A stretch of 64,000 bases of DNA. Origin: Aureliella helgolandensis. GTDB lineage: Bacteria; Planctomycetota; Planctomycetia; Pirellulales; Pirellulaceae. The stretch is taken from assembly GCF_007752135.1 (NCBI RefSeq), contig NZ_CP036298.1, positions 6,324,859 through 6,388,858 on the forward strand, read 5' to 3'. Positions 1 to 64,000 of this stretch are shown here, one piece after another. The notes under the pieces were generated by a model. That model was not told the origin of the DNA. It searched no databases and saw nothing but the letters and a program-made list of their open reading frames with translations. Each line of letters opens with the position of its first letter. The stretch's first letter is position 1. Both the position numbers and the translations under genes were made by a program.

Positions 1-1203
1 GTTTCGCACATCAAGAATGATCCGTTCGTCCACGGTATCCCGCCGAGGTAAGATTGCCCCCGCAGCGGCCAACACAAGTTGGCTCGCCTGCTCGGATGGC
101 TGAACCGTGATAGGAATCGGTGAGTCCGGCCAGGGTTCTGCTCGCTGGATCTGACTATTCGCAGGGACGCGCATCCAGTCGGCCCCAAGACCAGAGGACC
201 CATCTCCTACCAACGACCATTCCCTTTCATCATCTTCCTGCCGATGGTGACCTCGATTGTCGCGTGCATAGAACGTCGGCTCCATCGGGTAGTCTTTCAA
301 GGAGACTTCATACCTTACCTGGCGTGTATCAGGGCCAGGCTGATAAGTGTTTCCAATCAGATTCACTCGTGGCGGATGCTCGCCAACGTGGCTAAATTCC
401 GCACCAAAATACTTCCAGTTGTAGACCAGATTGTTGACCACATGATTGGGTCCGTCGTTATTCGAGATCAACGGATTGCGGGCAACATTGTGGGCCAGCA
501 GATTGTGGTGATAGGAGACCCGGCGAACCTCTGCCCCGATGATGGTACCCTTGCTGTGCGGGCCCTTCTCGTGACTACTATCGTCGAGTGCTTCCGAGAT
601 AATGCACCACTGAATGGTGATATCATTGGCGGCGTACCAAGATTCAACATTCTCATCAGTCGACCAGCTGATCGAACAATGATCGACAATTACATCATGG
701 GGTGGAGTGCTTGCACTGGTAATGCTCAACCCGTCTCCGCAGCAGCCTTTCTCCGCAGTGGGCCCCCGGCGAATGCGCAGCCCGCGCACCGTGGCATCAT
801 GTGTACCGACATTCAGGACAGGTCCATCGAACCGTGGGTCAGCCTTCAGCAATATTCCGCCGCCAGGAGCCGTCTGTCCCGCGATCGTTATATAGGGCTC
901 GCGAATTTGAACCGTTGACTTCAGGGTGATGGTGCCGCCAGTGCGAAAGACCACTGTCCTTGGATTTGCCGCTTCGCAGGCAGCGCGAAAACTCCCTGGG
1001 CCACGATCATTCAAATTGGTGACTTCAATGACTTCCCCTCCACGCCCGCCACGCGATTCAGCACCAAACCCTTCCGCACCGGGAAATGCGGGCAGTGCTC
1101 GGGTTGAGGGCGGCTGTCCCCACACGACTGGACCGAACGCCGCGACAACACCAAGGCTCAAGAGAGCTTGATGAAGAACTAAGCTGAAAGTGTTGGAATT
1201 CAA
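1..1203 (-). CDS. Secreted pectate lyase-like protein (PL1 type), 3' end outside the window
   Basis: The minus strand is open for 401 codons from a TTG at 1203 to the window edge without a stop. No in-frame ATG lies nearby, and an AGG sits about 9 nt upstream of the TTG. The N-terminus is a signal peptide (hydrophobic stretch ending near VVWGQ). The mature start carries FPGAEGFGAESRGGRGGEV followed by VTNLNDRGPGSFRAA, the signature of parallel beta-helix pectate lyases found in many planctomycetes. Later segments (DHCSISWSTDENV, SYHHNLLAHNVARNPL) are typical beta-helix rungs. Family knowledge points to an extracytoplasmic polysaccharide lyase acting on pectin-like or other uronate polymers; the substrate is not determinable here. 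Plus-strand ORFs across this stretch are antisense shadows. Confidence 0.85.
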   Translation of the reverse strand, partial: MNSNTFSLVLHQALLSLGVVAAFGPVVWGQPPSTRALPAFPGAEGFGAESRGGRGGEVIEVTNLNDRGPGSFRAACEAANPRTVVFRTGGTITLKSTVQIREPYITIAGQTAPGGGILLKADPRFDGPVLNVGTHDATVRGLRIRRGPTAEKGCCGDGLSITSASTPPHDVIVDHCSISWSTDENVESWYAANDITIQWCIISEALDDSSHEKGPHSKGTIIGAEVRRVSYHHNLLAHNVARNPLISNNDGPNHVVNNLVYNWKYFGAEFSHVGEHPPRVNLIGNTYQPGPDTRQVRYEVSLKDYPMEPTFYARDNRGHHRQEDDEREWSLVGDGSSGLGADWMRVPANSQIQRAEPWPDSPIPITVQPSEQASQLVLAAAGAILPRRDTVDERIILDVRN

Positions 1204-1906
1204 GACGCACCTATCGTTGAAAAAACGGGAGCTCTCCGCAGGGGACAGCTGCTCCCATTTATGATACCCCAACGGAACAGACTCTGCCGCGGTGAGACAA
1301 TGCGTTGAAAGAAGCACTCCAGAACCACCACGCTCTAGCCATTGCACAATCGACCTCTCATGACACCAGCTCATCCTCTGGGACAGCAATGCATGCAGCA
1401 ACCGGCTTGGCGCGACCAAAGGGAACCTTGGTAAGACAATGCTGGCGGCAAGTGCCAATGGAGTATGGGGGGCGGCAACTCAACTGACAGCAGAATGCAA
1501 TTGGGGCAATAGCAAACCATCGCAATCAATATATCGCAAAAATTGAGTTCGACCGCCTAGCTCTTGAGCGATGTGCAGTCCCGAATTGAATGCATACCAC
1601 TCGAGACGCCTGCGACTCTGAAACTTCGGCTATCCTATTAGCAAGCGATGATTGTGATTGGTTTCCAGCCGGTTTCCGAAAACGTCTGGAGTAAGATGGG
1701 AACCGACGAGTCCCCGGGTTGCTCCCATTGAAGGATGGATGCGGTTCGCGTCTTGATATGTGCACTCTGCGAAGTGGTGCCGTAGAATTTAATCAGCCAT
1801 GGGTTTCGATCGATGGATCGAAAGCTGGCAATTGCTGATTTTCTCGTCCTCCCTACGGCGGATCGCAATGGAGTTGGATAAATACTATGAAAGTAAAACC
1901 GTGATC
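1204..1906. other. Intergenic region between divergent genes
   Basis: About 700 bp between the divergently transcribed lyase and hydrolase genes. Short ORFs here have no recognisable domain or plausible codon pattern. It should hold both promoters, but I could not pick a convincing -35/-10 pair. Confidence 0.5.
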
Positions 1907-3817
1907 ATGAGTCCAGTAAGAAGCGAGCTGTCTGCAGTCGGGCGAGGGTTATTCGTGGCAATCGGATTGCTGCTGCTCGTCGCGAGCGGCAGCCTCGCTT
2001 CGGCCAATGAATTTGTGGTAGAGAAAAATGTAATGTTGCCGATGCGAGATGGCGTGCATTTGGCGACCGACATATATCGCCCAGCCCAGAATGGCAAGGC
2101 AGTCGAAGAACCGCTACCGGTCATCCTTTCGCGACTTCCCTACAACAAAGACGGGCAAGCTGGTGCGGCGAAGTATTACGCCACGCACGGCTACGTTTTT
2201 GTCGCCCAAGACACTCGCGGTCGATACAACTCCGAGGGCGAATGGCACATGCTTAGTGACGACGGCGACGACGGAGTCGATTGCGCGGCATGGATTGGCA
2301 AACAGGCGTGGTCCGATGGTAAGATCGGAATGATCGGCACGTCGTACTTCGGCGGCACCCAGCACGCGATGGCTTTGGCTGGGGCGCCCGAATTGGCAAC
2401 GGTAATTCCGGTCGATGCAATGTCGAACATGGGCCGCCAAAGTCTTCGAAATGGCGGTGCGTTCGAGCTGCGATTTTGGAATTGGATTTTTCTGAATGCC
2501 GGACGAGGAAGTCGAGCGGCGCGCGATGCGGGAACGGCTGACGTACTGGCAACACTGGCGGAACAAAGACTTGCGTATTTGGACCAACTGCCGACACGGC
2601 GTGGCACGACTCCTCTGAAACTGGCACCGGAGTATGAAGACTGGTTGGTTTCCGCGATGGAGCACGGCATCAACGACACCTTTTGGGCTCAAAACAATAT
2701 CGTCGATGCACCAGAGAACTACAAAGACATTCCCGTCTACCTAGTGTCCGGTTGGTACGACTCTTGGGGTGGAAACACGACGGCAAATTTCATGGCACTC
2801 AATCGCACGATCAAGGGGCCCGTCTACATGATCATGGGGCCGTGGATTCACGGTCAGCAAGCCGCCTACGCTCACGGTCAAGTGAATTTCGGCAAACAAG
2901 CGGCTATCGCGGACCAATGGGCATGGCGTAAGGAGTGGTACGACCATTGGCTCAAAGGAGTCGACAACTCGGTCGGAAAGGCAGCACCGTTCGAAACGCG
3001 CGTCCGAATCTTTGTGATGGGTACCGGTGATGGCAGAAAAGATGGCAATGGCCGTTTGCGGCACGGCGGGTTTTGGCGAAACGAAAACGAATGGCCGCTG
3101 GCGCGAACCGAGTACACCGATTTCTATCTGCAAGCAGACGGTGGATTGTCGGAAGCCCCATCCCCCATCGAAGAGTCAGTCACCCAGTTCCAGTTTTCGC
3201 CCGATAATCCCGTGCCGACTATCGGCGGCAACATCTCATCCGGTGATGATATCCTCGTCCAAGGTGCCTGGAACCAGATGGGCGGCCCGCATATTTGGAA
3301 TTTCCAGCAGCCCATTCCGCTCTCCGCCCGCAAGGACGTACTGGTATTCCAGTCAGAGCCGCTTGAAAGCGATCTTGAAGTCACCGGTGAAATCGAGGTG
3401 CGTTTGTTCGCTTCAAGTTCCGCTGTTGACACCGACTTCACCGCTAAATTGATTGATGTCTACCCACCGTCGGAAGATTGGCCAGGCGGATTCGATCTGA
3501 ATATCGGCGATGGCATCATTCGTGGCCGATTTCGCGAATCCCTCCAGAGAGAAGTTTTGATGAATCCCGGGGAGGCGTATGAGTTCACGATCAAACTGTA
3601 TCCGACTTCTAACGTATTCAAGAAGGGACACCGCATCCGAGTCGACGTTTCGAGCTCCAACTTCCCACGCTTTGATGTCAATCCAAATACAGGCGAACCG
3701 CTCAACCGTCAGAGGATGTCCAACGTGGCGGTCCAGACGATCTATCACGATGCGGACCATCCGAGCCGAATCGTATTGCCAGTCATCCCACCGCAAGCCC
3801 GCGGGGCCGTTCGGTAG
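1907..3817 (+). CDS. Secreted CocE/NonD-family hydrolase (S15 X-Pro dipeptidyl-peptidase-like)
   Basis: A 636-residue alpha/beta hydrolase. I start it at the ATG at 1907 because that places a clean signal peptide (VGRGLFVAIGLLLLVASGSL, cleavage near ASA) at the N-terminus; the frame stays open upstream to 1799 and includes an ATG at 1868. The strand after the signal (MLPMRDGVHLATDIYRP) and the nucleophile elbow GTSYFGG with Ser146 are those of CocE/NonD esterases and X-Pro peptidases. The C-terminal half (about residues 400-630) has the jelly-roll domain of this family (ELYPTSNVFKKGHRIRVDVSS-like stretch). Length fits the family. It probably hydrolyses an ester or acyl bond in the periplasm; substrate unknown. 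It appears to be a single-gene unit ending in a hairpin. Confidence 0.88.
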   Translation: MSPVRSELSAVGRGLFVAIGLLLLVASGSLASANEFVVEKNVMLPMRDGVHLATDIYRPAQNGKAVEEPLPVILSRLPYNKDGQAGAAKYYATHGYVFVAQDTRGRYNSEGEWHMLSDDGDDGVDCAAWIGKQAWSDGKIGMIGTSYFGGTQHAMALAGAPELATVIPVDAMSNMGRQSLRNGGAFELRFWNWIFLNAGRGSRAARDAGTADVLATLAEQRLAYLDQLPTRRGTTPLKLAPEYEDWLVSAMEHGINDTFWAQNNIVDAPENYKDIPVYLVSGWYDSWGGNTTANFMALNRTIKGPVYMIMGPWIHGQQAAYAHGQVNFGKQAAIADQWAWRKEWYDHWLKGVDNSVGKAAPFETRVRIFVMGTGDGRKDGNGRLRHGGFWRNENEWPLARTEYTDFYLQADGGLSEAPSPIEESVTQFQFSPDNPVPTIGGNISSGDDILVQGAWNQMGGPHIWNFQQPIPLSARKDVLVFQSEPLESDLEVTGEIEVRLFASSSAVDTDFTAKLIDVYPPSEDWPGGFDLNIGDGIIRGRFRESLQREVLMNPGEAYEFTIKLYPTSNVFKKGHRIRVDVSSSNFPRFDVNPNTGEPLNRQRMSNVAVQTIYHDADHPSRIVLPVIPPQARGAVR

Positions 3818-3825
3818 ACGGCCCC
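3803..3825 (+). terminator. Hairpin over the stop codon of the CocE-type gene
   Basis: GGGGCCGT (3803-3810) pairs perfectly with ACGGCCCC (3818-3825) around a 7-nt loop that contains the TAG stop. It is GC-rich with no clear T-tract, so it could be a terminator or an mRNA-end stabiliser. Confidence 0.45.
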
Positions 3826-4236
3826 CCACCGACTCGCACCGTAGCAGCAGCGAATCCGGACTTGCTCACGCGCGGGTGACACTTTCAACAAGCCCTATTG
3901 CAACGCGTCAAGCGAACTAGCAGGCTCTGCTTTACTGCGAAGAAAGCAGTCGCGCTAAACGCAGCCGGCGCCCCGATTGGGCAACTGGCAGTGGCGACGC
4001 TGACCGGGCGTGCCCAGCGACTGCACAGCACGAACCAGTAAAGCCCCTCTCCACGATGGGCGATGATCCAACCGTTTATTGCGTTAGACAGCAGACTCAA
4101 ACCGTTTTTCATTGGGCTGGTGAGGATTGCTCACTATCTTCGGGCCAACTGTCGTCGATCCACCAGCGACCGTTGCCTTCCTTCAGCCCCATCCGGTAAC
4201 CGGTGCCGCCCCTAATGGCCCATGCACCAGAATCGC
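3818..4236. other. Intergenic region between convergent genes
   Basis: About 420 bp between convergent genes. Besides the hairpin above, CTGCTTT (3927-3933) can pair with AAAGCAG (3943-3949) across a 9-nt loop. No gene recognised. Confidence 0.4.
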
Positions 4237-7200
4237 TCAATTCGATGGGTACTCATTCCGGGGATTTTCGTCCAGTTTCGAACTGGAGTCGGCTGCACCG
4301 CGTTGCGAGAATTCTAAGACAAACTGGCGCGGATTCTTGAGTAGCGAAGGGGACGCTGCAATCAACATCAACTCGCTTTGCGTTGGTTCCCTTGCCACGC
4401 CGCCGGTCAGCTCATCTCGCATGCTGCCAGCGGCTTGGTAGAGCGCCGCTCGCGCAGTCGCTGGAGGATCGTCGATGCAAGAACGCTCCAACAAGGCTTC
4501 GAGATCGCCCGTCAACTTGCGATGTTCGTCACTCGGCTCCTCGTGCTCCAGTTTTCGATACATCCCCAACAAACCCGACGCCGTGATTAGATAGTTGGTG
4601 GCGAATTGCTCAATCACGCGATTCGAGTAGCAATCCAGGCAGCCCGCCGTGTCACCGCAAAATTGGCAATCAGCATAGTACTGCATCAAGGATTCGGGCG
4701 TCGCGAACGCTGCATTTCCTTCAGCAGTAGCCGATTCTTTAGGATGCGAAGACGACTGGCTTGGCTGATTGGAATTCGCCGCCCCTTGTTCACTGCTCAC
4801 GGAAGTCGCAGATGCCTTCAGCAGCTTGCCAATGGTGTCGTCAACATCATGAGTGTCATAGCCACCTTCGCCGTAGAAGGGCATGTGTAGCTCTGGCTGC
4901 AAAATCCCCTCGGTGTCGACGATGTAGACCCTCGGATAGTTTTCGATCCCCCAGTCTTGCGAAAGCGGAGGATTCAACAGAGGCTGCCGGATCACCGTGA
5001 AGTTCAGGTCACCTCGCTGCGAAGCAGCACGAAGACTTGCTCGGTCATCCGTGTTGATAATTCCAACAAATTTCACGGGAGCCCAGCTATACTTGGCGAC
5101 CAATTGCCGTAAAGGGGCGTACATTTCTTGATAGTTGGCCATGGTGCTTTGCAGAAACAGTAACACGACAATCTTGCCTCGATATCTGCTCAACTGAAAT
5201 GGTTGCCCGTCGACATTCGAGGTAATAATCTCTGGAGCCGTTTCACCAATCCTGACTTGGTTGATCGCATGAGAGAGTCGACGAGCTGCATTACCGCCGG
5301 TGCCATAGCTACTGACACGAACGTTAGAATAGTCGTTCTCCAACCGCTCTAGCTTGGAATTCAGGTCCGCGCGAAGCTGCGCAAAGTCCGTGTTTTCCAG
5401 TTTCTCGAGCATGTATCGTTGCTCAAGCTTTACCTGCAGTGAATCGTCGTTGCCCCCGTTGAGTTTCAGACGCTGTTCGTGAAGGAATGTTGGTAGCAGC
5501 GATTCTACAGCTAGCAGTTGCTTGCCCTGCAGTAGCTGGACCACGAGGACCTCCGCCTGTGTATCACGGTAGGGACTTTTTTCAACTAGCTGTTGTAGGA
5601 AGCCTGCGGTTTGAGATTGAAAAGGACCGTTGCCAAATAAGGGAACGATCCTTTCTAGTCCACGTTGGTTGATGTAGTGATCCAGGATTCGTTCACTAGC
5701 TTCTACGCGCGCTTGGGCCGATTGGGACGCGGGGTCTCCAACACTGCCCGCCATCCTGGCAACCTCCATCAATGCTTCGAACCCTGCGTCGGATTCGGGG
5801 TATCTCTCTTCAAAGGCCAAGTACTTCGTAGGCATAATCTCGCGAGGGTCCAATTCCTTGATCACTCGATTCAATTCGACTTCATCAGACGCTTCGCTCC
5901 TTGCCTTTTCATATTTTGCAGCCAGTTTGCTGTATTCGATCTGCAGTTCTCTCAGTTCACTGAAAGCTGGATTATCTAAGTTCGGCGCGAGGGAGCTATC
6001 GAATGGCGAAGCAAGTTCAGGTTGTTCCAACGCCGCAGTTCTACCAGCCCGAGAGAGACTCAGCTCGAGGGATCCCGCTAGCGCTGGCACTCCGAGTTCA
6101 AATAGTTGCTCACACAGCTTGGTCAGGGATTCGTTGAGACGCTTCAAGCGAGCCACTGATTCGGCGACATCATTTTCATTTGGTTCTACTCCTGCAGTCA
6201 AGTGGCGGTGTTCGGCTTCGGCCATACCGCGTTCCTCGAGAAGCAAGCGATGAGACAGCACAAGATCTTGGATTGCCTTTTCGTCTGCTGCGGACCTCGG
6301 CTGAGCGAACTTTTTTCGGTAGGTGTCAGCGATTGCTCGAACCATCAAGTCGCGGCTCGATCTGGTGGTCACGTCACCATATAAACCAATTTCAATTTGC
6401 GAATCTCCAATGGACTTGACCAGAAAATACTTCTTTAGGTTTCGGAGCGTCTCGGCGTTCGGAGACGATGGAAAGGGCAGCTCCTTCGGCCATTCGACGC
6501 TCGCAAGAAATCCCTCGCTTTGGACCAGCCTGACGTGCGTGTGAAGAACCTCACTTTCCGCCCATCCATTGCTAGGGCTGGTAGCAACGGTCACAATCTC
6601 GGATACATAGGTGGAAGGTTCCTCAGTCTCCTTCAAGCGAGTCAATAGCATTGGTATTCCTGTAGGCATGCCTTCCAAATCACATTTTTGGAACTCAAGA
6701 TGATTGGCGTCGCGCAATTCGTATCGAAATTGGAGTTCCACCAGCTCCTCGTCGGCTGAGGGTGCCGCGTACGTGATGAGACGCATCCGCTGGTTGGGTA
6801 AAAGCTGATAGACATAGTGCTCCGTGGACTCAGGCTCATTCAGACTGGTAATCTTCCATTTCTCAAATGTCACAACGATATTTTCGCCAAAGTGCATCCG
6901 CGATTCATCCCGTTCCAAATTCGTAACCCGCCATGAGCCAGATAGTTGCTCGCTAATATCGGACGCAACGAACGATGGTGTTTTCGTTCGCCGAATCCGG
7001 ATCGTTTGGTTTTCCCCATGCGCAAGCGTTACGGTGTTTTTTTCGATTTCGATTTCCGGAAACTCTCCATCCAGCTCGACTACATACTCCCCAGCGGCAA
7101 TGCGAGTCGAACTCCCCTGCTTAGATACCTGCAACGATTCGACCAGTTCGTCATTCCGCAAGATCCGGACTGCGATTTCATCGATCTCGGATTCTATTGT

Positions 7201-8478
7201 GAGCGTACCCTTGTTGAACTCCAGAACAATTAGCACTCCCGAAAAAAATAATGCGAGCGCCAAGGCTCCAGCAGCGACCAGTTTTGCGAGGGGAGGGCGT
7301 GCAATTTTTTGTGGCGCGATGTCCACCGAGATTGATTCAGGCAGCGGCACCGTGGTGGGTTGCTGCAAGTGGCTGAGGCAGCCTTCCAGTAGCTGAGCGA
7401 TCTCTTGTGCGCTCTCGAAACGATCGGCCGGCGTTTTGGCCAACAACCTCATCACGACATTATCTAGCCACCAAGGTATCTCGGGCTGAATCGTTTGCAG
7501 GCGGCGTGGTTCGTCGTTGCCAATTCGATTCAATACCCCCATGGTCGTCTCGGCTCGAAACGGAGAGTGCCCCGTGAGCATGAAGTACATCACGCTTCCC
7601 AATGAAAACAGATCACTGCGGTGATCGATCTCATCGCCATGCGCCTGCTCGGGTGACATGTACTGTGGTGTACCAGAAATCATCCCGCTGCATGTCATGC
7701 TGGCATCATCGACAGCCCGGGCCAAACCAAAATCGGTAATCTGGACACGTTCCACTCCATTTTCAAGCAATATATTGGCCGGTTTGATATCTCGGTGGAC
7801 CAACCCCTGTTGGTGTGCCGCTGCCAGCCCCTCGGCAATCTGCAATGCGATCCGTACCGATTCGATCGTGGAAAGGGGACCGTCCGACTCGACTCTTTGT
7901 TGTAGGCTTTTGCCTTCCACGACCGGCATCACTAGGTACGGAAAACCCTCGTGGTCATCGACTGTTTGGATGGGGACAACGTGTGGGTGCACTACAGCTG
8001 CCGCACTTTTAGCCTCCCGCGAGAATCGTCTGCGTGCTGCGGCACTGGAGGCCAGTTCGGGGGCCAGCACCTTCACCGCACAGTAGCGTTCCAGCGCTGG
8101 ATCGTAACCCCGCATCACAATCCCCATCCCGCCACGGCCAAGAATTTCCATAATCTCGTAGCGGGCAAAACGGCCAAGGGACTGAGGATGTTCCGACGCT
8201 TGCAGAAAGGGCGGTAGGGTGGTCCCCATCCCTGCGGGAGCTGAATTCGGGATCGCATTGGTCGAGGCAGCTAGTGGCGACAGATCATCTTGCTGCATCA
8301 TACCAGCCACTTCATTCCAACTCATCCCGCCACTGGACAGCGTCTCCAACTTGGTTTGGCAGGCTGCACACGATTCAACGTGTGCAAGCATGTCACTTGC
8401 TGTCTCCCGGGGATTGTCACGAAGTAGTTGCAGCAGTGATTGGTCGTCGTAGTGAAATCTTGCGATCATCGTAAGCAC
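4237..8478 (-). CDS. Large membrane Ser/Thr protein kinase with TIGR03067-like and thioredoxin-like domains
   Basis: 1413 residues. N-terminal short zinc-finger-like motif (H33, C37, C40, as in anti-sigma HC2 domains); Hanks-type kinase about 107-370 with Gly-loop LGRGGMG, Lys136, HRD (Asp230), DFG (Asp249) and GTPQYMSPEQ; one membrane segment about 399-420; a PEGA-like beta region about 425-500; a TIGR03067-like domain about 510-620 (LSGSWRVTNLERDESR); a long helical region; a thioredoxin/TlpA-like domain about 1075-1219 (GETAPEI, RGKIVVLLFLQST, NYPRVYIVDTEG); and a C-terminal four-cysteine cluster (C1271, C1274, C1280, C1283). The thioredoxin-like domain has QSTMANYQ where CXXC is expected, so it is not a classical disulfide catalyst. 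GTG at 8478 follows the sigma-factor stop directly; an ATG at 8469 behind AGGTG is the alternative start. Kinase inside and sensory domains outside is inferred. Confidence 0.9.
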   Translation of the reverse strand: MLTMIARFHYDDQSLLQLLRDNPRETASDMLAHVESCAACQTKLETLSSGGMSWNEVAGMMQQDDLSPLAASTNAIPNSAPAGMGTTLPPFLQASEHPQSLGRFARYEIMEILGRGGMGIVMRGYDPALERYCAVKVLAPELASSAAARRRFSREAKSAAAVVHPHVVPIQTVDDHEGFPYLVMPVVEGKSLQQRVESDGPLSTIESVRIALQIAEGLAAAHQQGLVHRDIKPANILLENGVERVQITDFGLARAVDDASMTCSGMISGTPQYMSPEQAHGDEIDHRSDLFSLGSVMYFMLTGHSPFRAETTMGVLNRIGNDEPRRLQTIQPEIPWWLDNVVMRLLAKTPADRFESAQEIAQLLEGCLSHLQQPTTVPLPESISVDIAPQKIARPPLAKLVAAGALALALFFSGVLIVLEFNKGTLTIESEIDEIAVRILRNDELVESLQVSKQGSSTRIAAGEYVVELDGEFPEIEIEKNTVTLAHGENQTIRIRRTKTPSFVASDISEQLSGSWRVTNLERDESRMHFGENIVVTFEKWKITSLNEPESTEHYVYQLLPNQRMRLITYAAPSADEELVELQFRYELRDANHLEFQKCDLEGMPTGIPMLLTRLKETEEPSTYVSEIVTVATSPSNGWAESEVLHTHVRLVQSEGFLASVEWPKELPFPSSPNAETLRNLKKYFLVKSIGDSQIEIGLYGDVTTRSSRDLMVRAIADTYRKKFAQPRSAADEKAIQDLVLSHRLLLEERGMAEAEHRHLTAGVEPNENDVAESVARLKRLNESLTKLCEQLFELGVPALAGSLELSLSRAGRTAALEQPELASPFDSSLAPNLDNPAFSELRELQIEYSKLAAKYEKARSEASDEVELNRVIKELDPREIMPTKYLAFEERYPESDAGFEALMEVARMAGSVGDPASQSAQARVEASERILDHYINQRGLERIVPLFGNGPFQSQTAGFLQQLVEKSPYRDTQAEVLVVQLLQGKQLLAVESLLPTFLHEQRLKLNGGNDDSLQVKLEQRYMLEKLENTDFAQLRADLNSKLERLENDYSNVRVSSYGTGGNAARRLSHAINQVRIGETAPEIITSNVDGQPFQLSRYRGKIVVLLFLQSTMANYQEMYAPLRQLVAKYSWAPVKFVGIINTDDRASLRAASQRGDLNFTVIRQPLLNPPLSQDWGIENYPRVYIVDTEGILQPELHMPFYGEGGYDTHDVDDTIGKLLKASATSVSSEQGAANSNQPSQSSSHPKESATAEGNAAFATPESLMQYYADCQFCGDTAGCLDCYSNRVIEQFATNYLITASGLLGMYRKLEHEEPSDEHRKLTGDLEALLERSCIDDPPATARAALYQAAGSMRDELTGGVAREPTQSELMLIAASPSLLKNPRQFVLEFSQRGAADSSSKLDENPRNEYPSN

Positions 8479-9081
8479 CTATTCATCTATATCGTTTTGA
8501 ATTTCTTCACGAATCTTTGCCAACACGCGACAACGCGCTACACGGACGGCACCGACGGTTTTCCCGATGCTGGACGCGACATGTTCAACGGACTGATTCT
8601 CGACGGATGTCTGCCAAAAACATTGCCACGTTAATTCACTAAACTGATTTTTCACCTTTTCTGCTGCTTGCTGGAAACGCGCTCTGCGATACTCGATGCG
8701 AAATAACGTCGCCGTCTGATCCTCAGGAGTCGGAGCTTGGCTGAGAAGATATTGGACGTCACTGTCTCCACTGCCGATCGGCCCACGCCGGCCCGAAAAC
8801 GGACCACGCATCAACTGATTCACCACGAGGTTGCGGGTAATTTGGTACAACCACCGCCGGAACGATCCTTCACCGCTCGACGTGAAGGATTCAAGCGATT
8901 TTCCGACTGCAGAAAGCACATCCTGAGCTACGTCGTCTGCGTCGGCGTTTTGCAGGCCCTTCGCTCTGGCAACCCGAATCACGAGCGGCCGATAGACAGC
9001 AGCAAACTCAGTCCAGGCTTCCTCCGAAGCAGGGTCATTCAGGCTTGCGATCAGTGACGCTCGTGTTTCGGGACCTAGCAA
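8479..9081 (-). CDS. ECF-type RNA polymerase sigma factor
   Basis: 200 residues. Region 2 (EFAAVYRPLVIRVARAKGL, then DADDVAQDVLSAV) and region 4 (SVEHVASSIGKTVGAVRVAR, a helix-turn-helix) are clear, and FRRWLYQITRNLV matches the region 2.3/2.4 core. It starts with TTG at 9081, 9 nt behind a full AGGAGG. Its TAG is followed directly by the kinase GTG, so the two are surely cotranscribed. This matches the planctomycete ECF groups that are genetically linked to Ser/Thr kinases, where phosphorylation rather than an ordinary anti-sigma is thought to control the factor; that mechanism is inferred here. Confidence 0.92.
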   Translation of the reverse strand: MLGPETRASLIASLNDPASEEAWTEFAAVYRPLVIRVARAKGLQNADADDVAQDVLSAVGKSLESFTSSGEGSFRRWLYQITRNLVVNQLMRGPFSGRRGPIGSGDSDVQYLLSQAPTPEDQTATLFRIEYRRARFQQAAEKVKNQFSELTWQCFWQTSVENQSVEHVASSIGKTVGAVRVARCRVLAKIREEIQNDIDE

Positions 9082-9312
9082 AAAATCAATCCTCCTACCT
9101 ACACATCACCGGCAGATTTGAAGCGTTACAGAAATTGCCAGAGAATTTGCCGAGAATATCCAGTTTGCTGGACATCTCGCAATTGCCACCAGGCATTCCT
9201 TGATTCCGGGAATGCCTGTTCCCTATTCGGGGCAGATGGGCTAGCAGACGATCCTCGTGGTGGAACGCTAGTGAATTGTCAAGACTAAGAATTACGGTTT
9301 AGCGAGCGTTCA

Positions 9313-9380
9313 GAAAAAGGTGTCCGACACCAAAAGTGCAAAGCACCCGAAGGGCCGTTCCGGCTTTTGGTGTCGGACAC
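9313..9380. repeat. Left IS end with nested 17-bp palindrome
   Basis: GTGTCCGACACCAAAAG (from 9321) and its perfect inverse CTTTTGGTGTCGGACAC (ending 9380) flank a 26-27-nt spacer. The palindrome uses the same GTGTCSGACAC core as the IS ends, so a second end-like sequence appears stacked on the first. Confidence 0.6.
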
Positions 9381-9405
9381 GAATGGCACTTAATCGGCGT
9401 AAGTC

Positions 9406-10833
9406 CTATGCCTCCCCGGGTTTGTATTCGCTTCTTGGCTTTTGCATCAGCTTGTATTTCTTCGGTCTTCGCTTGAGCACCCTGGGCTCGTAGCGGTCCG
9501 GTCGATTGCCAACTGCGTGTTGCAAGCAGCAGCGGTACAACACAGTGCATAATTCATCGGCGTTGCTGATTAGGCCTAGAACCGGAAGCATATCCGTCAC
9601 CGTTGTCAGTGTTGACTTGAAACTGATATGCCAAGGTTGAACGTCGCCTTCGACGGCCGCTTCAGACATCACCCCGCGAATCAAATTGTAAGCCAACATG
9701 TGCGTCCGAATTTCGTTCCGCACTCGATGCGGCTTTTTACAGCGCAAGTGTTCCATCTGCATGACCGTTTTCAAGCTCCGTAAATGAAGTTCTGCTTGCC
9801 ACCTTCTACGGAACAGGGCCGCGATGTCCTCCCTCGTGTACTCCGTATCGTCCGACAGCGATGTGTGAACGATAATCTCGCGAGTGCGAAATCCGTTGTT
9901 CTCAACTCGGATACGGATCTCGCGAATGGTGATGAAGTCCGGGTACGTCTCGTACTCTTCAATGCTCATCCAGTCGGGACGAGCTGGCTTGTCGATTTGG
10001 ATGGAGTGATCGTCTTTGCCGTAACGAATTCCAGTCCGAAAATCTGACTTGCGCAACTGGTGTTTGCGAACAACGACGTGTGCACCACGTTGAATCATCC
10101 TCGCCATCTCGAACCAACCCGCATAGGCGCGATCAGCTAGGAAAACATCGGTTTCTTCGATGATTGCGTCGATCTGACGAAACAAACTTACTTCGTGAGT
10201 GAACTTACCTTTGTATCGGCCCATCGCCATGTCGAGCACAACGCCAGTCGACAACGCGAACAGTACAACGACTCGCAAGATCGGAAATCCACAACCGGGT
10301 GCTTGACTACTAAGTTGCGGGTAGGCGGCTTGATTCTCCGACGTGTCTGCCATCGTGACGGTGGCACCATCGGCGGTGATCACGCGGTGCCCCAGCCATC
10401 GCCAATGGTCGGGACTGCTGTCTTCAATCGCAAGTCCGCTGGCCGTCACAAGACGTTGCATGGATTGCTCGTCGATTTTGTCTCGAGCAATGCAGTAAGC
10501 ACCGGTTTCGGCAGAGCAAGCAGTTTGGTTGTTGGCGACTCGATGGGTGATCAGCTTGGCGACCGCAGAGACGCAGCCGTGGTGGATGCTCATGACTTGC
10601 GAGAGGAAGACCCACAGCGTGACCGATGTGTTGTAAACTCTGGCCGAATCGAGAATGGCACTTGCATTGCCAAAGACTGACGCGATAGTCTCTTTGGAGA
10701 TCAAGGCGGCGAAGTAAAGATCGCCGTGTTGGCGCGCATGTTGGACTCGACAGCGGAACGAATCAAACGGATGATGGCACACGGGGGCTTCCTTGCTTGG
10801 TGTGTTCGGGAGGGTAAGATTACCCAAACTCAT
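9406..10833 (-). CDS. IS4-family DDE transposase
   Basis: 475 residues, the only gene of the element. The DDE triad can be placed: first Asp in VTMADTSENQAAYPQ, second in DVFLADRAYAGW, and the signature glutamate in RRRWQAELHLRSLK, which fits the IS4-type Y-(2)-R-(3)-E-(6)-K pattern with Phe in place of Tyr. An N-terminal IS4 domain (SIHHGCVSAVAKLITHRV region) is present. ATG at 10833. The gene is full length with no frameshift, so the enzyme could be active. Confidence 0.9.
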   Translation of the reverse strand: MSLGNLTLPNTPSKEAPVCHHPFDSFRCRVQHARQHGDLYFAALISKETIASVFGNASAILDSARVYNTSVTLWVFLSQVMSIHHGCVSAVAKLITHRVANNQTACSAETGAYCIARDKIDEQSMQRLVTASGLAIEDSSPDHWRWLGHRVITADGATVTMADTSENQAAYPQLSSQAPGCGFPILRVVVLFALSTGVVLDMAMGRYKGKFTHEVSLFRQIDAIIEETDVFLADRAYAGWFEMARMIQRGAHVVVRKHQLRKSDFRTGIRYGKDDHSIQIDKPARPDWMSIEEYETYPDFITIREIRIRVENNGFRTREIIVHTSLSDDTEYTREDIAALFRRRWQAELHLRSLKTVMQMEHLRCKKPHRVRNEIRTHMLAYNLIRGVMSEAAVEGDVQPWHISFKSTLTTVTDMLPVLGLISNADELCTVLYRCCLQHAVGNRPDRYEPRVLKRRPKKYKLMQKPRSEYKPGEA

Positions 10834-10892
10834 CGCAAGTGAAGCCCCCTGCTGTCAATCGAACTTAACTCTAGAAGCACCAGTACCTTAGG

Positions 10893-10927
10893 CCGATTAA
10901 GTGCCATTCGTGTCGGACACCTTTTTC
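10893..10927. repeat. Right inverted repeat of the IS4-type element
   Basis: Reverse complement of GAAAAAGGTGTCCGACAC followed by GAATGGCACTTAATCGGC, matching the left end at 9313-9330 and 9381-9398 without a gap. Confidence 0.7.
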
Positions 10928-11321
10928 CGGGCAACCCGAAAATTAAGCTTTGACAATGCATTAGTTTCAATCCATACGATGATTTCGAACCACACGACGA
11001 AAACGCACTGCCATCCGCGAAGCATAGCCACATCAGTACTATTGTAGGATGTCTGTTGGATCGCGGCGGCCCGGAACGGAGTGGTGTTCCCACACGACTT
11101 GTTCTGTCCTGCATGGCACCCGCGGTACTCAAGCAATGCATCGTTGGCCCCCAATAGAGACCGCGTCCACTTTTCTCGGTTGCAAGCCAAGAGTTCCAGC
11201 GGGACGTTGCGTTCCGCTGGTGCAGTGACAGCAGCGGGCGTTTCCCTTCCAGCATCGGCTATACTGTTGCCCACGCACTGTATTCGCTTACCGATCATTC
11301 GAATTTCAAGCTACTAAATCC
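10928..11321. other. Intergenic region after the IS
   Basis: About 390 bp. Overlapping minus-strand ORFs run through it and into the IS end but show no recognisable domain; I see no supported gene. Confidence 0.4.
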
Positions 11322-12368
11322 ATGGCACAAACCAACAATCTCAAGCCGAACACCCTGTACATTGAAGTTATTGGAGCGGGGCTGCCTGAGGTGGACGGTC
11401 TCTTTGTTCCCTCCACGGCGCCTCCCACGGAATCGGAATCCGGCACCGTTTCGAGTCTCGGCTATTGGAACGGAAAAATGGCCTGGGATCGCGCCGATGG
11501 CAAGTCTGCTAGAAGCCCAGCCCTCTCGTACTCCAACACGTACCAATCCTGGCGAATCTGTCGATTGGACGGTCACCTAGCCTATGACATAACTTGCGAA
11601 GAGGAACTGCCGCCGACCGAGAGAGAGTGGCATGTCTATAAGAAGGGAGTTGCACCAGCACCGCGAGTCGTCATCCATCACTTCGACCCCAGGCAACCTT
11701 GTCCCAAGCCAAACGTTGTTTTCGTGCTCGGTGGCCCAGGCGCTGGAAAGGGGACCATGTGTGAACTTGCCGAATCTCAACTCGGCTGGACGCATCTTTC
11801 CGCCGGAGACCTCTTGCGCCGCGAACGCGAAAAGGACGGTCCTACGGCGAACACGATTAATGAATTCATCACCGCCGGAAAACTCGTTCCCAATGAAATC
11901 GTGGTGGCACTGATCAAGAACTCCATGGAGTTTATTACCCGGACAACGGGTAAGACCAATTTTCTACTAGACGGCTTCCCTCGCTCGCTGGACAATCTGG
12001 ACGGATGGTCGCAGATCTTTGGTAGCCAGACGGAATTGCCCAAAATGCTGTACTTGGAATGTCCGTACGATGTTCTCGAAAAGCGTATTCTGGCACGTGC
12101 TCAGTACACCGGTAGGGTCGACGATAACGTCGCAAGCTTGAAGCTCAGGTTCGACACCTTCAAGGCGGAGACATTGCCAACCGTTGAGTTCTTCAAGAGC
12201 AAAGGCAAATGTATCGAAATCGACACCAGCCAAAGCCGCCAAGCGGTCTATGCTCTCGTCGCCAGCCACTTGTCCGAGTTCACCGATCAAGCTTTCGTTA
12301 CCCAACCGCTCACCGAGCGAGCTGAGATGCTGCTCGGCCTAAGGCCCTATCCGAAGGATGAGGAATAG
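11322..12368 (+). CDS. Eukaryote-like UMP-CMP/adenylate kinase-family protein with extra N-terminal domain
   Basis: 348 residues in two parts. Residues about 130-320 are a nucleoside monophosphate kinase: P-loop GGPGAGKGT (137-145), LSAGDLLRRE, the NMP-binding segment, FLLDGFPRS, and YTGRVDDNVASLKLRF followed by LPTVEFFKSKGKCIEID. The GRVDDN lid-region and the LP-E-F/Y-KGK tail are those of eukaryotic UMP-CMP kinases, not of bacterial Cmk or PyrH. Residues 1-125 form a separate Trp-rich domain (SLGYWNGKMAWDRADG, YQSWRICRLDGHLAYDI) of unknown role. It could phosphorylate UMP/CMP; with a normal bacterial set elsewhere it may be specialised. The composition suggests transfer from a eukaryote, but that needs a tree. 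Confidence 0.82.
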   Translation: MAQTNNLKPNTLYIEVIGAGLPEVDGLFVPSTAPPTESESGTVSSLGYWNGKMAWDRADGKSARSPALSYSNTYQSWRICRLDGHLAYDITCEEELPPTEREWHVYKKGVAPAPRVVIHHFDPRQPCPKPNVVFVLGGPGAGKGTMCELAESQLGWTHLSAGDLLRREREKDGPTANTINEFITAGKLVPNEIVVALIKNSMEFITRTTGKTNFLLDGFPRSLDNLDGWSQIFGSQTELPKMLYLECPYDVLEKRILARAQYTGRVDDNVASLKLRFDTFKAETLPTVEFFKSKGKCIEIDTSQSRQAVYALVASHLSEFTDQAFVTQPLTERAEMLLGLRPYPKDEE

Positions 12369-12614
12369 CCAACGACGCAGTCCCCGTTTCTCACGCAGCC
12401 GGCAACCGAGGTAACGTTCACAGGTTCTCTGGTCAGTCCCGCTCCCTAGCATGCTCGCATCGATTCCATTCTGAATCCACTTGCATTGCGATTTCGCCCG
12501 CCCTTAGTGAAGAGCTCAATCCAGCGACGAATGGCTAACGATTGCAGGCGTCTTTTTCGCATCCGGAGATAATTTTGACGCCCACTCAACTTTCCACTAG
12601 CCAGCTTTATTGAG

Positions 12615-12983
12615 ATGAGAAACCTTCGGATCGCCGTATGCCAGTGCCTCTGCTTAGCCGCTTCGCGCGCTCGCGCCGTTGAGGTTATGGAAGTCCAGGA
12701 AATTCGCTTTGATGCGACAGGGAGCTACAGCAATCCTTACGTCGACGTGGACTTGTGGATCACATAACCGGGCCAAGCGGTGAGACTTATTGGATACCTG
12801 CCTTTGGGGACGGCGGGGAGGTGTTTCGCGTTCGATTGGTGGCACTTAGAAATGGGAGGATGGTACAACGCAATCATCGTTCAGGCAGACACCGACGGCA
12901 AACGCAACTGGCCCCCAATTCCAGACACGGCGCGGAATTGGGCTTACCGTCTCCGCATCCAAGATTCCTCTTCGGTCGAATAA
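12615..12983 (+). pseudogene. DUF5060 glycosidase-type protein, broken remnant
   Basis: ATG at 12615 opens a frame with a weak leader and VQEIRFDATGSYSNPYVDVD, stopping with TAA at 12765-12767. The similarity continues in another frame (TGPSGETYWIPAFGDGGEVF, then RVRLVA), the usual middle of a DUF5060 domain, which precedes a glycosidase catalytic domain in intact genes. Further downstream only a third frame is open, to 12983, and no catalytic domain follows. I read this as a frameshifted, 3'-deleted pseudogene. Confidence 0.7.
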
Positions 12984-13526
12984 CGAGAAGAACCGCTCGC
13001 TCGGCCCCGTGGGACTCGGCAGCGGCCTGACGCGAAATCGGAGCAAACCGAGCTTCACTTAAGTTTCTGGAGAAGAAGGCCGTACGGCAAGAGCAGTGGA
13101 CGGAGATCCCGCGGCCCAAATTTGAAACCGGTCGTACGAATGCCTTCCGTTGTGCCATTTTACGGCTGCGCGGACCATATCAATTCAACCCGCAGCATGA
13201 CGACGTGCTTCCCCCCTCGGGCGCGTGAGTAAGGCAAGATCAGTTGCCATTACTCTGAGATGCGGGGCGCAGCATTCACATTACAACTCTGAATGTGATT
13301 CCGCAGTTAAGCTGGAAACGCCTTCCACACCTCAACGGCATGTCCCTGCGGCGTACCACCAGCACCACCCCACATAAGATGGCATTGGTGGCTCAACTCG
13401 GGCTCGCCAGGGCGTTGGGTTCGCTGCTACGGCCCAGGTTGCTGGGGCGTCTTCGCACGAGCGGAGGATTGACGCCTACATTTGCCGTGTCAATCCCCAC
13501 TGACATTGAGAGCGAAATGAATTCCA
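12984..13526. other. Intergenic region, possibly further pseudogene debris
   Basis: About 540 bp between the DUF5060 remnant and the transporter. An open frame at 13295-13576 has no recognisable domain. Nothing else supported. Confidence 0.35.
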
Positions 13527-14906
13527 ATGTTCACTTCGTCCTTAATTGCATTGGCATCACGCATGAAATCCGATAGCGAGACTCCGAAACGCCATCACCG
13601 CCCACGGTTCGCCAACTTCCCCTTTGATCCCACACGGCTACCGTTCTATTACGGATCCGTGGTGCTAGTGTGTGGCACTCTGGGAGTGTTGGCCAGCGCA
13701 CCAGGGCAAACCGTAGGCGTGTCGGTGTTTACGGACTTTCTGATTCAAGCGCACCATTTGTCGCGGAGTTGGGTCAGTTTTGCCTATTTTGCGGGAACCA
13801 TTGCAAGTGCATTGCTGATCACCCGCGCCGGTCGATGGTACGACCGGTTTGGTGGACGCTGGGTATCTGCAGGCTCTGCCGCCATGCTAGCAGTCGTGTT
13901 GATGGGAATGAGTTTTTCGGTCGCAATCTCCGAGTTCATCGCGTCAGTTCTTCCCGTCCACTATCGCCACCACGTCTCGTTTGCAGTATTGACGCTAGGC
14001 TTTTTCGCAATGCGATTCTTTGGACAGGGAATGTTAACCTTGTCGTCTCGCAATATGGTGCTGGAATGGTTTGAGCAGAGGCGGGGAATGGCGATGGCCT
14101 TCATCGGGATAGCGGTCGCCTTTGGATTTTCGGTAACTCCTCCCATTTTTGAATGGCTCATCCAACGTGGTGGCTGGCCATGGGCCTGGCAGTGCATTGC
14201 TGGGATGATTGCCGTTTTTTCGCTAGTCGCTTTTAGTCTCGGACGCGCCAAGCCAGAAGACCACGGATTGCTGCCGGACGGCCCCTTTGCTAGGAAAAAT
14301 CGAAAGGCGCACGTCGAAACGTTGAGTGGACGGCAGTTCACGCTTTCCGAAGCTCGCCGTACCTACAGTTTCTGGGTTTTCACCTTCAGTGTCCTTCTTT
14401 CCGCTCTAGTGTTGACCGCCTTCTCATTCCATGTCGTATCCATTTTCTCCGATGCAGGCATGCGACGCGGCCAAGCGGTTGCTATTTTCGTTCCAGCAGC
14501 CTGTGTCAGCGTCATTGTCGAATTTGTGGGCAGCTGGTTCAGCGACTTCATCAAATTGAAGTATTTAGCAATGGTTCAACTCTTTGGGATCATCGTGCTG
14601 TCGCTCAGCCTATCATTCCTGGATGCAGGCCCCTCTGTGTATCTTGTGGTGCTGGGGATGGGTTGCATGCAGGGCATGTTTGGCATCGTCTCTGGCGTAA
14701 CTTGGCCGCGTTTTTTTGGGCGAACGCATCTGGGCGCGATCTCCGGATTCTCGACCTCGATCGTAGTTGCAGGTACAGCGGTCGGCCCCTACCTCTTCAG
14801 TGTTGCGCACGATCAGTTTGGGTCCTACCGCCCAGCTACTCTGTTGTGCGCCAGCGTTGGATTCCTGCTGTTTGCAGCGTCATTTCGCGCGGATCGCCCG
14901 CAATAG
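13527..14906 (+). CDS. Major facilitator superfamily transporter
   Basis: 459 residues with 12 predicted membrane segments in two halves separated by a cytoplasmic loop (about residues 245-275, charged ARKNRKAHVETLSGRQFT). ITRAGRWYDRFGGRW after the second helix is the MFS A-motif (G-x-x-x-D-R-x-G-x-R). Overall pattern resembles oxalate/formate-antiporter-like or monocarboxylate MFS groups, but the substrate cannot be told. Start is ATG 13527; ATG 13563 (MKSDSETPKRH) is equally possible since neither has a strong ribosome-binding site. It stands alone. Confidence 0.85.
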   Translation: MFTSSLIALASRMKSDSETPKRHHRPRFANFPFDPTRLPFYYGSVVLVCGTLGVLASAPGQTVGVSVFTDFLIQAHHLSRSWVSFAYFAGTIASALLITRAGRWYDRFGGRWVSAGSAAMLAVVLMGMSFSVAISEFIASVLPVHYRHHVSFAVLTLGFFAMRFFGQGMLTLSSRNMVLEWFEQRRGMAMAFIGIAVAFGFSVTPPIFEWLIQRGGWPWAWQCIAGMIAVFSLVAFSLGRAKPEDHGLLPDGPFARKNRKAHVETLSGRQFTLSEARRTYSFWVFTFSVLLSALVLTAFSFHVVSIFSDAGMRRGQAVAIFVPAACVSVIVEFVGSWFSDFIKLKYLAMVQLFGIIVLSLSLSFLDAGPSVYLVVLGMGCMQGMFGIVSGVTWPRFFGRTHLGAISGFSTSIVVAGTAVGPYLFSVAHDQFGSYRPATLLCASVGFLLFAASFRADRPQ

Positions 14907-15093
14907 ATCGCCCAATCCCCGAGGTGTTACCGCCGCAATGCCCGAGCACAGTACCACTCGCGGTCCGTTCAAATTAGGACAACCTTGAGAGATTTTTGTG
15001 AGACCGAATCCGGCATGGCTTGGGGATTGAAAGGGTTGTGGTAAAACCGGTAGCCTATCGTCATCCAAACGCTTCAATATCGTCGGAAGTCCA

Positions 15094-15600
15094 ATGATTC
15101 CCCGCAGCCTGCACATCGTTACCGGCGCAGCCGGTGTTGGGAAAAGCACCTTCGCCAAGAGCCTAGCCGTCCAACACGCGGCGGCCCTGCTGGATAGTGA
15201 CACGGTGACCGAGCCAGTCGTCCAAGCTGGCTTAACTGAGTCGGGCATGTCTCCGGAGGATCGCGACAGCGCGGACTACAAGCGTATCTTTCGCGACGCG
15301 GTCTATGAATGTTTGTTTCGGACTGCCGCCGAAAACTTGCCCCATGTGAGTGTAGTGATCGTGGGGCCATTTACGCGTGAGTTGGCTGACTCCGAGTGGC
15401 CGGAACAATTGTTGAAACGGTTTGGCATCCGGCCAGTGATTTGGTTTCTCACCTGCGAGCATGAAGTGCGCCGGAAGCGAATCGAGAATCGCGGTAACAC
15501 GAGAGACCAGGCCAAGCTGACCGACTGGCAACAGCACCTCAGGCTGGCACCGCTGACTAGACCCGTATTTGCTGTAAATGAAATTGATACAAGCCCCTGA
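15094..15600 (+). CDS. Small P-loop kinase-like ATPase
   Basis: 168 residues. It begins with SLHIVTGAAGVGKSTFAKSL, a Walker A motif (GAAGVGKS), followed by a Walker B-like strand SVVIVGPFT and an Arg-rich lid region (CEHEVRRKRIENRGNTRD). This is the layout of small AAA/zeta-toxin/gluconate-kinase-like phosphotransferases. GGAAG lies upstream of the ATG. No partner gene is adjacent, so the substrate is unknown. Confidence 0.7.
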   Translation: MIPRSLHIVTGAAGVGKSTFAKSLAVQHAAALLDSDTVTEPVVQAGLTESGMSPEDRDSADYKRIFRDAVYECLFRTAAENLPHVSVVIVGPFTRELADSEWPEQLLKRFGIRPVIWFLTCEHEVRRKRIENRGNTRDQAKLTDWQQHLRLAPLTRPVFAVNEIDTSP

Positions 15601-15811
15601 CATCGCGTCCAGCAATGCGATGACCTCTTCCGGTCGATGCCATTGGTTGCCCGCCCATTACGAAGGGGGAGAGTGATCCACGGAACGCATCGCTGGACCA
15701 CTGCCCCTTTGCATCGAACTCATTTGAACTCCGCGCCTCCGATACGTGTACCGACCGGTGCTTCGCTAAATTCCCAAAGTACGCGAGTAGTCGTTTCAAA
15801 AATTTCGAACA

Positions 15812-16129
15812 TTAGTTCGTCGCCATCTCGCGGCATGTTTCCATGCAGTCTCGGCAAGCTTTAGCGCACGCTCGACAATGATCGTGACTGTGCGCACCAC
15901 ATTGCTCCGCACACCACTCACAGGCTTCGGCGCACAGCTTGCAAATCGCACCTGCGAAGCGACTCTCGCGAGCCATCGCTTGAGCACACAATAAACAAAG
16001 GTCGATACACTCACGACAACATCGCGGACAATCGTTATCGCTATCCATCCCAATCATCGCATTCAGACATTGCTCACAGGCGATTGCGCAGCGTTGGCAG
16101 GCTTCGATGCATTCCCGGTTGATACTCAT
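15812..16129 (-). CDS. Four-helix bundle copper-storage protein (Csp/DUF326)
   Basis: 105 residues containing 21 cysteines arranged as CxxxC and CxxC along four helices (REC-EAC-RC-AC-EQC, and later CKLCAEACEWCAEQC). This is the Csp family that stores Cu(I) inside a Cys-lined bundle. No signal peptide is present, as in the cytosolic Csp3 type. I choose ATG 16129 with GGAG 8 nt upstream over the TTG at 16135. It is the third gene of an operon after two YeeE/YedE membrane proteins (30-bp gap), so copper storage and sulfur uptake appear linked here. Confidence 0.88.
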   Translation of the reverse strand: MSINRECIEACQRCAIACEQCLNAMIGMDSDNDCPRCCRECIDLCLLCAQAMARESRFAGAICKLCAEACEWCAEQCGAHSHDHCRACAKACRDCMETCREMATN

Positions 16130-16158
16130 TTTCAATTCTCCAGTTCAAAGAGAGGACT

Positions 16159-16773
16159 TTAGTGTTTTTCAAATTGTTTACGCAGCCTTAGCTTACGCAC
16201 CCGCACGGTTTGCTGCCGATCGCGGCGAGTTCTCGCTGGGTGGAACAGGCGAGATAGGAATTGGGCCAGGACTGCTAGGATTGCCAGCACACCGATCCAT
16301 AACCACGGACTCGTCCCCGTCAAATCGGGTAAGGTGACTTCCCCTGCGTTACCAAGGCTCTCGCTCAGCGTATGTAACCATGGGTATAAAACGACATAAA
16401 CACCGGCTGCTACCAACATTCCCGCCACTCCGACCATGGCATCTCGCCTGCCCTCACCACAGGCCGCAACTGAGGTACCGGGGCAGTACCCGAACACTGC
16501 CATGCCCACTCCAAACAAGACTCCTCCCACGACGATACCGGCCCAGGCCAAGGGGCGGATATGTAATGACACGACTTCCAACGCAAGCAGCCCATAGACG
16601 CCTACCGCGCCGACAATGACTGCCGTTCCCATAATTTTGACGACCGTCCAGTCCTTCAGAATGAATTGCCCGACGATCACTCGAAATTTGGCAACGGCTC
16701 CCTTTTGGAGCAGAATTCCGAAAACGACTCCGGTAAACAATCCTAATGCCAACTTCCAAATTGGATCAAACAT
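16159..16773 (-). CDS. YeeE/YedE family membrane protein, C-terminal-type half
   Basis: 204 residues with about six membrane helices. Key motif VFGYCPGTSVAACGEG carries conserved cysteines of the YeeE/TsuA thiosulfate-transporter family. Its ATG at 16773 overlaps the end of the preceding pair member by 8 bp, indicating translational coupling; the longer open frame upstream of this ATG only re-reads the neighbour. In the known single-chain transporter two such halves are fused; here they are separate proteins. It probably helps move thiosulfate or another reduced sulfur species across the inner membrane. Confidence 0.87.
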   Translation of the reverse strand: MFDPIWKLALGLFTGVVFGILLQKGAVAKFRVIVGQFILKDWTVVKIMGTAVIVGAVGVYGLLALEVVSLHIRPLAWAGIVVGGVLFGVGMAVFGYCPGTSVAACGEGRRDAMVGVAGMLVAAGVYVVLYPWLHTLSESLGNAGEVTLPDLTGTSPWLWIGVLAILAVLAQFLSRLFHPARTRRDRQQTVRVRKLRLRKQFEKH

Positions 16774-17308
16774 GGGTCTTACTCCTTCTTCCGTACAGGA
16801 GCAAAGACGTAGCAACCCCCGTTCCAAAAAACAGGATTGCGAATAACCAACTCGATGCCGCCAGTTGCAATGTGCCACTGATGCCGTGACCACTTGTACA
16901 TCCTTGCGCCAGACGCGCGCCGAACATCATCAACCCTGCCCCAAAGAACGCCGCTGTGAAACGTAACGGGACACTCGGTCCGAAGCGTTCCTTCCACATC
17001 ACCGGAACAACGATCCTTTCTCGATCGCCTGATGCTAGCGAACTAAAAAACGCACCGAGAAAGACGCCAACCACCAACATTGTCTCCCAACTGACTTTGG
17101 GCGTTTCCGTTTCAAAATATTCGTTATTCGCCGCGAGTCCCGGCGCAATCGCCTGCACCCCAAGTGCTGCGCCGTGCTCGAAAGCCGTCGTGATGCCGAG
17201 TGGGTGGTCAACACTGGCAAAAGCAAACCAACTAAGCACACCAATGCCGAGTCCGACGAGATAGGGCGACCACTGTTTATCCTGGAGCGGGTTCTTTATT
17301 GAAGTCAT
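16766..17308 (-). CDS. YeeE/YedE family membrane protein, N-terminal-type half
   Basis: 180 residues, about five membrane helices. WSPYLVGLGIGVLSW at the start and GARLAQGCTSGHGISGTLQL in the last third are the family signature, with the conserved cysteine in GCTSGHG. First gene of the YeeE-YeeE-Csp operon. ATG at 17308. It is a clear paralogue of the protein at 18464-19024. Confidence 0.87.
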   Translation of the reverse strand: MTSIKNPLQDKQWSPYLVGLGIGVLSWFAFASVDHPLGITTAFEHGAALGVQAIAPGLAANNEYFETETPKVSWETMLVVGVFLGAFFSSLASGDRERIVVPVMWKERFGPSVPLRFTAAFFGAGLMMFGARLAQGCTSGHGISGTLQLAASSWLFAILFFGTGVATSLLLYGRRSKTHV

Positions 17309-17769
17309 TAGAGTCTTCTAACGAAGGGGATGAAACGCTTAAATGTCCATCTTCGAATCGTCGCTGGCTAGCAGCGAAAGTCTTGGAAATACAGGGGCTC
17401 AAGCGCTCTCGAACCGGTTAGCCGATTGAGCGGAGACGTCGCAGGAGCCGATGCATTATCCTTCGGAAAACTTCCCCCAACGAAGTCTGGCAATGCACTT
17501 CGCAGGTGGTAGAGCAGCTTCCCCCGCAACTGGACTGCCTCCGCAGGGCGGGTCTGTTTTCTGAGTTATCAATTATCGGCTACCACTCTTTTCACCGCTC
17601 ACAACTGTTCATTGCTGCTCCCTAAACGAGCATGGAGTAGATGGAAGGCGTCCCGTGCGAAATAATGAGCAAGTCATATCGAGCATCAACCTAGTGGATA
17701 TTCGTTGCTCGGAAATATCGCCCAATTCGGGCTTAGACATGGAAAATCCTTTTGCTGAATACGGTGGAA
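17309..17769. other. Intergenic region between the two YeeE operons
   Basis: About 460 bp upstream of the copper-storage operon and downstream of the persulfide operon. It must contain the promoter of the former. No regulator gene or clear operator was seen. Confidence 0.4.
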
Positions 17770-18375
17770 TTAGCGAGCGGCAAAAGTTTCAACTGCAATT
17801 AGGACGGCAATGAGAAAGGCGACACTCCCAAGGGTTATGGCGGTGCGATTCCCCGGCAAAAAATCGTACAGCGTGAGCTTCCCCCGATCACCGATGGGAT
17901 CAATACGGCGGCTAATCCAATCGGACGCTTCAGCGTACAGATAGGAACCGGCTAGCATGCCCGCCATCATTGCGAGTGCGTCGTAGTTGCCTTGGCCGAG
18001 AGCCGCTGCGCCGGTGCCTGGACAATAGGCTGACAACGCAAAACCGACGCCAAATAGTAAGCCTCCCAAAATATTGGATGCGTAGCGCGTTGGCTTAATG
18101 TGCAGTTTCACCAGTCCCGCACGGTGCATGAGATGAATGCCCACCGCTCCCACGATAACTGCCGACAGCATGACCTTCAGCACCGTGAAATCGACAAGCA
18201 GCAGTTGCCCAATCAGGACATGGTATTTTGCCACGCCCCCTAACTGCAGCAGAAATCCAAACATGACGCCGAAAACTAAGCCTAAGAGCAGAATCCTCCT
18301 GGAGGCTACTTCAGGCTGCGTGAGCGGGAGTTCTGTCGGGACTACGTTGGCTTGGGGTGCTGTTGGGATGTTCAT
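17770..18375 (-). CDS. YeeE/YedE family membrane protein, second copy of the C-terminal-type half
   Basis: 201 residues. FALSAYCPGTGAAALGQGNYD is the YCPGT signature region. About six membrane helices after a 30-residue polar N-terminus. ATG 18375 is preferred to the TTG at 18387. It is the last gene of the persulfide dioxygenase operon, 88 bp after its partner, and paralogous to the protein at 16159-16773. Confidence 0.86.
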   Translation of the reverse strand: MNIPTAPQANVVPTELPLTQPEVASRRILLLGLVFGVMFGFLLQLGGVAKYHVLIGQLLLVDFTVLKVMLSAVIVGAVGIHLMHRAGLVKLHIKPTRYASNILGGLLFGVGFALSAYCPGTGAAALGQGNYDALAMMAGMLAGSYLYAEASDWISRRIDPIGDRGKLTLYDFLPGNRTAITLGSVAFLIAVLIAVETFAAR

Positions 18376-18463
18376 GAAGCTGTCCAAAAATCGAGGGCTC
18401 GCGTGTTCTCTAAGTTAATTGCCTGATGTGTTCTAAGGCGTTGGGAACGCGTCTTTCCAGCGT

Positions 18464-19024
18464 CTAGGCGGCGTACATCAACATCGCCGTAACAATGCCA
18501 CCGAGGAAAAAGCAGATCGCTGCAATCCACGACCCTATCGCTAGTTGCAGAGTTCCACTAATTCCATGCCCGCTGGTGCATCCTCCAGCCATCCGCGCTC
18601 CGAAGGCCATTAGCACGCCACCGGCCAGCGCGACAGCGGCACGCAGCAGAAAGCTCTCGCGACCGAATCGCTCCTGCCACATCAACGGTAGAAAACGGCC
18701 GGTCAACTCTCCCCCAGCCCAAGCCGCAATAAACGCCCCAGCGATTACACCAACGACGAGCATGAGCTCCCAGCCAACTTTGGGTGGATTCTCTTTGAAG
18801 TACTTCAGCGACCGAGTGTGCTGTGGAGCGACTCGCTCCCCAAGCATTCCGGCAAGGCGTGCGTAGGCGGTAGAAGCTCCCAACGGTTTGTTCGAGAAAT
18901 AGAACGTCGCCATGGAAAGCACACCGATTAATGCACCGACCAGATAGGGTGACCATGCGGCCCCGGAGTATTTGAGCGGATCGATTTCCCCGACGATCGA
19001 TATCGAAACGATGGTCTCAAGCAC
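18464..19024 (-). CDS. YeeE/YedE family membrane protein, second copy of the N-terminal-type half
   Basis: 186 residues with WSPYLVGALIGVLSM near the start and GGCTSGHGISGTLQLA later. It begins with GTG at 19024, overlapping the end of the dioxygenase gene by 8 bp, with GAGGAGG about 6 nt upstream inside that gene. Strong evidence for coupled expression of sulfur transport and persulfide oxidation. Confidence 0.88.
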   Translation of the reverse strand: MLETIVSISIVGEIDPLKYSGAAWSPYLVGALIGVLSMATFYFSNKPLGASTAYARLAGMLGERVAPQHTRSLKYFKENPPKVGWELMLVVGVIAGAFIAAWAGGELTGRFLPLMWQERFGRESFLLRAAVALAGGVLMAFGARMAGGCTSGHGISGTLQLAIGSWIAAICFFLGGIVTAMLMYAA

Positions 19025-20435
19025 GACTCACCTCCTCTCGCGGGGTCTCGACAGGGTAGCCTTCCGCCGTCCACGCCCCCCAACTCCCGGGAACGTTCGA
19101 CACTCGTGTGAAACCTCGCGATTTCATCAAGCTCGATGCGATGCTGGCGCGGTAGCCACTCGCACAATAGGTGGCGTAGTGCTGATTCTTGTCCAGCCCC
19201 GTAATTCGCTCTCGCATGTCGGCGACGAAATAGTGCTCGGCATCTGGAACATGCCCGCCAGCCCATTCTTCTGGAGAGCGGACATCGAGGATGGTAGGTC
19301 CAGTTCGGGAGGCTTGGCACTCACGAAGCTCTTGAACCGGCATTTGTTCGAGGCGTTGCATCGGGAAACCGCCGTCTTGCCAAGCTTTCATCCCTCCCGC
19401 CAAGTAGCCTGCAAAGTGAGTGTGCCCACTGCGAACGATTAACCGCTGAATGCGATCGACGTCTTTGTCGCTGTCCACGATGAGCAGTAGTCGCTGATCC
19501 AGATCAAACATCTGTCCAATCCAGGCAGACATTTCCGGGCGATCCCCAATGTTGATACTTCCAGGCACATGTCCACCGCCAAAAGCTGTCATGGAACGAG
19601 TATCGATGACCGTGACTCCCGGTAGGCGACAGGCCTGCCGGAATTCGTGTGGAGGCAACGCGGGGATTGTCGGTAAGCGGTTCATGACCGGTGGACCAAC
19701 AGCGTTGACTTTCTTCAACTCAGGATAGTGCCACGGGACAGGCGGCGCGTCGTCCACTACGAACGCTCGAAACGATTCAAAATCGGGGAAAGACAGAAAT
19801 TTGTTAGTCCGCCGCTCATAGCCGATGGTGCTGCTTAGCCGATCACCGATGTCTGCTCCACAGGCCGAGCCCGCTCCGTGTCCAGGGTAGATCGTCACGT
19901 AATCCTCCAATTTCAGGTAGAAATCGTAAAGGGTAGTGTAGAGTGACTTAGCTAATTGTTCCGCTTCGTCAGAGCCAAGGAGATCTGGACGCCCCGCCGA
20001 GCCGACGAACAACGAGTCTCCCGTGAAAACGGCCCAGGGACTCTTAGGATGCTGCGTCTCGTTGAGCAAGAACGAGAGGTGCTCGGGCGTGTGACCGGGT
20101 GTATGGCGAGCGGTCAGCCTGAACGATCCGAAATCAAACTCTTGACCGTCGGTGACCGCTTCTGCCTCGAACTCGTACTCAGCTTGGACACCGCTCAAGT
20201 AAACACTTGCAGTCCCACTGCGTTCCGCCAAGGATCTACTGCCCGAGACGAAGTCTGCGTGAATGTGGGTTTCAAAAACATGCGTGATCGACACACCATG
20301 CTTTCTCGCTAGCTTCTGGTAGATTTCTACATCGGTCCGAGGATCAATGACTGCCGAAACGCCCCTACTCGTATCCGCCAGGAAATAAGATAGTTGGGCG
20401 ATACCCTCGGTCAGAATGGGTTCTAGAATGAACAT
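19017..20435 (-). CDS. Persulfide dioxygenase-like MBL-fold protein with two rhodanese domains
   Basis: 472 residues. Residues 1-240 are an ETHE1-type metallo-beta-lactamase fold: THIHADF (H57, H59, D61), HTPGHTPEH (H111), FTGDSLF (D140) and YPGHGAGSACG (H186). Two rhodanese domains follow: about 260-360, without a cysteine at the active site (LLLIVDSDKD), and about 365-470 with catalytic Cys424 in YCASGYRAS. The family oxidises glutathione persulfide to sulfite and GSH; rhodanese then moves sulfur between thiosulfate and thiols. First gene of an operon with a YeeE pair, which suggests uptake or export of the sulfur species involved. Confidence 0.9.
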   Translation of the reverse strand: MFILEPILTEGIAQLSYFLADTSRGVSAVIDPRTDVEIYQKLARKHGVSITHVFETHIHADFVSGSRSLAERSGTASVYLSGVQAEYEFEAEAVTDGQEFDFGSFRLTARHTPGHTPEHLSFLLNETQHPKSPWAVFTGDSLFVGSAGRPDLLGSDEAEQLAKSLYTTLYDFYLKLEDYVTIYPGHGAGSACGADIGDRLSSTIGYERRTNKFLSFPDFESFRAFVVDDAPPVPWHYPELKKVNAVGPPVMNRLPTIPALPPHEFRQACRLPGVTVIDTRSMTAFGGGHVPGSINIGDRPEMSAWIGQMFDLDQRLLLIVDSDKDVDRIQRLIVRSGHTHFAGYLAGGMKAWQDGGFPMQRLEQMPVQELRECQASRTGPTILDVRSPEEWAGGHVPDAEHYFVADMRERITGLDKNQHYATYCASGYRASIASSLMKSRGFTRVSNVPGSWGAWTAEGYPVETPREEVSRA

Positions 20436-20710
20436 GACGAATAAATCACCTCAGTGTTTGCGGTTGAGTCTTGTTGATCGAATAGAAACGCCAAGGCGTG
20501 CAACCGGCATGCCAACCATAACGGTCCAAGCCTTCCCTGGCGTGCAGACGGGCCGTGGCGGCGGCGCAGCACAGGGCTTTCGCACGTTGAGCCAGTTGCC
20601 GGGATGCAAGCCTGATAAAACGAACCGCCGGAGCAAGGGGAAGGCCGTCTGCCCACTAAGAAACTCCCGTTCGGTGGAAGATCGCGTGGGATAGCCTGCC
20701 AATGCACCCG

Positions 20711-21625
20711 CTAGACCGGCGTCTTGCCTCCGGTGCAGCCGAAGACTTCCGCCGTCACATAGCTCGCTGCCGGACTAGCCAACCAAACGTACAACGGTGC
20801 CAGCTCCGCGGGTTGTGCTGGCCGCTCGAACAGCGTATCCGCGCCAAAATTCTCGAACTTCTCTTGAGGCATTGAACCGGGAATGAGGGGCGTCCATACC
20901 GGGCCAGGTGCAACCGCGTTGACACGGACACCGCGTTCCATAGCGAGCTTCGCCAATGCCTTGGTCATGCCGATTAGCGCCGATTTGGTCGTTGCGTAGG
21001 GGAGCAAGTAGGGGGACGGACTGTACCCCTGGATCGAGACCGTGTTGATAATGCTGCCGCCGGCAGGCAGGTGCCCCATGGCGGCCCGCGACAACCAAAA
21101 CGGAGCGTAAATATTGGTCTTGAAGATCCGATCGAACGTTTCGGTCGAAAAATCTTCAATCGAGTCCTCTGTAACCTGAAAGGCTGCATTGTTGACGAGG
21201 ATATCCAACGAACCGAGCTGCTCCACGGCTTGCCCGATCAACTCTGTGCAAAACGACTCCTCCCGCAAATCACCACCAATTACGACAGCTCGCGATCCGG
21301 CTGCTTCCACCAGCGTTTTCGTAACCTCAGCATCGCCATCTTCGGACAGGTAGTTGATGACAACATTCGCACCCTCGCGGGCGTAGCTGAGTGCAATCGC
21401 CCTACCAATACCACTGTCCGCCCCGGTCACCAGTGCGTTCAAACCTTTCAACTTCCCAGCACCACAATAGCTGTCCTCCCCATGATCCGGTTGAGGTTGC
21501 ATGTTGGCCGTCGAGCCGGGCATCGAAAATGGCTCCTGACTCGGGAACGGCGGCCTTGCAAATGCTTGCCGAGGGTCGACTAACACTACGTCTGGGAAAG
21601 TTGTTATTGCTTGAACGGTATCCAT
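20711..21625 (-). CDS. SDR oxidoreductase, YghA/YdaD-like
   Basis: 304 residues. A polar leader of about 50 residues with PGSTANMQPQPDHGEDSY is typical of the YghA/YdaD (general stress, glucose-1-dehydrogenase-like) branch of classical short-chain dehydrogenases. Then the nucleotide site TGADSGIGRA, NNAA, the Ser in NTVSIQGY and the catalytic YATTK. ATG 21625 has CGGAG 7-8 nt upstream. Stress-related NAD(P)-dependent oxidation of sugars or aldehydes is likely. Neighbours with glycine-zipper and DUF892 proteins fit a stress role. Confidence 0.88.
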   Translation of the reverse strand: MDTVQAITTFPDVVLVDPRQAFARPPFPSQEPFSMPGSTANMQPQPDHGEDSYCGAGKLKGLNALVTGADSGIGRAIALSYAREGANVVINYLSEDGDAEVTKTLVEAAGSRAVVIGGDLREESFCTELIGQAVEQLGSLDILVNNAAFQVTEDSIEDFSTETFDRIFKTNIYAPFWLSRAAMGHLPAGGSIINTVSIQGYSPSPYLLPYATTKSALIGMTKALAKLAMERGVRVNAVAPGPVWTPLIPGSMPQEKFENFGADTLFERPAQPAELAPLYVWLASPAASYVTAEVFGCTGGKTPV

Positions 21626-21689
21626 CGCTATGCTCCGAGAAATGCGTTACTAATTGGAGGAGGGGCGTAAAGCTGGCACGCAGTCCCGA

Positions 21690-22199
21690 TCATTTGGGCT
21701 GGTAGGTGCGCGTGTGCACTCGCGTGTACGCGTCCATGGCCGCTGGTCGCGCTTCCTCCCAAGACATGTAGTCTGCGCCTCCTTCGTTTTCCCATCGCTG
21801 CCGAGCGATCGCCTCCCGCGTAGCCCAGTCTTCCTTGGCATCCGTATCGTAGGATTCCCAGCCAGCTTGATAGGCTGGGCGGTAGTGATCGTATTTGTAG
21901 GAATCGTTGTAATACGGCCGACTTCGGTGCTGCTCTTCCCAGTAGGCAACCTCGACAGTCGGGTCGATCTGCTCAGCGACTGCCTTACCTGCCAAACCGC
22001 CAGCCAAGCCGCCCACAATAGCTCCCGCCACAGTACCAACCGGCCCCGCCACCGCCCCGGCGGCTGCACCCGCGGCTGCACCGCCAAGTGCCGTACCAAC
22101 GCCGGCGCCAACCGGATGCGATCCAGGCTCCCCAGTCACAGCGTCTTCGTTCCGCAATTCTTCGCGAGTTTCTTCCCGATTCGTTTTCTGATAAGTCAT
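21690..22199 (-). CDS. Glycine-zipper protein of unknown function
   Basis: 169 residues. A charged N-terminus (QKTNREETREELRNED) is followed by a Gly/Ala-rich double zipper (about residues 28-75, GGAAAGAAAGAVAGPVG and IVGGLAGGLAGKAVAEQ) and an aromatic tail with repeated Tyr/Trp-Glu/Arg (YWEEQHRSRPYYNDSYKYDH). Such proteins occur in stress islands of planctomycetes and proteobacteria, and may insert into or coat membranes. ATG 22199 has AAGGA 7 nt upstream; the open frame beyond it to 22337 lacks support. Confidence 0.75.
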   Translation of the reverse strand: MTYQKTNREETREELRNEDAVTGEPGSHPVGAGVGTALGGAAAGAAAGAVAGPVGTVAGAIVGGLAGGLAGKAVAEQIDPTVEVAYWEEQHRSRPYYNDSYKYDHYRPAYQAGWESYDTDAKEDWATREAIARQRWENEGGADYMSWEEARPAAMDAYTRVHTRTYQPK

Positions 22200-23103
22200 C
22201 ATTCGTTCCTTTGATTGGAGAGTCATGCACCTGAGACGAGACGATCGCATCGAATGCTGACCAAGATAGTCTTGGGAGACTAAGCAGCATATGCTGTGCC
22301 AGCCAACTCGCTCCTCTCGAAATCCATCCTCTCCCACATCGGTTCTCTCGTGCGTTCAGAATGTGCTGTAGCACGCGAACCGGATAGCCAACCACTGCAA
22401 GACTCCGCGTGACAACTGCAGTTAGCAGCACACGGCCACGACGCCATCGAGCTCGCCGTGTCTGAGCAATTGTCTGCAAAGTTAGCACGATGATCGTTGA
22501 CCATTCAACTTCGAGGACGCGGGGTGGATGATTGCTAACGCCGCATCCCCCTCGCGTCGCAACGCCCCGAGAGTTCAGGCGACAGACAGCCATCTCGTCG
22601 ACGCTGGCGACTCATCAGGATGAAGCTCAACAATCGGCGGAACCCGACATGTTAACAATGTGGTACGCATAGGCGAGTACATCATCCGTATGGATCACGG
22701 GTGATTCTCGGCGAGCATTCGCAATGCTGTCACTCTGCTCCAATAAACACTCTGCCCAATTAAACCGCTTGAACCTTCGCCGGAATTGCCGCGACGGCAC
22801 CTCTGCGCAGCAATTCCACTCTGCAATCCACCACCTCAGTGACGTCGCTCACGCGCGGCTGACTCTGGCTGCGCATCGCTCAGCTTGCTGGAAAATACGC
22901 CTAACTGAATCGATCTTGGTCGACCTCAAAATCTGTGCACCTCAATTCCTGAAGGCACCACCAAATCGATGGAGCCAACTACCTGGATTGGCACGTTGCT
23001 TGCTCGATTGCTCGCAAACTTGGCCGACACTCGGCCACCTTCGTGGCAGACGCCCCAAGCTGCGACGAAGTCAAGTTCAGGAATCCTAAAACGGAGCATA
23101 GAA
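22200..23103. other. Long intergenic region
   Basis: About 900 bp between divergent stress-type genes. Open frames on both strands are short and show no domain. It should contain the two divergent promoters. I see no RNA gene or repeat. Confidence 0.45.
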
Positions 23104-23598
23104 ATGTCCATGAAAACCCTGGCTGATGCCTTTTACGATGAACTCCGCGACGCTCTTAGCGCTGAAAAGCAATTGGTCAAGGCGCTGCCGAAAATGATTA
23201 AGAAGGCCTCTTGTGAAAAGCTTACTGCAGCGTTGGAAGAACATCTATCTGAAACCGAGAAGCAGGTTGAACGCGTTGAACAAGCATTTGACGATACTGG
23301 CAAGAAGGCTAGAGCCAAGACGTGTGAAGCCATGAAGGGGCTGATCACAGAAGCCGAGAGCATGCTTAAGGAAGAAGCCGAACCTGCGGTGAAGGACGCC
23401 GTCATCATTGCTTGCGCTCAAAAGGTGGAGCACTACGAGATCGCCACTTACGGTACACTCTGCACCTGGGCCGAGGCGCTTGGATACGACAAGGCATTAA
23501 AACTTCTCAAGCAGAATATCGATGAAGAAGAGGGCGCCGACAAGAAGCTATCGCAGCTCGCCCAAGCAATCAACAAAGACGCACTGGTCGTCGGCTAA
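23104..23598 (+). CDS. DUF892 ferritin-like protein (YciE/YciF type)
   Basis: 164 residues, almost all helical. [20 protein letters not shown] opens the first helix; later [36 protein letters not shown] and [16 protein letters not shown] supply the Glu/His positions of the di-iron-like four-helix bundle. ATG 23104 has CGGAG 7-8 nt upstream. The family is induced by osmotic or general stress; no enzyme activity is established. Transcription probably ends at the palindrome 85 bp downstream. Confidence 0.88.
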
Positions 23599-24033
23599 GG
23601 TCGATGGAAAGATGCGAAGTCGGTCCAGCCCTTCGCGCGTCCGCCACTTTCCCAAACCAGTTGACCGATTGCCCGCATTATCCCCAGAACGTGATTTCAC
23701 GTTCTGGGAGGTGACGCTTGTCGTGCCCAGAAAGTCAATTCTTCCTCCATCCCTAGCACTTCGCCTAACTTCGCACCAGCGTGAGGCTCCTCTCAGGTAT
23801 GACTTGCGCGGCACCTCGAAAAAAGCAAAGCCAGCCAACGAACAGACTCCCCCAACAGTTCATTGAACGCACTCACGATGCGTCCGCGTCCCGTCAAGCA
23901 GAGCCAATCTTTCCTCTGCAAATTGGAAGTGCCGCCCTACATGTTCCCATCGCGCTCAGCCGCGTTGTTGCGTAACCAGGTAGGCCGGATCAGGCGACGT
24001 ATTGCCTGGTTCCCTACGGCGCAGGGTGGGCAG
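23599..24033. other. Intergenic region between convergent genes
   Basis: About 435 bp containing the palindrome described separately; otherwise no gene recognised. Confidence 0.4.
23683..23708 (+). terminator. Perfect 12-bp stem hairpin
   Basis: CCCAGAACGTGA and TCACGTTCTGGG flank a 2-nt TT loop, a perfect inverted repeat 85 bp after the DUF892 gene. No T-run follows, so it may equally be a protein-binding palindrome. Confidence 0.5.
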
Positions 24034-24669
24034 TTACGGCGCATCGTCCACGTGATAGATCGGTTTCACCCCGTGCATCAGTTCACCCAGGTCCAATTCT
24101 AAGTCGAGTAGTCGCCCCGTCTCAATATCGAACACCCAACCATGCACCACTAGCTCTCCAGCTCGGCTAGCCACCTGCACTCTGGGAATATTCGAGACAT
24201 TGATGCACTGCTCTTGAACATTCAGTTCGACTAGCCTCTTGTAGCGTTGACCTTCGTTTTCGATCTCCCCCAACTCCTCTCGGTGCAAGCGGTAGACATC
24301 GCGGATGTTGCGCAGCCATGGATGCAATACTCCCAAATCACTGCATTGCATCGCAGCTGCGATGCCGCCACACCCGTAGTGGCCACATACGACAATATGT
24401 GCAACGTTCAGCGTCCCAACTGCAAAGTCGATCACCGAACTAGAACTGAGATCATTGTTCGGAACCAAATTGGCGATATTGCGGTGGACAAACAAATCAC
24501 CGGGTTGCGAGCCGGTCATATCTTCGGCCGTCACGCGGCTATCGGAACAGCCGATGTACAGAGCCGCTGGGTTTTGCCCCTCGGCGAGGTGAGAAAAGTA
24601 CTCGCGGTCGACCGCGACTTTTTCATCAATCCAGCGTTGGTTGTTCTCGAACATTTGCCGGAGATCCAT
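24034..24669 (-). CDS. Beta-carbonic anhydrase
   Basis: 211 residues. Zinc ligands are Cys41 and Asp43 (IGCSDSRV, Asp43 of the Asp-Arg dyad), His97 and Cys100 (VCGHYGCGG). RNIANLVP is also diagnostic. It interconverts CO2 and bicarbonate in the cytoplasm. ATG 24669 is chosen; a TTG at 24690 would add 7 residues. It lies 30 bp after the bestrophin gene on the same strand, so the two are almost certainly cotranscribed and may handle bicarbonate together. Confidence 0.93.
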   Translation of the reverse strand: MDLRQMFENNQRWIDEKVAVDREYFSHLAEGQNPAALYIGCSDSRVTAEDMTGSQPGDLFVHRNIANLVPNNDLSSSSVIDFAVGTLNVAHIVVCGHYGCGGIAAAMQCSDLGVLHPWLRNIRDVYRLHREELGEIENEGQRYKRLVELNVQEQCINVSNIPRVQVASRAGELVVHGWVFDIETGRLLDLELDLGELMHGVKPIYHVDDAP

Positions 24670-24699
24670 GCTTCTTACCCTTTCTATCAAGAACTAGAA

Positions 24700-25773
24700 C
24701 TAGGAAATATCTGCGGGAAGGTCTTCATCGCTGATGTGAGCGGATGCATCCGGCGGCAACTCAACTTCGCTGACCATGGGCGCCGAGTAATCGTGCAGGT
24801 TGTCGTCGTGCAACAGCTCAAGCAAATTCTTTTCAATGGTTGTGCAAATTCCATCCAGTGGCAGAAAATCAACGCGCCGCGTATCGAACGGATTTTGCAG
24901 CTCCATTCCAATTCGATCCAAAGCGAGCAGCATGTAAGCGAGTATCATGATGAACAAGGGGACTAACCAGACACGGTGTGATGCGCTTGCTCCCCAGAAC
25001 GCCGCGAACAGAGTGCCTTCAAAGTCTTGCATCAGGCTCAGCGGTAGGAATGCCAGCAGCAGAAAGATAAACTGCCGTACTTGAATGGCACCTGATCTCG
25101 CCAGCGGCGTCTTCAAGATCCTCTCGCACCCGCCGAGGTAGTCGATCAGCAAGCTGCGCTGACGCTCCGCTTCCTGAAAAGCAAAGCCGTTCATGCCGTT
25201 GCGCCGAGCATCGTGAAGCAGGGAAGCAATGCGACGCGAGACAGCATCGGGCATGTGTTCGTTCGATTTCAGCCAGTCGATTTGTTGTGAGGTCAGCAGC
25301 CGCGCCAACTCAGGCACACAACGTTCACCGCGAAGTGATCTCCGCGTCACATGGGGAAAGGCTGCCACCCACTTGATGAACTGAGCTCGCCATTGCTGGT
25401 CTTCTGTACCGTAAGCCAACCCAGCGATTGCGAGGTTGCGGGATTCGTTGACAATACCTCCCCATAACTTGCGTGCTTCCCACCACCGGTCGTATCCCGC
25501 ATTCAAACGCAGTACGAGAAGCAGCCCTAGCACCGTACCGGCGACCTCAAAGGGCCTCGCCGGCATGGCCAAGCTGACCTCATAGTGCTTCGCTACGAAC
25601 TGGCTGATGAACACCATGGCAGCAGCCAGTAGGCCAAAGCCAACCACATCGGGGAGAATACGAGGTAGGACCGAGCCACGCAACACGAAGGTGCCCAGCC
25701 AGTAGGAGTAGGAGAGTGGTTTGGTTTCACCGACTGGCTCGACTCGATCCGCGATACTGCGATGCAGCTTCAT
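24700..25773 (-). CDS. Bestrophin-family anion channel
   Basis: 357 residues. An early helix pair (VVGFGLLAAAMVFISQFVAK), VLGLLLVLRLNAGYDRWWEA and WGGIVNESRNLA are the hallmark of bacterial bestrophin-like (UPF0187) proteins; two further helices lie near residues 220-280. These form pentameric channels for chloride or bicarbonate (some bacterial members conduct cations). Genetic pairing with carbonic anhydrase favours bicarbonate movement here, which is inference. Confidence 0.88.
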   Translation of the reverse strand: MKLHRSIADRVEPVGETKPLSYSYWLGTFVLRGSVLPRILPDVVGFGLLAAAMVFISQFVAKHYEVSLAMPARPFEVAGTVLGLLLVLRLNAGYDRWWEARKLWGGIVNESRNLAIAGLAYGTEDQQWRAQFIKWVAAFPHVTRRSLRGERCVPELARLLTSQQIDWLKSNEHMPDAVSRRIASLLHDARRNGMNGFAFQEAERQRSLLIDYLGGCERILKTPLARSGAIQVRQFIFLLLAFLPLSLMQDFEGTLFAAFWGASASHRVWLVPLFIMILAYMLLALDRIGMELQNPFDTRRVDFLPLDGICTTIEKNLLELLHDDNLHDYSAPMVSEVELPPDASAHISDEDLPADIS

Positions 25774-26158
25774 GCGATAATTCTAGATAGAAAAGTACGT
25801 CCAATGACGGCGCTCGGAAGCTGATGCTCCCAAGCACCCAAGATCAGTGGCTTTTCTTAACGCACATTCGGGGCCAAGCTCGCTTCGGTGGCGTGAATGG
25901 GTCAGAATTCACATTGGCTGATCGATCACCTGCCAGGGTGGTCCCGCTCACTTCACTCCTACTGGATGTGGCGGGCTGGATGTGGCGGGAAAAGGTTTAT
26001 CGAGGGTAGCAAGCCGATCAGCCGACTGCATAAGTTGGGCAAATACGCCCTCGCAGCGTGCTGCCATTCAACAAAAAGTCACTTCACGCGGTCTTGGCTC
26101 AAGACTTGCGTGCTCCAATTTCCGTCCGATACCGTTTTCAGCATTCGCCGAGGCCTTT
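25774..26158. other. Intergenic region with a short tandem duplication
   Basis: About 385 bp between divergent operons. It holds two perfect tandem copies of CTGGATGTGGCGGG at 25962-25975 and 25976-25989. The frame of the downstream dehydrogenase is open through much of it but lacks family similarity. Confidence 0.45.
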
Positions 26159-27535
26159 ATGACCATCGCTAGTACCAACCCCGCCACCAACGAGACCGTC
26201 GAAACCTTCCAGCCGATGGTCAAAGACGAAGTAGTGCAGGCAATTGCCGCCGCGTCTGATGCATTCAGATCGTGGCGTCAGACGGCCTTTGAGGAACGCA
26301 CTGCAAAATTGATGCTGTTCGCCAAACTGCTCCGCTCTAATGCTGAAACCTACACGCGTCTAATCACGCAAGAGATGGGCAAGCGACTCAGCGAAAGCCA
26401 CTACGAAGTTGAGTACTGCGCAAACATCGCCGAGTTCTACGCGCAGGGAGCCGAGAAATTCTTGGCAGACCACCCCATGGACGTTGAAAACGTCAATGCT
26501 TATCTGCACTACGAACCACTGGGTGTTTTGCTGGGTGTCATGCCCTGGAATTTTCCGTTCTACCAAGTCGTTCGCTTTGCCACTCCCAACATCATGGCTG
26601 GCAATACCGTGATGGTAAAGCACGCCAGCAATGTTCCCAGATGTGCCAAGGCGATCGAAGAGCTATTCCACCAATGTGGTTTGCCCGCTGGCGTCTACAC
26701 CAACCTGTTCATTCCCTCTGAGTTCGTCGAGTCCATCGTGTCGGATTCGCGAGTTCAAGGGGTCTCGCTGACGGGCAGTGAACCGGCTGGAGCGGCCGTT
26801 GCAGCCATCGCCGGCAAGAACCTGAAACGCAGCGTTCTTGAGCTTGGCGGAAACGATGCCTTCATCGTCCTAGATGACGCCGACTTGGAGTCAACCATCC
26901 AACTAGCCGTCCAAGGCCGCACGGTCAACGCCGGGCAATCATGTGTTGCATCGAAACGCTTCATCGTCGTGGAGGCGATCGCCAAACCGTTCCTTTCCGG
27001 ATTTAAGCAGAAGATGGAAGAGCTGAAACTGGGCGATCCCATGGAAGAGGAAACTACCCTCGCACCGCTTTCGACCGAAAACGCAGCCGTCAGTCTACTG
27101 GAGCAAGTCCAATCGGCTATTAATGCCGGTGCCACTGTCGTAACTGGTGGCGATCGCCCCGATCGCAAGGGAGCCTACTTCAACCCAACCATTTTGACCG
27201 ATATCACGCCGGAAATGCCCACCTTCGACCAAGAGCTCTTCGGTCCTGTTGCGAGCGTATTCGTCGTCAAAGATGAAGCCGCCGCAATTAAACTCGCAAA
27301 CCACTCGTCCTACGGTCTGGGCGGCAGTGTCTTCACCTCGGACGTCGAGCGTGGCCGACGCGTTGCCGAGCAAATTGAAACGGGGATGGTATTCGTCAAC
27401 CAACCGACAAAGTCCCAAGCTGAGCTGCCCTTCGGCGGTATCAAGAACTCAGGGTATGGGCGCGAACTCTCGCACCTGGGCATCTTGGAATTTGTCAATA
27501 AAAAGCTGATCCATTTAGGAAAGAAGGAATCATGA
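26159..27535 (+). CDS. NAD(P)-dependent aldehyde dehydrogenase, succinate-semialdehyde type
   Basis: 458 residues from ATG 26159 (AGG 6 nt upstream), the usual length of the shorter SSADH branch. MPWNFPFYQVVRFATP, the glutamate in LELGGNDAF, catalytic cysteine in NAGQSCVASKRF and ELPFGGIKNSGYGRELS near the end are all present. It oxidises an aldehyde such as succinate semialdehyde to the acid. The stop overlaps the next gene's start (ATGA), so the two enzymes form an operon. Confidence 0.9.
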   Translation: MTIASTNPATNETVETFQPMVKDEVVQAIAAASDAFRSWRQTAFEERTAKLMLFAKLLRSNAETYTRLITQEMGKRLSESHYEVEYCANIAEFYAQGAEKFLADHPMDVENVNAYLHYEPLGVLLGVMPWNFPFYQVVRFATPNIMAGNTVMVKHASNVPRCAKAIEELFHQCGLPAGVYTNLFIPSEFVESIVSDSRVQGVSLTGSEPAGAAVAAIAGKNLKRSVLELGGNDAFIVLDDADLESTIQLAVQGRTVNAGQSCVASKRFIVVEAIAKPFLSGFKQKMEELKLGDPMEEETTLAPLSTENAAVSLLEQVQSAINAGATVVTGGDRPDRKGAYFNPTILTDITPEMPTFDQELFGPVASVFVVKDEAAAIKLANHSSYGLGGSVFTSDVERGRRVAEQIETGMVFVNQPTKSQAELPFGGIKNSGYGRELSHLGILEFVNKKLIHLGKKES

Positions 27536-28317
27536 GCCAAACTACACTCGTTACTGGTGCTTCATCAGGAATCGGAAAGGAGCTGGCGATTCAGTTTGCT
27601 AAGCACGGCGACAATGTTGTGTTGGTAGCTCGAAGTGAAGACAAGCTGAACGACTTGGCTGAACAAATCCGCCGCGATTACGAGGTCGTTGCCACGGTCA
27701 TCTGCAGCGACCTCGGCACGACGGATGGTGTGGATCGGTTGTGCAATCAGTTGAAAGACCAGAGCATTGTCATAGATACCCTGGTAAACAACGCAGGCTT
27801 CGGGGCCCTCGGCAAATTTGCGGAGCTCTCGATCGACCGTCAAACCAATATGCTCATGGTCAACGTGGTCGCACTGACACGTCTGACGCGAGCGCTACTA
27901 CCCGCAATGATCGAACGAGGGCAGGGGGGCGTATTGAACGTGGGTTCCATCGCTGCGTACCAAGCTGGACCGAATATGTCGGTCTATTACGCGAGCAAAG
28001 CTTACGTGCTGTCGTTCACCGAAGGACTGCGAGAGGAGCTTGCCGGCACTGGCTTGCACGTGACTTGTCTAGAGCCGGGCGCCACGGAAACCGGTTTTGG
28101 CGAGGATTCGGGGATGGGTAAGCTCGACATGTTCTCATCGTCTACCATGACAGCCCAGGCTGTCGCTCAAGCGGGCTACAAGGGCTTCCACAAGAACGAA
28201 GATGTAGTCATCCCCGGCTGGAAGAATCGCTTGTTGGTAACTTCGGTTGGATTCCTTCCGCGGTTTGCCACTCGAAAGCTGGTTGGGAAACTCCAACGAG
28301 TTCAATCTGGCGAATGA
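27532..28317 (+). CDS. Short-chain dehydrogenase/reductase
   Basis: 261 residues. Cofactor site TGASSGIGKEL, NNAGFG, catalytic Ser in VGSIAAYQ and YYASK. The substrate-side region and FTEGLREELAGTGLHVT resemble DltE/YqjQ-type SDRs. Starts within the stop of the aldehyde dehydrogenase gene. The last 16 bp overlap the convergent membrane-protein gene. Confidence 0.88.
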   Translation: MSQTTLVTGASSGIGKELAIQFAKHGDNVVLVARSEDKLNDLAEQIRRDYEVVATVICSDLGTTDGVDRLCNQLKDQSIVIDTLVNNAGFGALGKFAELSIDRQTNMLMVNVVALTRLTRALLPAMIERGQGGVLNVGSIAAYQAGPNMSVYYASKAYVLSFTEGLREELAGTGLHVTCLEPGATETGFGEDSGMGKLDMFSSSTMTAQAVAQAGYKGFHKNEDVVIPGWKNRLLVTSVGFLPRFATRKLVGKLQRVQSGE

Positions 28318-29057
28318 GGAACAACAGGCTCCTCGCATTGCTGAATCATGTGCAGGCGTTGGGCTAACACTTCACGCGGTATCGAAAACAATTCGACCGC
28401 GATCTCTGCCAATATCACGCGGCCCTTCGTCAACCATGCCGCCGCAAATGCCCAGACGGCAATCCACTCCATCCAGAATAGGAAATTGTAACCGTTGAGC
28501 CACTGCTTCCATTGTGCAGGGACGATTATCAAATAGGTTCCCATGGCCATCATGCTCAAAAGAATCACGACACCACTGCTTCGGTAAATGAAGTTTCTCT
28601 CCCAGGGGTGAGGTTCGCCTTCCTCCGAGGCAGTCGTCGATCGCGGAAAGTGATACAGCGAATAGAATGCCAGCGTCAGGAAGAACGCACCACCGCTGAG
28701 CGTATGCAGGTAGCCGCTGATCGACTTCTGGAATAACGGATCACTGTTTGCATCGAGTGGACACAGGGCGACGCCCAACGCAAACAAGCAGCCGAGATTG
28801 GCCGTCCAGCTCTCGATCCAGTCGTGCCCTCGGTAGCAGAACAAGAAGACCGCGATCGCGCACATCGTTCCCACGAAGATGTCTCGCAATCCCGTATGGT
28901 AGTAGCTACTGATATTGTCTTGCAACGGTATGCCGAGCAACCAGCCACCGGGCCCAAGCGTAATTGGCAGCAACAATCCACTCACGCCAACTGCTTTGCG
29001 AATACCCTTGTAGGAAAGCACCATCGCATTGGCTTGCCTTGATAATTCCCGATTCAC
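28302..29057 (-). CDS. Conserved multi-pass membrane protein, function unknown
   Basis: 251 residues with about seven membrane helices. Notable conserved-looking stretches: ISSYYHTGLRDIFVG, FCYRGHDWIE, and SGYLHTLSGGAFF, with His and Asp near membrane borders, which recalls DUF998-like or ceramidase-like membrane proteins, but I cannot assign a family. GTG at 29057 overlaps the EcsC gene stop (GTGA), and GAGGAAATGGA lies just upstream, so it is translationally coupled to EcsC. Confidence 0.7.
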   Translation of the reverse strand: MNRELSRQANAMVLSYKGIRKAVGVSGLLLPITLGPGGWLLGIPLQDNISSYYHTGLRDIFVGTMCAIAVFLFCYRGHDWIESWTANLGCLFALGVALCPLDANSDPLFQKSISGYLHTLSGGAFFLTLAFYSLYHFPRSTTASEEGEPHPWERNFIYRSSGVVILLSMMAMGTYLIIVPAQWKQWLNGYNFLFWMEWIAVWAFAAAWLTKGRVILAEIAVELFSIPREVLAQRLHMIQQCEEPVVPHSPD

Positions 29058-29866
29058 TCCATTTCCTCATACGTAGCTTGTACCAGGGCTTGACCGTGCG
29101 TGCGTTCCAACCGTCGGATGGTGAAGTGGGCTCGCGCAATATCTTGATAGTGATCAATAAAATAGCTATTGATCAGAGCACCTCCGAGAGCACCAATCAC
29201 AGGAATGGCTTGTGCCGCCAGCTTCTCGCTGACCACCAACCCGAAACGTTCGCCAATTTTTGCCACCAGCTTAACCAGTGGAGGCGCGGACGGGTTCGAC
29301 AATCCGTACTTCACGACGTACTGCGACGCATCGCGAATCTGTTTGGCCATGGCTGCGCGAACCGCAAAGTACCCGAGTTCGGTGTCATCGTCCACACGGG
29401 ACTGATTCCCGGAATCCAGTGCAAAAACCTCCAGACAGGCCAAGCGAGTTTCGACCTCACTCAAATCTTCCCCCTCACTGCGAGCGATGTCTGCCACACT
29501 CCGTAAGATCAAAACCGTCGAAACGGGCAATTCTGCGGCAATGGTCGCCCCACCGAACATCCCCCCTGCGGCCCCCGACAAGCCGGCCAGTAGCTTGTGA
29601 GTCAACAATCGGGGCTTGCCAGTTCGTATCGAGTCGTTGCCCAGAGTCCGTAATGCAACGTCCAACGCTACCGTCAGCGATTTATCGATCGCCCGATAGA
29701 CGGCCTTTTCCGCAACGTCAGGCAACAGTTTGAGCGAAGCCGTGACAGGAGCGCCCAGCATCTCAGTCAACCGATCTGCAATTCCGTGGTGCTCCAGCAC
29801 CCGCTTCGCCTCCGCCAGCTCTTCGCGGGCGACATCGGGAAGTCTCACGTTAATTACTTTGGACAT
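29054..29866 (-). CDS. EcsC family protein
   Basis: 270 residues. The middle (LLAGLSGAAGGMFGGATIAA, then ELPVSTVLILRSVADIAR) and end (AIPVIGALGGALINSYFIDH) match EcsC proteins, named after a Bacillus ABC-transporter-associated gene but often found alone. The role is unclear; amphipathic glycine-rich helices suggest membrane association. I take ATG 29866 over GTG 29881. Coupled to the membrane protein downstream. Confidence 0.85.
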   Translation of the reverse strand: MSKVINVRLPDVAREELAEAKRVLEHHGIADRLTEMLGAPVTASLKLLPDVAEKAVYRAIDKSLTVALDVALRTLGNDSIRTGKPRLLTHKLLAGLSGAAGGMFGGATIAAELPVSTVLILRSVADIARSEGEDLSEVETRLACLEVFALDSGNQSRVDDDTELGYFAVRAAMAKQIRDASQYVVKYGLSNPSAPPLVKLVAKIGERFGLVVSEKLAAQAIPVIGALGGALINSYFIDHYQDIARAHFTIRRLERTHGQALVQATYEEME

Positions 29867-30322
29867 GTTGAATTGGACCACGACAGAAAATTAAAAATTG
29901 CCCTGAATACAGCGGTCCAGTGTGCAACAATCATACCAATAAACTTCCGTGCCAAATTTCGCCTAGCAAGCGGCGCACTTAGCACTGCAGCTTTCCGCGC
30001 AGTTTAAGCCAACTTCCCGTCGAAACTATTCAGGGCGTCGCCAACTGCATGACTGAGGCCGAATAAGCCAGTGAATCCGGCGACCTCCACCAGCCGCAGG
30101 CCGTTATGCAGTGGGCGGGTATGGGATCATGCAGGTCTGGGACGGCAGCATTTTGCAAACCGTTGGCTTTAGAAAACATCTAAAATCGCTGCAATTTCGT
30201 GAAGAATGCACGATTCGCCGCATCCAAGCTGCACATGCTCGCAAAATCCAGTGCCGTTCAAGGGTTCGGTTGACCGGCAGCAACATCGTGTAGAAATTGA
30301 CTTTTAGTGCGGACCTATTGCC
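29867..30322. other. Intergenic region between divergent genes
   Basis: About 455 bp upstream of the anti-sigma-like gene. No sigma-factor gene or recognisable remnant of one is visible where it would be expected. Confidence 0.45.
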
Positions 30323-31183
30323 ATGAAATGTTGTGACGTTTTAGACCAACTCTCAGCCTACTATGACGGCGAACTGCCGGTAGAGGTACGAGACGCGATC
30401 GCCCAACATTTGACCATGTGTGAGCAGTGCACTGAAGAACATACAGGTTTTGCAACTCTTTCACGTGCAGTGAAAGCAACATCAAGACCTACAGTACCAC
30501 CCCTGATTTGGGCTCAAATCGAGGCACAAATTTCCAATGTCCCAACGATTGATTCAGCGGTGAGCCCGCCCAAGCAGCCTGCCCCACGACGAACCTGGGG
30601 AGCCTTGCGTCCATTGATTCTGGCCGCTTCTATTCTGCTGCTCCTTGGCTGCGGATACTGGCTGTGGCAACCCTTTGGGAGCTCGCATGCTGAGCACCAG
30701 CATAGCGTTGAATTCGCTGCCACGATGGATCATTACCTGCGGACACTCAACGATGCTCCCGAGAAGGCTGAGAAATTTCTGTTGAAGAAATACCAAGGGG
30801 AGATGGTCGATCCAGAGGGAGCAATACGACTGGTGGGCTACCGGCCGGCAGTTGCCCAGGGCTTGCCCGAGGATTACACACTTGCATCTACGAGCGTCCT
30901 CAAGATGCCATGCTGCACCTGTGTCAAAACGGTCTGCAAGCGACAAGATGGCTCTACTCTGGTTCTGTTTGAACATAATGATGAGAAAACAGCATGGTTT
31001 GGCCGGCGTCCGATGAAGATGGAACGGTGCGGCGATACCGACTGTTGCTTAGTCGATCTTGACTCGAATATCGCAGCCACATGGAAGCGAGGTTCTCGGT
31101 CGGTAACCATTGTTGGAGTGCGTGACAAATTCGAAGTCAGCAAGCTGGTTACTTGGTTAGGGGATGAGAGCGATAGCGGATGA
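30323..31183 (+). CDS. Anti-sigma-factor-like membrane protein with zinc finger
   Basis: 286 residues. The N-terminus MKCCDVLDQLSAYYDGEL with HLTMCEQC is an HC2-type zinc finger as in anti-sigma factors. One membrane helix lies at about 95-112 (LRPLILAASILLLLGCGYWL). The extracytoplasmic part has two cysteine clusters (KMPCCTCVKTVCK and MERCGDTDCCLVD) that could bind metal or sense redox state. Unlike most such proteins no sigma gene is adjacent. Its target sigma factor is therefore unknown. Confidence 0.75.
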   Translation: MKCCDVLDQLSAYYDGELPVEVRDAIAQHLTMCEQCTEEHTGFATLSRAVKATSRPTVPPLIWAQIEAQISNVPTIDSAVSPPKQPAPRRTWGALRPLILAASILLLLGCGYWLWQPFGSSHAEHQHSVEFAATMDHYLRTLNDAPEKAEKFLLKKYQGEMVDPEGAIRLVGYRPAVAQGLPEDYTLASTSVLKMPCCTCVKTVCKRQDGSTLVLFEHNDEKTAWFGRRPMKMERCGDTDCCLVDLDSNIAATWKRGSRSVTIVGVRDKFEVSKLVTWLGDESDSG

Positions 31184-31635
31184 TCCAAATGAAGGGGCCA
31201 TCGCATTCTACTAGGCCCGGCCCCCGCCCTGAGCATCGATCTCGGTACCGCTCCCCCGTCTTTGAGACGTGCCCGGTAGGACGCTAGGAACTCTGCAGCT
31301 TCCTGGACGCTCACTAGTCCAACGGCGATACCAGCCCGCCCTGCAGCGATGCTGCCAATCTCGCGCTGGCTCCAACTATTCCATGGCAGCGATAGGGCTG
31401 TCTGGCAAGCTCATTCAACTGGCCGATCGACCATCTTTCTCCCGACAACGCGAGACGCCCCACATGCACCTGGTGATTCGCAAGCCTTGATTCCCAAGTC
31501 TCGCGTCCGCCGCTTGGAATTCAGTGGGAAAGCAGCAGTCGCAGCCAACGACAGTGATTCCCGAGGTATTGGATTGTTTTTTCAACAGAAGCGGAATCGC
31601 GGCTGACTCCCGCATAGGACAACTCTTCGTGGTGT
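31184..31635. other. Intergenic region
   Basis: About 450 bp between the anti-sigma-like gene and the 3' end of the SpoIIE remnant; no gene or repeat recognised. Confidence 0.4.
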
Positions 31636-32332
31636 CTAGGTTAGCTGTGCGACCAGCAACGTCGTGTCATCGAATGCTTCTCGTCCGTTGCGAAACGCAT
31701 CCAGCGAAATTTGTAACGCGTTTACTAAATCTCGGGCGTCCGTCGAGCCATGCTGGCTCATCAGCTTCTTAATGCGTTCCGTACTGGGCTTCGTCGGGAT
31801 CGAACGCCTCGGTCACACCATCGCTAACAATGACGACCCGCGCGTGTTCTCCCAGTTCAGCGGTCTCTTCGTTGTAGACAGTGCTCTCGTCCACCCCAAG
31901 TACTAAATCGCCAATCGCCATCCGCGTAGGCGGCTTGGAACCGTGCTGCCAAAAGGGCAACTCGTGACCCGCATTGGCATACACCAATCTCTTTCCGTGA
32001 GTATCGATCACAATCAGCGTCATGGTTACAAAATGGCCCATCATCACGTATTCGCAATAGCGTTGATTGACTTCCGTAATAATTGCCGCAGGACTGGCAT
32101 TCCGCTTCGCAGCTTCAGACACGAACGCTTTCAACAACGTCGCTGCCATCGCCGCAGGCACCCCATGCCCACATACATCCGCGACGCACAACAGATGCCG
32201 ACCATCGGCTATTTGGATGCACGACTTCGCCCCTTCTTCACAGCTACCGCAAATAATTGCGGAATCTTTCCTAAGACACTCCTTTCCTGGCCGAGTGGCT
32301 ACAGAGAGGTTCCACTGACGTCGCAGGTCAGC
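31636..32332 (-). pseudogene. SpoIIE/PP2C-type phosphatase, frameshifted and 5'-truncated
   Basis: The open part reads WNLSVATRPGK, then a stretch with ADGRHLLCVADVCGHGVPAA, NAGHELPFW and VSDGVTEAFDPDEAQYG, all classic of SpoIIE phosphatase domains. That frame then hits TAA at about 31769, while the neighbouring frame continues without interruption: ERIKKLMSQHG, DLVNALQISLDAFR, AFDDTTLLVAQLT and TAG at 31636-31638. The 5' side meets TGA at 32333-32335 before any upstream sensor or linker, and the GGDYYD-like metal site is missing. So the gene is decayed at both ends. Confidence 0.82.
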
Positions 32333-32369
32333 TCAGCTCGAATGGGCAAATAGACTCGATGAAGTGCCG

Positions 32370-33776
32370 CTACAGCAATTGTGCAACAGGCGCAGCGCTA
32401 TCGGCGAATTTGTCGATGGGGACGCCCAGCTGTTGCAGCATGGTCACGAACACGTTTCCTAGCGGCTGATCCTCGTGGGCGATCTCCTTTTGCCACGGTT
32501 CTCTCCCGCCATCCCACGCACCTCCCTGAGGGTTGGCTCCCGCAAAATTGAGGTACTGGCCATGCTTGAATCCCATATTTTTTCCACCTGCCAGGACGAT
32601 AGGATAATTTCGAGAAAGGTGAAATGCGCTCGACGCTGAACCGAACAGGAGCAGCGTGTTATCCAGCATCGAACCGGTTCGAGCCGGTTCTGGAGTCTGC
32701 TTAAGCTTCTTTGCAAAGCGTGCGAATTCTTCATTTAGGAATTGGCAGTAGATGGCAAAATTCTTCCAGCCACCCGGTTGTTTCGTTTCATGCGAAAGTT
32801 GGTGCGCTAGATTCAGTCCCACCGCTCGCGCCAGATGGTCACTGATCCCAACCCCATTCTCTCGACCAATCTGGTAGGTGGCTACTCGAGTGGAATCGGT
32901 CTTGAAAGCCAAATAGATCAATTCGAACATCGTTTGAAGATAGAGTCGTGGATCGTCAGGGGTCAGGTCGAGATTGAGATGATCCACCTCCACGGTCGGA
33001 AGCGGTAGGTGGATCCAGCGTTTGGCCTTCTCCACTTTCAACTCAGCCTCTCGGACAGAATCGAGGTACTCATCCAAGCTACTCTGATCTTGGGAAGAGA
33101 GCCTCAGCCGCAAGGACTTCGCATCTTCCAGTAGATCGTCCAAGGCATTGGCACTGAGCGCCAATCTTCGGGCCGCGTCTTCGTCCGACTTGACGAACAA
33201 CATGTCGAAGACACGTTTGGGGCGATGTTCGGCAGGAATGGCGCGACCATTGCGGTTAAAGGACAACGTGTGCGTCCCACGCGGCGTGCCAGTTCCACCA
33301 TCTGTGGACATCACCAGGGATGAAAACCGAGTCTGATCTCCAACGTGTTCCGCAAACACTTGATCCAGTGAGATCGTATTTTGGTACGGTCCATCCGAAC
33401 CGGTGGTGGCTGCGGTCAAGAACTGATCGGCATTTGAATGCCCATGGACTCTGCGCGCCGCAGGATGTGAAAAACCGGACAGAACCGTTAGATCCTTTCG
33501 CAGTGGCTCAAACGGCTCAGTGCATTTCGTGAAGCTGAATTCCTTACCAGCTCCATGGGGGAACCAGGACCAGTCGGCGTAGGCTGGATCTTCCGCCAGC
33601 GGCATGGGTACGCCATCCGGAAAATAGAAGCAAGCCAGACGCTTGGGAGGTGCAGTATCAACAGAGCCCAGGGCCAGAGCCGGTTGGGTGGACTCGAACA
33701 ACGGAAGCGCCAGCGCAACGCCTGTACCTCGCAGGAATCTACGGCGATCAAGCGAATTCAGGTTTAGGGTCAACAT
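32370..33776 (-). CDS. DUF1552 protein, Tat-exported
   Basis: 468 residues. A twin-arginine leader (DRRRFLRGTGVALALPLFES) precedes the DUF1552 body: RLACFYFPDGVPM, LTVLSGFSHPA, HGHSNADQFLTA, and the end NVFVTMLQQLGVPIDKFADS. The family is abundant in planctomycetes and usually sits directly downstream of a DUF1592 cytochrome-type gene, as here (30-bp gap). No activity has been established; a periplasmic role with the partner protein is likely. Confidence 0.92.
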   Translation of the reverse strand: MLTLNLNSLDRRRFLRGTGVALALPLFESTQPALALGSVDTAPPKRLACFYFPDGVPMPLAEDPAYADWSWFPHGAGKEFSFTKCTEPFEPLRKDLTVLSGFSHPAARRVHGHSNADQFLTAATTGSDGPYQNTISLDQVFAEHVGDQTRFSSLVMSTDGGTGTPRGTHTLSFNRNGRAIPAEHRPKRVFDMLFVKSDEDAARRLALSANALDDLLEDAKSLRLRLSSQDQSSLDEYLDSVREAELKVEKAKRWIHLPLPTVEVDHLNLDLTPDDPRLYLQTMFELIYLAFKTDSTRVATYQIGRENGVGISDHLARAVGLNLAHQLSHETKQPGGWKNFAIYCQFLNEEFARFAKKLKQTPEPARTGSMLDNTLLLFGSASSAFHLSRNYPIVLAGGKNMGFKHGQYLNFAGANPQGGAWDGGREPWQKEIAHEDQPLGNVFVTMLQQLGVPIDKFADSAAPVAQLL

Positions 33777-33806
33777 GATATACCTTCTGTTGATTCTTCG
33801 GAAAAC

Positions 33807-36437
33807 TTATCTTGATCGGAACAGGTCACTGGCAACCAACAACTGAATCATTGTAGCCAATCCCTCTCCCTCTTCACGCGCGTCCGAGGTGACTTGGTCG
33901 ATCCTAGCATAGTCACTAAAGGTTAGCGGGCGACCAAGGGCATAGGTCGCTAGCTTGTAGACCAGCGCACGGACAAACTGATCGCGGCGATGCTCCAGTA
34001 GGAACCGCTTAAGGCCATCCATGCCATCCAGCTCTTGCTTGTTGAACAGTAGACTGGATGCATCCACTGGCTGACCATCGATATCGTCGCGCCAACGCCC
34101 AAGGGCATCATAATTCTCAAATGCGATTCCCCACGGATCAATCTTCGCGTGGCAAGACATACAAGCGGCATGGTTGCGGTGATCTTCAATGCGCTCTTTG
34201 AGGCTCAGTTTAGCGATTTCCGGATCTGCTAAATCGATTTCCGGTACGGCCGGTGGCGGCGGGGGAGGGGGATCGTTGAGGAGAGACTCCAGCAACCAGA
34301 CACCTCGTTTCAGCGGATGCGAGTCAACTCCATCAGAATTCATCGCCAGCAAACCAGCTTGGGTCAACAAGCCACCCCGCCTCGCGCTAGGCTCAAAGTT
34401 GACGCGGCGAAAATGATTTCCATAGACGTCCGACAGACCATAGTGCTGTGCCAAGCGCTCGTTTAGCATCGCATAGTCGGTATGAATGAAATTCAGCACC
34501 GATTCGTTGTTTCGCAACACCTCTTGGAAAAACACAATGGGCTCGAGTTGCATAGCCTCTTTCAATTGTGGATCCAAACGCGATGTCTTCGAATCCACGC
34601 TCAGAAAGTCCAGCAATTGCATGTCGAGCCACTGCCGCACAAAATGCTTGGCAAATCGCTGGGACCGTGGATCTGCCAACATGCGATCGACTTGCCCAGC
34701 CAGAACCTCTGCGTCGCTCAATTGCCCGTCGAACGCCAGTTCTAAGAGCTGTGTATCGGGCACACTGCTCCACAAAAACATCGATAGTCGAGTGGCAAGT
34801 TCCGTCTGGGAAACGAGTTCCGGATCCCCCGCTGTCTCGGCCTTGCGTTGCTCGATTTCCGAGGGAGTTTCCTCCTGGACAACGTAAAGGAAATGGGGGG
34901 ATGAGAGGACCGATGCCAAGACTTCCACCATCGCTTCTTCAAAACTGGCGCACTCTTCACGCATCCCCTCAAAGAGTCTGATTTTCTGATCGATGTCTGC
35001 TTGAGTAATCCTTCTGCGCCATGCACGCGGCATAAAGGCAGCTAGGACTTCGCGGGCATAGGCCGCTTCATTCTCGCGATTCTCACTGTCAATAAATATC
35101 TGACTGTGGGACGGTGGTGGCCACTGCTCGTAGAAGGGAGCGATGACTTCCACATAGTCAATTTGCAGATCCCCCTGCGAGGCGGTGCTGTTAACTAAGC
35201 GGATGTACTCCGACGGACTGGGGATCTCCCCCATCTGCGAAATTTTGCGCACTGAGTTTCGCGGGTAAATATCCCCGAGCGGAACGTCCCATTGATAGAC
35301 CTCGGGGCTATCGGGAGTAGCTCGCACTGGGATGTCCGCGGTACTGACTCGGACGTCCGCACGGCCCTCATTGCTCGCCCTCCAGCCAAATTCAAGCTGC
35401 AAACTTGGAGCTCGCGTTCCCTCCTTGGAAGTTCGTGAAGCCCTGACACGAACTCGCATAATTCCTTGATCCGGAACTTGATCCCCCAGCTCGACGATCA
35501 ATTTCTGATTTCGACCATCGGGGATCACGGCGACATGATCAAAGGCTGTTGGCATCACTGCAGGTGATGCGGATGGCTCAAATGCATACTTGGCCCCCTG
35601 GTATGCCCAGGTCGCTAACGCAGTTCTACCTGTCGACAATTCTCGATAATAGGGTTTATTGTGCGATGACTTGAAGCTTGCGGTCAATCGCTCCAATTCC
35701 ACTTCGAGCTGGGCTGGATCCTCTTTAAATTCCTTTCGGACTTCGGCAAGTTTTTTTTCTTGCTGTCGCCACTCTCTACGGGCGGCATCCTCCATTGAGA
35801 TGCCCCAGTACAGCACGGCAGGGCCTTCGCCTAATGCTCCCTGAGCAGGGGCGGGTAGAACCGTCGCGCGTGCGAGTGCCTGCCGAGCAATTTGGCGATA
35901 GGTGTCAAATTGCATCACGGACATGTGCAACATTTCAGAGCTATTCTGAAATCCATCCGCAGAATGCGCTTCCGGCGGGAGATCCTTGGCGAAGTCCCGA
36001 GGAAGCCCCAGGATATCCTGCAAAGCGTAGTTGTATTCATACCGGGTCATGCGGCGGAAGGACGAATGGCCTTCAGTGGCTCGCCGAAGGCTGGAAGCGC
36101 GCTGTAGTTCTCTAGCTAGCCATTGCACGACTTGACTTCGATCGTCATCAGTCAATTCGGACTCGTCGGGAGGTGGCATCTCACCGTTATTGAGCACTGC
36201 GAGAACTTCCAACCACCACTTAACATCAGCACCTTGCACGAGATCGGGATTTAATGTGTCGATCCGAAGATTGCCTTCCTCGACATCCGGTCCGTGACAG
36301 TGCACGCAAGCTTGATTGAGAGTCGGCTGGATGCGTTCCTCGAACGCTGCCTGCTGGCTTTGCCCCATTGCATGGCCTCCCACTGCGCAAGAAATCACAC
36401 AGAAGAAAAGTGCACAGAGGATAGCGAAATATCCCAT
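33807..36437 (-). CDS. Planctomycete cytochrome c-type protein with DUF1587/1595/1592/1588/1585 domains
   Basis: 876 residues from ATG 36437, chosen because it gives a signal peptide (MGYFAILCALFFCVISCAVG); the frame is open to an ATG at 36527. Residues after the signal hold the haem-binding CVHCHG (PSCyt1 domain). Then DUF1587 (FRRMTRYEYNYALQDILGL), a carbohydrate-binding-like insert, DUF1595/1592 (AFMPRAWRRRIT, ATRLSMFLWSSVPD), DUF1588 (HPLKRGVWLLESLLNDPPPP, CMSCHAKIDPWGIAFENYD with a second CxxCH) and DUF1585 at the end. Exported; function unknown though linked to polysaccharide-rich lifestyles. Confidence 0.9.
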   Translation of the reverse strand: MGYFAILCALFFCVISCAVGGHAMGQSQQAAFEERIQPTLNQACVHCHGPDVEEGNLRIDTLNPDLVQGADVKWWLEVLAVLNNGEMPPPDESELTDDDRSQVVQWLARELQRASSLRRATEGHSSFRRMTRYEYNYALQDILGLPRDFAKDLPPEAHSADGFQNSSEMLHMSVMQFDTYRQIARQALARATVLPAPAQGALGEGPAVLYWGISMEDAARREWRQQEKKLAEVRKEFKEDPAQLEVELERLTASFKSSHNKPYYRELSTGRTALATWAYQGAKYAFEPSASPAVMPTAFDHVAVIPDGRNQKLIVELGDQVPDQGIMRVRVRASRTSKEGTRAPSLQLEFGWRASNEGRADVRVSTADIPVRATPDSPEVYQWDVPLGDIYPRNSVRKISQMGEIPSPSEYIRLVNSTASQGDLQIDYVEVIAPFYEQWPPPSHSQIFIDSENRENEAAYAREVLAAFMPRAWRRRITQADIDQKIRLFEGMREECASFEEAMVEVLASVLSSPHFLYVVQEETPSEIEQRKAETAGDPELVSQTELATRLSMFLWSSVPDTQLLELAFDGQLSDAEVLAGQVDRMLADPRSQRFAKHFVRQWLDMQLLDFLSVDSKTSRLDPQLKEAMQLEPIVFFQEVLRNNESVLNFIHTDYAMLNERLAQHYGLSDVYGNHFRRVNFEPSARRGGLLTQAGLLAMNSDGVDSHPLKRGVWLLESLLNDPPPPPPPAVPEIDLADPEIAKLSLKERIEDHRNHAACMSCHAKIDPWGIAFENYDALGRWRDDIDGQPVDASSLLFNKQELDGMDGLKRFLLEHRRDQFVRALVYKLATYALGRPLTFSDYARIDQVTSDAREEGEGLATMIQLLVASDLFRSR

Positions 36438-36597
36438 CGCTGCCGAATCCGTGCGATCACTGGCAAAATTCGGTGGGTATGCACTTGGCCAGAACGGTTT
36501 CCAGCTGTTGTTGCAGCGATCGTGCATTGTTCCAGTTTTTCTTGCGTAGGTGGGTAGGCGGCGGGCAGGGCACTGGGGGGGATTGCATCTATTGTAA

Positions 36598-36615
36598 CTG
36601 GGGGCGGAACCCCAG
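36598..36615 (-). terminator. Small GC hairpin after the sulfatase gene
   Basis: CTGGGG (36598-36603) and CCCCAG (36610-36615) pair across 6 nt, just past the sulfatase stop and before the cytochrome gene. Weak stem without a T-run. Confidence 0.25.
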
Positions 36616-36617
36616 AT

Positions 36618-38102
36618 TTATAGGCGGGCGGGATTTACCGGGACGGTGGGCGTCCGGCCGGAGGCACGCGAACGCAATAGGGGTTGTAGCCGCGCGATGA
36701 CCGCAGCGGAGCGCGCATCCGGTTCGTTCGCGAGATTGTCAAACTCATTGGGATCAGCCTGATGGTCATACAGCTCAACTCCGTATTTCCCCTCACCCCA
36801 TTCAGTATAGCGAAATCGCGGAGTACGAATGCTGCAGCCCATGACTTGTTCCGGTAGCCGATCGTCGGCTGGGCGGAGCACTTGAGTCACCGCCGATCCC
36901 TCCCATCTGGTGGAATTCCCCTCAACCAGTGGGCGTAGGCTGCGTCCGGCTAGCCCCGACGGTCCTTCGATATCAGCGAGATCGGTCAAGGTTGGATAGA
37001 TATCGACCAATTCCACAACATTGCGGCTGATCCCAACTGGCCTCTGTCCCGGGCAACGCACGATCAAGGGAGTCCGCGCGCTCTGTTCAAACAGCGACCG
37101 CTTTTGCCACATGCCGTTATGTTCCCCCAGATGATACCCATGGTCACTCCACAGCAAGACGATGGTGTTTTCCGCCAAGCCGAGTTCTTCGAGCGAATCG
37201 AGCAGACGGCCAACCTGTGCATCAATGAATGAAACGGATGCGTAGTAGGCTTGAGTGGCCTTGAGCAAAGTTGTCTCATCGAGGCCGTAGTCGGGGACGG
37301 GACAATTGTGAGCAAACGCCGCCGTCGGAATATCGACTCGGTCGTCAGGTGGAGCATATGGCAATCGCAACGACTCCAGTGGATACATCTCAAAATATTT
37401 CTTCGGCGCAATGTACGGAGTGTGGGGACGAAAGAAGCCCACGCCCAAGAAGAACGGTTCAGCTCTCTTTTCCCGTAGAATCTCAATCGCCTCAGTCGCG
37501 ATCATTCCGTCGGTCTGCTCTTCGTCAAGTCCGTCTGCAGCTAACCAGCTGAGGGAACCACTTATTTTGCGGTGTGGCTCAGCATTGAACACCAACGCTT
37601 CCTCGCTCTTATCTCGGCCTTTCGGATTAACCGTCCGATTCCATGATGGAGCGTCATCAAATCCATCCGTGCCTATGGAAGCAGGAACATTGTAGTGATA
37701 GATTTTCCCGACTCGCGCCGCAAAGTAACCTGCGTTTTGAAACGATTGTGACAAAGTCACCACATCCGGAAGCTCGTCACGAAAATGGCGATCCAAGTCG
37801 TAGACCTTAATTTGATCCGGTCGCAGACCAGTCATTACCGACGCGCGGGTCGGATTGCACAGCGGCAGTTGGTTGTAGGCGCGTTGAAAGCAAATGCCGC
37901 TGGCAGCCAGTCGGTCCATGTGGGGAGTTTGCGCCACGGCATCACCGTAGCATCCGAGCGTACAGGCCAGATCATCTACTGCAATGAAGAGCACGTTCGG
38001 ACGACTGAGGACCGCTTCACCTGCCGCTTGCACCTGGGCAGTCCCCAAGACTGCAAAGCAAACTCCGATGATGAAACGGATTCTTCTCACCGTTAATTTC
38101 AC
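36618..38102 (-). CDS. Secreted sulfatase, iduronate-2-sulfatase-like
   Basis: 494 residues. I start at GTG 38102: it has GGAG 8 nt upstream and yields a proper signal peptide ([19 protein letters not shown], cleaved near VQA). The open frame upstream is not similar to anything. [10 protein letters not shown] gives metal ligands; Cys82 in [12 protein letters not shown] (C-x-P-x-R) is the residue converted to formylglycine. [20 protein letters not shown] and [15 protein letters not shown] are typical of iduronate-2-sulfatase relatives. Desulfates an unknown glycan outside the cytoplasm. Confidence 0.9.
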
Positions 38103-38669
38103 AGCAGTATCTCCAGAATATCGATCACGATCGAGTGCAATCTCAACATTTCCGGTCCGTCGCCCGATGAGGCCGACACCTGCGGGTTTTACTCCCCTAA
38201 GACGACAGGCCAATACGAAAGGAGCAATGGGCCGTTCGAAAAACTCAGCAGTGCCTAGTATACACCCTTGCTCCGCCACTCTCCGTTCGCAGGCCCTTCT
38301 ACAACCCATTTTCGCCTCTGATGGCCAGCAATGAAATCGCGAGTTAAGGTCTTTAGGAGAGCGACGGAACGGATCAATTTCTCTCGCCGAGCAACAATTA
38401 CTAGCCAGATTGAAACAGTGTTTCATCCACAATTGATATTCGAGTCGGTATGGGCCTGCCTGGCCGAATAGTTCCTCCGTTCACACGTTTCGCCATAGGA
38501 CTCGAACGCTCTGGGCAGCGTGAGATCTGCGTTTCTCCAGTCGCTTCGCATGGGACCAGCGCAGCCTTTTACGCCTCCCGCCCGATCCCCTTTCAATGCA
38601 CAACTTTTGTTCAGGCGTCTGATTTGCAATCTAACAACGCGCGGCATCCTAGACCAACTGATGACATTC
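38103..38669. other. Intergenic region beside the RND fragment
   Basis: About 570 bp. Contains the unrelated open-frame extension of the sulfatase and the junction downstream of the truncated pump. No gene recognised. Confidence 0.35.
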
Positions 38670-39575
38670 CTACCGTTTGAGCGACAAAGTGAGGCGAGCC
38701 GCGATTCCGAGCACCGTTACGAAACCGACCAGTGATCCCAGCGAAATAATGCCGCCCCCCGCAAACACACCAAGCAGCCCACTTGCAATGGCAATCGGAA
38801 GTGCGAGTAAAATAAGCAGCACCAAACGCCAATTTTCGAAGTCGATGTAGAGTAGGATCGTAATCGCGAGAATAGAATCAAGCGACAACAGCCATAGTCG
38901 TTGGCGTGATGCCTTGGCTTCAGTGTACTCCCCCAGAAACTCGGGATGGTAACCAGGCGCAAAATTGACGCTGCTACGAACAGCAGCTTCGATATCAGTA
39001 GCTACCGACGCCAAGTCACGACCTTCGACATTACAGGTCACATCGAGTCGGCGTGAGGCTCCTTCACGCTGAATAACGTTGGGGGCTGGTACGATGGTTA
39101 GCGAGGCAACGCTCTTGAGCGGAACCTGAGCTCCCGAAGGTGTGTCGACCATCAGGTTACCAAGTGTGGCCCAATCGGTTCGAAGGCTATCCTTGCCACG
39201 AACCATGACTGGGAAAATCGCTTGATCGCGGTACATTTCACCAACTTGCACCCCATTGACCAGAGTCGTGACACTCTGCATCAGCAACCCTGGCGTCAGT
39301 CCAAACTGTGACGCGGCCTCTACTTTCAAATCAATCTCGATTTGAGGTACCAAGACTTGAGGTTCGACCTTTAAGGTAGCCACTCCGGCTATGGGTTTGA
39401 TGACCGACTCGATTTGAACGGCCGTCTCACGCAGTTGGTCCAAATCAGGCCCGAAGACGCGAACGACGATCGAAGCACTTGTTCCACTGAGTACTTCTTG
39501 GATGCGTTCTGTCAGATAGGTTAGTAGGTCGCGAAGCCAATGAGGCTGATCGCGATGCGACGCCGTACCAACCAA
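38670..39575 (-). pseudogene. Internal fragment of a CzcA/CusA heavy-metal RND pump
   Basis: About 300 codons corresponding to the middle of an RND pump of normally about 1000 residues. Present: TERIQEVLSGTSASIVVRVF, the FGPDLDQLR loop, the periplasmic docking region, and helices up to GSLVGFVTVLGIAAR. There similarity stops and LTLSLKR plus a stop follow instead of the next helix. No first half (helices 1-6) and no membrane-fusion or outer-membrane partner is nearby. Both ends were probably lost by recombination. Confidence 0.85.
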
Positions 39576-40167
39576 TTAGAGATTCGACTCAGCAGGGGAG
39601 ATTCTAGTGCAGCTGGAGATTGGTTGGAACTTCCTCATATTGGTTGGTAAATGGCATCCGTTCGGGACTCGGCTAGAGGTGTAGAGCTTGTAAGGGCATG
39701 AGGTCGCCAACATAGCGAACGCATAATGAGAAGAGCATGAGTGCCGCAGGGCAGCGATGGGCACTTCCGCACCAGGTCGGCGTCTAACAATGCGCTCTGA
39801 GCAGCCAGCTTGCCTGTCGCAGGAGCATTCTCTTGGACCAATTGCCGACCGAACGCATGGAGAGGGGGCGATGGTCTGCAAGCCTCCTGAGCTCTTCGCA
39901 ACTCCCGCGATTTTGCACCGGCCGAAACCTGCCGGTAGGCACCTTGTCCCGCCCAAGTGGTGGTGGTAGCTAGCCACCCACAGCGCCCATTGCGAAATAA
40001 TCCTCGGTTCCGAGCCCGATTCACTAGCTCCTTCCATTTATCCACGAGTTCGCTCGACCACGGCGCAATGTTTGCTCCAGAAGTGACTTGCCGGGGAGCT
40101 ACTCATCAAATCATCGATGGCTTCCTAGTTCGACCGATCGAATGCCTTGTACGATGGAAACGAAAAA
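39576..40167. other. Region upstream of the RND fragment
   Basis: About 590 bp. Two overlapping minus-strand open frames (39576-40037 and 39635-40045) show no recognisable domain and do not continue the RND protein. Probably junk left by the rearrangement. Confidence 0.35.
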
Positions 40168-40662
40168 ATGACGAATAAGCAGCCTACGGAAAACCGCGAC
40201 GAACCTCAAACTTCCCCCGAGCCAGATGCCCACGAAATCCAACGCGGTGAGACGCATCTCGAGGATTTGCGAACAGCGCTCAATGCCTTCGTGGATAATC
40301 CGGCTCTACTGCGTACCCATCGCTCCCGCTTTGCAGAATTATTGACGCGGATGCGCGACCAACTTGCGATTCAGTTCGCAATCAAGGAAGCTGACGGGTA
40401 CCTTGATCAAGTAGTCCAGGACGCCCCCAGGCTTTCGGAGCCGGCGGAAAAGTTACGTGAGGAGCACTCAAGTCTCTACCGTTCGGCTTGTGAACTGGTT
40501 GAAGATGCCGAAGTGCTCGTCTTCCAAAAGAAATCTCAATTGGCTTTAGCACACTTACTCAAACGTTTGAGCCAGTTTGATTTCAAGATGGAGCAACATG
40601 AAGTCGACGAAAAACACTTAGTCTTCGAATCGACCGACCGAGACATCGGAGGGCAGGGGTAA
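40168..40662 (+). CDS. Small helical protein, possibly hemerythrin-like
   Basis: 164 residues, polar N-terminus then helices. His/Glu spacing (LREEHSSLYRSACEL and KMEQHEVDEKHLVFES) resembles the later helices of a hemerythrin-like bundle, but the first His ligands are not evident. GGAAA lies upstream of ATG 40168. It precedes the diadenylate cyclase gene by 80 bp on the same strand and may be cotranscribed. Assignment is tentative. Confidence 0.5.
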   Translation: MTNKQPTENRDEPQTSPEPDAHEIQRGETHLEDLRTALNAFVDNPALLRTHRSRFAELLTRMRDQLAIQFAIKEADGYLDQVVQDAPRLSEPAEKLREEHSSLYRSACELVEDAEVLVFQKKSQLALAHLLKRLSQFDFKMEQHEVDEKHLVFESTDRDIGGQG

Positions 40663-40741
40663 TGTCTGCAAGTCGGTTTGTTCGAATCGCAGTGTTCGCC
40701 GAAGAGTTCAGTTCCACGATTCATCGAACCGAGAATGCGCT

Positions 40742-41941
40742 ATGAACGCTTTTGCTAGTCGCGTCGTGGAACAGATTCGCCTCTCAGACCTGCTGGACAT
40801 TGGCATAATTGCGTTGCTGCTCTACGTAACGTTCGTCTGGTTGCGCGCCCGCGCCTCTCGCTCACTGGGGCTCATTGCCGTAGGCTTAGCGGGTGTATTT
40901 TTGCTCGCTCGTTGGCTGGACCTGTACCTTACCTCTATGGTGTTCCACTATGGCGCGATGGGTATCCTGCTAGCGCTGGTCGTCGTATTCCAGCACGACA
41001 TTCGACATGGTTTCGAGCGACTTACGACTTCCCGATGGTTTCCTGGGCCGTCGCCCTATCCGCCGTCCCAAAATTTGAGCGACACCTTAGGTGAAACGAT
41101 TCGGGAGATGGCACAAAAGCAGATGGGAGCGTTGATCATACTCCCTGGGCGCGAACCACTCGATCGGCACTTGCATGGTGGTGTGGCAGTAGACGCCACC
41201 CTCAGTTATCCACTGTTATTGAGCATATTCCACTCGCAATCTCCGGGACATGATGGTGCGGTGTTGATAGAGCAAGGCCGCATTGCCAGGCTGGGAATCC
41301 ATCTTCCACTGAGCGCGGACCTTTCAAGGATTCGTAGTGGAGGCACGCGTCACGCCGCAGCGCTCGGATTGGCGGAGTGTTGTGATGCCACGGTGTGGGT
41401 CGTATCCGAAGAGCGTGGGACCGTTAGCATTGCCCACGACGGAGAGCTATCCATCCTGGAGCCCAGTGCCATCGGCCCCAGGTTGCGAGACTATTTCGGA
41501 CAACAGGATGGCGTGCAAAGCCGGCGAAATGGCAATTGGCATAAGGGCATGGTAACGAAGCTAGCGGCTGTTGCCTGCGCATTCTCACTCTGGATTCTGT
41601 TCGCCTACCAAGCGGACACCGTGCAACGAACTTTCGTGGTGCCCATTGAATACCGCAACCTTCCGGAAGGGTGGGAGATCGTTGAACCCAAATCGATTTT
41701 TGCGGAGGTCACCCTGTCTGGTTCGGATCCCAAGTTCACTCTACTTCGACCAGAGGAAATGATGATCTCTTTGGAGGTTGGCGAGATTCGAGGGAGGAGC
41801 ATGCTGCGTTGGGAGACACAGTCGAACCTAAAGAATCTACCATCAGAATTGTCCGTCGAGCAGATTGCCCCTCCCGCCGTCGCAGTCACGGTACGCAAGA
41901 AACTCGCTCCCAAGTCTGCAGTTGGCCCAGCGTCCCCTTGA
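40742..41941 (+). CDS. Membrane diadenylate cyclase (CdaA-type) fused to a YbbR-like domain
   Basis: 399 residues. Three N-terminal helices (about 17-85), a DAC domain (about 110-255) with GALIILPGREPLDRHLHGG, HDGAVLI (Asp171-Gly-Ala) and GGTRHAAALGLAE, a fourth helix (about 271-290) and a YbbR/CdaR-like domain (about 291-385, VVPIEYRNLPEGWEIVE, VTLSGSDPKFTLL). CdaA makes c-di-AMP; CdaR with YbbR domains is normally a separate regulator encoded next door. Here enzyme and regulator are one chain. The RHR motif that handles ATP phosphates reads RHA, so activity may be altered. GAGAA precedes ATG 40742. Confidence 0.88.
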   Translation: MNAFASRVVEQIRLSDLLDIGIIALLLYVTFVWLRARASRSLGLIAVGLAGVFLLARWLDLYLTSMVFHYGAMGILLALVVVFQHDIRHGFERLTTSRWFPGPSPYPPSQNLSDTLGETIREMAQKQMGALIILPGREPLDRHLHGGVAVDATLSYPLLLSIFHSQSPGHDGAVLIEQGRIARLGIHLPLSADLSRIRSGGTRHAAALGLAECCDATVWVVSEERGTVSIAHDGELSILEPSAIGPRLRDYFGQQDGVQSRRNGNWHKGMVTKLAAVACAFSLWILFAYQADTVQRTFVVPIEYRNLPEGWEIVEPKSIFAEVTLSGSDPKFTLLRPEEMMISLEVGEIRGRSMLRWETQSNLKNLPSELSVEQIAPPAVAVTVRKKLAPKSAVGPASP

Positions 41942-41980
41942 GAGGTAGCCCCCCCATCGGTACACCGCACTGACAGCCGG

Positions 41981-42782
41981 CTATCTGCCAAAGCGAAACA
42001 GTTGTGCATAGTCAGGAGTCTTGCCAGTGAGGAACTCGGCAATGAGTAGAGAGGTAATGGCACTGTAGGTAACACCGTTTCCTCCACCCCCCAATGCGAA
42101 GAAACAATTGGGGATTCGTAAGTCTGTCCAATGTAGGCCAAGCCATCTTTGGTTTTCCCGAAGGTTCCGCCCCATGCAAACTCAGGCACCCATTCGAGGT
42201 CAGGAAGTAGTTCGCGAACTTGGCGTTCAATCTCTTTCGCTTTGATTGCGATACTCGCATCACGACGACTCGGACTGTGAAACGCATCATCTTCGCCCCC
42301 ACGATGAGACATTGATCATCGGTGATGCGTAAGTAGAGGTACGGCTCCTTGGCCTGCCACATCATCCAATCACACTCCCATGGGGCGATATTCTCCAACA
42401 GGGCAAAAACCAGAGCAAAAGTATTGTCCAGTTTTACCACCTTCTCACGCAGCATGCTGTTTGTTTCGTAGCCGTTGGCAATCACAGCGTGGCGAGCATC
42501 GAACCGGTAATCCCCACGCCCACGACAGCAACATCGCAGGTAATATCGTCCCTCAATGGCGGGTAGGTTGCTCCAAGTCCGTTTTTCACCGTCCAGAACG
42601 GGTTGTCCGAAGTTAGATTCAAGCTGTTTCCTCTCTATCGGTTGCTTATCTATCGACGGAGTTCCACGCGGTAGTCTCTCTCCACGTCCATTGGGTATCA
42701 GTTCCGAGAGCTCAGCCTCACAGCCGAGACCTATAGGCTCAGGAACCGAGGCAGCACGACCTGACCGGAGCGTTTCCGGCAT
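41981..42782 (-). pseudogene. FAD-dependent (DadA-like) oxidoreductase, multiply frameshifted
   Basis: Three frames must be joined. The first ends with ARHAVIANGYETNSMLREKV and PYLYLRITDDQCLIVGA; the second continues GGEDDAFHSPSRRDASIAIK, LPDLEWVPEFAWGGTFGKTK and DGLAYIGQ; the third supplies PNCFFALGGGGNGVTYSAI, TGKTPDYAQLFRFGR and TAG at 41981. The N-terminal FAD-binding GxGxxG fold is absent. It is clearly a dead copy of an amine/amino-acid oxidase-like protein. It lies right behind the FGase/QEGLA/ATP-grasp operon and may once have belonged to it. Confidence 0.85.
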
Positions 42783-42818
42783 GCATGGTAAGTCTCAACG
42801 GACCGGCGATCTCGCTCT

Positions 42819-43865
42819 TTACAAGGAAGCGATATCACGATTTTGCATGGTCGATCCATAGTAGGACCGGTACTTGGCTTTGCGCTCTAAATCGCGAATG
42901 ACTTCGGTGGCAAAGTCCACGTCCGTATGAGATTGGCAACTCCCCAGCCCACCGGGACTGAAGACGTTAATCTCCATGAGTTTGTCCTCCACGATGTCGA
43001 GTCCCACCAGGAACATTCCATCGTGGACGAGTTTCGGGCGAACCATCTCTACAAGCTCAAGCATTTTGTGGGTCACTTCTGCTTCTACGCTTTTTCCACC
43101 AGAATGCATATTGCTACGAGCATCTCCCGTATCGTTCCTGCGACGAAATGCTGCGTATTTCCCATCCTTCATCAGCGGTCGACCGTTCATGACGAACATT
43201 CGCACATCTCCATCGACGGCCGCTGGCAAGTACTCTTGAGCAATGCAATAGCCGTCGCGGATCACGGCCTCGATCATCTGGTTCAGGTTCGCTTTTTCAT
43301 CTTCGCCGATCAGGAAAACGCTTTGGCCACCGGAGCCCTGCAGCGGTTTGATGACGACCTTATCCCGCTGCTCGGCAATGAAATCTTTAATATCACTCAC
43401 GTCCCGGCTAATACAGGTTTTGGGACGCACCTGTTCGGGGAAATGCTGAAAATAGGTTTTGTTGAGAGCATTGGCCAGACTGAATGGATCGTTAAGTACG
43501 ATGACGCCGCGGGTCGCAGCCAGTTGACCGAACAGTATCCCACTGGTCTGTGCCCAGGGCCGATCGGTGGCGTCATCCGAGGGATCGTTCCGCAGCATCA
43601 GCACATCCAGTTCATCCAAATTGATGCGTTGGCTCTCCGTCTCTTTGCTTTGAACCGCCGACAAGTAATCCTCAAGCGATTCATAGCTTCCGCCATTCGC
43701 GCTGCGCACATGTGCTTGAATCGAACCGTCAGGCGCGTAGATAAAATCCCCTACTCCCAGCAAAAAACTTTCGTGCCCCAAGTTCACCGCCGCCATGGCA
43801 AGCCGGGTAGTGGTGAAGCAGGCTTGCTCCGTCTTAACGTCATTAACCACAAAAGCGATTTTCAT
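42819..43865 (-). CDS. Glutathione-synthase-like ATP-grasp ligase
   Basis: 348 residues. The N-terminal domain (KIAFVVNDVKTEQACFTTTR) and linker (DVLMLRNDPSDD) match GshB; the ATP-grasp core has KVVIKPLQGSGGQSVFLI, CIAQEYLPA, DGDVRMFVMNG, and metal ligands in VGLDIVEDKLMEINVFSPGG. The fold joins a carboxylate to an amine with ATP; actual substrates may not be those of glutathione synthesis, as no gamma-glutamylcysteine ligase is nearby. Its ATG overlaps the QEGLA stop (ATGA), third gene of the operon. Confidence 0.88.
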   Translation of the reverse strand: MKIAFVVNDVKTEQACFTTTRLAMAAVNLGHESFLLGVGDFIYAPDGSIQAHVRSANGGSYESLEDYLSAVQSKETESQRINLDELDVLMLRNDPSDDATDRPWAQTSGILFGQLAATRGVIVLNDPFSLANALNKTYFQHFPEQVRPKTCISRDVSDIKDFIAEQRDKVVIKPLQGSGGQSVFLIGEDEKANLNQMIEAVIRDGYCIAQEYLPAAVDGDVRMFVMNGRPLMKDGKYAAFRRRNDTGDARSNMHSGGKSVEAEVTHKMLELVEMVRPKLVHDGMFLVGLDIVEDKLMEINVFSPGGLGSCQSHTDVDFATEVIRDLERKAKYRSYYGSTMQNRDIASL

Positions 43866-45856
43866 TTCAAGGTTCCAGTCTTCTCGGGCTGTAAATGATC
43901 TTCGATGAGATCAAGGATTGACTTTCCACGGCACTCTTCGAGCCGCTTGCGCACCAATTCGTCCTCCAAGAAACGCGGCAGTATCCGAGGAGGCGTGACG
44001 ATGCCTCGCCGGCGAAGTTCTTGAATGAAGGGGACATGCCGCAATCCAATCTTGCCGACATACAATGGTTCAACGTCGTGTCCAGAAGCCAGGTAGGTCA
44101 GCAAATCTCGCAAACCACGTAGGTAAATCAAGTCTTTTGCATACCCACCACCGCGAAACACTCGCAGCGCCGTGCTGAAAGCTTGACGCTGACTGAAGCC
44201 GTGCGTTTGATTCAGCTGAGCGAACAGCCATGCAAAAGATCGTCCACTTGCCATCCAATGAACGGCCAGCACGCGAGCTGCCAAGGTACGAAGTCGGTGA
44301 CGAGTCAATCCGCCCACCAAAAACTCCGACAGTACAGCCAGTCCCTCCTGCAATTCTTCGTAGCCTGCCAAGCCCGCGTACAACTGTCGAAACGGTTGGC
44401 AACGTCCGTTGAAGTAGGTCAATAGATGCGTACCAATTTCGTGGTGTAGCAAGGGTTCCACTCTTCGGCGCGGAAGGGAGAGGCTGCGATCGATCAACAA
44501 ACGATGTTGGGAGACCATGATGCCGGCAGCGATCGAATCAGCCAGTTCCACAGTCGCATTGAATTCGCTCATCCGCGAATGATAATGATCGATCTCTTCA
44601 TGCGCATGAGCTACCAATTCGGTTGCTTTTACGCAATCAAGGCGTTTCGATCGCCGCGAGTGTTCCTGCGAACCTCCGGAAAGCTTCTGTAAAATCTCAG
44701 TTGCCAAATCGACGAGGGACTCGTCGGGCCTGCCATACAGCTGCAGACTGCTCAATAGGAAAAGCGACGGGTTCGGGTTGTCGGTTAAACTCGATTCAGG
44801 AAGATGCAAATCCCGTAGTGCGGTCAGTTGACGGTCCAGCTCAGCTTGTTTTTCCCAGAATAGATGGGCCAGTGTGGGATCCTCAATACGCTCGATTTCG
44901 ATGGCAAACAGCTGGCGTTTGAGTTGACTGGGATGATAGGGAAGGTAGCGGTACTGCAGCGGTGGCAATTCCCGGTAGCCACTGTCCTTGAAGCCCTCCC
45001 AGGCCTCCTTGATGTTGGTGGGTGTGACTTGCAATAGAAAGTCGAACGACTCGGAAACTTCGCACAATTGTTGATCAATCAACCGAGCCGCTTTGACGAG
45101 CGCAGAGGGTCCCCAAGCATCAAAGTGTAGCCGCTCCTCCTTACTTTCGCTGCCTATAAATTCGCCGACCGCCTTGCGGATGGCCGTCGCCAGTTTCCAA
45201 CGCAGTGCCTGTAAGACGATGGGAAAAACCACCCCGGTTGTCGAATCCCGGAATATAGGGTGCACTGCGAGACGCAGAGAGAAACACCCGTGCTCAACAT
45301 GCGGTGTGCGGGAAATTTCCAGATCGGGTAGCGCACTCCGGAGTGGAGTGCGTTGATTCGCAATCGTGACGACAGCTTGTTTGCCCGCGATGGTAATCGA
45401 TTGCAAAGCCTCATTGAGTGCCTGGAGTGTGGACGGGATAGCTGTAGCATCCGGAGAATCGATAACAAAGCTAGGGCGCCTTTCATAGTGGTTTTCGCAG
45501 CAATCCATCGAAGTGATTTCGAGGAGCAAGAACATACCAAAATGCTCTTGCATCGCCGCCCCAATAGCTCCGACGAGATGGGAGATTCCAGCATGGTGCT
45601 CTGCGGCTCCAGATGCAAATAGATACGCCGCCTCAGTGGTGATGAGCTTCGAAGTACTATCAGGCAGGCTGTGGTCGGGACCTCGATAGAGGCACAAGAA
45701 TGGCAATTGGCGATCGAACCGCAACCGTCCACCACCCGGCAAGCTCCGCCGCACACGCTCGTTCTTTGCGAGTCGGGCGCAGACAATTTCGGCAAGGGCC
45801 CGGTATTGCTCAGTAAGCGACCTATCAGATTCGGAATGCTCGGACTGGGTTTTCAC
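43862..45856 (-). CDS. QEGLA-motif (DUF1704) metallopeptidase-like protein
   Basis: 664 residues from GTG 45856. I prefer this start because it overlaps the upstream stop (GTGA), has GAGGAG just before it, and upstream codons only re-read the amidohydrolase. The zinc site is HHEIGTH, followed by YEELQEGLAVLSEF, the QEGLA motif; the conserved tail is GGYAKDLIYLRGL. The family, historically called flavohemoglobin expression-modulating, is related to tubulin tyrosine carboxypeptidases of the MATCAP type, so a C-terminal trimming peptidase is plausible. Middle gene of a three-gene operon. Confidence 0.88.
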   Translation of the reverse strand: MKTQSEHSESDRSLTEQYRALAEIVCARLAKNERVRRSLPGGGRLRFDRQLPFLCLYRGPDHSLPDSTSKLITTEAAYLFASGAAEHHAGISHLVGAIGAAMQEHFGMFLLLEITSMDCCENHYERRPSFVIDSPDATAIPSTLQALNEALQSITIAGKQAVVTIANQRTPLRSALPDLEISRTPHVEHGCFSLRLAVHPIFRDSTTGVVFPIVLQALRWKLATAIRKAVGEFIGSESKEERLHFDAWGPSALVKAARLIDQQLCEVSESFDFLLQVTPTNIKEAWEGFKDSGYRELPPLQYRYLPYHPSQLKRQLFAIEIERIEDPTLAHLFWEKQAELDRQLTALRDLHLPESSLTDNPNPSLFLLSSLQLYGRPDESLVDLATEILQKLSGGSQEHSRRSKRLDCVKATELVAHAHEEIDHYHSRMSEFNATVELADSIAAGIMVSQHRLLIDRSLSLPRRRVEPLLHHEIGTHLLTYFNGRCQPFRQLYAGLAGYEELQEGLAVLSEFLVGGLTRHRLRTLAARVLAVHWMASGRSFAWLFAQLNQTHGFSQRQAFSTALRVFRGGGYAKDLIYLRGLRDLLTYLASGHDVEPLYVGKIGLRHVPFIQELRRRGIVTPPRILPRFLEDELVRKRLEECRGKSILDLIEDHLQPEKTGTLK

Positions 45857-46638
45857 ATCTCCTCCAATGCTTGCATCACACCAGGTAGGGTGGATGACAA
45901 CGTCTGGTAAATGCATTCCACTTCCTGCGCATCGGGCTGTCCTGCCCATTCGTCCATGAAGAACTTCTTAAACTCAATAGCGACTGCGCAAACTCTCTGG
46001 GGATAGCACTGGTGTACCCATTTCCCGAAATATCCACCTTGAAACTTGACGTTCTCTCGCACGTCTAACCGCCGGCCATGGAAATCGTACTCGCGGAGTT
46101 CGCCGATAAGGCGGTCTACGACTGGAGACCAAAACTCTCGGTCCATCGTGCCAGTCCCTATATTCACTTCCGGATTTGCGGCTGGATCCGCCGCCGGTCC
46201 CTCAGGTCCAGCGCGACGCTGGTTGTAGGTGTGCAGATCGTAGATCACGAGTCGACGATACTGAAGCAACATCTCGTCCAGCAGCCGCTCCACATCTGCG
46301 TAGAATTGATCGTACTCTCGCAGTGACGCATCAATCATCGATTGGTCGGGAGGCTGATCCCAGACCTCCATTCCCCAAGCGTCTGCGGGTGTTTCATAAA
46401 CGGCTTTCTCTCTCGGGCGATTGAGATCGACTTCGAAGCGAGACCGCAATCCGACAATCTGCGTCTTGGCAATCTGAGTCCACTCGCCGGTGAGCGGATC
46501 CTCTTCGCGAAACTGCTCTTCCTCGCTGATCGCAAGATGCTTCTCCACGCTCTTGCGTGTCTGATGACCGTTGTGAATCGCTGCCGCGATGATCGGTCCC
46601 GTTCCGCGTTGAAAAATGCAGTGAGGCTTGAGTACCAT
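45853..46638 (-). CDS. N-formylglutamate amidohydrolase-family protein
   Basis: 261 residues from ATG 46638; the frame is open to a GTG at 46701 without similarity. The core has AAAIHNGHQTRKSVEKHL, GLRSRFEVDLNRPREKAVY, and YDLHTYNQRR; the first His region and the DLH pair are expected metal ligands. Members hydrolyse N-formylglutamate or related N-acyl amino acids, but also other amide substrates. First gene of the operon with QEGLA and ATP-grasp proteins; its histidine-catabolism role is unlikely because no hut genes are near. Confidence 0.87.
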   Translation of the reverse strand: MVLKPHCIFQRGTGPIIAAAIHNGHQTRKSVEKHLAISEEEQFREEDPLTGEWTQIAKTQIVGLRSRFEVDLNRPREKAVYETPADAWGMEVWDQPPDQSMIDASLREYDQFYADVERLLDEMLLQYRRLVIYDLHTYNQRRAGPEGPAADPAANPEVNIGTGTMDREFWSPVVDRLIGELREYDFHGRRLDVRENVKFQGGYFGKWVHQCYPQRVCAVAIEFKKFFMDEWAGQPDAQEVECIYQTLSSTLPGVMQALEEM

Positions 46639-47516
46639 GAGTAAAGACCCCTTAAAGAGAACCAGCGCTCGTCTTACAGGTTCGCTACGTTTCAGTTCCA
46701 CAGTCGCATGGAAAAACTAAACCGGTCATCGAGAGTCGAAAGATCACCATCGTGTCGATCCGGTTGCCCCAGCCAAAGCATGTGCTCCAGGCGTCGAGCT
46801 GGCGGACAATGCCGGCTGGCTGTCAGCCGGCAGTAAACGATGAGCCACTTGCTCCATTTGCTTCGAGACAGCAACCAATGTGCCAAGAGTTTTCAGAACG
46901 TGTTTCCACCAGGTACATGCCAAAAACTGAACGATTCTCAATCAACTGGGTCGTTTTTAAACCACCGAATATTCAGCTGCACGCTTGGCCGCCGAACCAC
47001 TACAAGCTTCCAGCCCATTGAAGACTAACCGTGCGGTCGAAATTCGACGAGCAGTCCGCGGGCGAGGCGGTGCATGTGGAATTGACTGCATCTCCGCCGA
47101 TAGACGCAAGAGGTTCTTGATGGAAACCGGTGCAAGGTCACCGCATGAGCCTTGGTAGCCGATCCCGAAACGTGGAGCGAAAGACTTCCCCTACGTGTGT
47201 TCGTAAAACGGCGGTAACTGGCGGCATAGGAGGGCACTTGGCCTGCTCCCGCCGTTCAATCTACCCGTCTGTACGGACTGCTTCCGGGTGAGGCTCATTG
47301 CCAACATTTCGCAGCGTTTATGGCAGTGGCGTTTCGTGCTTTGGGGAAGACAAGCAGAGATTCGAAACAATACCCCTGTTGCCACCAATCTATCTATTTC
47401 AGGGGTTAGCAACTGGCCTGCCAGCTCTCACCGCTACTCCTGCAGCGTTGCATTGTTAGTGCTAGCTACCGCCCGCTGGCGCCAGAGGTCGCTATGTCAG
47501 AGACGAGAACACTCAG
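46639..47516. other. Long intergenic region
   Basis: About 880 bp. On the minus strand around 47360-47412 the peptide TPEIDRLVATGVLFR recalls a sulfatase N-terminus, but no catalytic C-x-P/S-x-R or further similarity follows. Otherwise nothing recognised. Confidence 0.4.
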
Positions 47517-49022
47517 CTACATTTTCAACAATTCTTCGAGCACTGCTTCTTTGTAAAACTCTTCCCAACGGGGAGCGAGAATACAGTCACTATCTTCCTG
47601 CGCCCCGCCGACATTCAGCATCTGTTCCGTAGTAGGAGCGTAGTAAATGTAGCCATTGGTATAGCCGGCCACGAAGGTAAATTCGTCACGTGCCTGTGCC
47701 TTAATGTCCAAACCGATCTGAGCCGTCAATTCCCCAGGAAACGTCGTAAGCACACACTCGGCGATGCGCAGAGTTGTTAAGTTGACATCAACAAACCGAC
47801 TTTGAGCAGCGACATGCTCCGCTTGATGTTTTTTGAGCAGCGCGAGATTGGTGTTGACCCGAGTAATTTCCTCCATGACACGGATGTTATCAATGTATTG
47901 AGCCAAGTTCTTTCGGTTCTCTCGATCTAGGTTTTCCAAGCCTTTCTTTGAAGCCAGTTCATCCCGCAAATAGAGATGCCTGTAGTCCGAAGGAAACTCA
48001 CCTCCAACACCGTACTTTACCAATAAGGGAACAAACGTATCGAAACTCAGGCTAGTCCCACTCAACGACCTCGCAAGGCGACTCTGCAGAATCTCGAGCT
48101 CAATAATCTGCTGAGCATAATCAGCTCTTGGGAGTTGTAGTGTCTTGGCGCGCAGCCCGAGTCGTGAATCGGCTTTCGTCGTGATCTCTCGCACTGCTTT
48201 CAACACGCTCAGCCCCAGACGATTGCCCAGAGGCTCGGCATCTCGAACAACATTGGTCTGCTTGTAATTGACGGGATTGATATCCCCGGCACAACCTTGA
48301 AGAAAAAGCGCAGTGCATCCTCCGCCAAGGCTTTCCTCGATAGCTTTGGAGGCAAAGCCAACCAAATCTGCGGTGTTTCCACCACTTGGAACACCCTGAA
48401 TGGGATGGCATGCAAAATTGTAAACGACAGCCAGGACGCTCCCATCCAAACGATCGAATCGAATTAACCCAATTTCGGGATCGACGGGACCAAGACCTGC
48501 AACTTCATCGTTGGGAGGCATCGCATAGGCATGTCGAATATCAGCTTCCCGCCCACTCTTCAAACGCAAACGTCGATTGACCTGGATCCCGTCTTCCTCC
48601 GCCGCACCAACACCCACTAACACTGGCACTTGTGCTGCTGCCGCTTGCTTGACAGCCTCAATCGTCAATTCTGCAACATCAGCCCTAACGACGCCATGGC
48701 AGTGACTGGCGTTAACAATCAAGCTGTGAGGTGCGACCCCCGTCTCGGCCTCAACACGCTTCTGCACCAGGGGCAAGAAATCATCACCGATTCGTCCAAT
48801 GCCTCCGATCGCTACGGCGTCGACCGTTACGATGGCTAGGCGGACGTCGTCACTCGTCAACACGATCGCTTTGGCATACAGCGGATCATTGCTAGGCCCA
48901 GATTCATAGTCGGTGATGTCCACGGCGGCGGTGCCTGCCAACATACCAGCAGCCACCAACGGTGATGTACTCGTGGCTGCCAAACAAAGAGCACAGACCA
49001 ACCACCCCCATCGATTGCACAT
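47517..49022 (-). CDS. Secreted neutral/alkaline ceramidase-like protein
   Basis: 501 residues. Signal peptide (WLVCALCLAATSTSPLVAAG), then AGTAAVDIT, LIVNASHCHGVV, VYNFACHPIQGVP and FLQGCAGDINPV. The SHCHG and ACHP histidines plus CAGDINP are the zinc-site and core motifs of neutral ceramidase N-terminal domains. The length is shorter than classic ceramidases (which carry an extra Ig-like domain), typical of planctomycete homologues. ATG 49022 has AGGG about 8 nt upstream. Probably an extracytoplasmic amidase; ceramide is not certain as substrate. Confidence 0.87.
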   Translation of the reverse strand: MCNRWGWLVCALCLAATSTSPLVAAGMLAGTAAVDITDYESGPSNDPLYAKAIVLTSDDVRLAIVTVDAVAIGGIGRIGDDFLPLVQKRVEAETGVAPHSLIVNASHCHGVVRADVAELTIEAVKQAAAAQVPVLVGVGAAEEDGIQVNRRLRLKSGREADIRHAYAMPPNDEVAGLGPVDPEIGLIRFDRLDGSVLAVVYNFACHPIQGVPSGGNTADLVGFASKAIEESLGGGCTALFLQGCAGDINPVNYKQTNVVRDAEPLGNRLGLSVLKAVREITTKADSRLGLRAKTLQLPRADYAQQIIELEILQSRLARSLSGTSLSFDTFVPLLVKYGVGGEFPSDYRHLYLRDELASKKGLENLDRENRKNLAQYIDNIRVMEEITRVNTNLALLKKHQAEHVAAQSRFVDVNLTTLRIAECVLTTFPGELTAQIGLDIKAQARDEFTFVAGYTNGYIYYAPTTEQMLNVGGAQEDSDCILAPRWEEFYKEAVLEELLKM

Positions 49023-49341
49023 ATTTCATTCCCTATCCGCGAGCTTCACTTGGCAGCAGGAGTGTTCCCGCTTCGGCGCGTACATTCGGACCGGATTATA
49101 CGGTGAAGAGAGCCACGGTGGGCTCGTGGATGGAGAATGGTGTAGGCAAAAAACGGGTGTTTGCGAAACACGTCGCAGGCTCCTTGATTTCACGATCGAC
49201 AGTTTTTGCCATCAAGCAAGACTCCCGCAGGCCGCAACCCTTGATGAACATCGCTCCAGAACGTTTGTGAGATGCATAGCGTACGCCCACCGGTGCGGAA
49301 GGGTTGGTTAACAGAATTCTTGGATGCCGGTGTCCTTAGTT
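49023..49341. other. Intergenic region left of the insertion sequence
   Basis: About 320 bp. A 64-codon minus-strand open frame (49096-49290) is present with no recognisable domain. The last four bases (AGTT) are the target duplication of the IS. Confidence 0.4.
49338..49341. repeat. Target-site duplication AGTT, left copy
   Basis: Matches AGTT at 51151-51154 on the other side of the element. Confidence 0.6.
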
Positions 49342-51150
49342 AGTGTCTGTCCGGAAATTGCCTTGCTGGAGGATTTCACGCAGTCAGATGCTATCAGACA
49401 ATCAGGAAGAGTTGCCTTCGCTTCGCATTCATTGCCGCTAGGTGAAGTCAAATCCAGCCGTTTTGACCGACTTTGCGTCGCTGGCGCGGACCGGTAGCCA
49501 GCTGGCTAATTCAAAAGTGACGAACCTCAGTCACATGCCCTAAGCCGCTTTGCGTTTGCTCTGTGCTGCCGATGCATTGGGGCGTTGTTTAGAAAGCAGT
49601 AGCTTTCCAAGCGTGTGTATATTGCGACCTAGAATCGCTAATCCCAAATAGCGTTCAAAGCCGAGTTCAGTCCGGTCGCGACAACGCTTCAAACCATTGC
49701 CCCGCTGTAACACTCCGATCGCTGCCTCGATGCCTGAGTGGTGTAGTCGGGTTCGGTGAAATTTAACACTTTCGTTCTTAATCCGCTGTGCGTATTCACC
49801 AGGAGCCCGCGGTAGTACGCATACATCTTCGATTATCTGCTGCAGATTTGATTCATTTTCCGCTGAATAGAAACCTCGGTCAAAAGACGCGGTGTGAATC
49901 TCGCCTGCGTGCTTCTTCTGAGCCAACTTCGTTTGTTCCACCACGACATCCTGGTCACGCACGTCGCGAGCCATCAAGTGATAGTGACTAATGAAACCAG
50001 CACCATCCTCGTAAACCAAAGCCAATCGACCATATTGATTGGGTTGTCCGGCTTTGCCGCGACGGTAAAGCTGCGTGTGTGTTTCGAACAAGCTGAACAG
50101 CTTGTCGCAATTGGGGACTGACTCACCCAATAGGACACGCCGACGCGCCGTATCGCAAACCTGCTCGGTCAGTCCTGTCCAATGTTCGATTGTTGTGATT
50201 AGGGACAGAGTTACTGTGGATGCACCGAGAGATTTCGCCTCATTCGTCAGTGATTTCGCTCGCTCGAGCAAAAGTGCTACGCGTTGCAGCAGGTCGCGAT
50301 AACGCGATTCCAAGGCTTCCTTTTTGCGTGAGCTCTTGCTGGCAGCAATCCGTCCTATCTGCTGCTTTAAGCTCTTGATCTTCTTGACTAGATGCCCCAC
50401 TTGTCTCCATCCTGTGGTCTCAAGCTGTTGCGCCAACTCAACACAGAACGGAATGAACTTGCGAACACCGTCGTAGATCAAACTGCTCTCTGTCGGATAG
50501 TGAATGTTAGTTTCAATAACAAATGAATCAGCCCGAACTGTGGAACTGGCATCGGGAGCAATGCTCTGGCCAGCGGTGACGATAGCTTGGTTGATCTTAC
50601 TAATCGTCTCAGGTTTGAGCAGACAGATGGTATCGCGTATGCGTCTGAAAGTGAAACCGTCGGTGTCTTGCCAGTCGCCGATTCCCATGATTCCGCGGAG
50701 ACGCCGATGATTCTCGACTTGATCCTGTAGTTTGTCGTAATCAAGATTACATCCAAGTCTGACTGCTGCAAGCACAACAACATGCCAATCGTCTATGCCT
50801 GGCCTTCCAACATCCCGTCGAGAGTCTTGGTTTAGATCCGCAGCGACAGCCTGAACGACTTTCGTTCTCAACTTGGCATTGGTATAAAGATATTGAAGCC
50901 CGAGCAAGACGGGCACGATTTCATCGCGAGATTCCAAGTTGAGTTCAACTTGTGCGATAGGGCTGCAATCGAAGCGTTGCTGTTTTTGATATGGCTTGCG
51001 AACCACTTCTACTCCTCGAAGATTAAGCGTTTGGACCTGTTTTAGTCAACAAATTCAACGCTCGAACTCGCTCGCGGGTTCGTTCTTCGGGGAGCTTTTT
51101 TGAAAATTAGCCAATAATTTACAGACGCTTTTAATTTCCGGACGGACACT
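49342..51150 (-). mobile_element. Complete insertion sequence, ISNCY-like, 1.8 kb
   Basis: Bounded by inverted repeats AGTGTCTGTCCGGAAATT (49342-49359) and, inverted, AGTGTCCGTCCGGAAATT (51133-51150), one mismatch in 18. AGTT directly before the left end (49338-49341) is repeated directly after the right end (51151-51154), a 4-bp target-site duplication. One intact transposase. The preserved duplication means the copy arrived recently or has not been rearranged. Confidence 0.85.
49540..51006 (-). CDS. Transposase, ISNCY/IS1202-like
   Basis: 488 residues. DDE-type: VRADSFVIETNIHYPTESSL carries the first Asp region, then SFDRGFYSAENESNL (second Asp) and RLHHSGIEAAIGVLQRGNGL (glutamate). A helical N-terminus (DDWHVVVLAAVRLGCNLDYD) and an Arg/Lys-rich coiled insert (about 205-265) separate the parts. 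This matches the ISNCY group rather than IS5 or IS1182, though the exact family needs ISfinder. ATG or GTG near 51006; no frameshift. Confidence 0.85.
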   Translation of the reverse strand: MVRKPYQKQQRFDCSPIAQVELNLESRDEIVPVLLGLQYLYTNAKLRTKVVQAVAADLNQDSRRDVGRPGIDDWHVVVLAAVRLGCNLDYDKLQDQVENHRRLRGIMGIGDWQDTDGFTFRRIRDTICLLKPETISKINQAIVTAGQSIAPDASSTVRADSFVIETNIHYPTESSLIYDGVRKFIPFCVELAQQLETTGWRQVGHLVKKIKSLKQQIGRIAASKSSRKKEALESRYRDLLQRVALLLERAKSLTNEAKSLGASTVTLSLITTIEHWTGLTEQVCDTARRRVLLGESVPNCDKLFSLFETHTQLYRRGKAGQPNQYGRLALVYEDGAGFISHYHLMARDVRDQDVVVEQTKLAQKKHAGEIHTASFDRGFYSAENESNLQQIIEDVCVLPRAPGEYAQRIKNESVKFHRTRLHHSGIEAAIGVLQRGNGLKRCRDRTELGFERYLGLAILGRNIHTLGKLLLSKQRPNASAAQSKRKAA

Positions 51151-51395
51151 AGTTACCACCCCATCGGTTCGGAAGCCCTATCGTGCCGCAAGCCACTACA
51201 GAGCGTCGTGCATTCCCCCGAGAGCTGCTCCAGAATTGAGGCGAACCGAATTCGAAGAGTGTCTTTCGGTCTATAATTGTCATGCATTGGCGATGAATAA
51301 AAGACAAGCTACGCCGAACACCAACCTCGATTTGACTACAATTTTACGAGTTGCTAATTACTAGCGCATCGCTATTTCCAGGGAAGCATTGCCTT

Positions 51396-52874
51396 ATGAA
51401 CCGACTCCACCAGTCGATTGGAATCTTGAGTCTTTGGTTGTTGGCCGCCACGGGCAGAGCTGCACCTCCCAATGTGGTTTTCATTCTGAGCGATGACCAT
51501 CGATTCGACTTTATGGGATGCGTCGAATCCTGCCCCTCCTTCTTGGAAACCCCCAATCTCGATCGGATGGCGGCGGCAGGAGCTCATTTTCAAAATGCAT
51601 TTGTAACAACCTCCCTTTGCTCACCAAGCCGGGCCTCCATTCTTTCGGGCCAGTATATGCACCGGCACCGCGTGGTCGACAACCAACGGGGAATTCCTGC
51701 TGGTACTCACTTTTTCCCCGAACGCTTGCAGCAAGCAGGCTACCAAACCGCTTTTGTTGGCAAATGGCACATGGGGCACGACGATGACGCTCCCCGCGCC
51801 GGTTTTGACCACTGGGTGAGCTTCCCCGGGCAAGGCGTCTACAATAATCCAACTCTCAATATCAATGGGCAACGAGAAGAATTTGCAGGCTATACCACCG
51901 ACGTCCTAACCGACCAGGCGCTCAACTGGCTGGAGCATCGCAGTGCGCAGTCCGCCCCCTTCATGATGTACCTCTCCTACAAAGCCGTGCATTACCCGTT
52001 TCAGCCCGCGCCGCGGCACGACCAGAGGTATGCTGGCAAGAACATTGACTATCCCGATACGATGGCAAATACCGAACGCAACTATCGGACACAACCACGC
52101 TGGGTGCTTGATCGGCGGTTCAGCATTCATGGTGTTGACCACATGCAAACCGGACCATTCGATCAAGATCCGGTCCCCGATTTCGACGAACTGTATCACA
52201 ACTACTGCGAAACCGTGCACGGTTTGGATGAGAACATCGGCCGGGTCCTAAACGCTTTGGAGGAAAACGGGCAACTAGAAAACACCTTCGTATTTTACAT
52301 GGGTGATAATGGATTCCACCTGGGCGAGCATGGGTTTTACGACAAACGGGATGCGTTTGAAACGTCGATACGGGTTCCATTGCTGGTCATGGCACCTGGA
52401 CGAATTCCTGCCGGGACAACCTACAATCAGATGGTCCAAAACATCGACATTGCCCCCACCATCCTCGAGCTATGCGGCGTCCAGGTACCGGCGGGATCCA
52501 TGGACGGCCGATCGATGCAGCCGCTGTGGTCGTCGACGAACTCAGCCAGCGTTTCTTGGCGTAATCACTTGTTGTATGAGTACCACTGGGAATGGAATTT
52601 CCCTGCCACGCCCACCACGTTGGCAATCCGCACCGATCGCTACAAATACATCTACTACCATGGTGCATGGGATCAGGATGGTTTTTACGACCTACAGACC
52701 GATCCAGTAGAACGCCACAATCTCATCGATGTCCCAGCCTTTCAGGAGCAGATTCTCGCCCTGCGAAACCAGCTGTTTGAGGAGCTTGAGGATCGGGGAG
52801 GCCTCGTGCTCCCCATGCGGCCGCCTGCGGGCGAAAGACTCGATCAACGCAAGCGTTCGTCCAGCAGCCATTGA
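51396..52874 (+). CDS. Secreted sulfatase (second copy, CSPSR type)
   Basis: 492 residues from ATG 51396, which begins a signal peptide (LHQSIGILSLWLLAATGRA). Metal ligands in FILSDDHRFDF; formylglycine precursor Cys75 in LCSPSRASILSG; VGKWHMGHDDD; and DNGFHLGEHGFYDKR. Differs in active-site motif (CSPSR) and neighbours from the sulfatase at 36.6-38.1 kb (CNPTR), so it is not a recent duplicate. Requires a formylglycine-generating enzyme or anaerobic maturase encoded elsewhere. Target glycan unknown. Confidence 0.9.
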   Translation: MNRLHQSIGILSLWLLAATGRAAPPNVVFILSDDHRFDFMGCVESCPSFLETPNLDRMAAAGAHFQNAFVTTSLCSPSRASILSGQYMHRHRVVDNQRGIPAGTHFFPERLQQAGYQTAFVGKWHMGHDDDAPRAGFDHWVSFPGQGVYNNPTLNINGQREEFAGYTTDVLTDQALNWLEHRSAQSAPFMMYLSYKAVHYPFQPAPRHDQRYAGKNIDYPDTMANTERNYRTQPRWVLDRRFSIHGVDHMQTGPFDQDPVPDFDELYHNYCETVHGLDENIGRVLNALEENGQLENTFVFYMGDNGFHLGEHGFYDKRDAFETSIRVPLLVMAPGRIPAGTTYNQMVQNIDIAPTILELCGVQVPAGSMDGRSMQPLWSSTNSASVSWRNHLLYEYHWEWNFPATPTTLAIRTDRYKYIYYHGAWDQDGFYDLQTDPVERHNLIDVPAFQEQILALRNQLFEELEDRGGLVLPMRPPAGERLDQRKRSSSSH

Positions 52875-52897
52875 CAGAATTGGCTACCGCAGCAGGA

Positions 52898-52925
52898 CCA
52901 ACGGAACAAGGCCAACGGAACAAGG
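52898..52925. repeat. Tandem 14-bp direct repeat
   Basis: Two perfect copies of CCAACGGAACAAGG, followed by a degenerate third. Lies just after the sulfatase stop. Confidence 0.6.
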
Positions 52926-52950
52926 CCACTGAGACAAGTGCCAACTGAAC

Positions 52951-52972
52951 GAGCCCCTGCTGAATGGGGCTC
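52951..52972. terminator. Hairpin between convergent genes
   Basis: GAGCCCC (52951-52957) and GGGGCTC (52966-52972) form a 7-bp stem with an 8-nt loop between the convergent sulfatase and secretin-N genes. Could act in both directions. Confidence 0.5.
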
Positions 52973-53061
52973 GGGTAAGGAGTCGCCTGCTAGTAGAGCT
53001 ACACGCAGTAAACGTTGAGCGAATTCCTAGACGCCAAACGAGTCGCAATGGGGCATATGCG

Positions 53062-54204
53062 TTACCGGTCGCGGTCGCGTCGGCCGCGACGTTGATTGTC
53101 TTGAGCCTGCTGTTCGGCCTGCTGCTGTTGTTGTTCCTGGGCTTGCTGTTGCTGGGCATTTTGCTGATTGGGCTGCGGCTTGGGCGGGGCTAAGAGGCGT
53201 TCGAGGGCTTCTTTCACCGATTTACCACTCATGCCAGGTGATAATGCGTAGACCTCCATGGCGCCCTCGCGCTGAGCGGCGTCATCCAGCTCATGGATCA
53301 TCTTCACGATGATTTCCAACAGGGGCCGCCCTTCGGCAGAGACCAAGATTGAATTGGTGACCGAATCAACGCCCAGCGACAGCTTCCCCTTAAAGCTAAA
53401 GCTCATGCCGCCACCGGCTTGTACCCCCCCGCCACCGCTGCCGCGCTTCGACTCCTCGTCTCCCTCTTGGAACGCCTTGTCATTTGCACTGAGCAGGTCA
53501 CGATAAGCTTCCTTGAGGGCGCTGGCGATTGAATCCGCGCGCGAGTATTGGACTTTGACTAGCTCCGTGTACCGGGCTAGATCCAAATCGCTCTCCGGTT
53601 CCGGCACGTCCCACAACTTGATCAGCTCCTTGATCGTCTGACGATCGAGATCGTCCGCACCAATTACAACAATGGAATTGGTATCGTTGTCGGCAATGAA
53701 TCGGAGCGGGTTTTTCGTTCCCAATTGCCGAGCCTCATCCTTCTTCTGATTATCGTCGAACCCAAAGAAGAACCGCAGGCGGTCATTGCCATCGTCTTGG
53801 CTCTCATCTTCAAAATACTCGTCCAAATTCAACTTTACCCAGGACGCCCGCGCATACTTAATATTGAACACGTCATAGGCACGACGCGGTGGACGATTGT
53901 TCCGCATGATCTCCTCCAATCGATCCAGCGCGGCAGGATCGTTGGATTGCAGGATTAGATTCCCCGCCTCATCTACGGTGATCACCACAGGTGGCGGAGC
54001 GGCCGAATTGGCTGCGGCAGAGTCGCTGGCTGCTTGCCCAGCTACCTCCCCTTGTCCAACTGGCCCCGGCCCGGGCCGCTCTTGACCAAACGCAGCAGTC
54101 AGCATCATGAGACCAAACGCAAGTGTTCTAGCCCCAAATCTGAGCGTTGCGATTAACCTTACATTGCGGTGTTTCACTGAACTGAGTTCCATAGCGTCGG
54201 TCAT
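53062..54204 (-). CDS. Secretin N-domain (NolW-like) protein with Gln-rich tail
   Basis: 380 residues from ATG 54204 (ATG 54192 and TTG 54222 are alternatives). After a signal peptide (ARTLAFGLMMLTAAFGQ) come two or three secretin N-type repeats: YDVFNIKYARASWVKLNL, NSIVVIGADDLDRQTIKELI, VKVQYSRADSIASALKEAY and NSILVSAEGRPLLEIIVKM. The C-terminus is a low-complexity Gln stretch ending in basic residues (NQRRGRRDRDR). There is no pore-forming secretin domain, so it cannot itself be a secretin; it may bind a secretion system or be a planctomycete-specific periplasmic scaffold. An 11-C tract lies about 90 bp upstream. Confidence 0.82.
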   Translation of the reverse strand: MTDAMELSSVKHRNVRLIATLRFGARTLAFGLMMLTAAFGQERPGPGPVGQGEVAGQAASDSAAANSAAPPPVVITVDEAGNLILQSNDPAALDRLEEIMRNNRPPRRAYDVFNIKYARASWVKLNLDEYFEDESQDDGNDRLRFFFGFDDNQKKDEARQLGTKNPLRFIADNDTNSIVVIGADDLDRQTIKELIKLWDVPEPESDLDLARYTELVKVQYSRADSIASALKEAYRDLLSANDKAFQEGDEESKRGSGGGGVQAGGGMSFSFKGKLSLGVDSVTNSILVSAEGRPLLEIIVKMIHELDDAAQREGAMEVYALSPGMSGKSVKEALERLLAPPKPQPNQQNAQQQQAQEQQQQQAEQQAQDNQRRGRRDRDR

Positions 54205-54295
54205 GGTGCTGGAGAATTTCAAGTCTTGATTATGGATGGTTTACATGCACATTTCCACTAAATAACCTTGTGAACGGCCAAAAGCGCGGCGCACG

Positions 54296-54306
54296 CCCCC
54301 CCCCCC
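54296..54306. repeat. Homopolymeric tract of 11 C
   Basis: An uninterrupted run of 11 C between the divergent secretin-N gene and the small conserved gene, about 92 bp upstream of the former's ATG. Confidence 0.85.
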
Positions 54307-54454
54307 ACACAACTAGGCCCACAAGCTCAACGGTTGGGAAGCCGAACCATGTTCGCTCCCCCGAGTAATCTACGGGTTCCAGCGATATGGACTTGTGCTA
54401 AGATCGAAACTTGCAGGCGCACACCTAGAATCAATCGCATGGAGGCTTCCCCCT

Positions 54455-54739
54455 TTGAACCCTGTATACCAAGTCGGTGATTGGGTCGTCTATACAAAGC
54501 AAAAAGTCAGCCCCTCTCCAGGTCGGAGAGCCCAAGACGTCGCACCGGCCGCCAAAGGAGAGTTGTACTCGTATATCGTGGAAAAATACTGGACGGTCTG
54601 CGATGTCCTCGAGGACGGACAAGTGAAACTCAGGACCCGCCGCGGAAAAGAGCATCTGGTAAAACCCACCGACCCCATGCTGCGGAAGGCCTCCATCTTC
54701 GAGCGGATTCTCTTGCGCAAACGATTTCCGGCCAACTAG
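54455..54739 (+). CDS. Small conserved planctomycete-type protein, function unknown
   Basis: 94 residues from TTG 54455, which has GGAGG 9 nt upstream; the frame also contains an upstream start at 54395. The protein begins VYQVGDWVVYTKQKVSPSPG, then YIVEKYWTVCDVLEDGQVKL and RTRRGKEHLV, a small beta-barrel-like (CarD/SH3-like) pattern seen in hypothetical proteins of planctomycetes. It probably binds nucleic acid or RNA polymerase, but this is speculative. Confidence 0.65.
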   Translation: MNPVYQVGDWVVYTKQKVSPSPGRRAQDVAPAAKGELYSYIVEKYWTVCDVLEDGQVKLRTRRGKEHLVKPTDPMLRKASIFERILLRKRFPAN

Positions 54740-54981
54740 CAGGCGTCCCCAGGGCGTTTGTGGCACCTTGGAACGAATTGCAACGCTGCTCTCGCTGGAG
54801 CGCAAACGGTATTGGGAACTCCCAACCCGAAACTTTGCTGCCCTCCTAGGGTTAGAGTTTATGGCGTTTCCACTGGCAGTTGGCCACTTTTTGCGGTCTG
54901 ACTTCTCGCGTTAGAGACTAGAATTGAGTCCTCTAGGTTGCGCTGGTCTTATTTTCAAACACAACTTTCAGGGTTGTTGAA

Positions 54982-56367
54982 ATGCGAATGCTTCTCACTC
55001 TCACCATTCTGTTTGCCTTGTCCATTCCCCCAGCACTGGCTCAACCTCCCGGTGGAGGAGGAGAACGTGGAGAGCGTGGCGGTGGCGGCAGTCGTGGCGG
55101 TGGAGGAGAGCGGGGCGGAGGGCCCCCTGGAGGAGGGTTCGGCGGGGGCTCGCGCGGCGGCGGTGAAACGGGACGTGGCGGTGCTCCCAGCCGAGGTGGA
55201 GCACCTAGCCGCGGTGGAGATTCGCGCGGTGGCGGCGGTTTCAACCCAGCCGACATGATCCGTCGGTTTGACCGCAACGGGAACAATATGATCGATCCCG
55301 ATGAAGCCCAGGGCCCAGCTCAGTTCTTCCTGCAACGAATGGCGCAGAACAACCCTAAAATCGATCTTAAGAAACCAGTGCCCATCGACCTGATCACCGG
55401 TGAGATGGACAAGATGCGAGGTGGCGGGGGAGATAGCTCAGACGGCAAAGCGAACAGCGACGAACCACAACTCTTAGTCCCCGATTTCAGCCTTGCGACC
55501 ACTCCCGAACCGCTCCTTGGATTCGGAGCCGGTTCCTCGCTCTTCAACGTACGCGTCGAAGAGCGTGATCTCAAAGAGGCCCAAGAGCGGATGCGGCGTT
55601 ATGACCGCAATAAGGATGGACAATTGGATGCAGACGAGCTTCGCAGTGGAAGATGGTCAGATGATCCCATGCAATACGATCGCAATCGCGATGGCAAACT
55701 TTCCGCATCAGAAATGGCCCTGCGCTACGCGAACCGGCGGGTCAGTGAAGAATCCAACGCCTCGGCAAGCGGCAACAACTCGCGCTCGAATAACAATTCG
55801 CGCGGTGGATGGGGGCGTGGCGATAGCAACGGTTGGAGGCAGGCAGGCCGTGAAGAGGAGGAAACTCAAGTCGCTGACCGTTTCGGAGATGCCAAGAGCT
55901 ATCGTCTAGGGGGAGCTTCCGGCACGGCCGGGCAAGGCTTGCCGGACTTCTTCAACCAACGCGATGCCAACGCCGATGGCCAGGTGATGATGAGTGAATT
56001 CAGCAGCTCTTGGGATACGGAGACGTTGGCTGAGTTCCTGAAATGGGACCTCAATAGCGATGGAATTATTGAAGCCCGCGAATGCTTAGCAGCACTCAAG
56101 GGCGGTGTCCGCGTATCGGGCAGTAGCACTACGGATACAGCTAAGAAATCGGGCGGTTCCTCGTCCTCCCGTAGCTCCACCTCGGCAGCAATCGGAGGAA
56201 CGGAAATGGAGTGGGCTACGCGTCAGATTAGCAAATACGATCGCAACAACGACGGACAACTGACGGCTGATGAGTGGGAAAAGATGCTGCTTAAGCCCGT
56301 GGGGGCAGACTACGATGGCGATGGAGTCATCACCGTCGAAGAGTATGCCAAGTTTCGGAGCGAGTAA
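54982..56367 (+). CDS. Secreted Gly/Arg-rich EF-hand protein
   Basis: 461 residues. Signal peptide (RMLLTLTILFALSIPPALA), then about 65 residues of Gly/Arg-rich repeats (GGGGERGERGGGGSRGG), then seven EF-hand loops with the D-x-D/N-x-D/N-G pattern: DRNGNNMIDPDE, DRNKDGQLDADE, DRNRDGKLSASE, DANADGQVMMSE, DLNSDGIIEARE, DRNNDGQLTADE and DYDGDGVITVEE, separated by Ser/Asn-rich linkers. Likely extracellular calcium binding. EF-hand proteins are expanded in planctomycetes. The low-complexity region is nearly pure Gly/Arg, so slippage is possible. Confidence 0.88.
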   Translation: MRMLLTLTILFALSIPPALAQPPGGGGERGERGGGGSRGGGGERGGGPPGGGFGGGSRGGGETGRGGAPSRGGAPSRGGDSRGGGGFNPADMIRRFDRNGNNMIDPDEAQGPAQFFLQRMAQNNPKIDLKKPVPIDLITGEMDKMRGGGGDSSDGKANSDEPQLLVPDFSLATTPEPLLGFGAGSSLFNVRVEERDLKEAQERMRRYDRNKDGQLDADELRSGRWSDDPMQYDRNRDGKLSASEMALRYANRRVSEESNASASGNNSRSNNNSRGGWGRGDSNGWRQAGREEEETQVADRFGDAKSYRLGGASGTAGQGLPDFFNQRDANADGQVMMSEFSSSWDTETLAEFLKWDLNSDGIIEARECLAALKGGVRVSGSSTTDTAKKSGGSSSSRSSTSAAIGGTEMEWATRQISKYDRNNDGQLTADEWEKMLLKPVGADYDGDGVITVEEYAKFRSE

Positions 56368-56408
56368 CCAGCGTTTGCGTTGCAAGTCACGATCGGCGTT
56401 TGGGGCAG

Positions 56409-56978
56409 TTAAGCCATCTGCACTTCAGCGATCTTAAACAGGGTCTCGACCCTCTGAAAGCCGAACCGTTCGTAGAGCCGGATCGCTGCCACATTCTGCA
56501 CCGTGACTTCCAGATTTACAAATCGGCAGTTGGCTTCTCGAAATCCCTCAAGAGCCGCTGCCAGTAGCGTCCGCCCCAGTCCCATGTCGCGGCACTCTGG
56601 GTGGACACCAATATTCTGTATGGCTCCTTCGTGAGAGGCAGACAGGAGGCCTTGGATTGTTCCGCAAGGCTGGATGTCGTCCGAAAACTCGTTTTCGCGA
56701 CTAACTAACCAAGTCGCCTGCGGCACAAAATTCTTGCGACGGGTAATCTCTCCCATCAGAGCGCGACAGCCTTCGCGGTCGGCCAAGCACGGAAACACAT
56801 GTGCATCAATCTCCTCGCGAAAACTCGCCCATTTCACTTGCGCGTGATGCTCTAAGAGTTTGGGAGACCAACCGAGCAATCGAAATCCATCGGGCAACCC
56901 GGCAGACTCCAGAGCACTTGCCGGAATTTGATCGAGCCGCAATTCCATCCGGTAGCGTTTAAAATAGGTCACAGCCAT
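56409..56978 (-). CDS. GNAT-family N-acetyltransferase
   Basis: 189 residues. The acetyl-CoA site is IQNIGVHPECRDMGLGRTLL (R/Q-x-x-G-x-G/A), and NVAAIRLYERFGFQRVETLF is the closing strand-helix motif. An N-terminal half of about 75 residues has its own fold, so this is more like a two-GNAT-domain arrangement than minimal RimI. Substrate unknown. ATG 56978 or ATG 56948. Confidence 0.85.
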   Translation of the reverse strand: MAVTYFKRYRMELRLDQIPASALESAGLPDGFRLLGWSPKLLEHHAQVKWASFREEIDAHVFPCLADREGCRALMGEITRRKNFVPQATWLVSRENEFSDDIQPCGTIQGLLSASHEGAIQNIGVHPECRDMGLGRTLLAAALEGFREANCRFVNLEVTVQNVAAIRLYERFGFQRVETLFKIAEVQMA

Positions 56979-57026
56979 CGCGCACCGTGCGGGGAATTAA
57001 TTGAGGAAGTATCGAGGATCTGAACT

Positions 57027-57848
57027 CTACACCCTTTTGAGCCTAGGGTCAAATTCTGCTTGCTGCCGAACCGCCTCATACAAGGTCACTGCCGCACTAA
57101 TCGACAAGTTCAGACTGTCGGTACTTGAACTCATCGGAATTCGATAGGGCAGAACCTGGGCAACATCCCACTCCTCCCCCAAGCCGTTGGCTTCATTCCC
57201 AAACACGACCGCTACAGCGGGTTGAAATTCACACTCCCACAGTTGGTGCTGAGCATCCACTCGCGCGGTGCAAACTGGAATCTTCCAAGCAGCGCAGGCG
57301 TCCAGCAATTCCTCGACCGTCGCGTGGGCAATCGGTATTTTGAAGATCGCCCCACGACTGGCGCGAATCGCATTGGGGTTAAAAAGCTCGCAGGTAGGGT
57401 TTGTCAGCACTACCGCATCGACGCCGCACGCAGCAGCCGAACGCAGACAAGCTCCGATGTTTCCAGGCTTTTCAGTTCGATCCAGCACCAGCAGTAGTTT
57501 GGGAGCGTGCAAGTCCAGATCCGCAATCGACAACTTCCTCGAGACGGCGATGGCCACGGGTGCATCCTGCCGGTCACCGTAACTTATACGACTCAAGATC
57601 TGCCTGGTAACCGGTTGATACAACGGCTCAAGCCCCGTGAGCCATGCAGGGGGTGGCGCCCCGTCTAGGGAATCAGCGAAAACACACTCCAACTCAACCC
57701 CGGCCGCATGAGCAGCAAGAATTTCCTGTTCGCCATCAATTAAGAACCTCTCCAGCTTACGCCGCGTCTTGGAGTCCCTCAGGCGTTGCGCAAGCTTCAC
57801 CTTGGGATTGTGTGGGCTGGTGATGCAAGGAGGAATACGGGAAATCAT
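57027..57848 (-). CDS. SpoU/TrmH-family RNA methyltransferase
   Basis: 273 residues from ATG 57848. The first 90 residues are the RNA-binding L30-like domain (SPHNPKVKLAQRLRDSKTRR, RFLIDGEQEILAA). The SPOUT domain has motif 1 (GNIGACLRSAAACG), motif 2 (VVFGNEANGLGEEW) and motif 3 (SSSTDSLNLSISAAVTLYE), which form the knotted SAM site. Methylates 2'-O of tRNA or rRNA. The open frame upstream of 57848 overlaps the divergent promoter region and is ignored. Confidence 0.9.
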   Translation of the reverse strand: MISRIPPCITSPHNPKVKLAQRLRDSKTRRKLERFLIDGEQEILAAHAAGVELECVFADSLDGAPPPAWLTGLEPLYQPVTRQILSRISYGDRQDAPVAIAVSRKLSIADLDLHAPKLLLVLDRTEKPGNIGACLRSAAACGVDAVVLTNPTCELFNPNAIRASRGAIFKIPIAHATVEELLDACAAWKIPVCTARVDAQHQLWECEFQPAVAVVFGNEANGLGEEWDVAQVLPYRIPMSSSTDSLNLSISAAVTLYEAVRQQAEFDPRLKRV

Positions 57849-58119
57849 GCCGATTGGGTTGCTTGAATGAAAATAGGGAAATTCGCCAACGCCAGATTGG
57901 TGGGGCGGAGAGCGACTCAGTACACAGCATCTCCTCCGGCCCGTTTCGCACAGCAGGAGCAATAAAATCGGAACGATCGTTATACCCCATAGGGTCGCGC
58001 CGGAAGTCCTGCCGGGAGCAAACTTTGAGTAGGGTTGGGACGGTAAAGCATACGATCTTGTTCCAAAGTTGAGCAGCCACGCGAGTTTTCTGACACGAAA
58101 ACAGGGAGAGTTTCGAAGC

Positions 58120-58704
58120 ATGCACTCAGGACAACTTGACCAGAATCCCTACTTGCAGCAAGAAGTACTGACCGCGTCCCCGTTGCGTCTGCGATGGATG
58201 CTCATCAATCGAGCAGAGGAATTGTGCCGATTAGTAGCGCAACTCTGGCAGCAGGACAACCTGTCCGAGGCAGCCGGTTGGCTACTGCGCATTCGTGAGA
58301 TTCTCGGAGAGCTGCTCGACGGGGTAACAGACAAATCCAACCCCGCCAGTGCTAGCATCTCTGACTTCTATGTATTCCTACTCCGCTGTATTGGTGAGGT
58401 TGAACTCTCCCAAGATCGACTGCAGTTAAAGACCCTGGAAGAGTTGTTGCACATCGAAGCCGAAACTTGGCAGATGGTGATTCAGAACAATTCAGAGAAC
58501 GCTCCGGAAGCGGACTTGGGCGATCGAGTGCTTGGTGAAATCCAGGAACTGCAGCAACAAGCCAATGAAGTAGCCAGCCAGCCACGCGCCCAACTTTCGG
58601 GCGGCTCCAGCGAATTCCCCCCACAGCCAGCGGTTCCAAACACTCCGCCGAGCTACGGTTCCAATCTCGACGATTTGGGCAGCTCGTTTAGCTTAGAAAT
58701 CTAG
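58120..58704 (+). CDS. FliS-like flagellar chaperone
   Basis: 194 residues. N-terminus NPYLQQEVLTASPLRLRWML matches FliS, whose A/VxTASP motif binds flagellin C-termini, and the next helix (INRAEELCRLVAQLW) and DFYVFLLRCIGEVELSQDR keep the bundle pattern. A Pro/Ser-rich tail of about 45 residues is unusual. No other flagellar gene is adjacent. GGGAGAG lies upstream of ATG 58120. Its stop overlaps the convergent small gene by 4 bp. Confidence 0.75.
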   Translation: MHSGQLDQNPYLQQEVLTASPLRLRWMLINRAEELCRLVAQLWQQDNLSEAAGWLLRIREILGELLDGVTDKSNPASASISDFYVFLLRCIGEVELSQDRLQLKTLEELLHIEAETWQMVIQNNSENAPEADLGDRVLGEIQELQQQANEVASQPRAQLSGGSSEFPPQPAVPNTPPSYGSNLDDLGSSFSLEI

Positions 58705-58904
58705 CGTTGCTCGCGAAAGGTAGTCCAAGCCACGTAGGCAAGGCCACCCGCAGAGATCATGAAGATAATATCCATCATCGGACTTGCGTAGCGGAACGGC
58801 GCCAACCCCAATTGACCGCTAAGGCCGCTGATGAGGTCGAAGGAGAAGATGAGAAAGACCAGGATGGAGAGAACCAAACCGATCAGACACAGTGCTTTCG
58901 GCAT
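58701..58904 (-). CDS. Small two-helix membrane protein
   Basis: 67 residues from ATG 58904 (AAGG 7 nt upstream). Two hydrophobic helices (LCLIGLVLSILVFLIFSFDL and MMDIIFMISAGGLAYVAW) joined by a polar loop with SGLSGQLGLAPFRYASP. Function unknown; such short membrane proteins are common planctomycete hypotheticals. Confidence 0.65.
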   Translation of the reverse strand: MPKALCLIGLVLSILVFLIFSFDLISGLSGQLGLAPFRYASPMMDIIFMISAGGLAYVAWTTFREQR

Positions 58905-59188
58905 TAGCCAACCTTTTGGTCTTGTGGCAGACGAGGGCAAAAGGACGCCAGCGACAGTGAACCTTCACTGTTTTCCAACTCCCTGGCGACGACTGTCGGC
59001 CAACAACTGAATTGGGTGGCATGCTGTACGAACGATCCGCGTTACGCTAGCACTCGGAATAGTATAATCCGCAGGACGCTCCTGTCACCCATGTACCCCA
59101 TTTATCCTGTTTTGCTTCCTAAAATGGACGCTGTCTGTCCGATAATGCCGTATATTCCAGCGAATATGTATCACTGAATGGCTAGGTA

Positions 59189-60373
59189 ATGGCACAAGAC
59201 GTCCGTCAACAACTTCGTTCCCACATGCCGGTCACCGCGAAATACGCGTATTTCGACCACGCTGCGGTTGGGCCTCTTCCCACTGAAGCAGCACAGGCAA
59301 TCCAAGATTACGCTCAAACAGCGAGCCAGCATGGCGATGTGCACTGGTTGGACTGGTCAGCCGGAGTCCAAAATCTTCGCCAACAGGCTGCGTCCCTGTT
59401 GAACGCGAGTCCCGATGAAATCACTCTCGTCAACAATACCACCGGCGGTTTGAATCTCATCGCCGAAGCACTCCCCTGGCAGCCTGGCGACAATGTTGTG
59501 GTGCCGGCCAACGAATTTCCATCCAACTATTTGCCGTGGAAAAATCTTGAACGACTGGGGGTAGAACTGCGTGCGATTCCGGTCCCCCCCTCCGGAGAAA
59601 TTTCTCTAAAGTCGGTGTCCGATACGATGGACTCCAGAACCCGTCTATTGGCGATCAGCTGGGTGGGATTCTCTAGCGGCTACCGCCTCGACGTCGGCTC
59701 CATGGTTGAATTGGCACATGCCCGCGATTGCTTGGTAATGCTAGATGCCATCCAAGGCCTGGGGGCCTTTCCAATCGACGTTCAAGAAACGCAAATCGAT
59801 TTCGTTTGCGCCGATGGTCACAAATGGATGCTAGGCCCTGAAGGGGCAGGCTTGCTCTACATCCGAGCGGCGCATTTGGAGCGTTTGCGGCCCATGGGGC
59901 TTGGCTGGGGGAGCCTGGCGGCGGGCGCGTTTGAACCTGGTTCAGCAAAGCTTAAAACAACGGCCGCCCGGTACGAAGGAGGTTCCGCCAATATGCCTGG
60001 CCTGCTCGGTTTTGGCGGCAGCCTTGGATTATTATGTCGCCTCGGTTGCCATTTGCGAGAGAGTCCCATTGCCCAGGCGATCTTAGAGAATGTGCAGCAG
60101 TTGGAGGGAAAGCTACTGTCGGCGGGATTCGAGCTGAGTCTTCCCACGCGTTCGGATCAGCGTAGTGGCATAGTCGGTATAACTTGGGGAGCTTCCGCCC
60201 CGGTTCCCGAAAGCACACTTATAGCGGCTCGCCAAATGGGGTTGGAGCAGGGAGTCGTTACCAGCGTGCGTGGCGGTCGCCTGCGAGCGAGCACGCATGC
60301 CTACAATGACATCCAAGATATTGACCGCCTCGTCGATGTATTGAAGGCGGCCCGCAAGAAACTTAGTAGTTGA
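59189..60373 (+). CDS. Class V aminotransferase (cysteine desulfurase/selenocysteine lyase-like)
   Basis: 394 residues. PLP sites: the Asn/His region, Asp in CLVMLDAIQGLGAFPIDV, and the lysine of DGHKWMLGPEGAGLLYI. EITLVNNTTGGLNLIAEAL is the phosphate-binding loop. The late cysteine of SufS/IscS is not obvious, so desulfurase activity is unproven; a kynureninase-, isopenicillin epimerase- or desulfurase-like reaction is possible. Overlaps the CoaD reading frame region and probably shares its transcript. Confidence 0.87.
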   Translation: MAQDVRQQLRSHMPVTAKYAYFDHAAVGPLPTEAAQAIQDYAQTASQHGDVHWLDWSAGVQNLRQQAASLLNASPDEITLVNNTTGGLNLIAEALPWQPGDNVVVPANEFPSNYLPWKNLERLGVELRAIPVPPSGEISLKSVSDTMDSRTRLLAISWVGFSSGYRLDVGSMVELAHARDCLVMLDAIQGLGAFPIDVQETQIDFVCADGHKWMLGPEGAGLLYIRAAHLERLRPMGLGWGSLAAGAFEPGSAKLKTTAARYEGGSANMPGLLGFGGSLGLLCRLGCHLRESPIAQAILENVQQLEGKLLSAGFELSLPTRSDQRSGIVGITWGASAPVPESTLIAARQMGLEQGVVTSVRGGRLRASTHAYNDIQDIDRLVDVLKAARKKLSS

Positions 60374-60381
60374 GAACCAGT

Positions 60382-60903
60382 ATGAGAAACAAAGCTCGTG
60401 TCGCAGTTTATACTGGCTCCTTCGACCCCGTTACGCTGGGGCACCTCAATGTTATTGAGCGAGCGAGTAAGTTGTTTGATGAATTAGTCGTGGGAATCGG
60501 CTTAAACTCGGAAAAGCAAGCGCTCTTCACTTCGGATGAGAAAGTTGAGTTGCTGGAGGCGGTAGTAGCTCCATTCAACAATGTACGCGTTGCTACCTTT
60601 ACCGGTCTGGCAGTCAGCTTTGTGAGGCAATGTGGCTCCTGCGTAATGGTGCGTGGCGTACGACCACTGACCGATATTGCTGGCGAATTCACCATGCTCA
60701 TGGCCAATCGCCAGCTCGATTCGGACATCGAAACAGTCTTCCTGATGGCAGACGAACATTATTCGCACGTGTCGAGCTCTCTGATCAAACAAATTGCTCT
60801 TCTAAGCGACGACGATAAACTGGCAAAGTTTGTTCCACATCCGGTCATTGCTCCTCTGCGTGCCAAGATGCAGGGCAGCCGCCTCAAAACCAATGAACCG
60901 TGA
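60382..60903 (+). CDS. coaD: Phosphopantetheine adenylyltransferase
   Basis: 173 residues. YTGSFDPVTLGHLNVIERA carries the (T/H)xGH nucleotide-transfer site; VMVRGVRPLTDIAGEF is the substrate-binding segment and HVSSSLIKQIALLSDD the second conserved motif. It makes dephospho-CoA from phosphopantetheine and ATP. ATG 60382 is chosen; a TTG at 60370 overlaps the upstream stop and is an alternative. Full length for the family. Confidence 0.95.
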   Translation: MRNKARVAVYTGSFDPVTLGHLNVIERASKLFDELVVGIGLNSEKQALFTSDEKVELLEAVVAPFNNVRVATFTGLAVSFVRQCGSCVMVRGVRPLTDIAGEFTMLMANRQLDSDIETVFLMADEHYSHVSSSLIKQIALLSDDDKLAKFVPHPVIAPLRAKMQGSRLKTNEP

Positions 60904-61035
60904 GGGGCCCGCTGCAGGCTACTATTTTTTTGACCGCTCAGCACCCGCCTCAGCACCGTCCTACCCGAGGGCGACCGCTCTTTTATCCTAATACTTACAG
61001 TTGCACTGAACTGTTCGACAGCATTGAGACCTTGG

Positions 61036-62412
61036 ATGCACTCCGCAGATTGGCAAGCACGCGCCTCGAACTGCCTGACAGCAAGTGCGGCTCGATGGCA
61101 TGACCCGAAGTACGGAATCGTGTTTACTCATGGGCGCAGTGCAACGCTGTGGGATGTCGATGGCCGCGACTATATCGACCTCACCTGCGGTTATTCAGTT
61201 TCCAATTTCGGGCATGCATTCCCTCCCATCTCAGATGTGGTCGCTCGCCAAGCCGGGCAACTTTCGCACTTAACCGGTGAGTTGCATCCGCAAAAAATCC
61301 AACTCGCAGAGCAACTGCTGCAGCACTTATGGAACATCGCGGCACGCCCACCGGGTGTGGAGAACGCTCCTACACCCTCAGCCCTCCATGCCGGGCGGGC
61401 GGATGCGGGCAAGGTCGTATTCAATTCGACTGGCGCGCGCGCCGTCGAAACGGCCTGGAAAGCAGCAGTCGCCTTTCGCCCCGGTAAGCTGGTAGCTTTA
61501 GAGCTGGGCTTTCATGGTCGCTCCATCGCCACGAGCCCGCTGAGTCAGCTTGGCCAGTCAACACCGACGGATCCTCAGCTTGCTCCCGAAGCGTATTGTG
61601 TCTGGCCGACTACCGAGTCCCTCTACTGCGAACAATGCCCACTCGGCAAAGTTCACCCCGCTTGCCAGTTGGCTTGCACATCTGATCTGTTCGAGGAGAT
61701 CGAACAGCAGGCCAGCACGGTTTCAGCGATTCTCGTCGAGCCGGCTTGGGGCGCGCGCGGCTACATTTTTCCACCTCAGGAGTTTTTCCTACGACTCCGA
61801 CAGATCACCCGGAGGCACGGCATTGTGCTAATCGCCGACGAAATCCAAACGGGCTTGGGCCGGTGTGGTGATTGGCTGCTGTCGCACGCTCAAGGTTGGC
61901 AAGCGGATCTCACACTTGTGGGAAAAAGCCTCGGTGGCGGCGTGGTTCCTATCTCCGCCGTGGTGGGTAGTGCGGCTATCCTCGAATCGATACCACAGAA
62001 CACCGAATCAGAAACCTTTGCGGCATCCCCCTTCGCTTGCAATGTCGCACTAGAAACCCTCCGCCAACTTGCGAGCGGTCATTGGTTTAAGCAGGCTCAA
62101 AAACTGGGTGCCGAGCTACGAGAAATGGTCGGACAAATCGTCAAGACCACGGGCATCCCATGCCGCATTGATGGACAGGGGGCAGTCTGCACGATCGAGT
62201 TTGCATCCCAAGAGCGGCCGATCGAACTAGCGCAGCGGCGCACACTCGATGTCATGAAACGCTGCGTCGCACTGGGACTACTCGTCCACTATACCGGGCC
62301 TCGTAAAACGCGTATTGTCCTACTCCCCCCCTTCACCATCCTACCTGAAGAGTTGGAAGCCACGCGGCGACGACTGCAGCAAGTGTTCACACAATCTGCA
62401 AGCAGTGCCTAG
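61036..62412 (+). CDS. Class III aminotransferase (PLP)
   Basis: 458 residues from ATG 61036. WDVDGRDYIDLTCGYSVSNF, ELHPQKIQLAEQLL, STGARAVETAWKAA (cofactor phosphate loop), FHGRSIATSPLSQ, ILIADEIQTGLGRCGDW with the PLP Asp, and the lysine of LTLVGKSLGGGVVPISAV are present. Resembles ornithine/acetylornithine or 4-aminobutyrate aminotransferases. CEQCPLGKVHPACQLAC is an unusual four-cysteine insert (about residues 195-213) that might bind metal. Follows coaD by about 130 bp. Confidence 0.88.
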   Translation: MHSADWQARASNCLTASAARWHDPKYGIVFTHGRSATLWDVDGRDYIDLTCGYSVSNFGHAFPPISDVVARQAGQLSHLTGELHPQKIQLAEQLLQHLWNIAARPPGVENAPTPSALHAGRADAGKVVFNSTGARAVETAWKAAVAFRPGKLVALELGFHGRSIATSPLSQLGQSTPTDPQLAPEAYCVWPTTESLYCEQCPLGKVHPACQLACTSDLFEEIEQQASTVSAILVEPAWGARGYIFPPQEFFLRLRQITRRHGIVLIADEIQTGLGRCGDWLLSHAQGWQADLTLVGKSLGGGVVPISAVVGSAAILESIPQNTESETFAASPFACNVALETLRQLASGHWFKQAQKLGAELREMVGQIVKTTGIPCRIDGQGAVCTIEFASQERPIELAQRRTLDVMKRCVALGLLVHYTGPRKTRIVLLPPFTILPEELEATRRRLQQVFTQSASSA

Positions 62413-62476
62413 GTTCGGCAGCGCCACAGACATTCAGCTTGCTCATCGCGACAGGGCAGGGGGGCAGCGAGCCGCC

Positions 62477-63826
62477 TCAGACTGCAGCGAACTGTTTTAG
62501 AAACTCACTGCGATAGGCTGCTTCTTCCTTGGGAAACGCTCGGTCGAAAAACTCAATGCTCCCGGCCCCTTTTTGGAACCGCTGCTTCTCAAACACGGGC
62601 ATATCGATTCCAGTGAGGGTTCGCACTCCTGACGACACGACCTCCCCCTTCAGACGATACAGCTTTTCATGCTGCCAGTCGGTCAATTCGATGAACGGAA
62701 TTCCCTCAGCAACTTGAATCACCTTGGGTAGGGCATAGGGACTAAAGCCTTGGAAACCACACACATTCGCCGGAGCAAACGTTCGCACATGCCCTCGGCT
62801 TTGTCCGCCGCTGAAAACTAGGGAATGCTTAATGGCCGAGACGCCCCATCCCTCTTGGTACAACATTTGATTATTCAATACGCTGCGTATCGTCAACTCG
62901 GGGTTTTCTTCGATCGGGTAATCCTTCAGGTTTTCATCACCACCATCTCCATCAACCAGCCAAGTCCACTCGGGATACCGATTCCGAATCTCTTGGCACA
63001 GGGCGAGTCCCATGGTGGCAGCTTGAATATCTAAAGGCTTGTAATCTTCAACGACCCCTATCGCCTTCCGCCAATCCACGGCCGCTGCAGGCACTTCGAT
63101 CACTTCCAACAGCATCTCAAGCTGCAACGGCTTGAGAAAGGCCAGAGCTTGTTGCGCATCAGTACTAAGCTTTCCACTGCCATCGGTATCGACCGATAGG
63201 GTAAATGCTTTGAGGCGCGCGGGACTCTGTCCCCGCTGGAGGAGCAAGTGATATAGCACAAGCACGAGACTGCCACTATCGATGCCACCCGAGAATAGAA
63301 CCCCTATCGGTTGCTGTTCATCAATTGCATCTAGCCAACGGCTGCACTCTTCGGCGAGTGCTCCAATATATTGTTGGCCGATCGTTTCAATATTGGCCGG
63401 CAAGCACTCGCGTTGTGGATCAAAAAATCGCTTGAGCTGTGGATTGGGATCCGGACATCCAACCAATTCGAGTTCGAGAATGTGATGGGCTGGCACCATG
63501 CGTGTGTAGGAGGGATGGAACTGATTCGCGAGCCCCTCAGCTTTGAGAGCCGCGACAATCTGGTCGATTCGCTCTGCGATAATGAGGCAGGGCCCCGCGG
63601 CGCGTTTCGCCAGGAAGTACCGTAGAGGTCGTCCAATCGACCGCGCGAGCCGAACCTTCTTGCCCTCACGCGCAACGATACAAAACTGACCATCAATTTC
63701 GCCCACGCGCTCCGCGTCGCCTGACAGCACGCGAGCGTGAGCCTCTTCGTAGCTCATGTTCAGCAGGATATTGTGGCTGGGATCAACAAAATCAACCACG
63801 CGTTCGATCGTCTGAGGTGCGTTCAT
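62477..63826 (-). CDS. Asparagine-synthase-like ATP pyrophosphatase protein without glutaminase cysteine
   Basis: 449 residues. Residues 20-130 look like a shortened N-terminal NTN-hydrolase-type fold but the protein starts MNAPQTIERV, so the Cys2 nucleophile of real glutamine amidotransferases is absent. The synthetase domain has the PP-loop IGVLFSGGIDSGSL (179-184) and DGDGGDENLKDYP. It should activate a carboxylate with ATP but not take nitrogen from glutamine; ammonia or another amine, or cyclisation as in beta-lactam synthetase, are possible. Start ATG 63826. Confidence 0.82.
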   Translation of the reverse strand: MNAPQTIERVVDFVDPSHNILLNMSYEEAHARVLSGDAERVGEIDGQFCIVAREGKKVRLARSIGRPLRYFLAKRAAGPCLIIAERIDQIVAALKAEGLANQFHPSYTRMVPAHHILELELVGCPDPNPQLKRFFDPQRECLPANIETIGQQYIGALAEECSRWLDAIDEQQPIGVLFSGGIDSGSLVLVLYHLLLQRGQSPARLKAFTLSVDTDGSGKLSTDAQQALAFLKPLQLEMLLEVIEVPAAAVDWRKAIGVVEDYKPLDIQAATMGLALCQEIRNRYPEWTWLVDGDGGDENLKDYPIEENPELTIRSVLNNQMLYQEGWGVSAIKHSLVFSGGQSRGHVRTFAPANVCGFQGFSPYALPKVIQVAEGIPFIELTDWQHEKLYRLKGEVVSSGVRTLTGIDMPVFEKQRFQKGAGSIEFFDRAFPKEEAAYRSEFLKQFAAV

Positions 63827-63856
63827 ACTGGTAGGATTCGGTCAATGAATAGCAGG

Positions 63857-64000
63857 TTACAAGTGCAAGGGAACCAAGAACTGTTGTTCGTGCGATTGCT
63901 TTTGCAGCATCGTCTCGCGCCAAGGAACCGCTTGTTGATTCTCCAGACACTTGCGAATCGCCTCTTTTGCAGATTGCACGCTCTTACTCAATGCATCGCG
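63857..64000 (-). CDS. C-terminal tail of an unidentified protein
   Basis: The last 47 codons of a minus-strand gene running off the right edge, ending TAA at 63857-63859. The tail is helical and polar (KSVQSAKEAIRKCLENQQ, ETMLQKQSHEQQFLVPLHL). No family recognised. It lies 30 bp before the asparagine-synthase-like gene, so both are probably one operon. Confidence 0.6.
   Translation of the reverse strand, partial: RDALSKSVQSAKEAIRKCLENQQAVPWRETMLQKQSHEQQFLVPLHL

Follow-up and report, generated by a model that had tools for sequence, protein, structure and literature searches.

A catalytically dead redoxin module in the outer region of an ECF-linked receptor kinase from Aureliella helgolandensis

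Introduction

The closest described systems are gene pairs in which an ECF sigma factor gene lies beside a gene for a transmembrane Hanks-type Ser/Thr protein kinase (STPK) with an outer C-terminal region. They include the ECF59, ECF61, ECF62 and ECF217 pairs of Planctomycetes and, in ECF43, EcfP/PknT and EcfK/PknS. ECF43 factors lack the DAED motif and are activated by phosphorylation at that site (PMC8999054, PMC8103513). PknT phosphorylates EcfP (PMC8999054). PknS acts on EcfK by direct phosphorylation and is itself held in check by its periplasmic part (PMC13147305).

The window analyzed here, a stretch of 64,000 nucleotides, comes from the 8.44 Mb, single-contig genome of Aureliella helgolandensis and contains a pair of the same kind. 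Compared to the described pairs, its kinase has an additional HX3CX2C motif at the N-terminus and a pseudo-redoxin in the outer region, and compared to ECF43 its sigma factor retains a DAED-like motif. We found no such kinase in the literature searched, the coverage of which was incomplete. The ECF/STPK type of signaling is itself known; the unusual part is the pseudo-redoxin as its probable sensor.

Results

Organization of the gene pair and the kinase

The ECF sigma factor gene is located directly upstream of the kinase gene (Table 1) and matches TIGR02937 (E 3e-14) and Sigma70_r2 (E 9e-12) in the NCBIfam and Pfam scans. Its TAG directly precedes the GTG of the kinase gene. Because the TAG abuts this GTG and kinase homologues align from the motif MIARxHYD onward, translation of the kinase probably begins at an ATG located nine bases further on. 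Just upstream of the ECF gene lies a DDE transposase gene (9406-10833 in the window) in the same orientation.

The 1413-residue protein consists of a zinc-finger-like N-terminus with the HX3CX2C motif, a Hanks kinase domain, one membrane helix and about 990 outer residues, in that order. The catalytic motifs are HRDIKPAN and DFGL, and HRD and DFG are kept in 12 of 12 kinases, i.e. this one and 11 homologues from the same genome and five other genomes of the family. In the hydropathy profile only one segment is strongly hydrophobic, at approximately residues 401-419. With the kinase domain taken as cytoplasmic, the C-terminal ~990 residues would be located outside the membrane. Catalytic motifs, synteny with an ECF gene and one helix followed by an outer C-terminal region are among the features that characterize ECF-linked STPK receptor kinases, and these three are found here. 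The kinase domain and the membrane helix had been proposed in a first-pass annotation of the sequence, and both are borne out.

A juxtamembrane domain starting with KGTLTIES is common to all 12 kinases. It appears PEGA-like by eye, and has no match in Pfam. The LxGxW segment that follows it had been called TIGR03067-like in the first-pass annotation. We could not substantiate this identity and rejected it. TIGR03067 is absent from the NCBIfam scan of the kinase at E<=1, and a search of the organism's own genome with the model at E<=10 matched three other places, the kinase gene not among them. An hhalign comparison, weak as it used only two TIGR03067 sequences, was also carried out.

Table 1. 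Features of the ECF/kinase gene pair, with positions in the window.
Feature	Position	Strand	Basis or remark
ECF sigma factor gene, 200 aa	8479..9081	(-)	Ends directly before the kinase gene
Kinase gene	4237..8478	(-)	1413 aa when counted from GTG; start more likely at the ATG at 8469
HX3CX2C motif (H33-C40), zf-HC2/ZAS-like N-terminus	8359..8382	(-)	Invariant in the alignment of 12 N-termini
Ser/Thr kinase domain, residues 107-360	7399..8160	(-)	Pfam Pkinase E 5e-45; HRD, DFG
Transmembrane helix, residues 401-419	7222..7278	(-)	Hydropathy peak 2.58, next highest 1.37
Conserved juxtamembrane domain KGTLTIES...	6979..7209	(-)	Alignment of 12 kinases
LxGxW segment, first called TIGR03067-like	6619..6957	(-)	No match with the TIGR03067 model
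Helical region and thioredoxin-like domain, residues 837-1224, no cysteine	4807..5970	(-)	Alignment of seven kinase copies; Cys count
Thioredoxin-like (AhpC-TSA) domain, residues 1077-1194	4897..5250	(-)	Pfam E 8e-10, above cut-off; PDB profile and Foldseek matches; column comparison with relatives
Dead active-site loop QSTMANYQ, residues 1110-1117	5128..5151	(-)	Columns compared with 62 catalytic relatives
C-terminal helical module, residues 1258-1393	4300..4707	(-)	Also found in other ECF-linked kinases; this copy is shorter
C1271-xx-C1274-x5-C1280-xx-C1283	4630..4668	(-)	Four-Cys form only in this kinase

A thioredoxin-like domain that has lost its active site

The outer region contains a thioredoxin-like domain preceded by a helical region. 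The first-pass annotation had noted a TlpA-like domain with QSTMANYQ in place of CXXC and had left its fold to be checked; both the domain and the fold are upheld by our searches. In addition to the Pfam match, profile searches of the PDB matched the module to ResA and Bcp. An AF2 model of the helices and the thioredoxin-like part, built from two sequences, has a mean pLDDT of 59, and in Foldseek it matched Bcp, ResA and other TlpA-like proteins, with a best E of about 1e-7. The assignment of the fold is drawn mainly from the sequence, and the predicted model is of low confidence. Two features go beyond the earlier description, the N-terminal HX3CX2C motif and the helical region, which is homologous together with the thioredoxin-like part.

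Seven kinase-borne copies of the region equivalent to residues 837-1224 were found: the one in the window, one more in the same genome, three in genome G138, one in G028 and one in G127, where the locus matches Stieleria tagensis. The kinase-borne form is rare, with at least four of 241 family genomes containing it. A phylum-wide search, in which the best few candidates per genome were scored, gave no further kinase-fused copies, and these counts are lower bounds. The copies are 45-57% identical over ~388 residues, except for two copies in G138 that are 91% identical. One member of this pair (L042 and L041) has ~600 extra residues between the membrane and the redoxin, a difference that points to domain shuffling among paralogues.

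Sequence comparison indicated that the catalytic apparatus is gone from all copies. QSTMANYQ aligns without gaps with the W(C/U)xxC loop of relatives, and CXXC or UXXC is absent in seven of seven copies. Compared to 62 CxxC/UxxC relatives, the kinase copies have lost the active-site W, both Cys/Sec, the active-site Pro and the Asp before Phe. The nucleophile column is occupied by M, N, G or E, and the resolving Cys is replaced by Tyr in six of the seven. The cis-Pro is kept in six copies, together with about 20 scaffold positions. Positions invariant specifically in this clade include P1122, Q1125, Q1165, P1166, D1175, Y1207 and D1208.

The kinase copies group with two other copies that lack CXXC. 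One is a relic in G214; the other is a kinase-free protein in G199, on a long branch whose placement is unsure. The relic (L075, 4516-7194) corresponds to the thioredoxin-like part of the kinase and lies beside a sulfatase gene, with no intact kinase in the same frame.

The module could be a mere decaying remnant or a passive spacer. The relic in G214 is in line with this, as is the absence of the module from close kinases (L035, L036 and L038) of the studied kinase's own genome. However, none of the seven copies has frame damage, and many residues are invariant specifically in the clade. In the 91% identical pair, dN/dS is 0.027/0.304 (about 0.09) for the thioredoxin-like part and 0.043/0.305 (0.14) with the helices included. 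These ratios indicate that the module is under purifying selection in this pair, the one pair testable, and a remnant or spacer is quite improbable. Since it is conserved despite having lost its redox chemistry, the module is probably a binding domain and not a redox sensor. A comparable input domain is known from another kinase. The SasA histidine kinase has a non-catalytic thioredoxin-fold input domain for protein contact. The use of the fold would be the same; SasA differs in that its domain is cytoplasmic and KaiB-like and its kinase is a histidine kinase.

Relatives of the module with selenocysteine

Relatives of the module that we found are mostly redoxins distributed across the phylum, with CxxC or, more often, the selenocysteine form UxxC. 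UxxC redoxins as such are already known (PMC13188914, PMC2398784). In most kinase-free relatives across the phylum, a single in-frame TGA occupies the position of the active-site nucleophile. The TGA redoxins (L012-L034, L061-L111) have the sequence FWGDWUGPCRAMYPHERSLV, and often several are found per genome. A clear tRNA-Sec (>=65 bits) is present in 14 of 17 checked genomes with TGA redoxins. Nine other checked genomes, including that of the window, gave only hits below 50 bits; those in G000 and G028, the two of the nine examined, turned out to be tRNA-Ser. The genomes with pseudo-redoxin kinases (G000, G028, G127 and G138) contain no clear tRNA-Sec.

A ACGAGCGGTCGCTC-type hairpin with a GGTC loop is located within 60 bases after the TGA in 47 of 47 distinct TGA genes, which were selected by the motif FWG..W(TGA). 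It is nearly always the 16-mer ACGAGCGGTCGCTCGT, which occurs 38 times in 18 of the 28 genomes searched and in none of the kinase-bearing genomes. The reversed 16-mer, used as a control, has zero occurrences in the same 28 genomes. Neither the Cys homologues nor the kinase copies showed the hairpin (ACGAGC-GGTC-GCTCGT). By these counts, a hairpin that appears SECIS-like is an invariant feature of planctomycete UxxC redoxin genes.

The TlpA/ResA-like and AhpC-TSA redoxins, including the planctomycete UxxC forms, share with the kinase module the thioredoxin scaffold, the cis-Pro and, in longer alignments, the N-terminal helical region. Unlike them, the module has no active-site Cys or Sec and is fused to a kinase instead of being free-standing. 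The pseudo-redoxin might be a decoy of such secreted redoxins, which would bind the substrates or partners of CxxC/UxxC enzymes and report thiol stress in the envelope without a thiol of its own; we regard this as rather unlikely.

The C-terminal module and its cysteines

The C-terminal helical module was also found in nine further family genomes, and most of the further kinases identified through it also have an ECF gene upstream. The copy in the window lacks a stretch that follows the cysteines in L037, L044 and L123. An NTF2/SnoaL-like nature was considered, and no convincing match was obtained in Pfam or the PDB. The single-sequence AF2 model of the module has a pLDDT of 43.

The first-pass annotation had pointed out a CxxC-x5-CxxC cluster near the C-terminus, which is indeed found at residues 1271-1283, and had suggested that the outer part could sense a ligand or a redox or metal state. 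A redox or metal sensor could operate through these four cysteines or through residual thiol chemistry. Across the copies of the C-terminal module, the first cysteine (C1271) is nearly always and the fourth (C1283) mostly conserved, and the two may form a structural disulfide. The second (C1274) is unique to this kinase; other copies have R, H, K, N or another residue at this position. The third (C1280) is W or F in several copies. The four cysteines occur together only in this kinase, and such a lack of conservation is what the first-pass annotation had named as refuting its proposal. Since it is chiefly the first and the fourth that are kept in other kinases, the four are unlikely to form a metal or redox site. 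Residues 837-1224 contain no cysteine at all. Together with the loss of CXXC from all seven copies, this makes a redox or metal sensor very improbable. Sensing of a ligand, the other half of the earlier suggestion, or of a protein is the better option.

Pairing with the sigma factor and the zinc-finger-like N-terminus

An ECF homologue is located directly upstream of the kinase gene in all 12 loci first examined. This adjacency supports the suggestion, made in the first-pass annotation, that the kinase signals through the neighboring sigma factor, although the coupling itself is inferred. The DAED position is acidic in all 12 ECF factors, reading DADD in the window and DAED, DAQD, DADD or DAEN in the others. 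Loss of DAED with a phosphorylatable Ser/Thr instead, as in ECF43, was not found among them. Because the DAED-like motif is kept here, the EcfP mechanism, in which the phosphate supplies the missing charge, is not transferable as such. Genes for M56 (BlaR1-family) peptidases are found near the ECF/kinase pairs in L039, L041, L043 and L046, and not near the pair in the window.

The HX3CX2C motif is present in 12 of 12 kinase homologues and provides the only invariant columns of their N-termini. The zf-HC2 family is listed for seven of the 12, with a best E of 4e-5; the match of the kinase in the window (E 0.036) falls under the Pfam cut-off. In ZAS anti-sigma factors such as RsrA, an HX3CX2C motif is located in a short cytoplasmic N-terminal segment. 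The motif is alike, whereas the version described here is fused to a kinase, and its sigma factor binding and redox role are putative. Its position ahead of the kinase domain in all 12 N-termini raises the possibility of an anti-sigma/kinase fusion.

The kinase could therefore act mainly as an anti-sigma factor, its N-terminus holding the sigma factor until a conformational change or proteolysis releases it, while the kinase activity serves other targets. The conservation of HX3CX2C and the zf-HC2 matches fit such a role. In addition, the DAED-like motif is kept, so RNA polymerase binding should not need phosphorylation of the sigma factor. However, HRD and DFG are retained in every one of the 12 kinases, and the studied STPK/ECF pairs act through the kinase (PMC8999054, PMC13147305). 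We consider this a serious alternative, if an unlikely one.

Discussion

We favor, with moderate confidence, a role of the pseudo-redoxin as the sensor of a transmembrane unit formed by the ECF factor and the receptor kinase, in which it binds a partner or ligand and thereby controls the kinase and the adjacent sigma factor. A TlpA/AhpC-like protein would have been captured by the kinase together with its N-terminal helical region, and would then have lost its catalytic residues but not its scaffold. The pseudo-redoxin would bind an envelope protein or a ligand, and binding would alter dimerization or autophosphorylation of the kinase. The kinase would in turn control the adjacent sigma factor, with phosphorylation either of the sigma factor or of the kinase's own zinc-finger-like N-terminus, a segment that may keep the sigma factor at the membrane.

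Little has been described of the sensor domains in planctomycete ECF-linked kinases. The present kinase suggests an origin for one of them, in which a redox enzyme turned into an outer domain of a receptor kinase, without catalytic function, and has since been retained and copied. The findings favor a search for binding partners over a test of thiols, and define residues to mutate.
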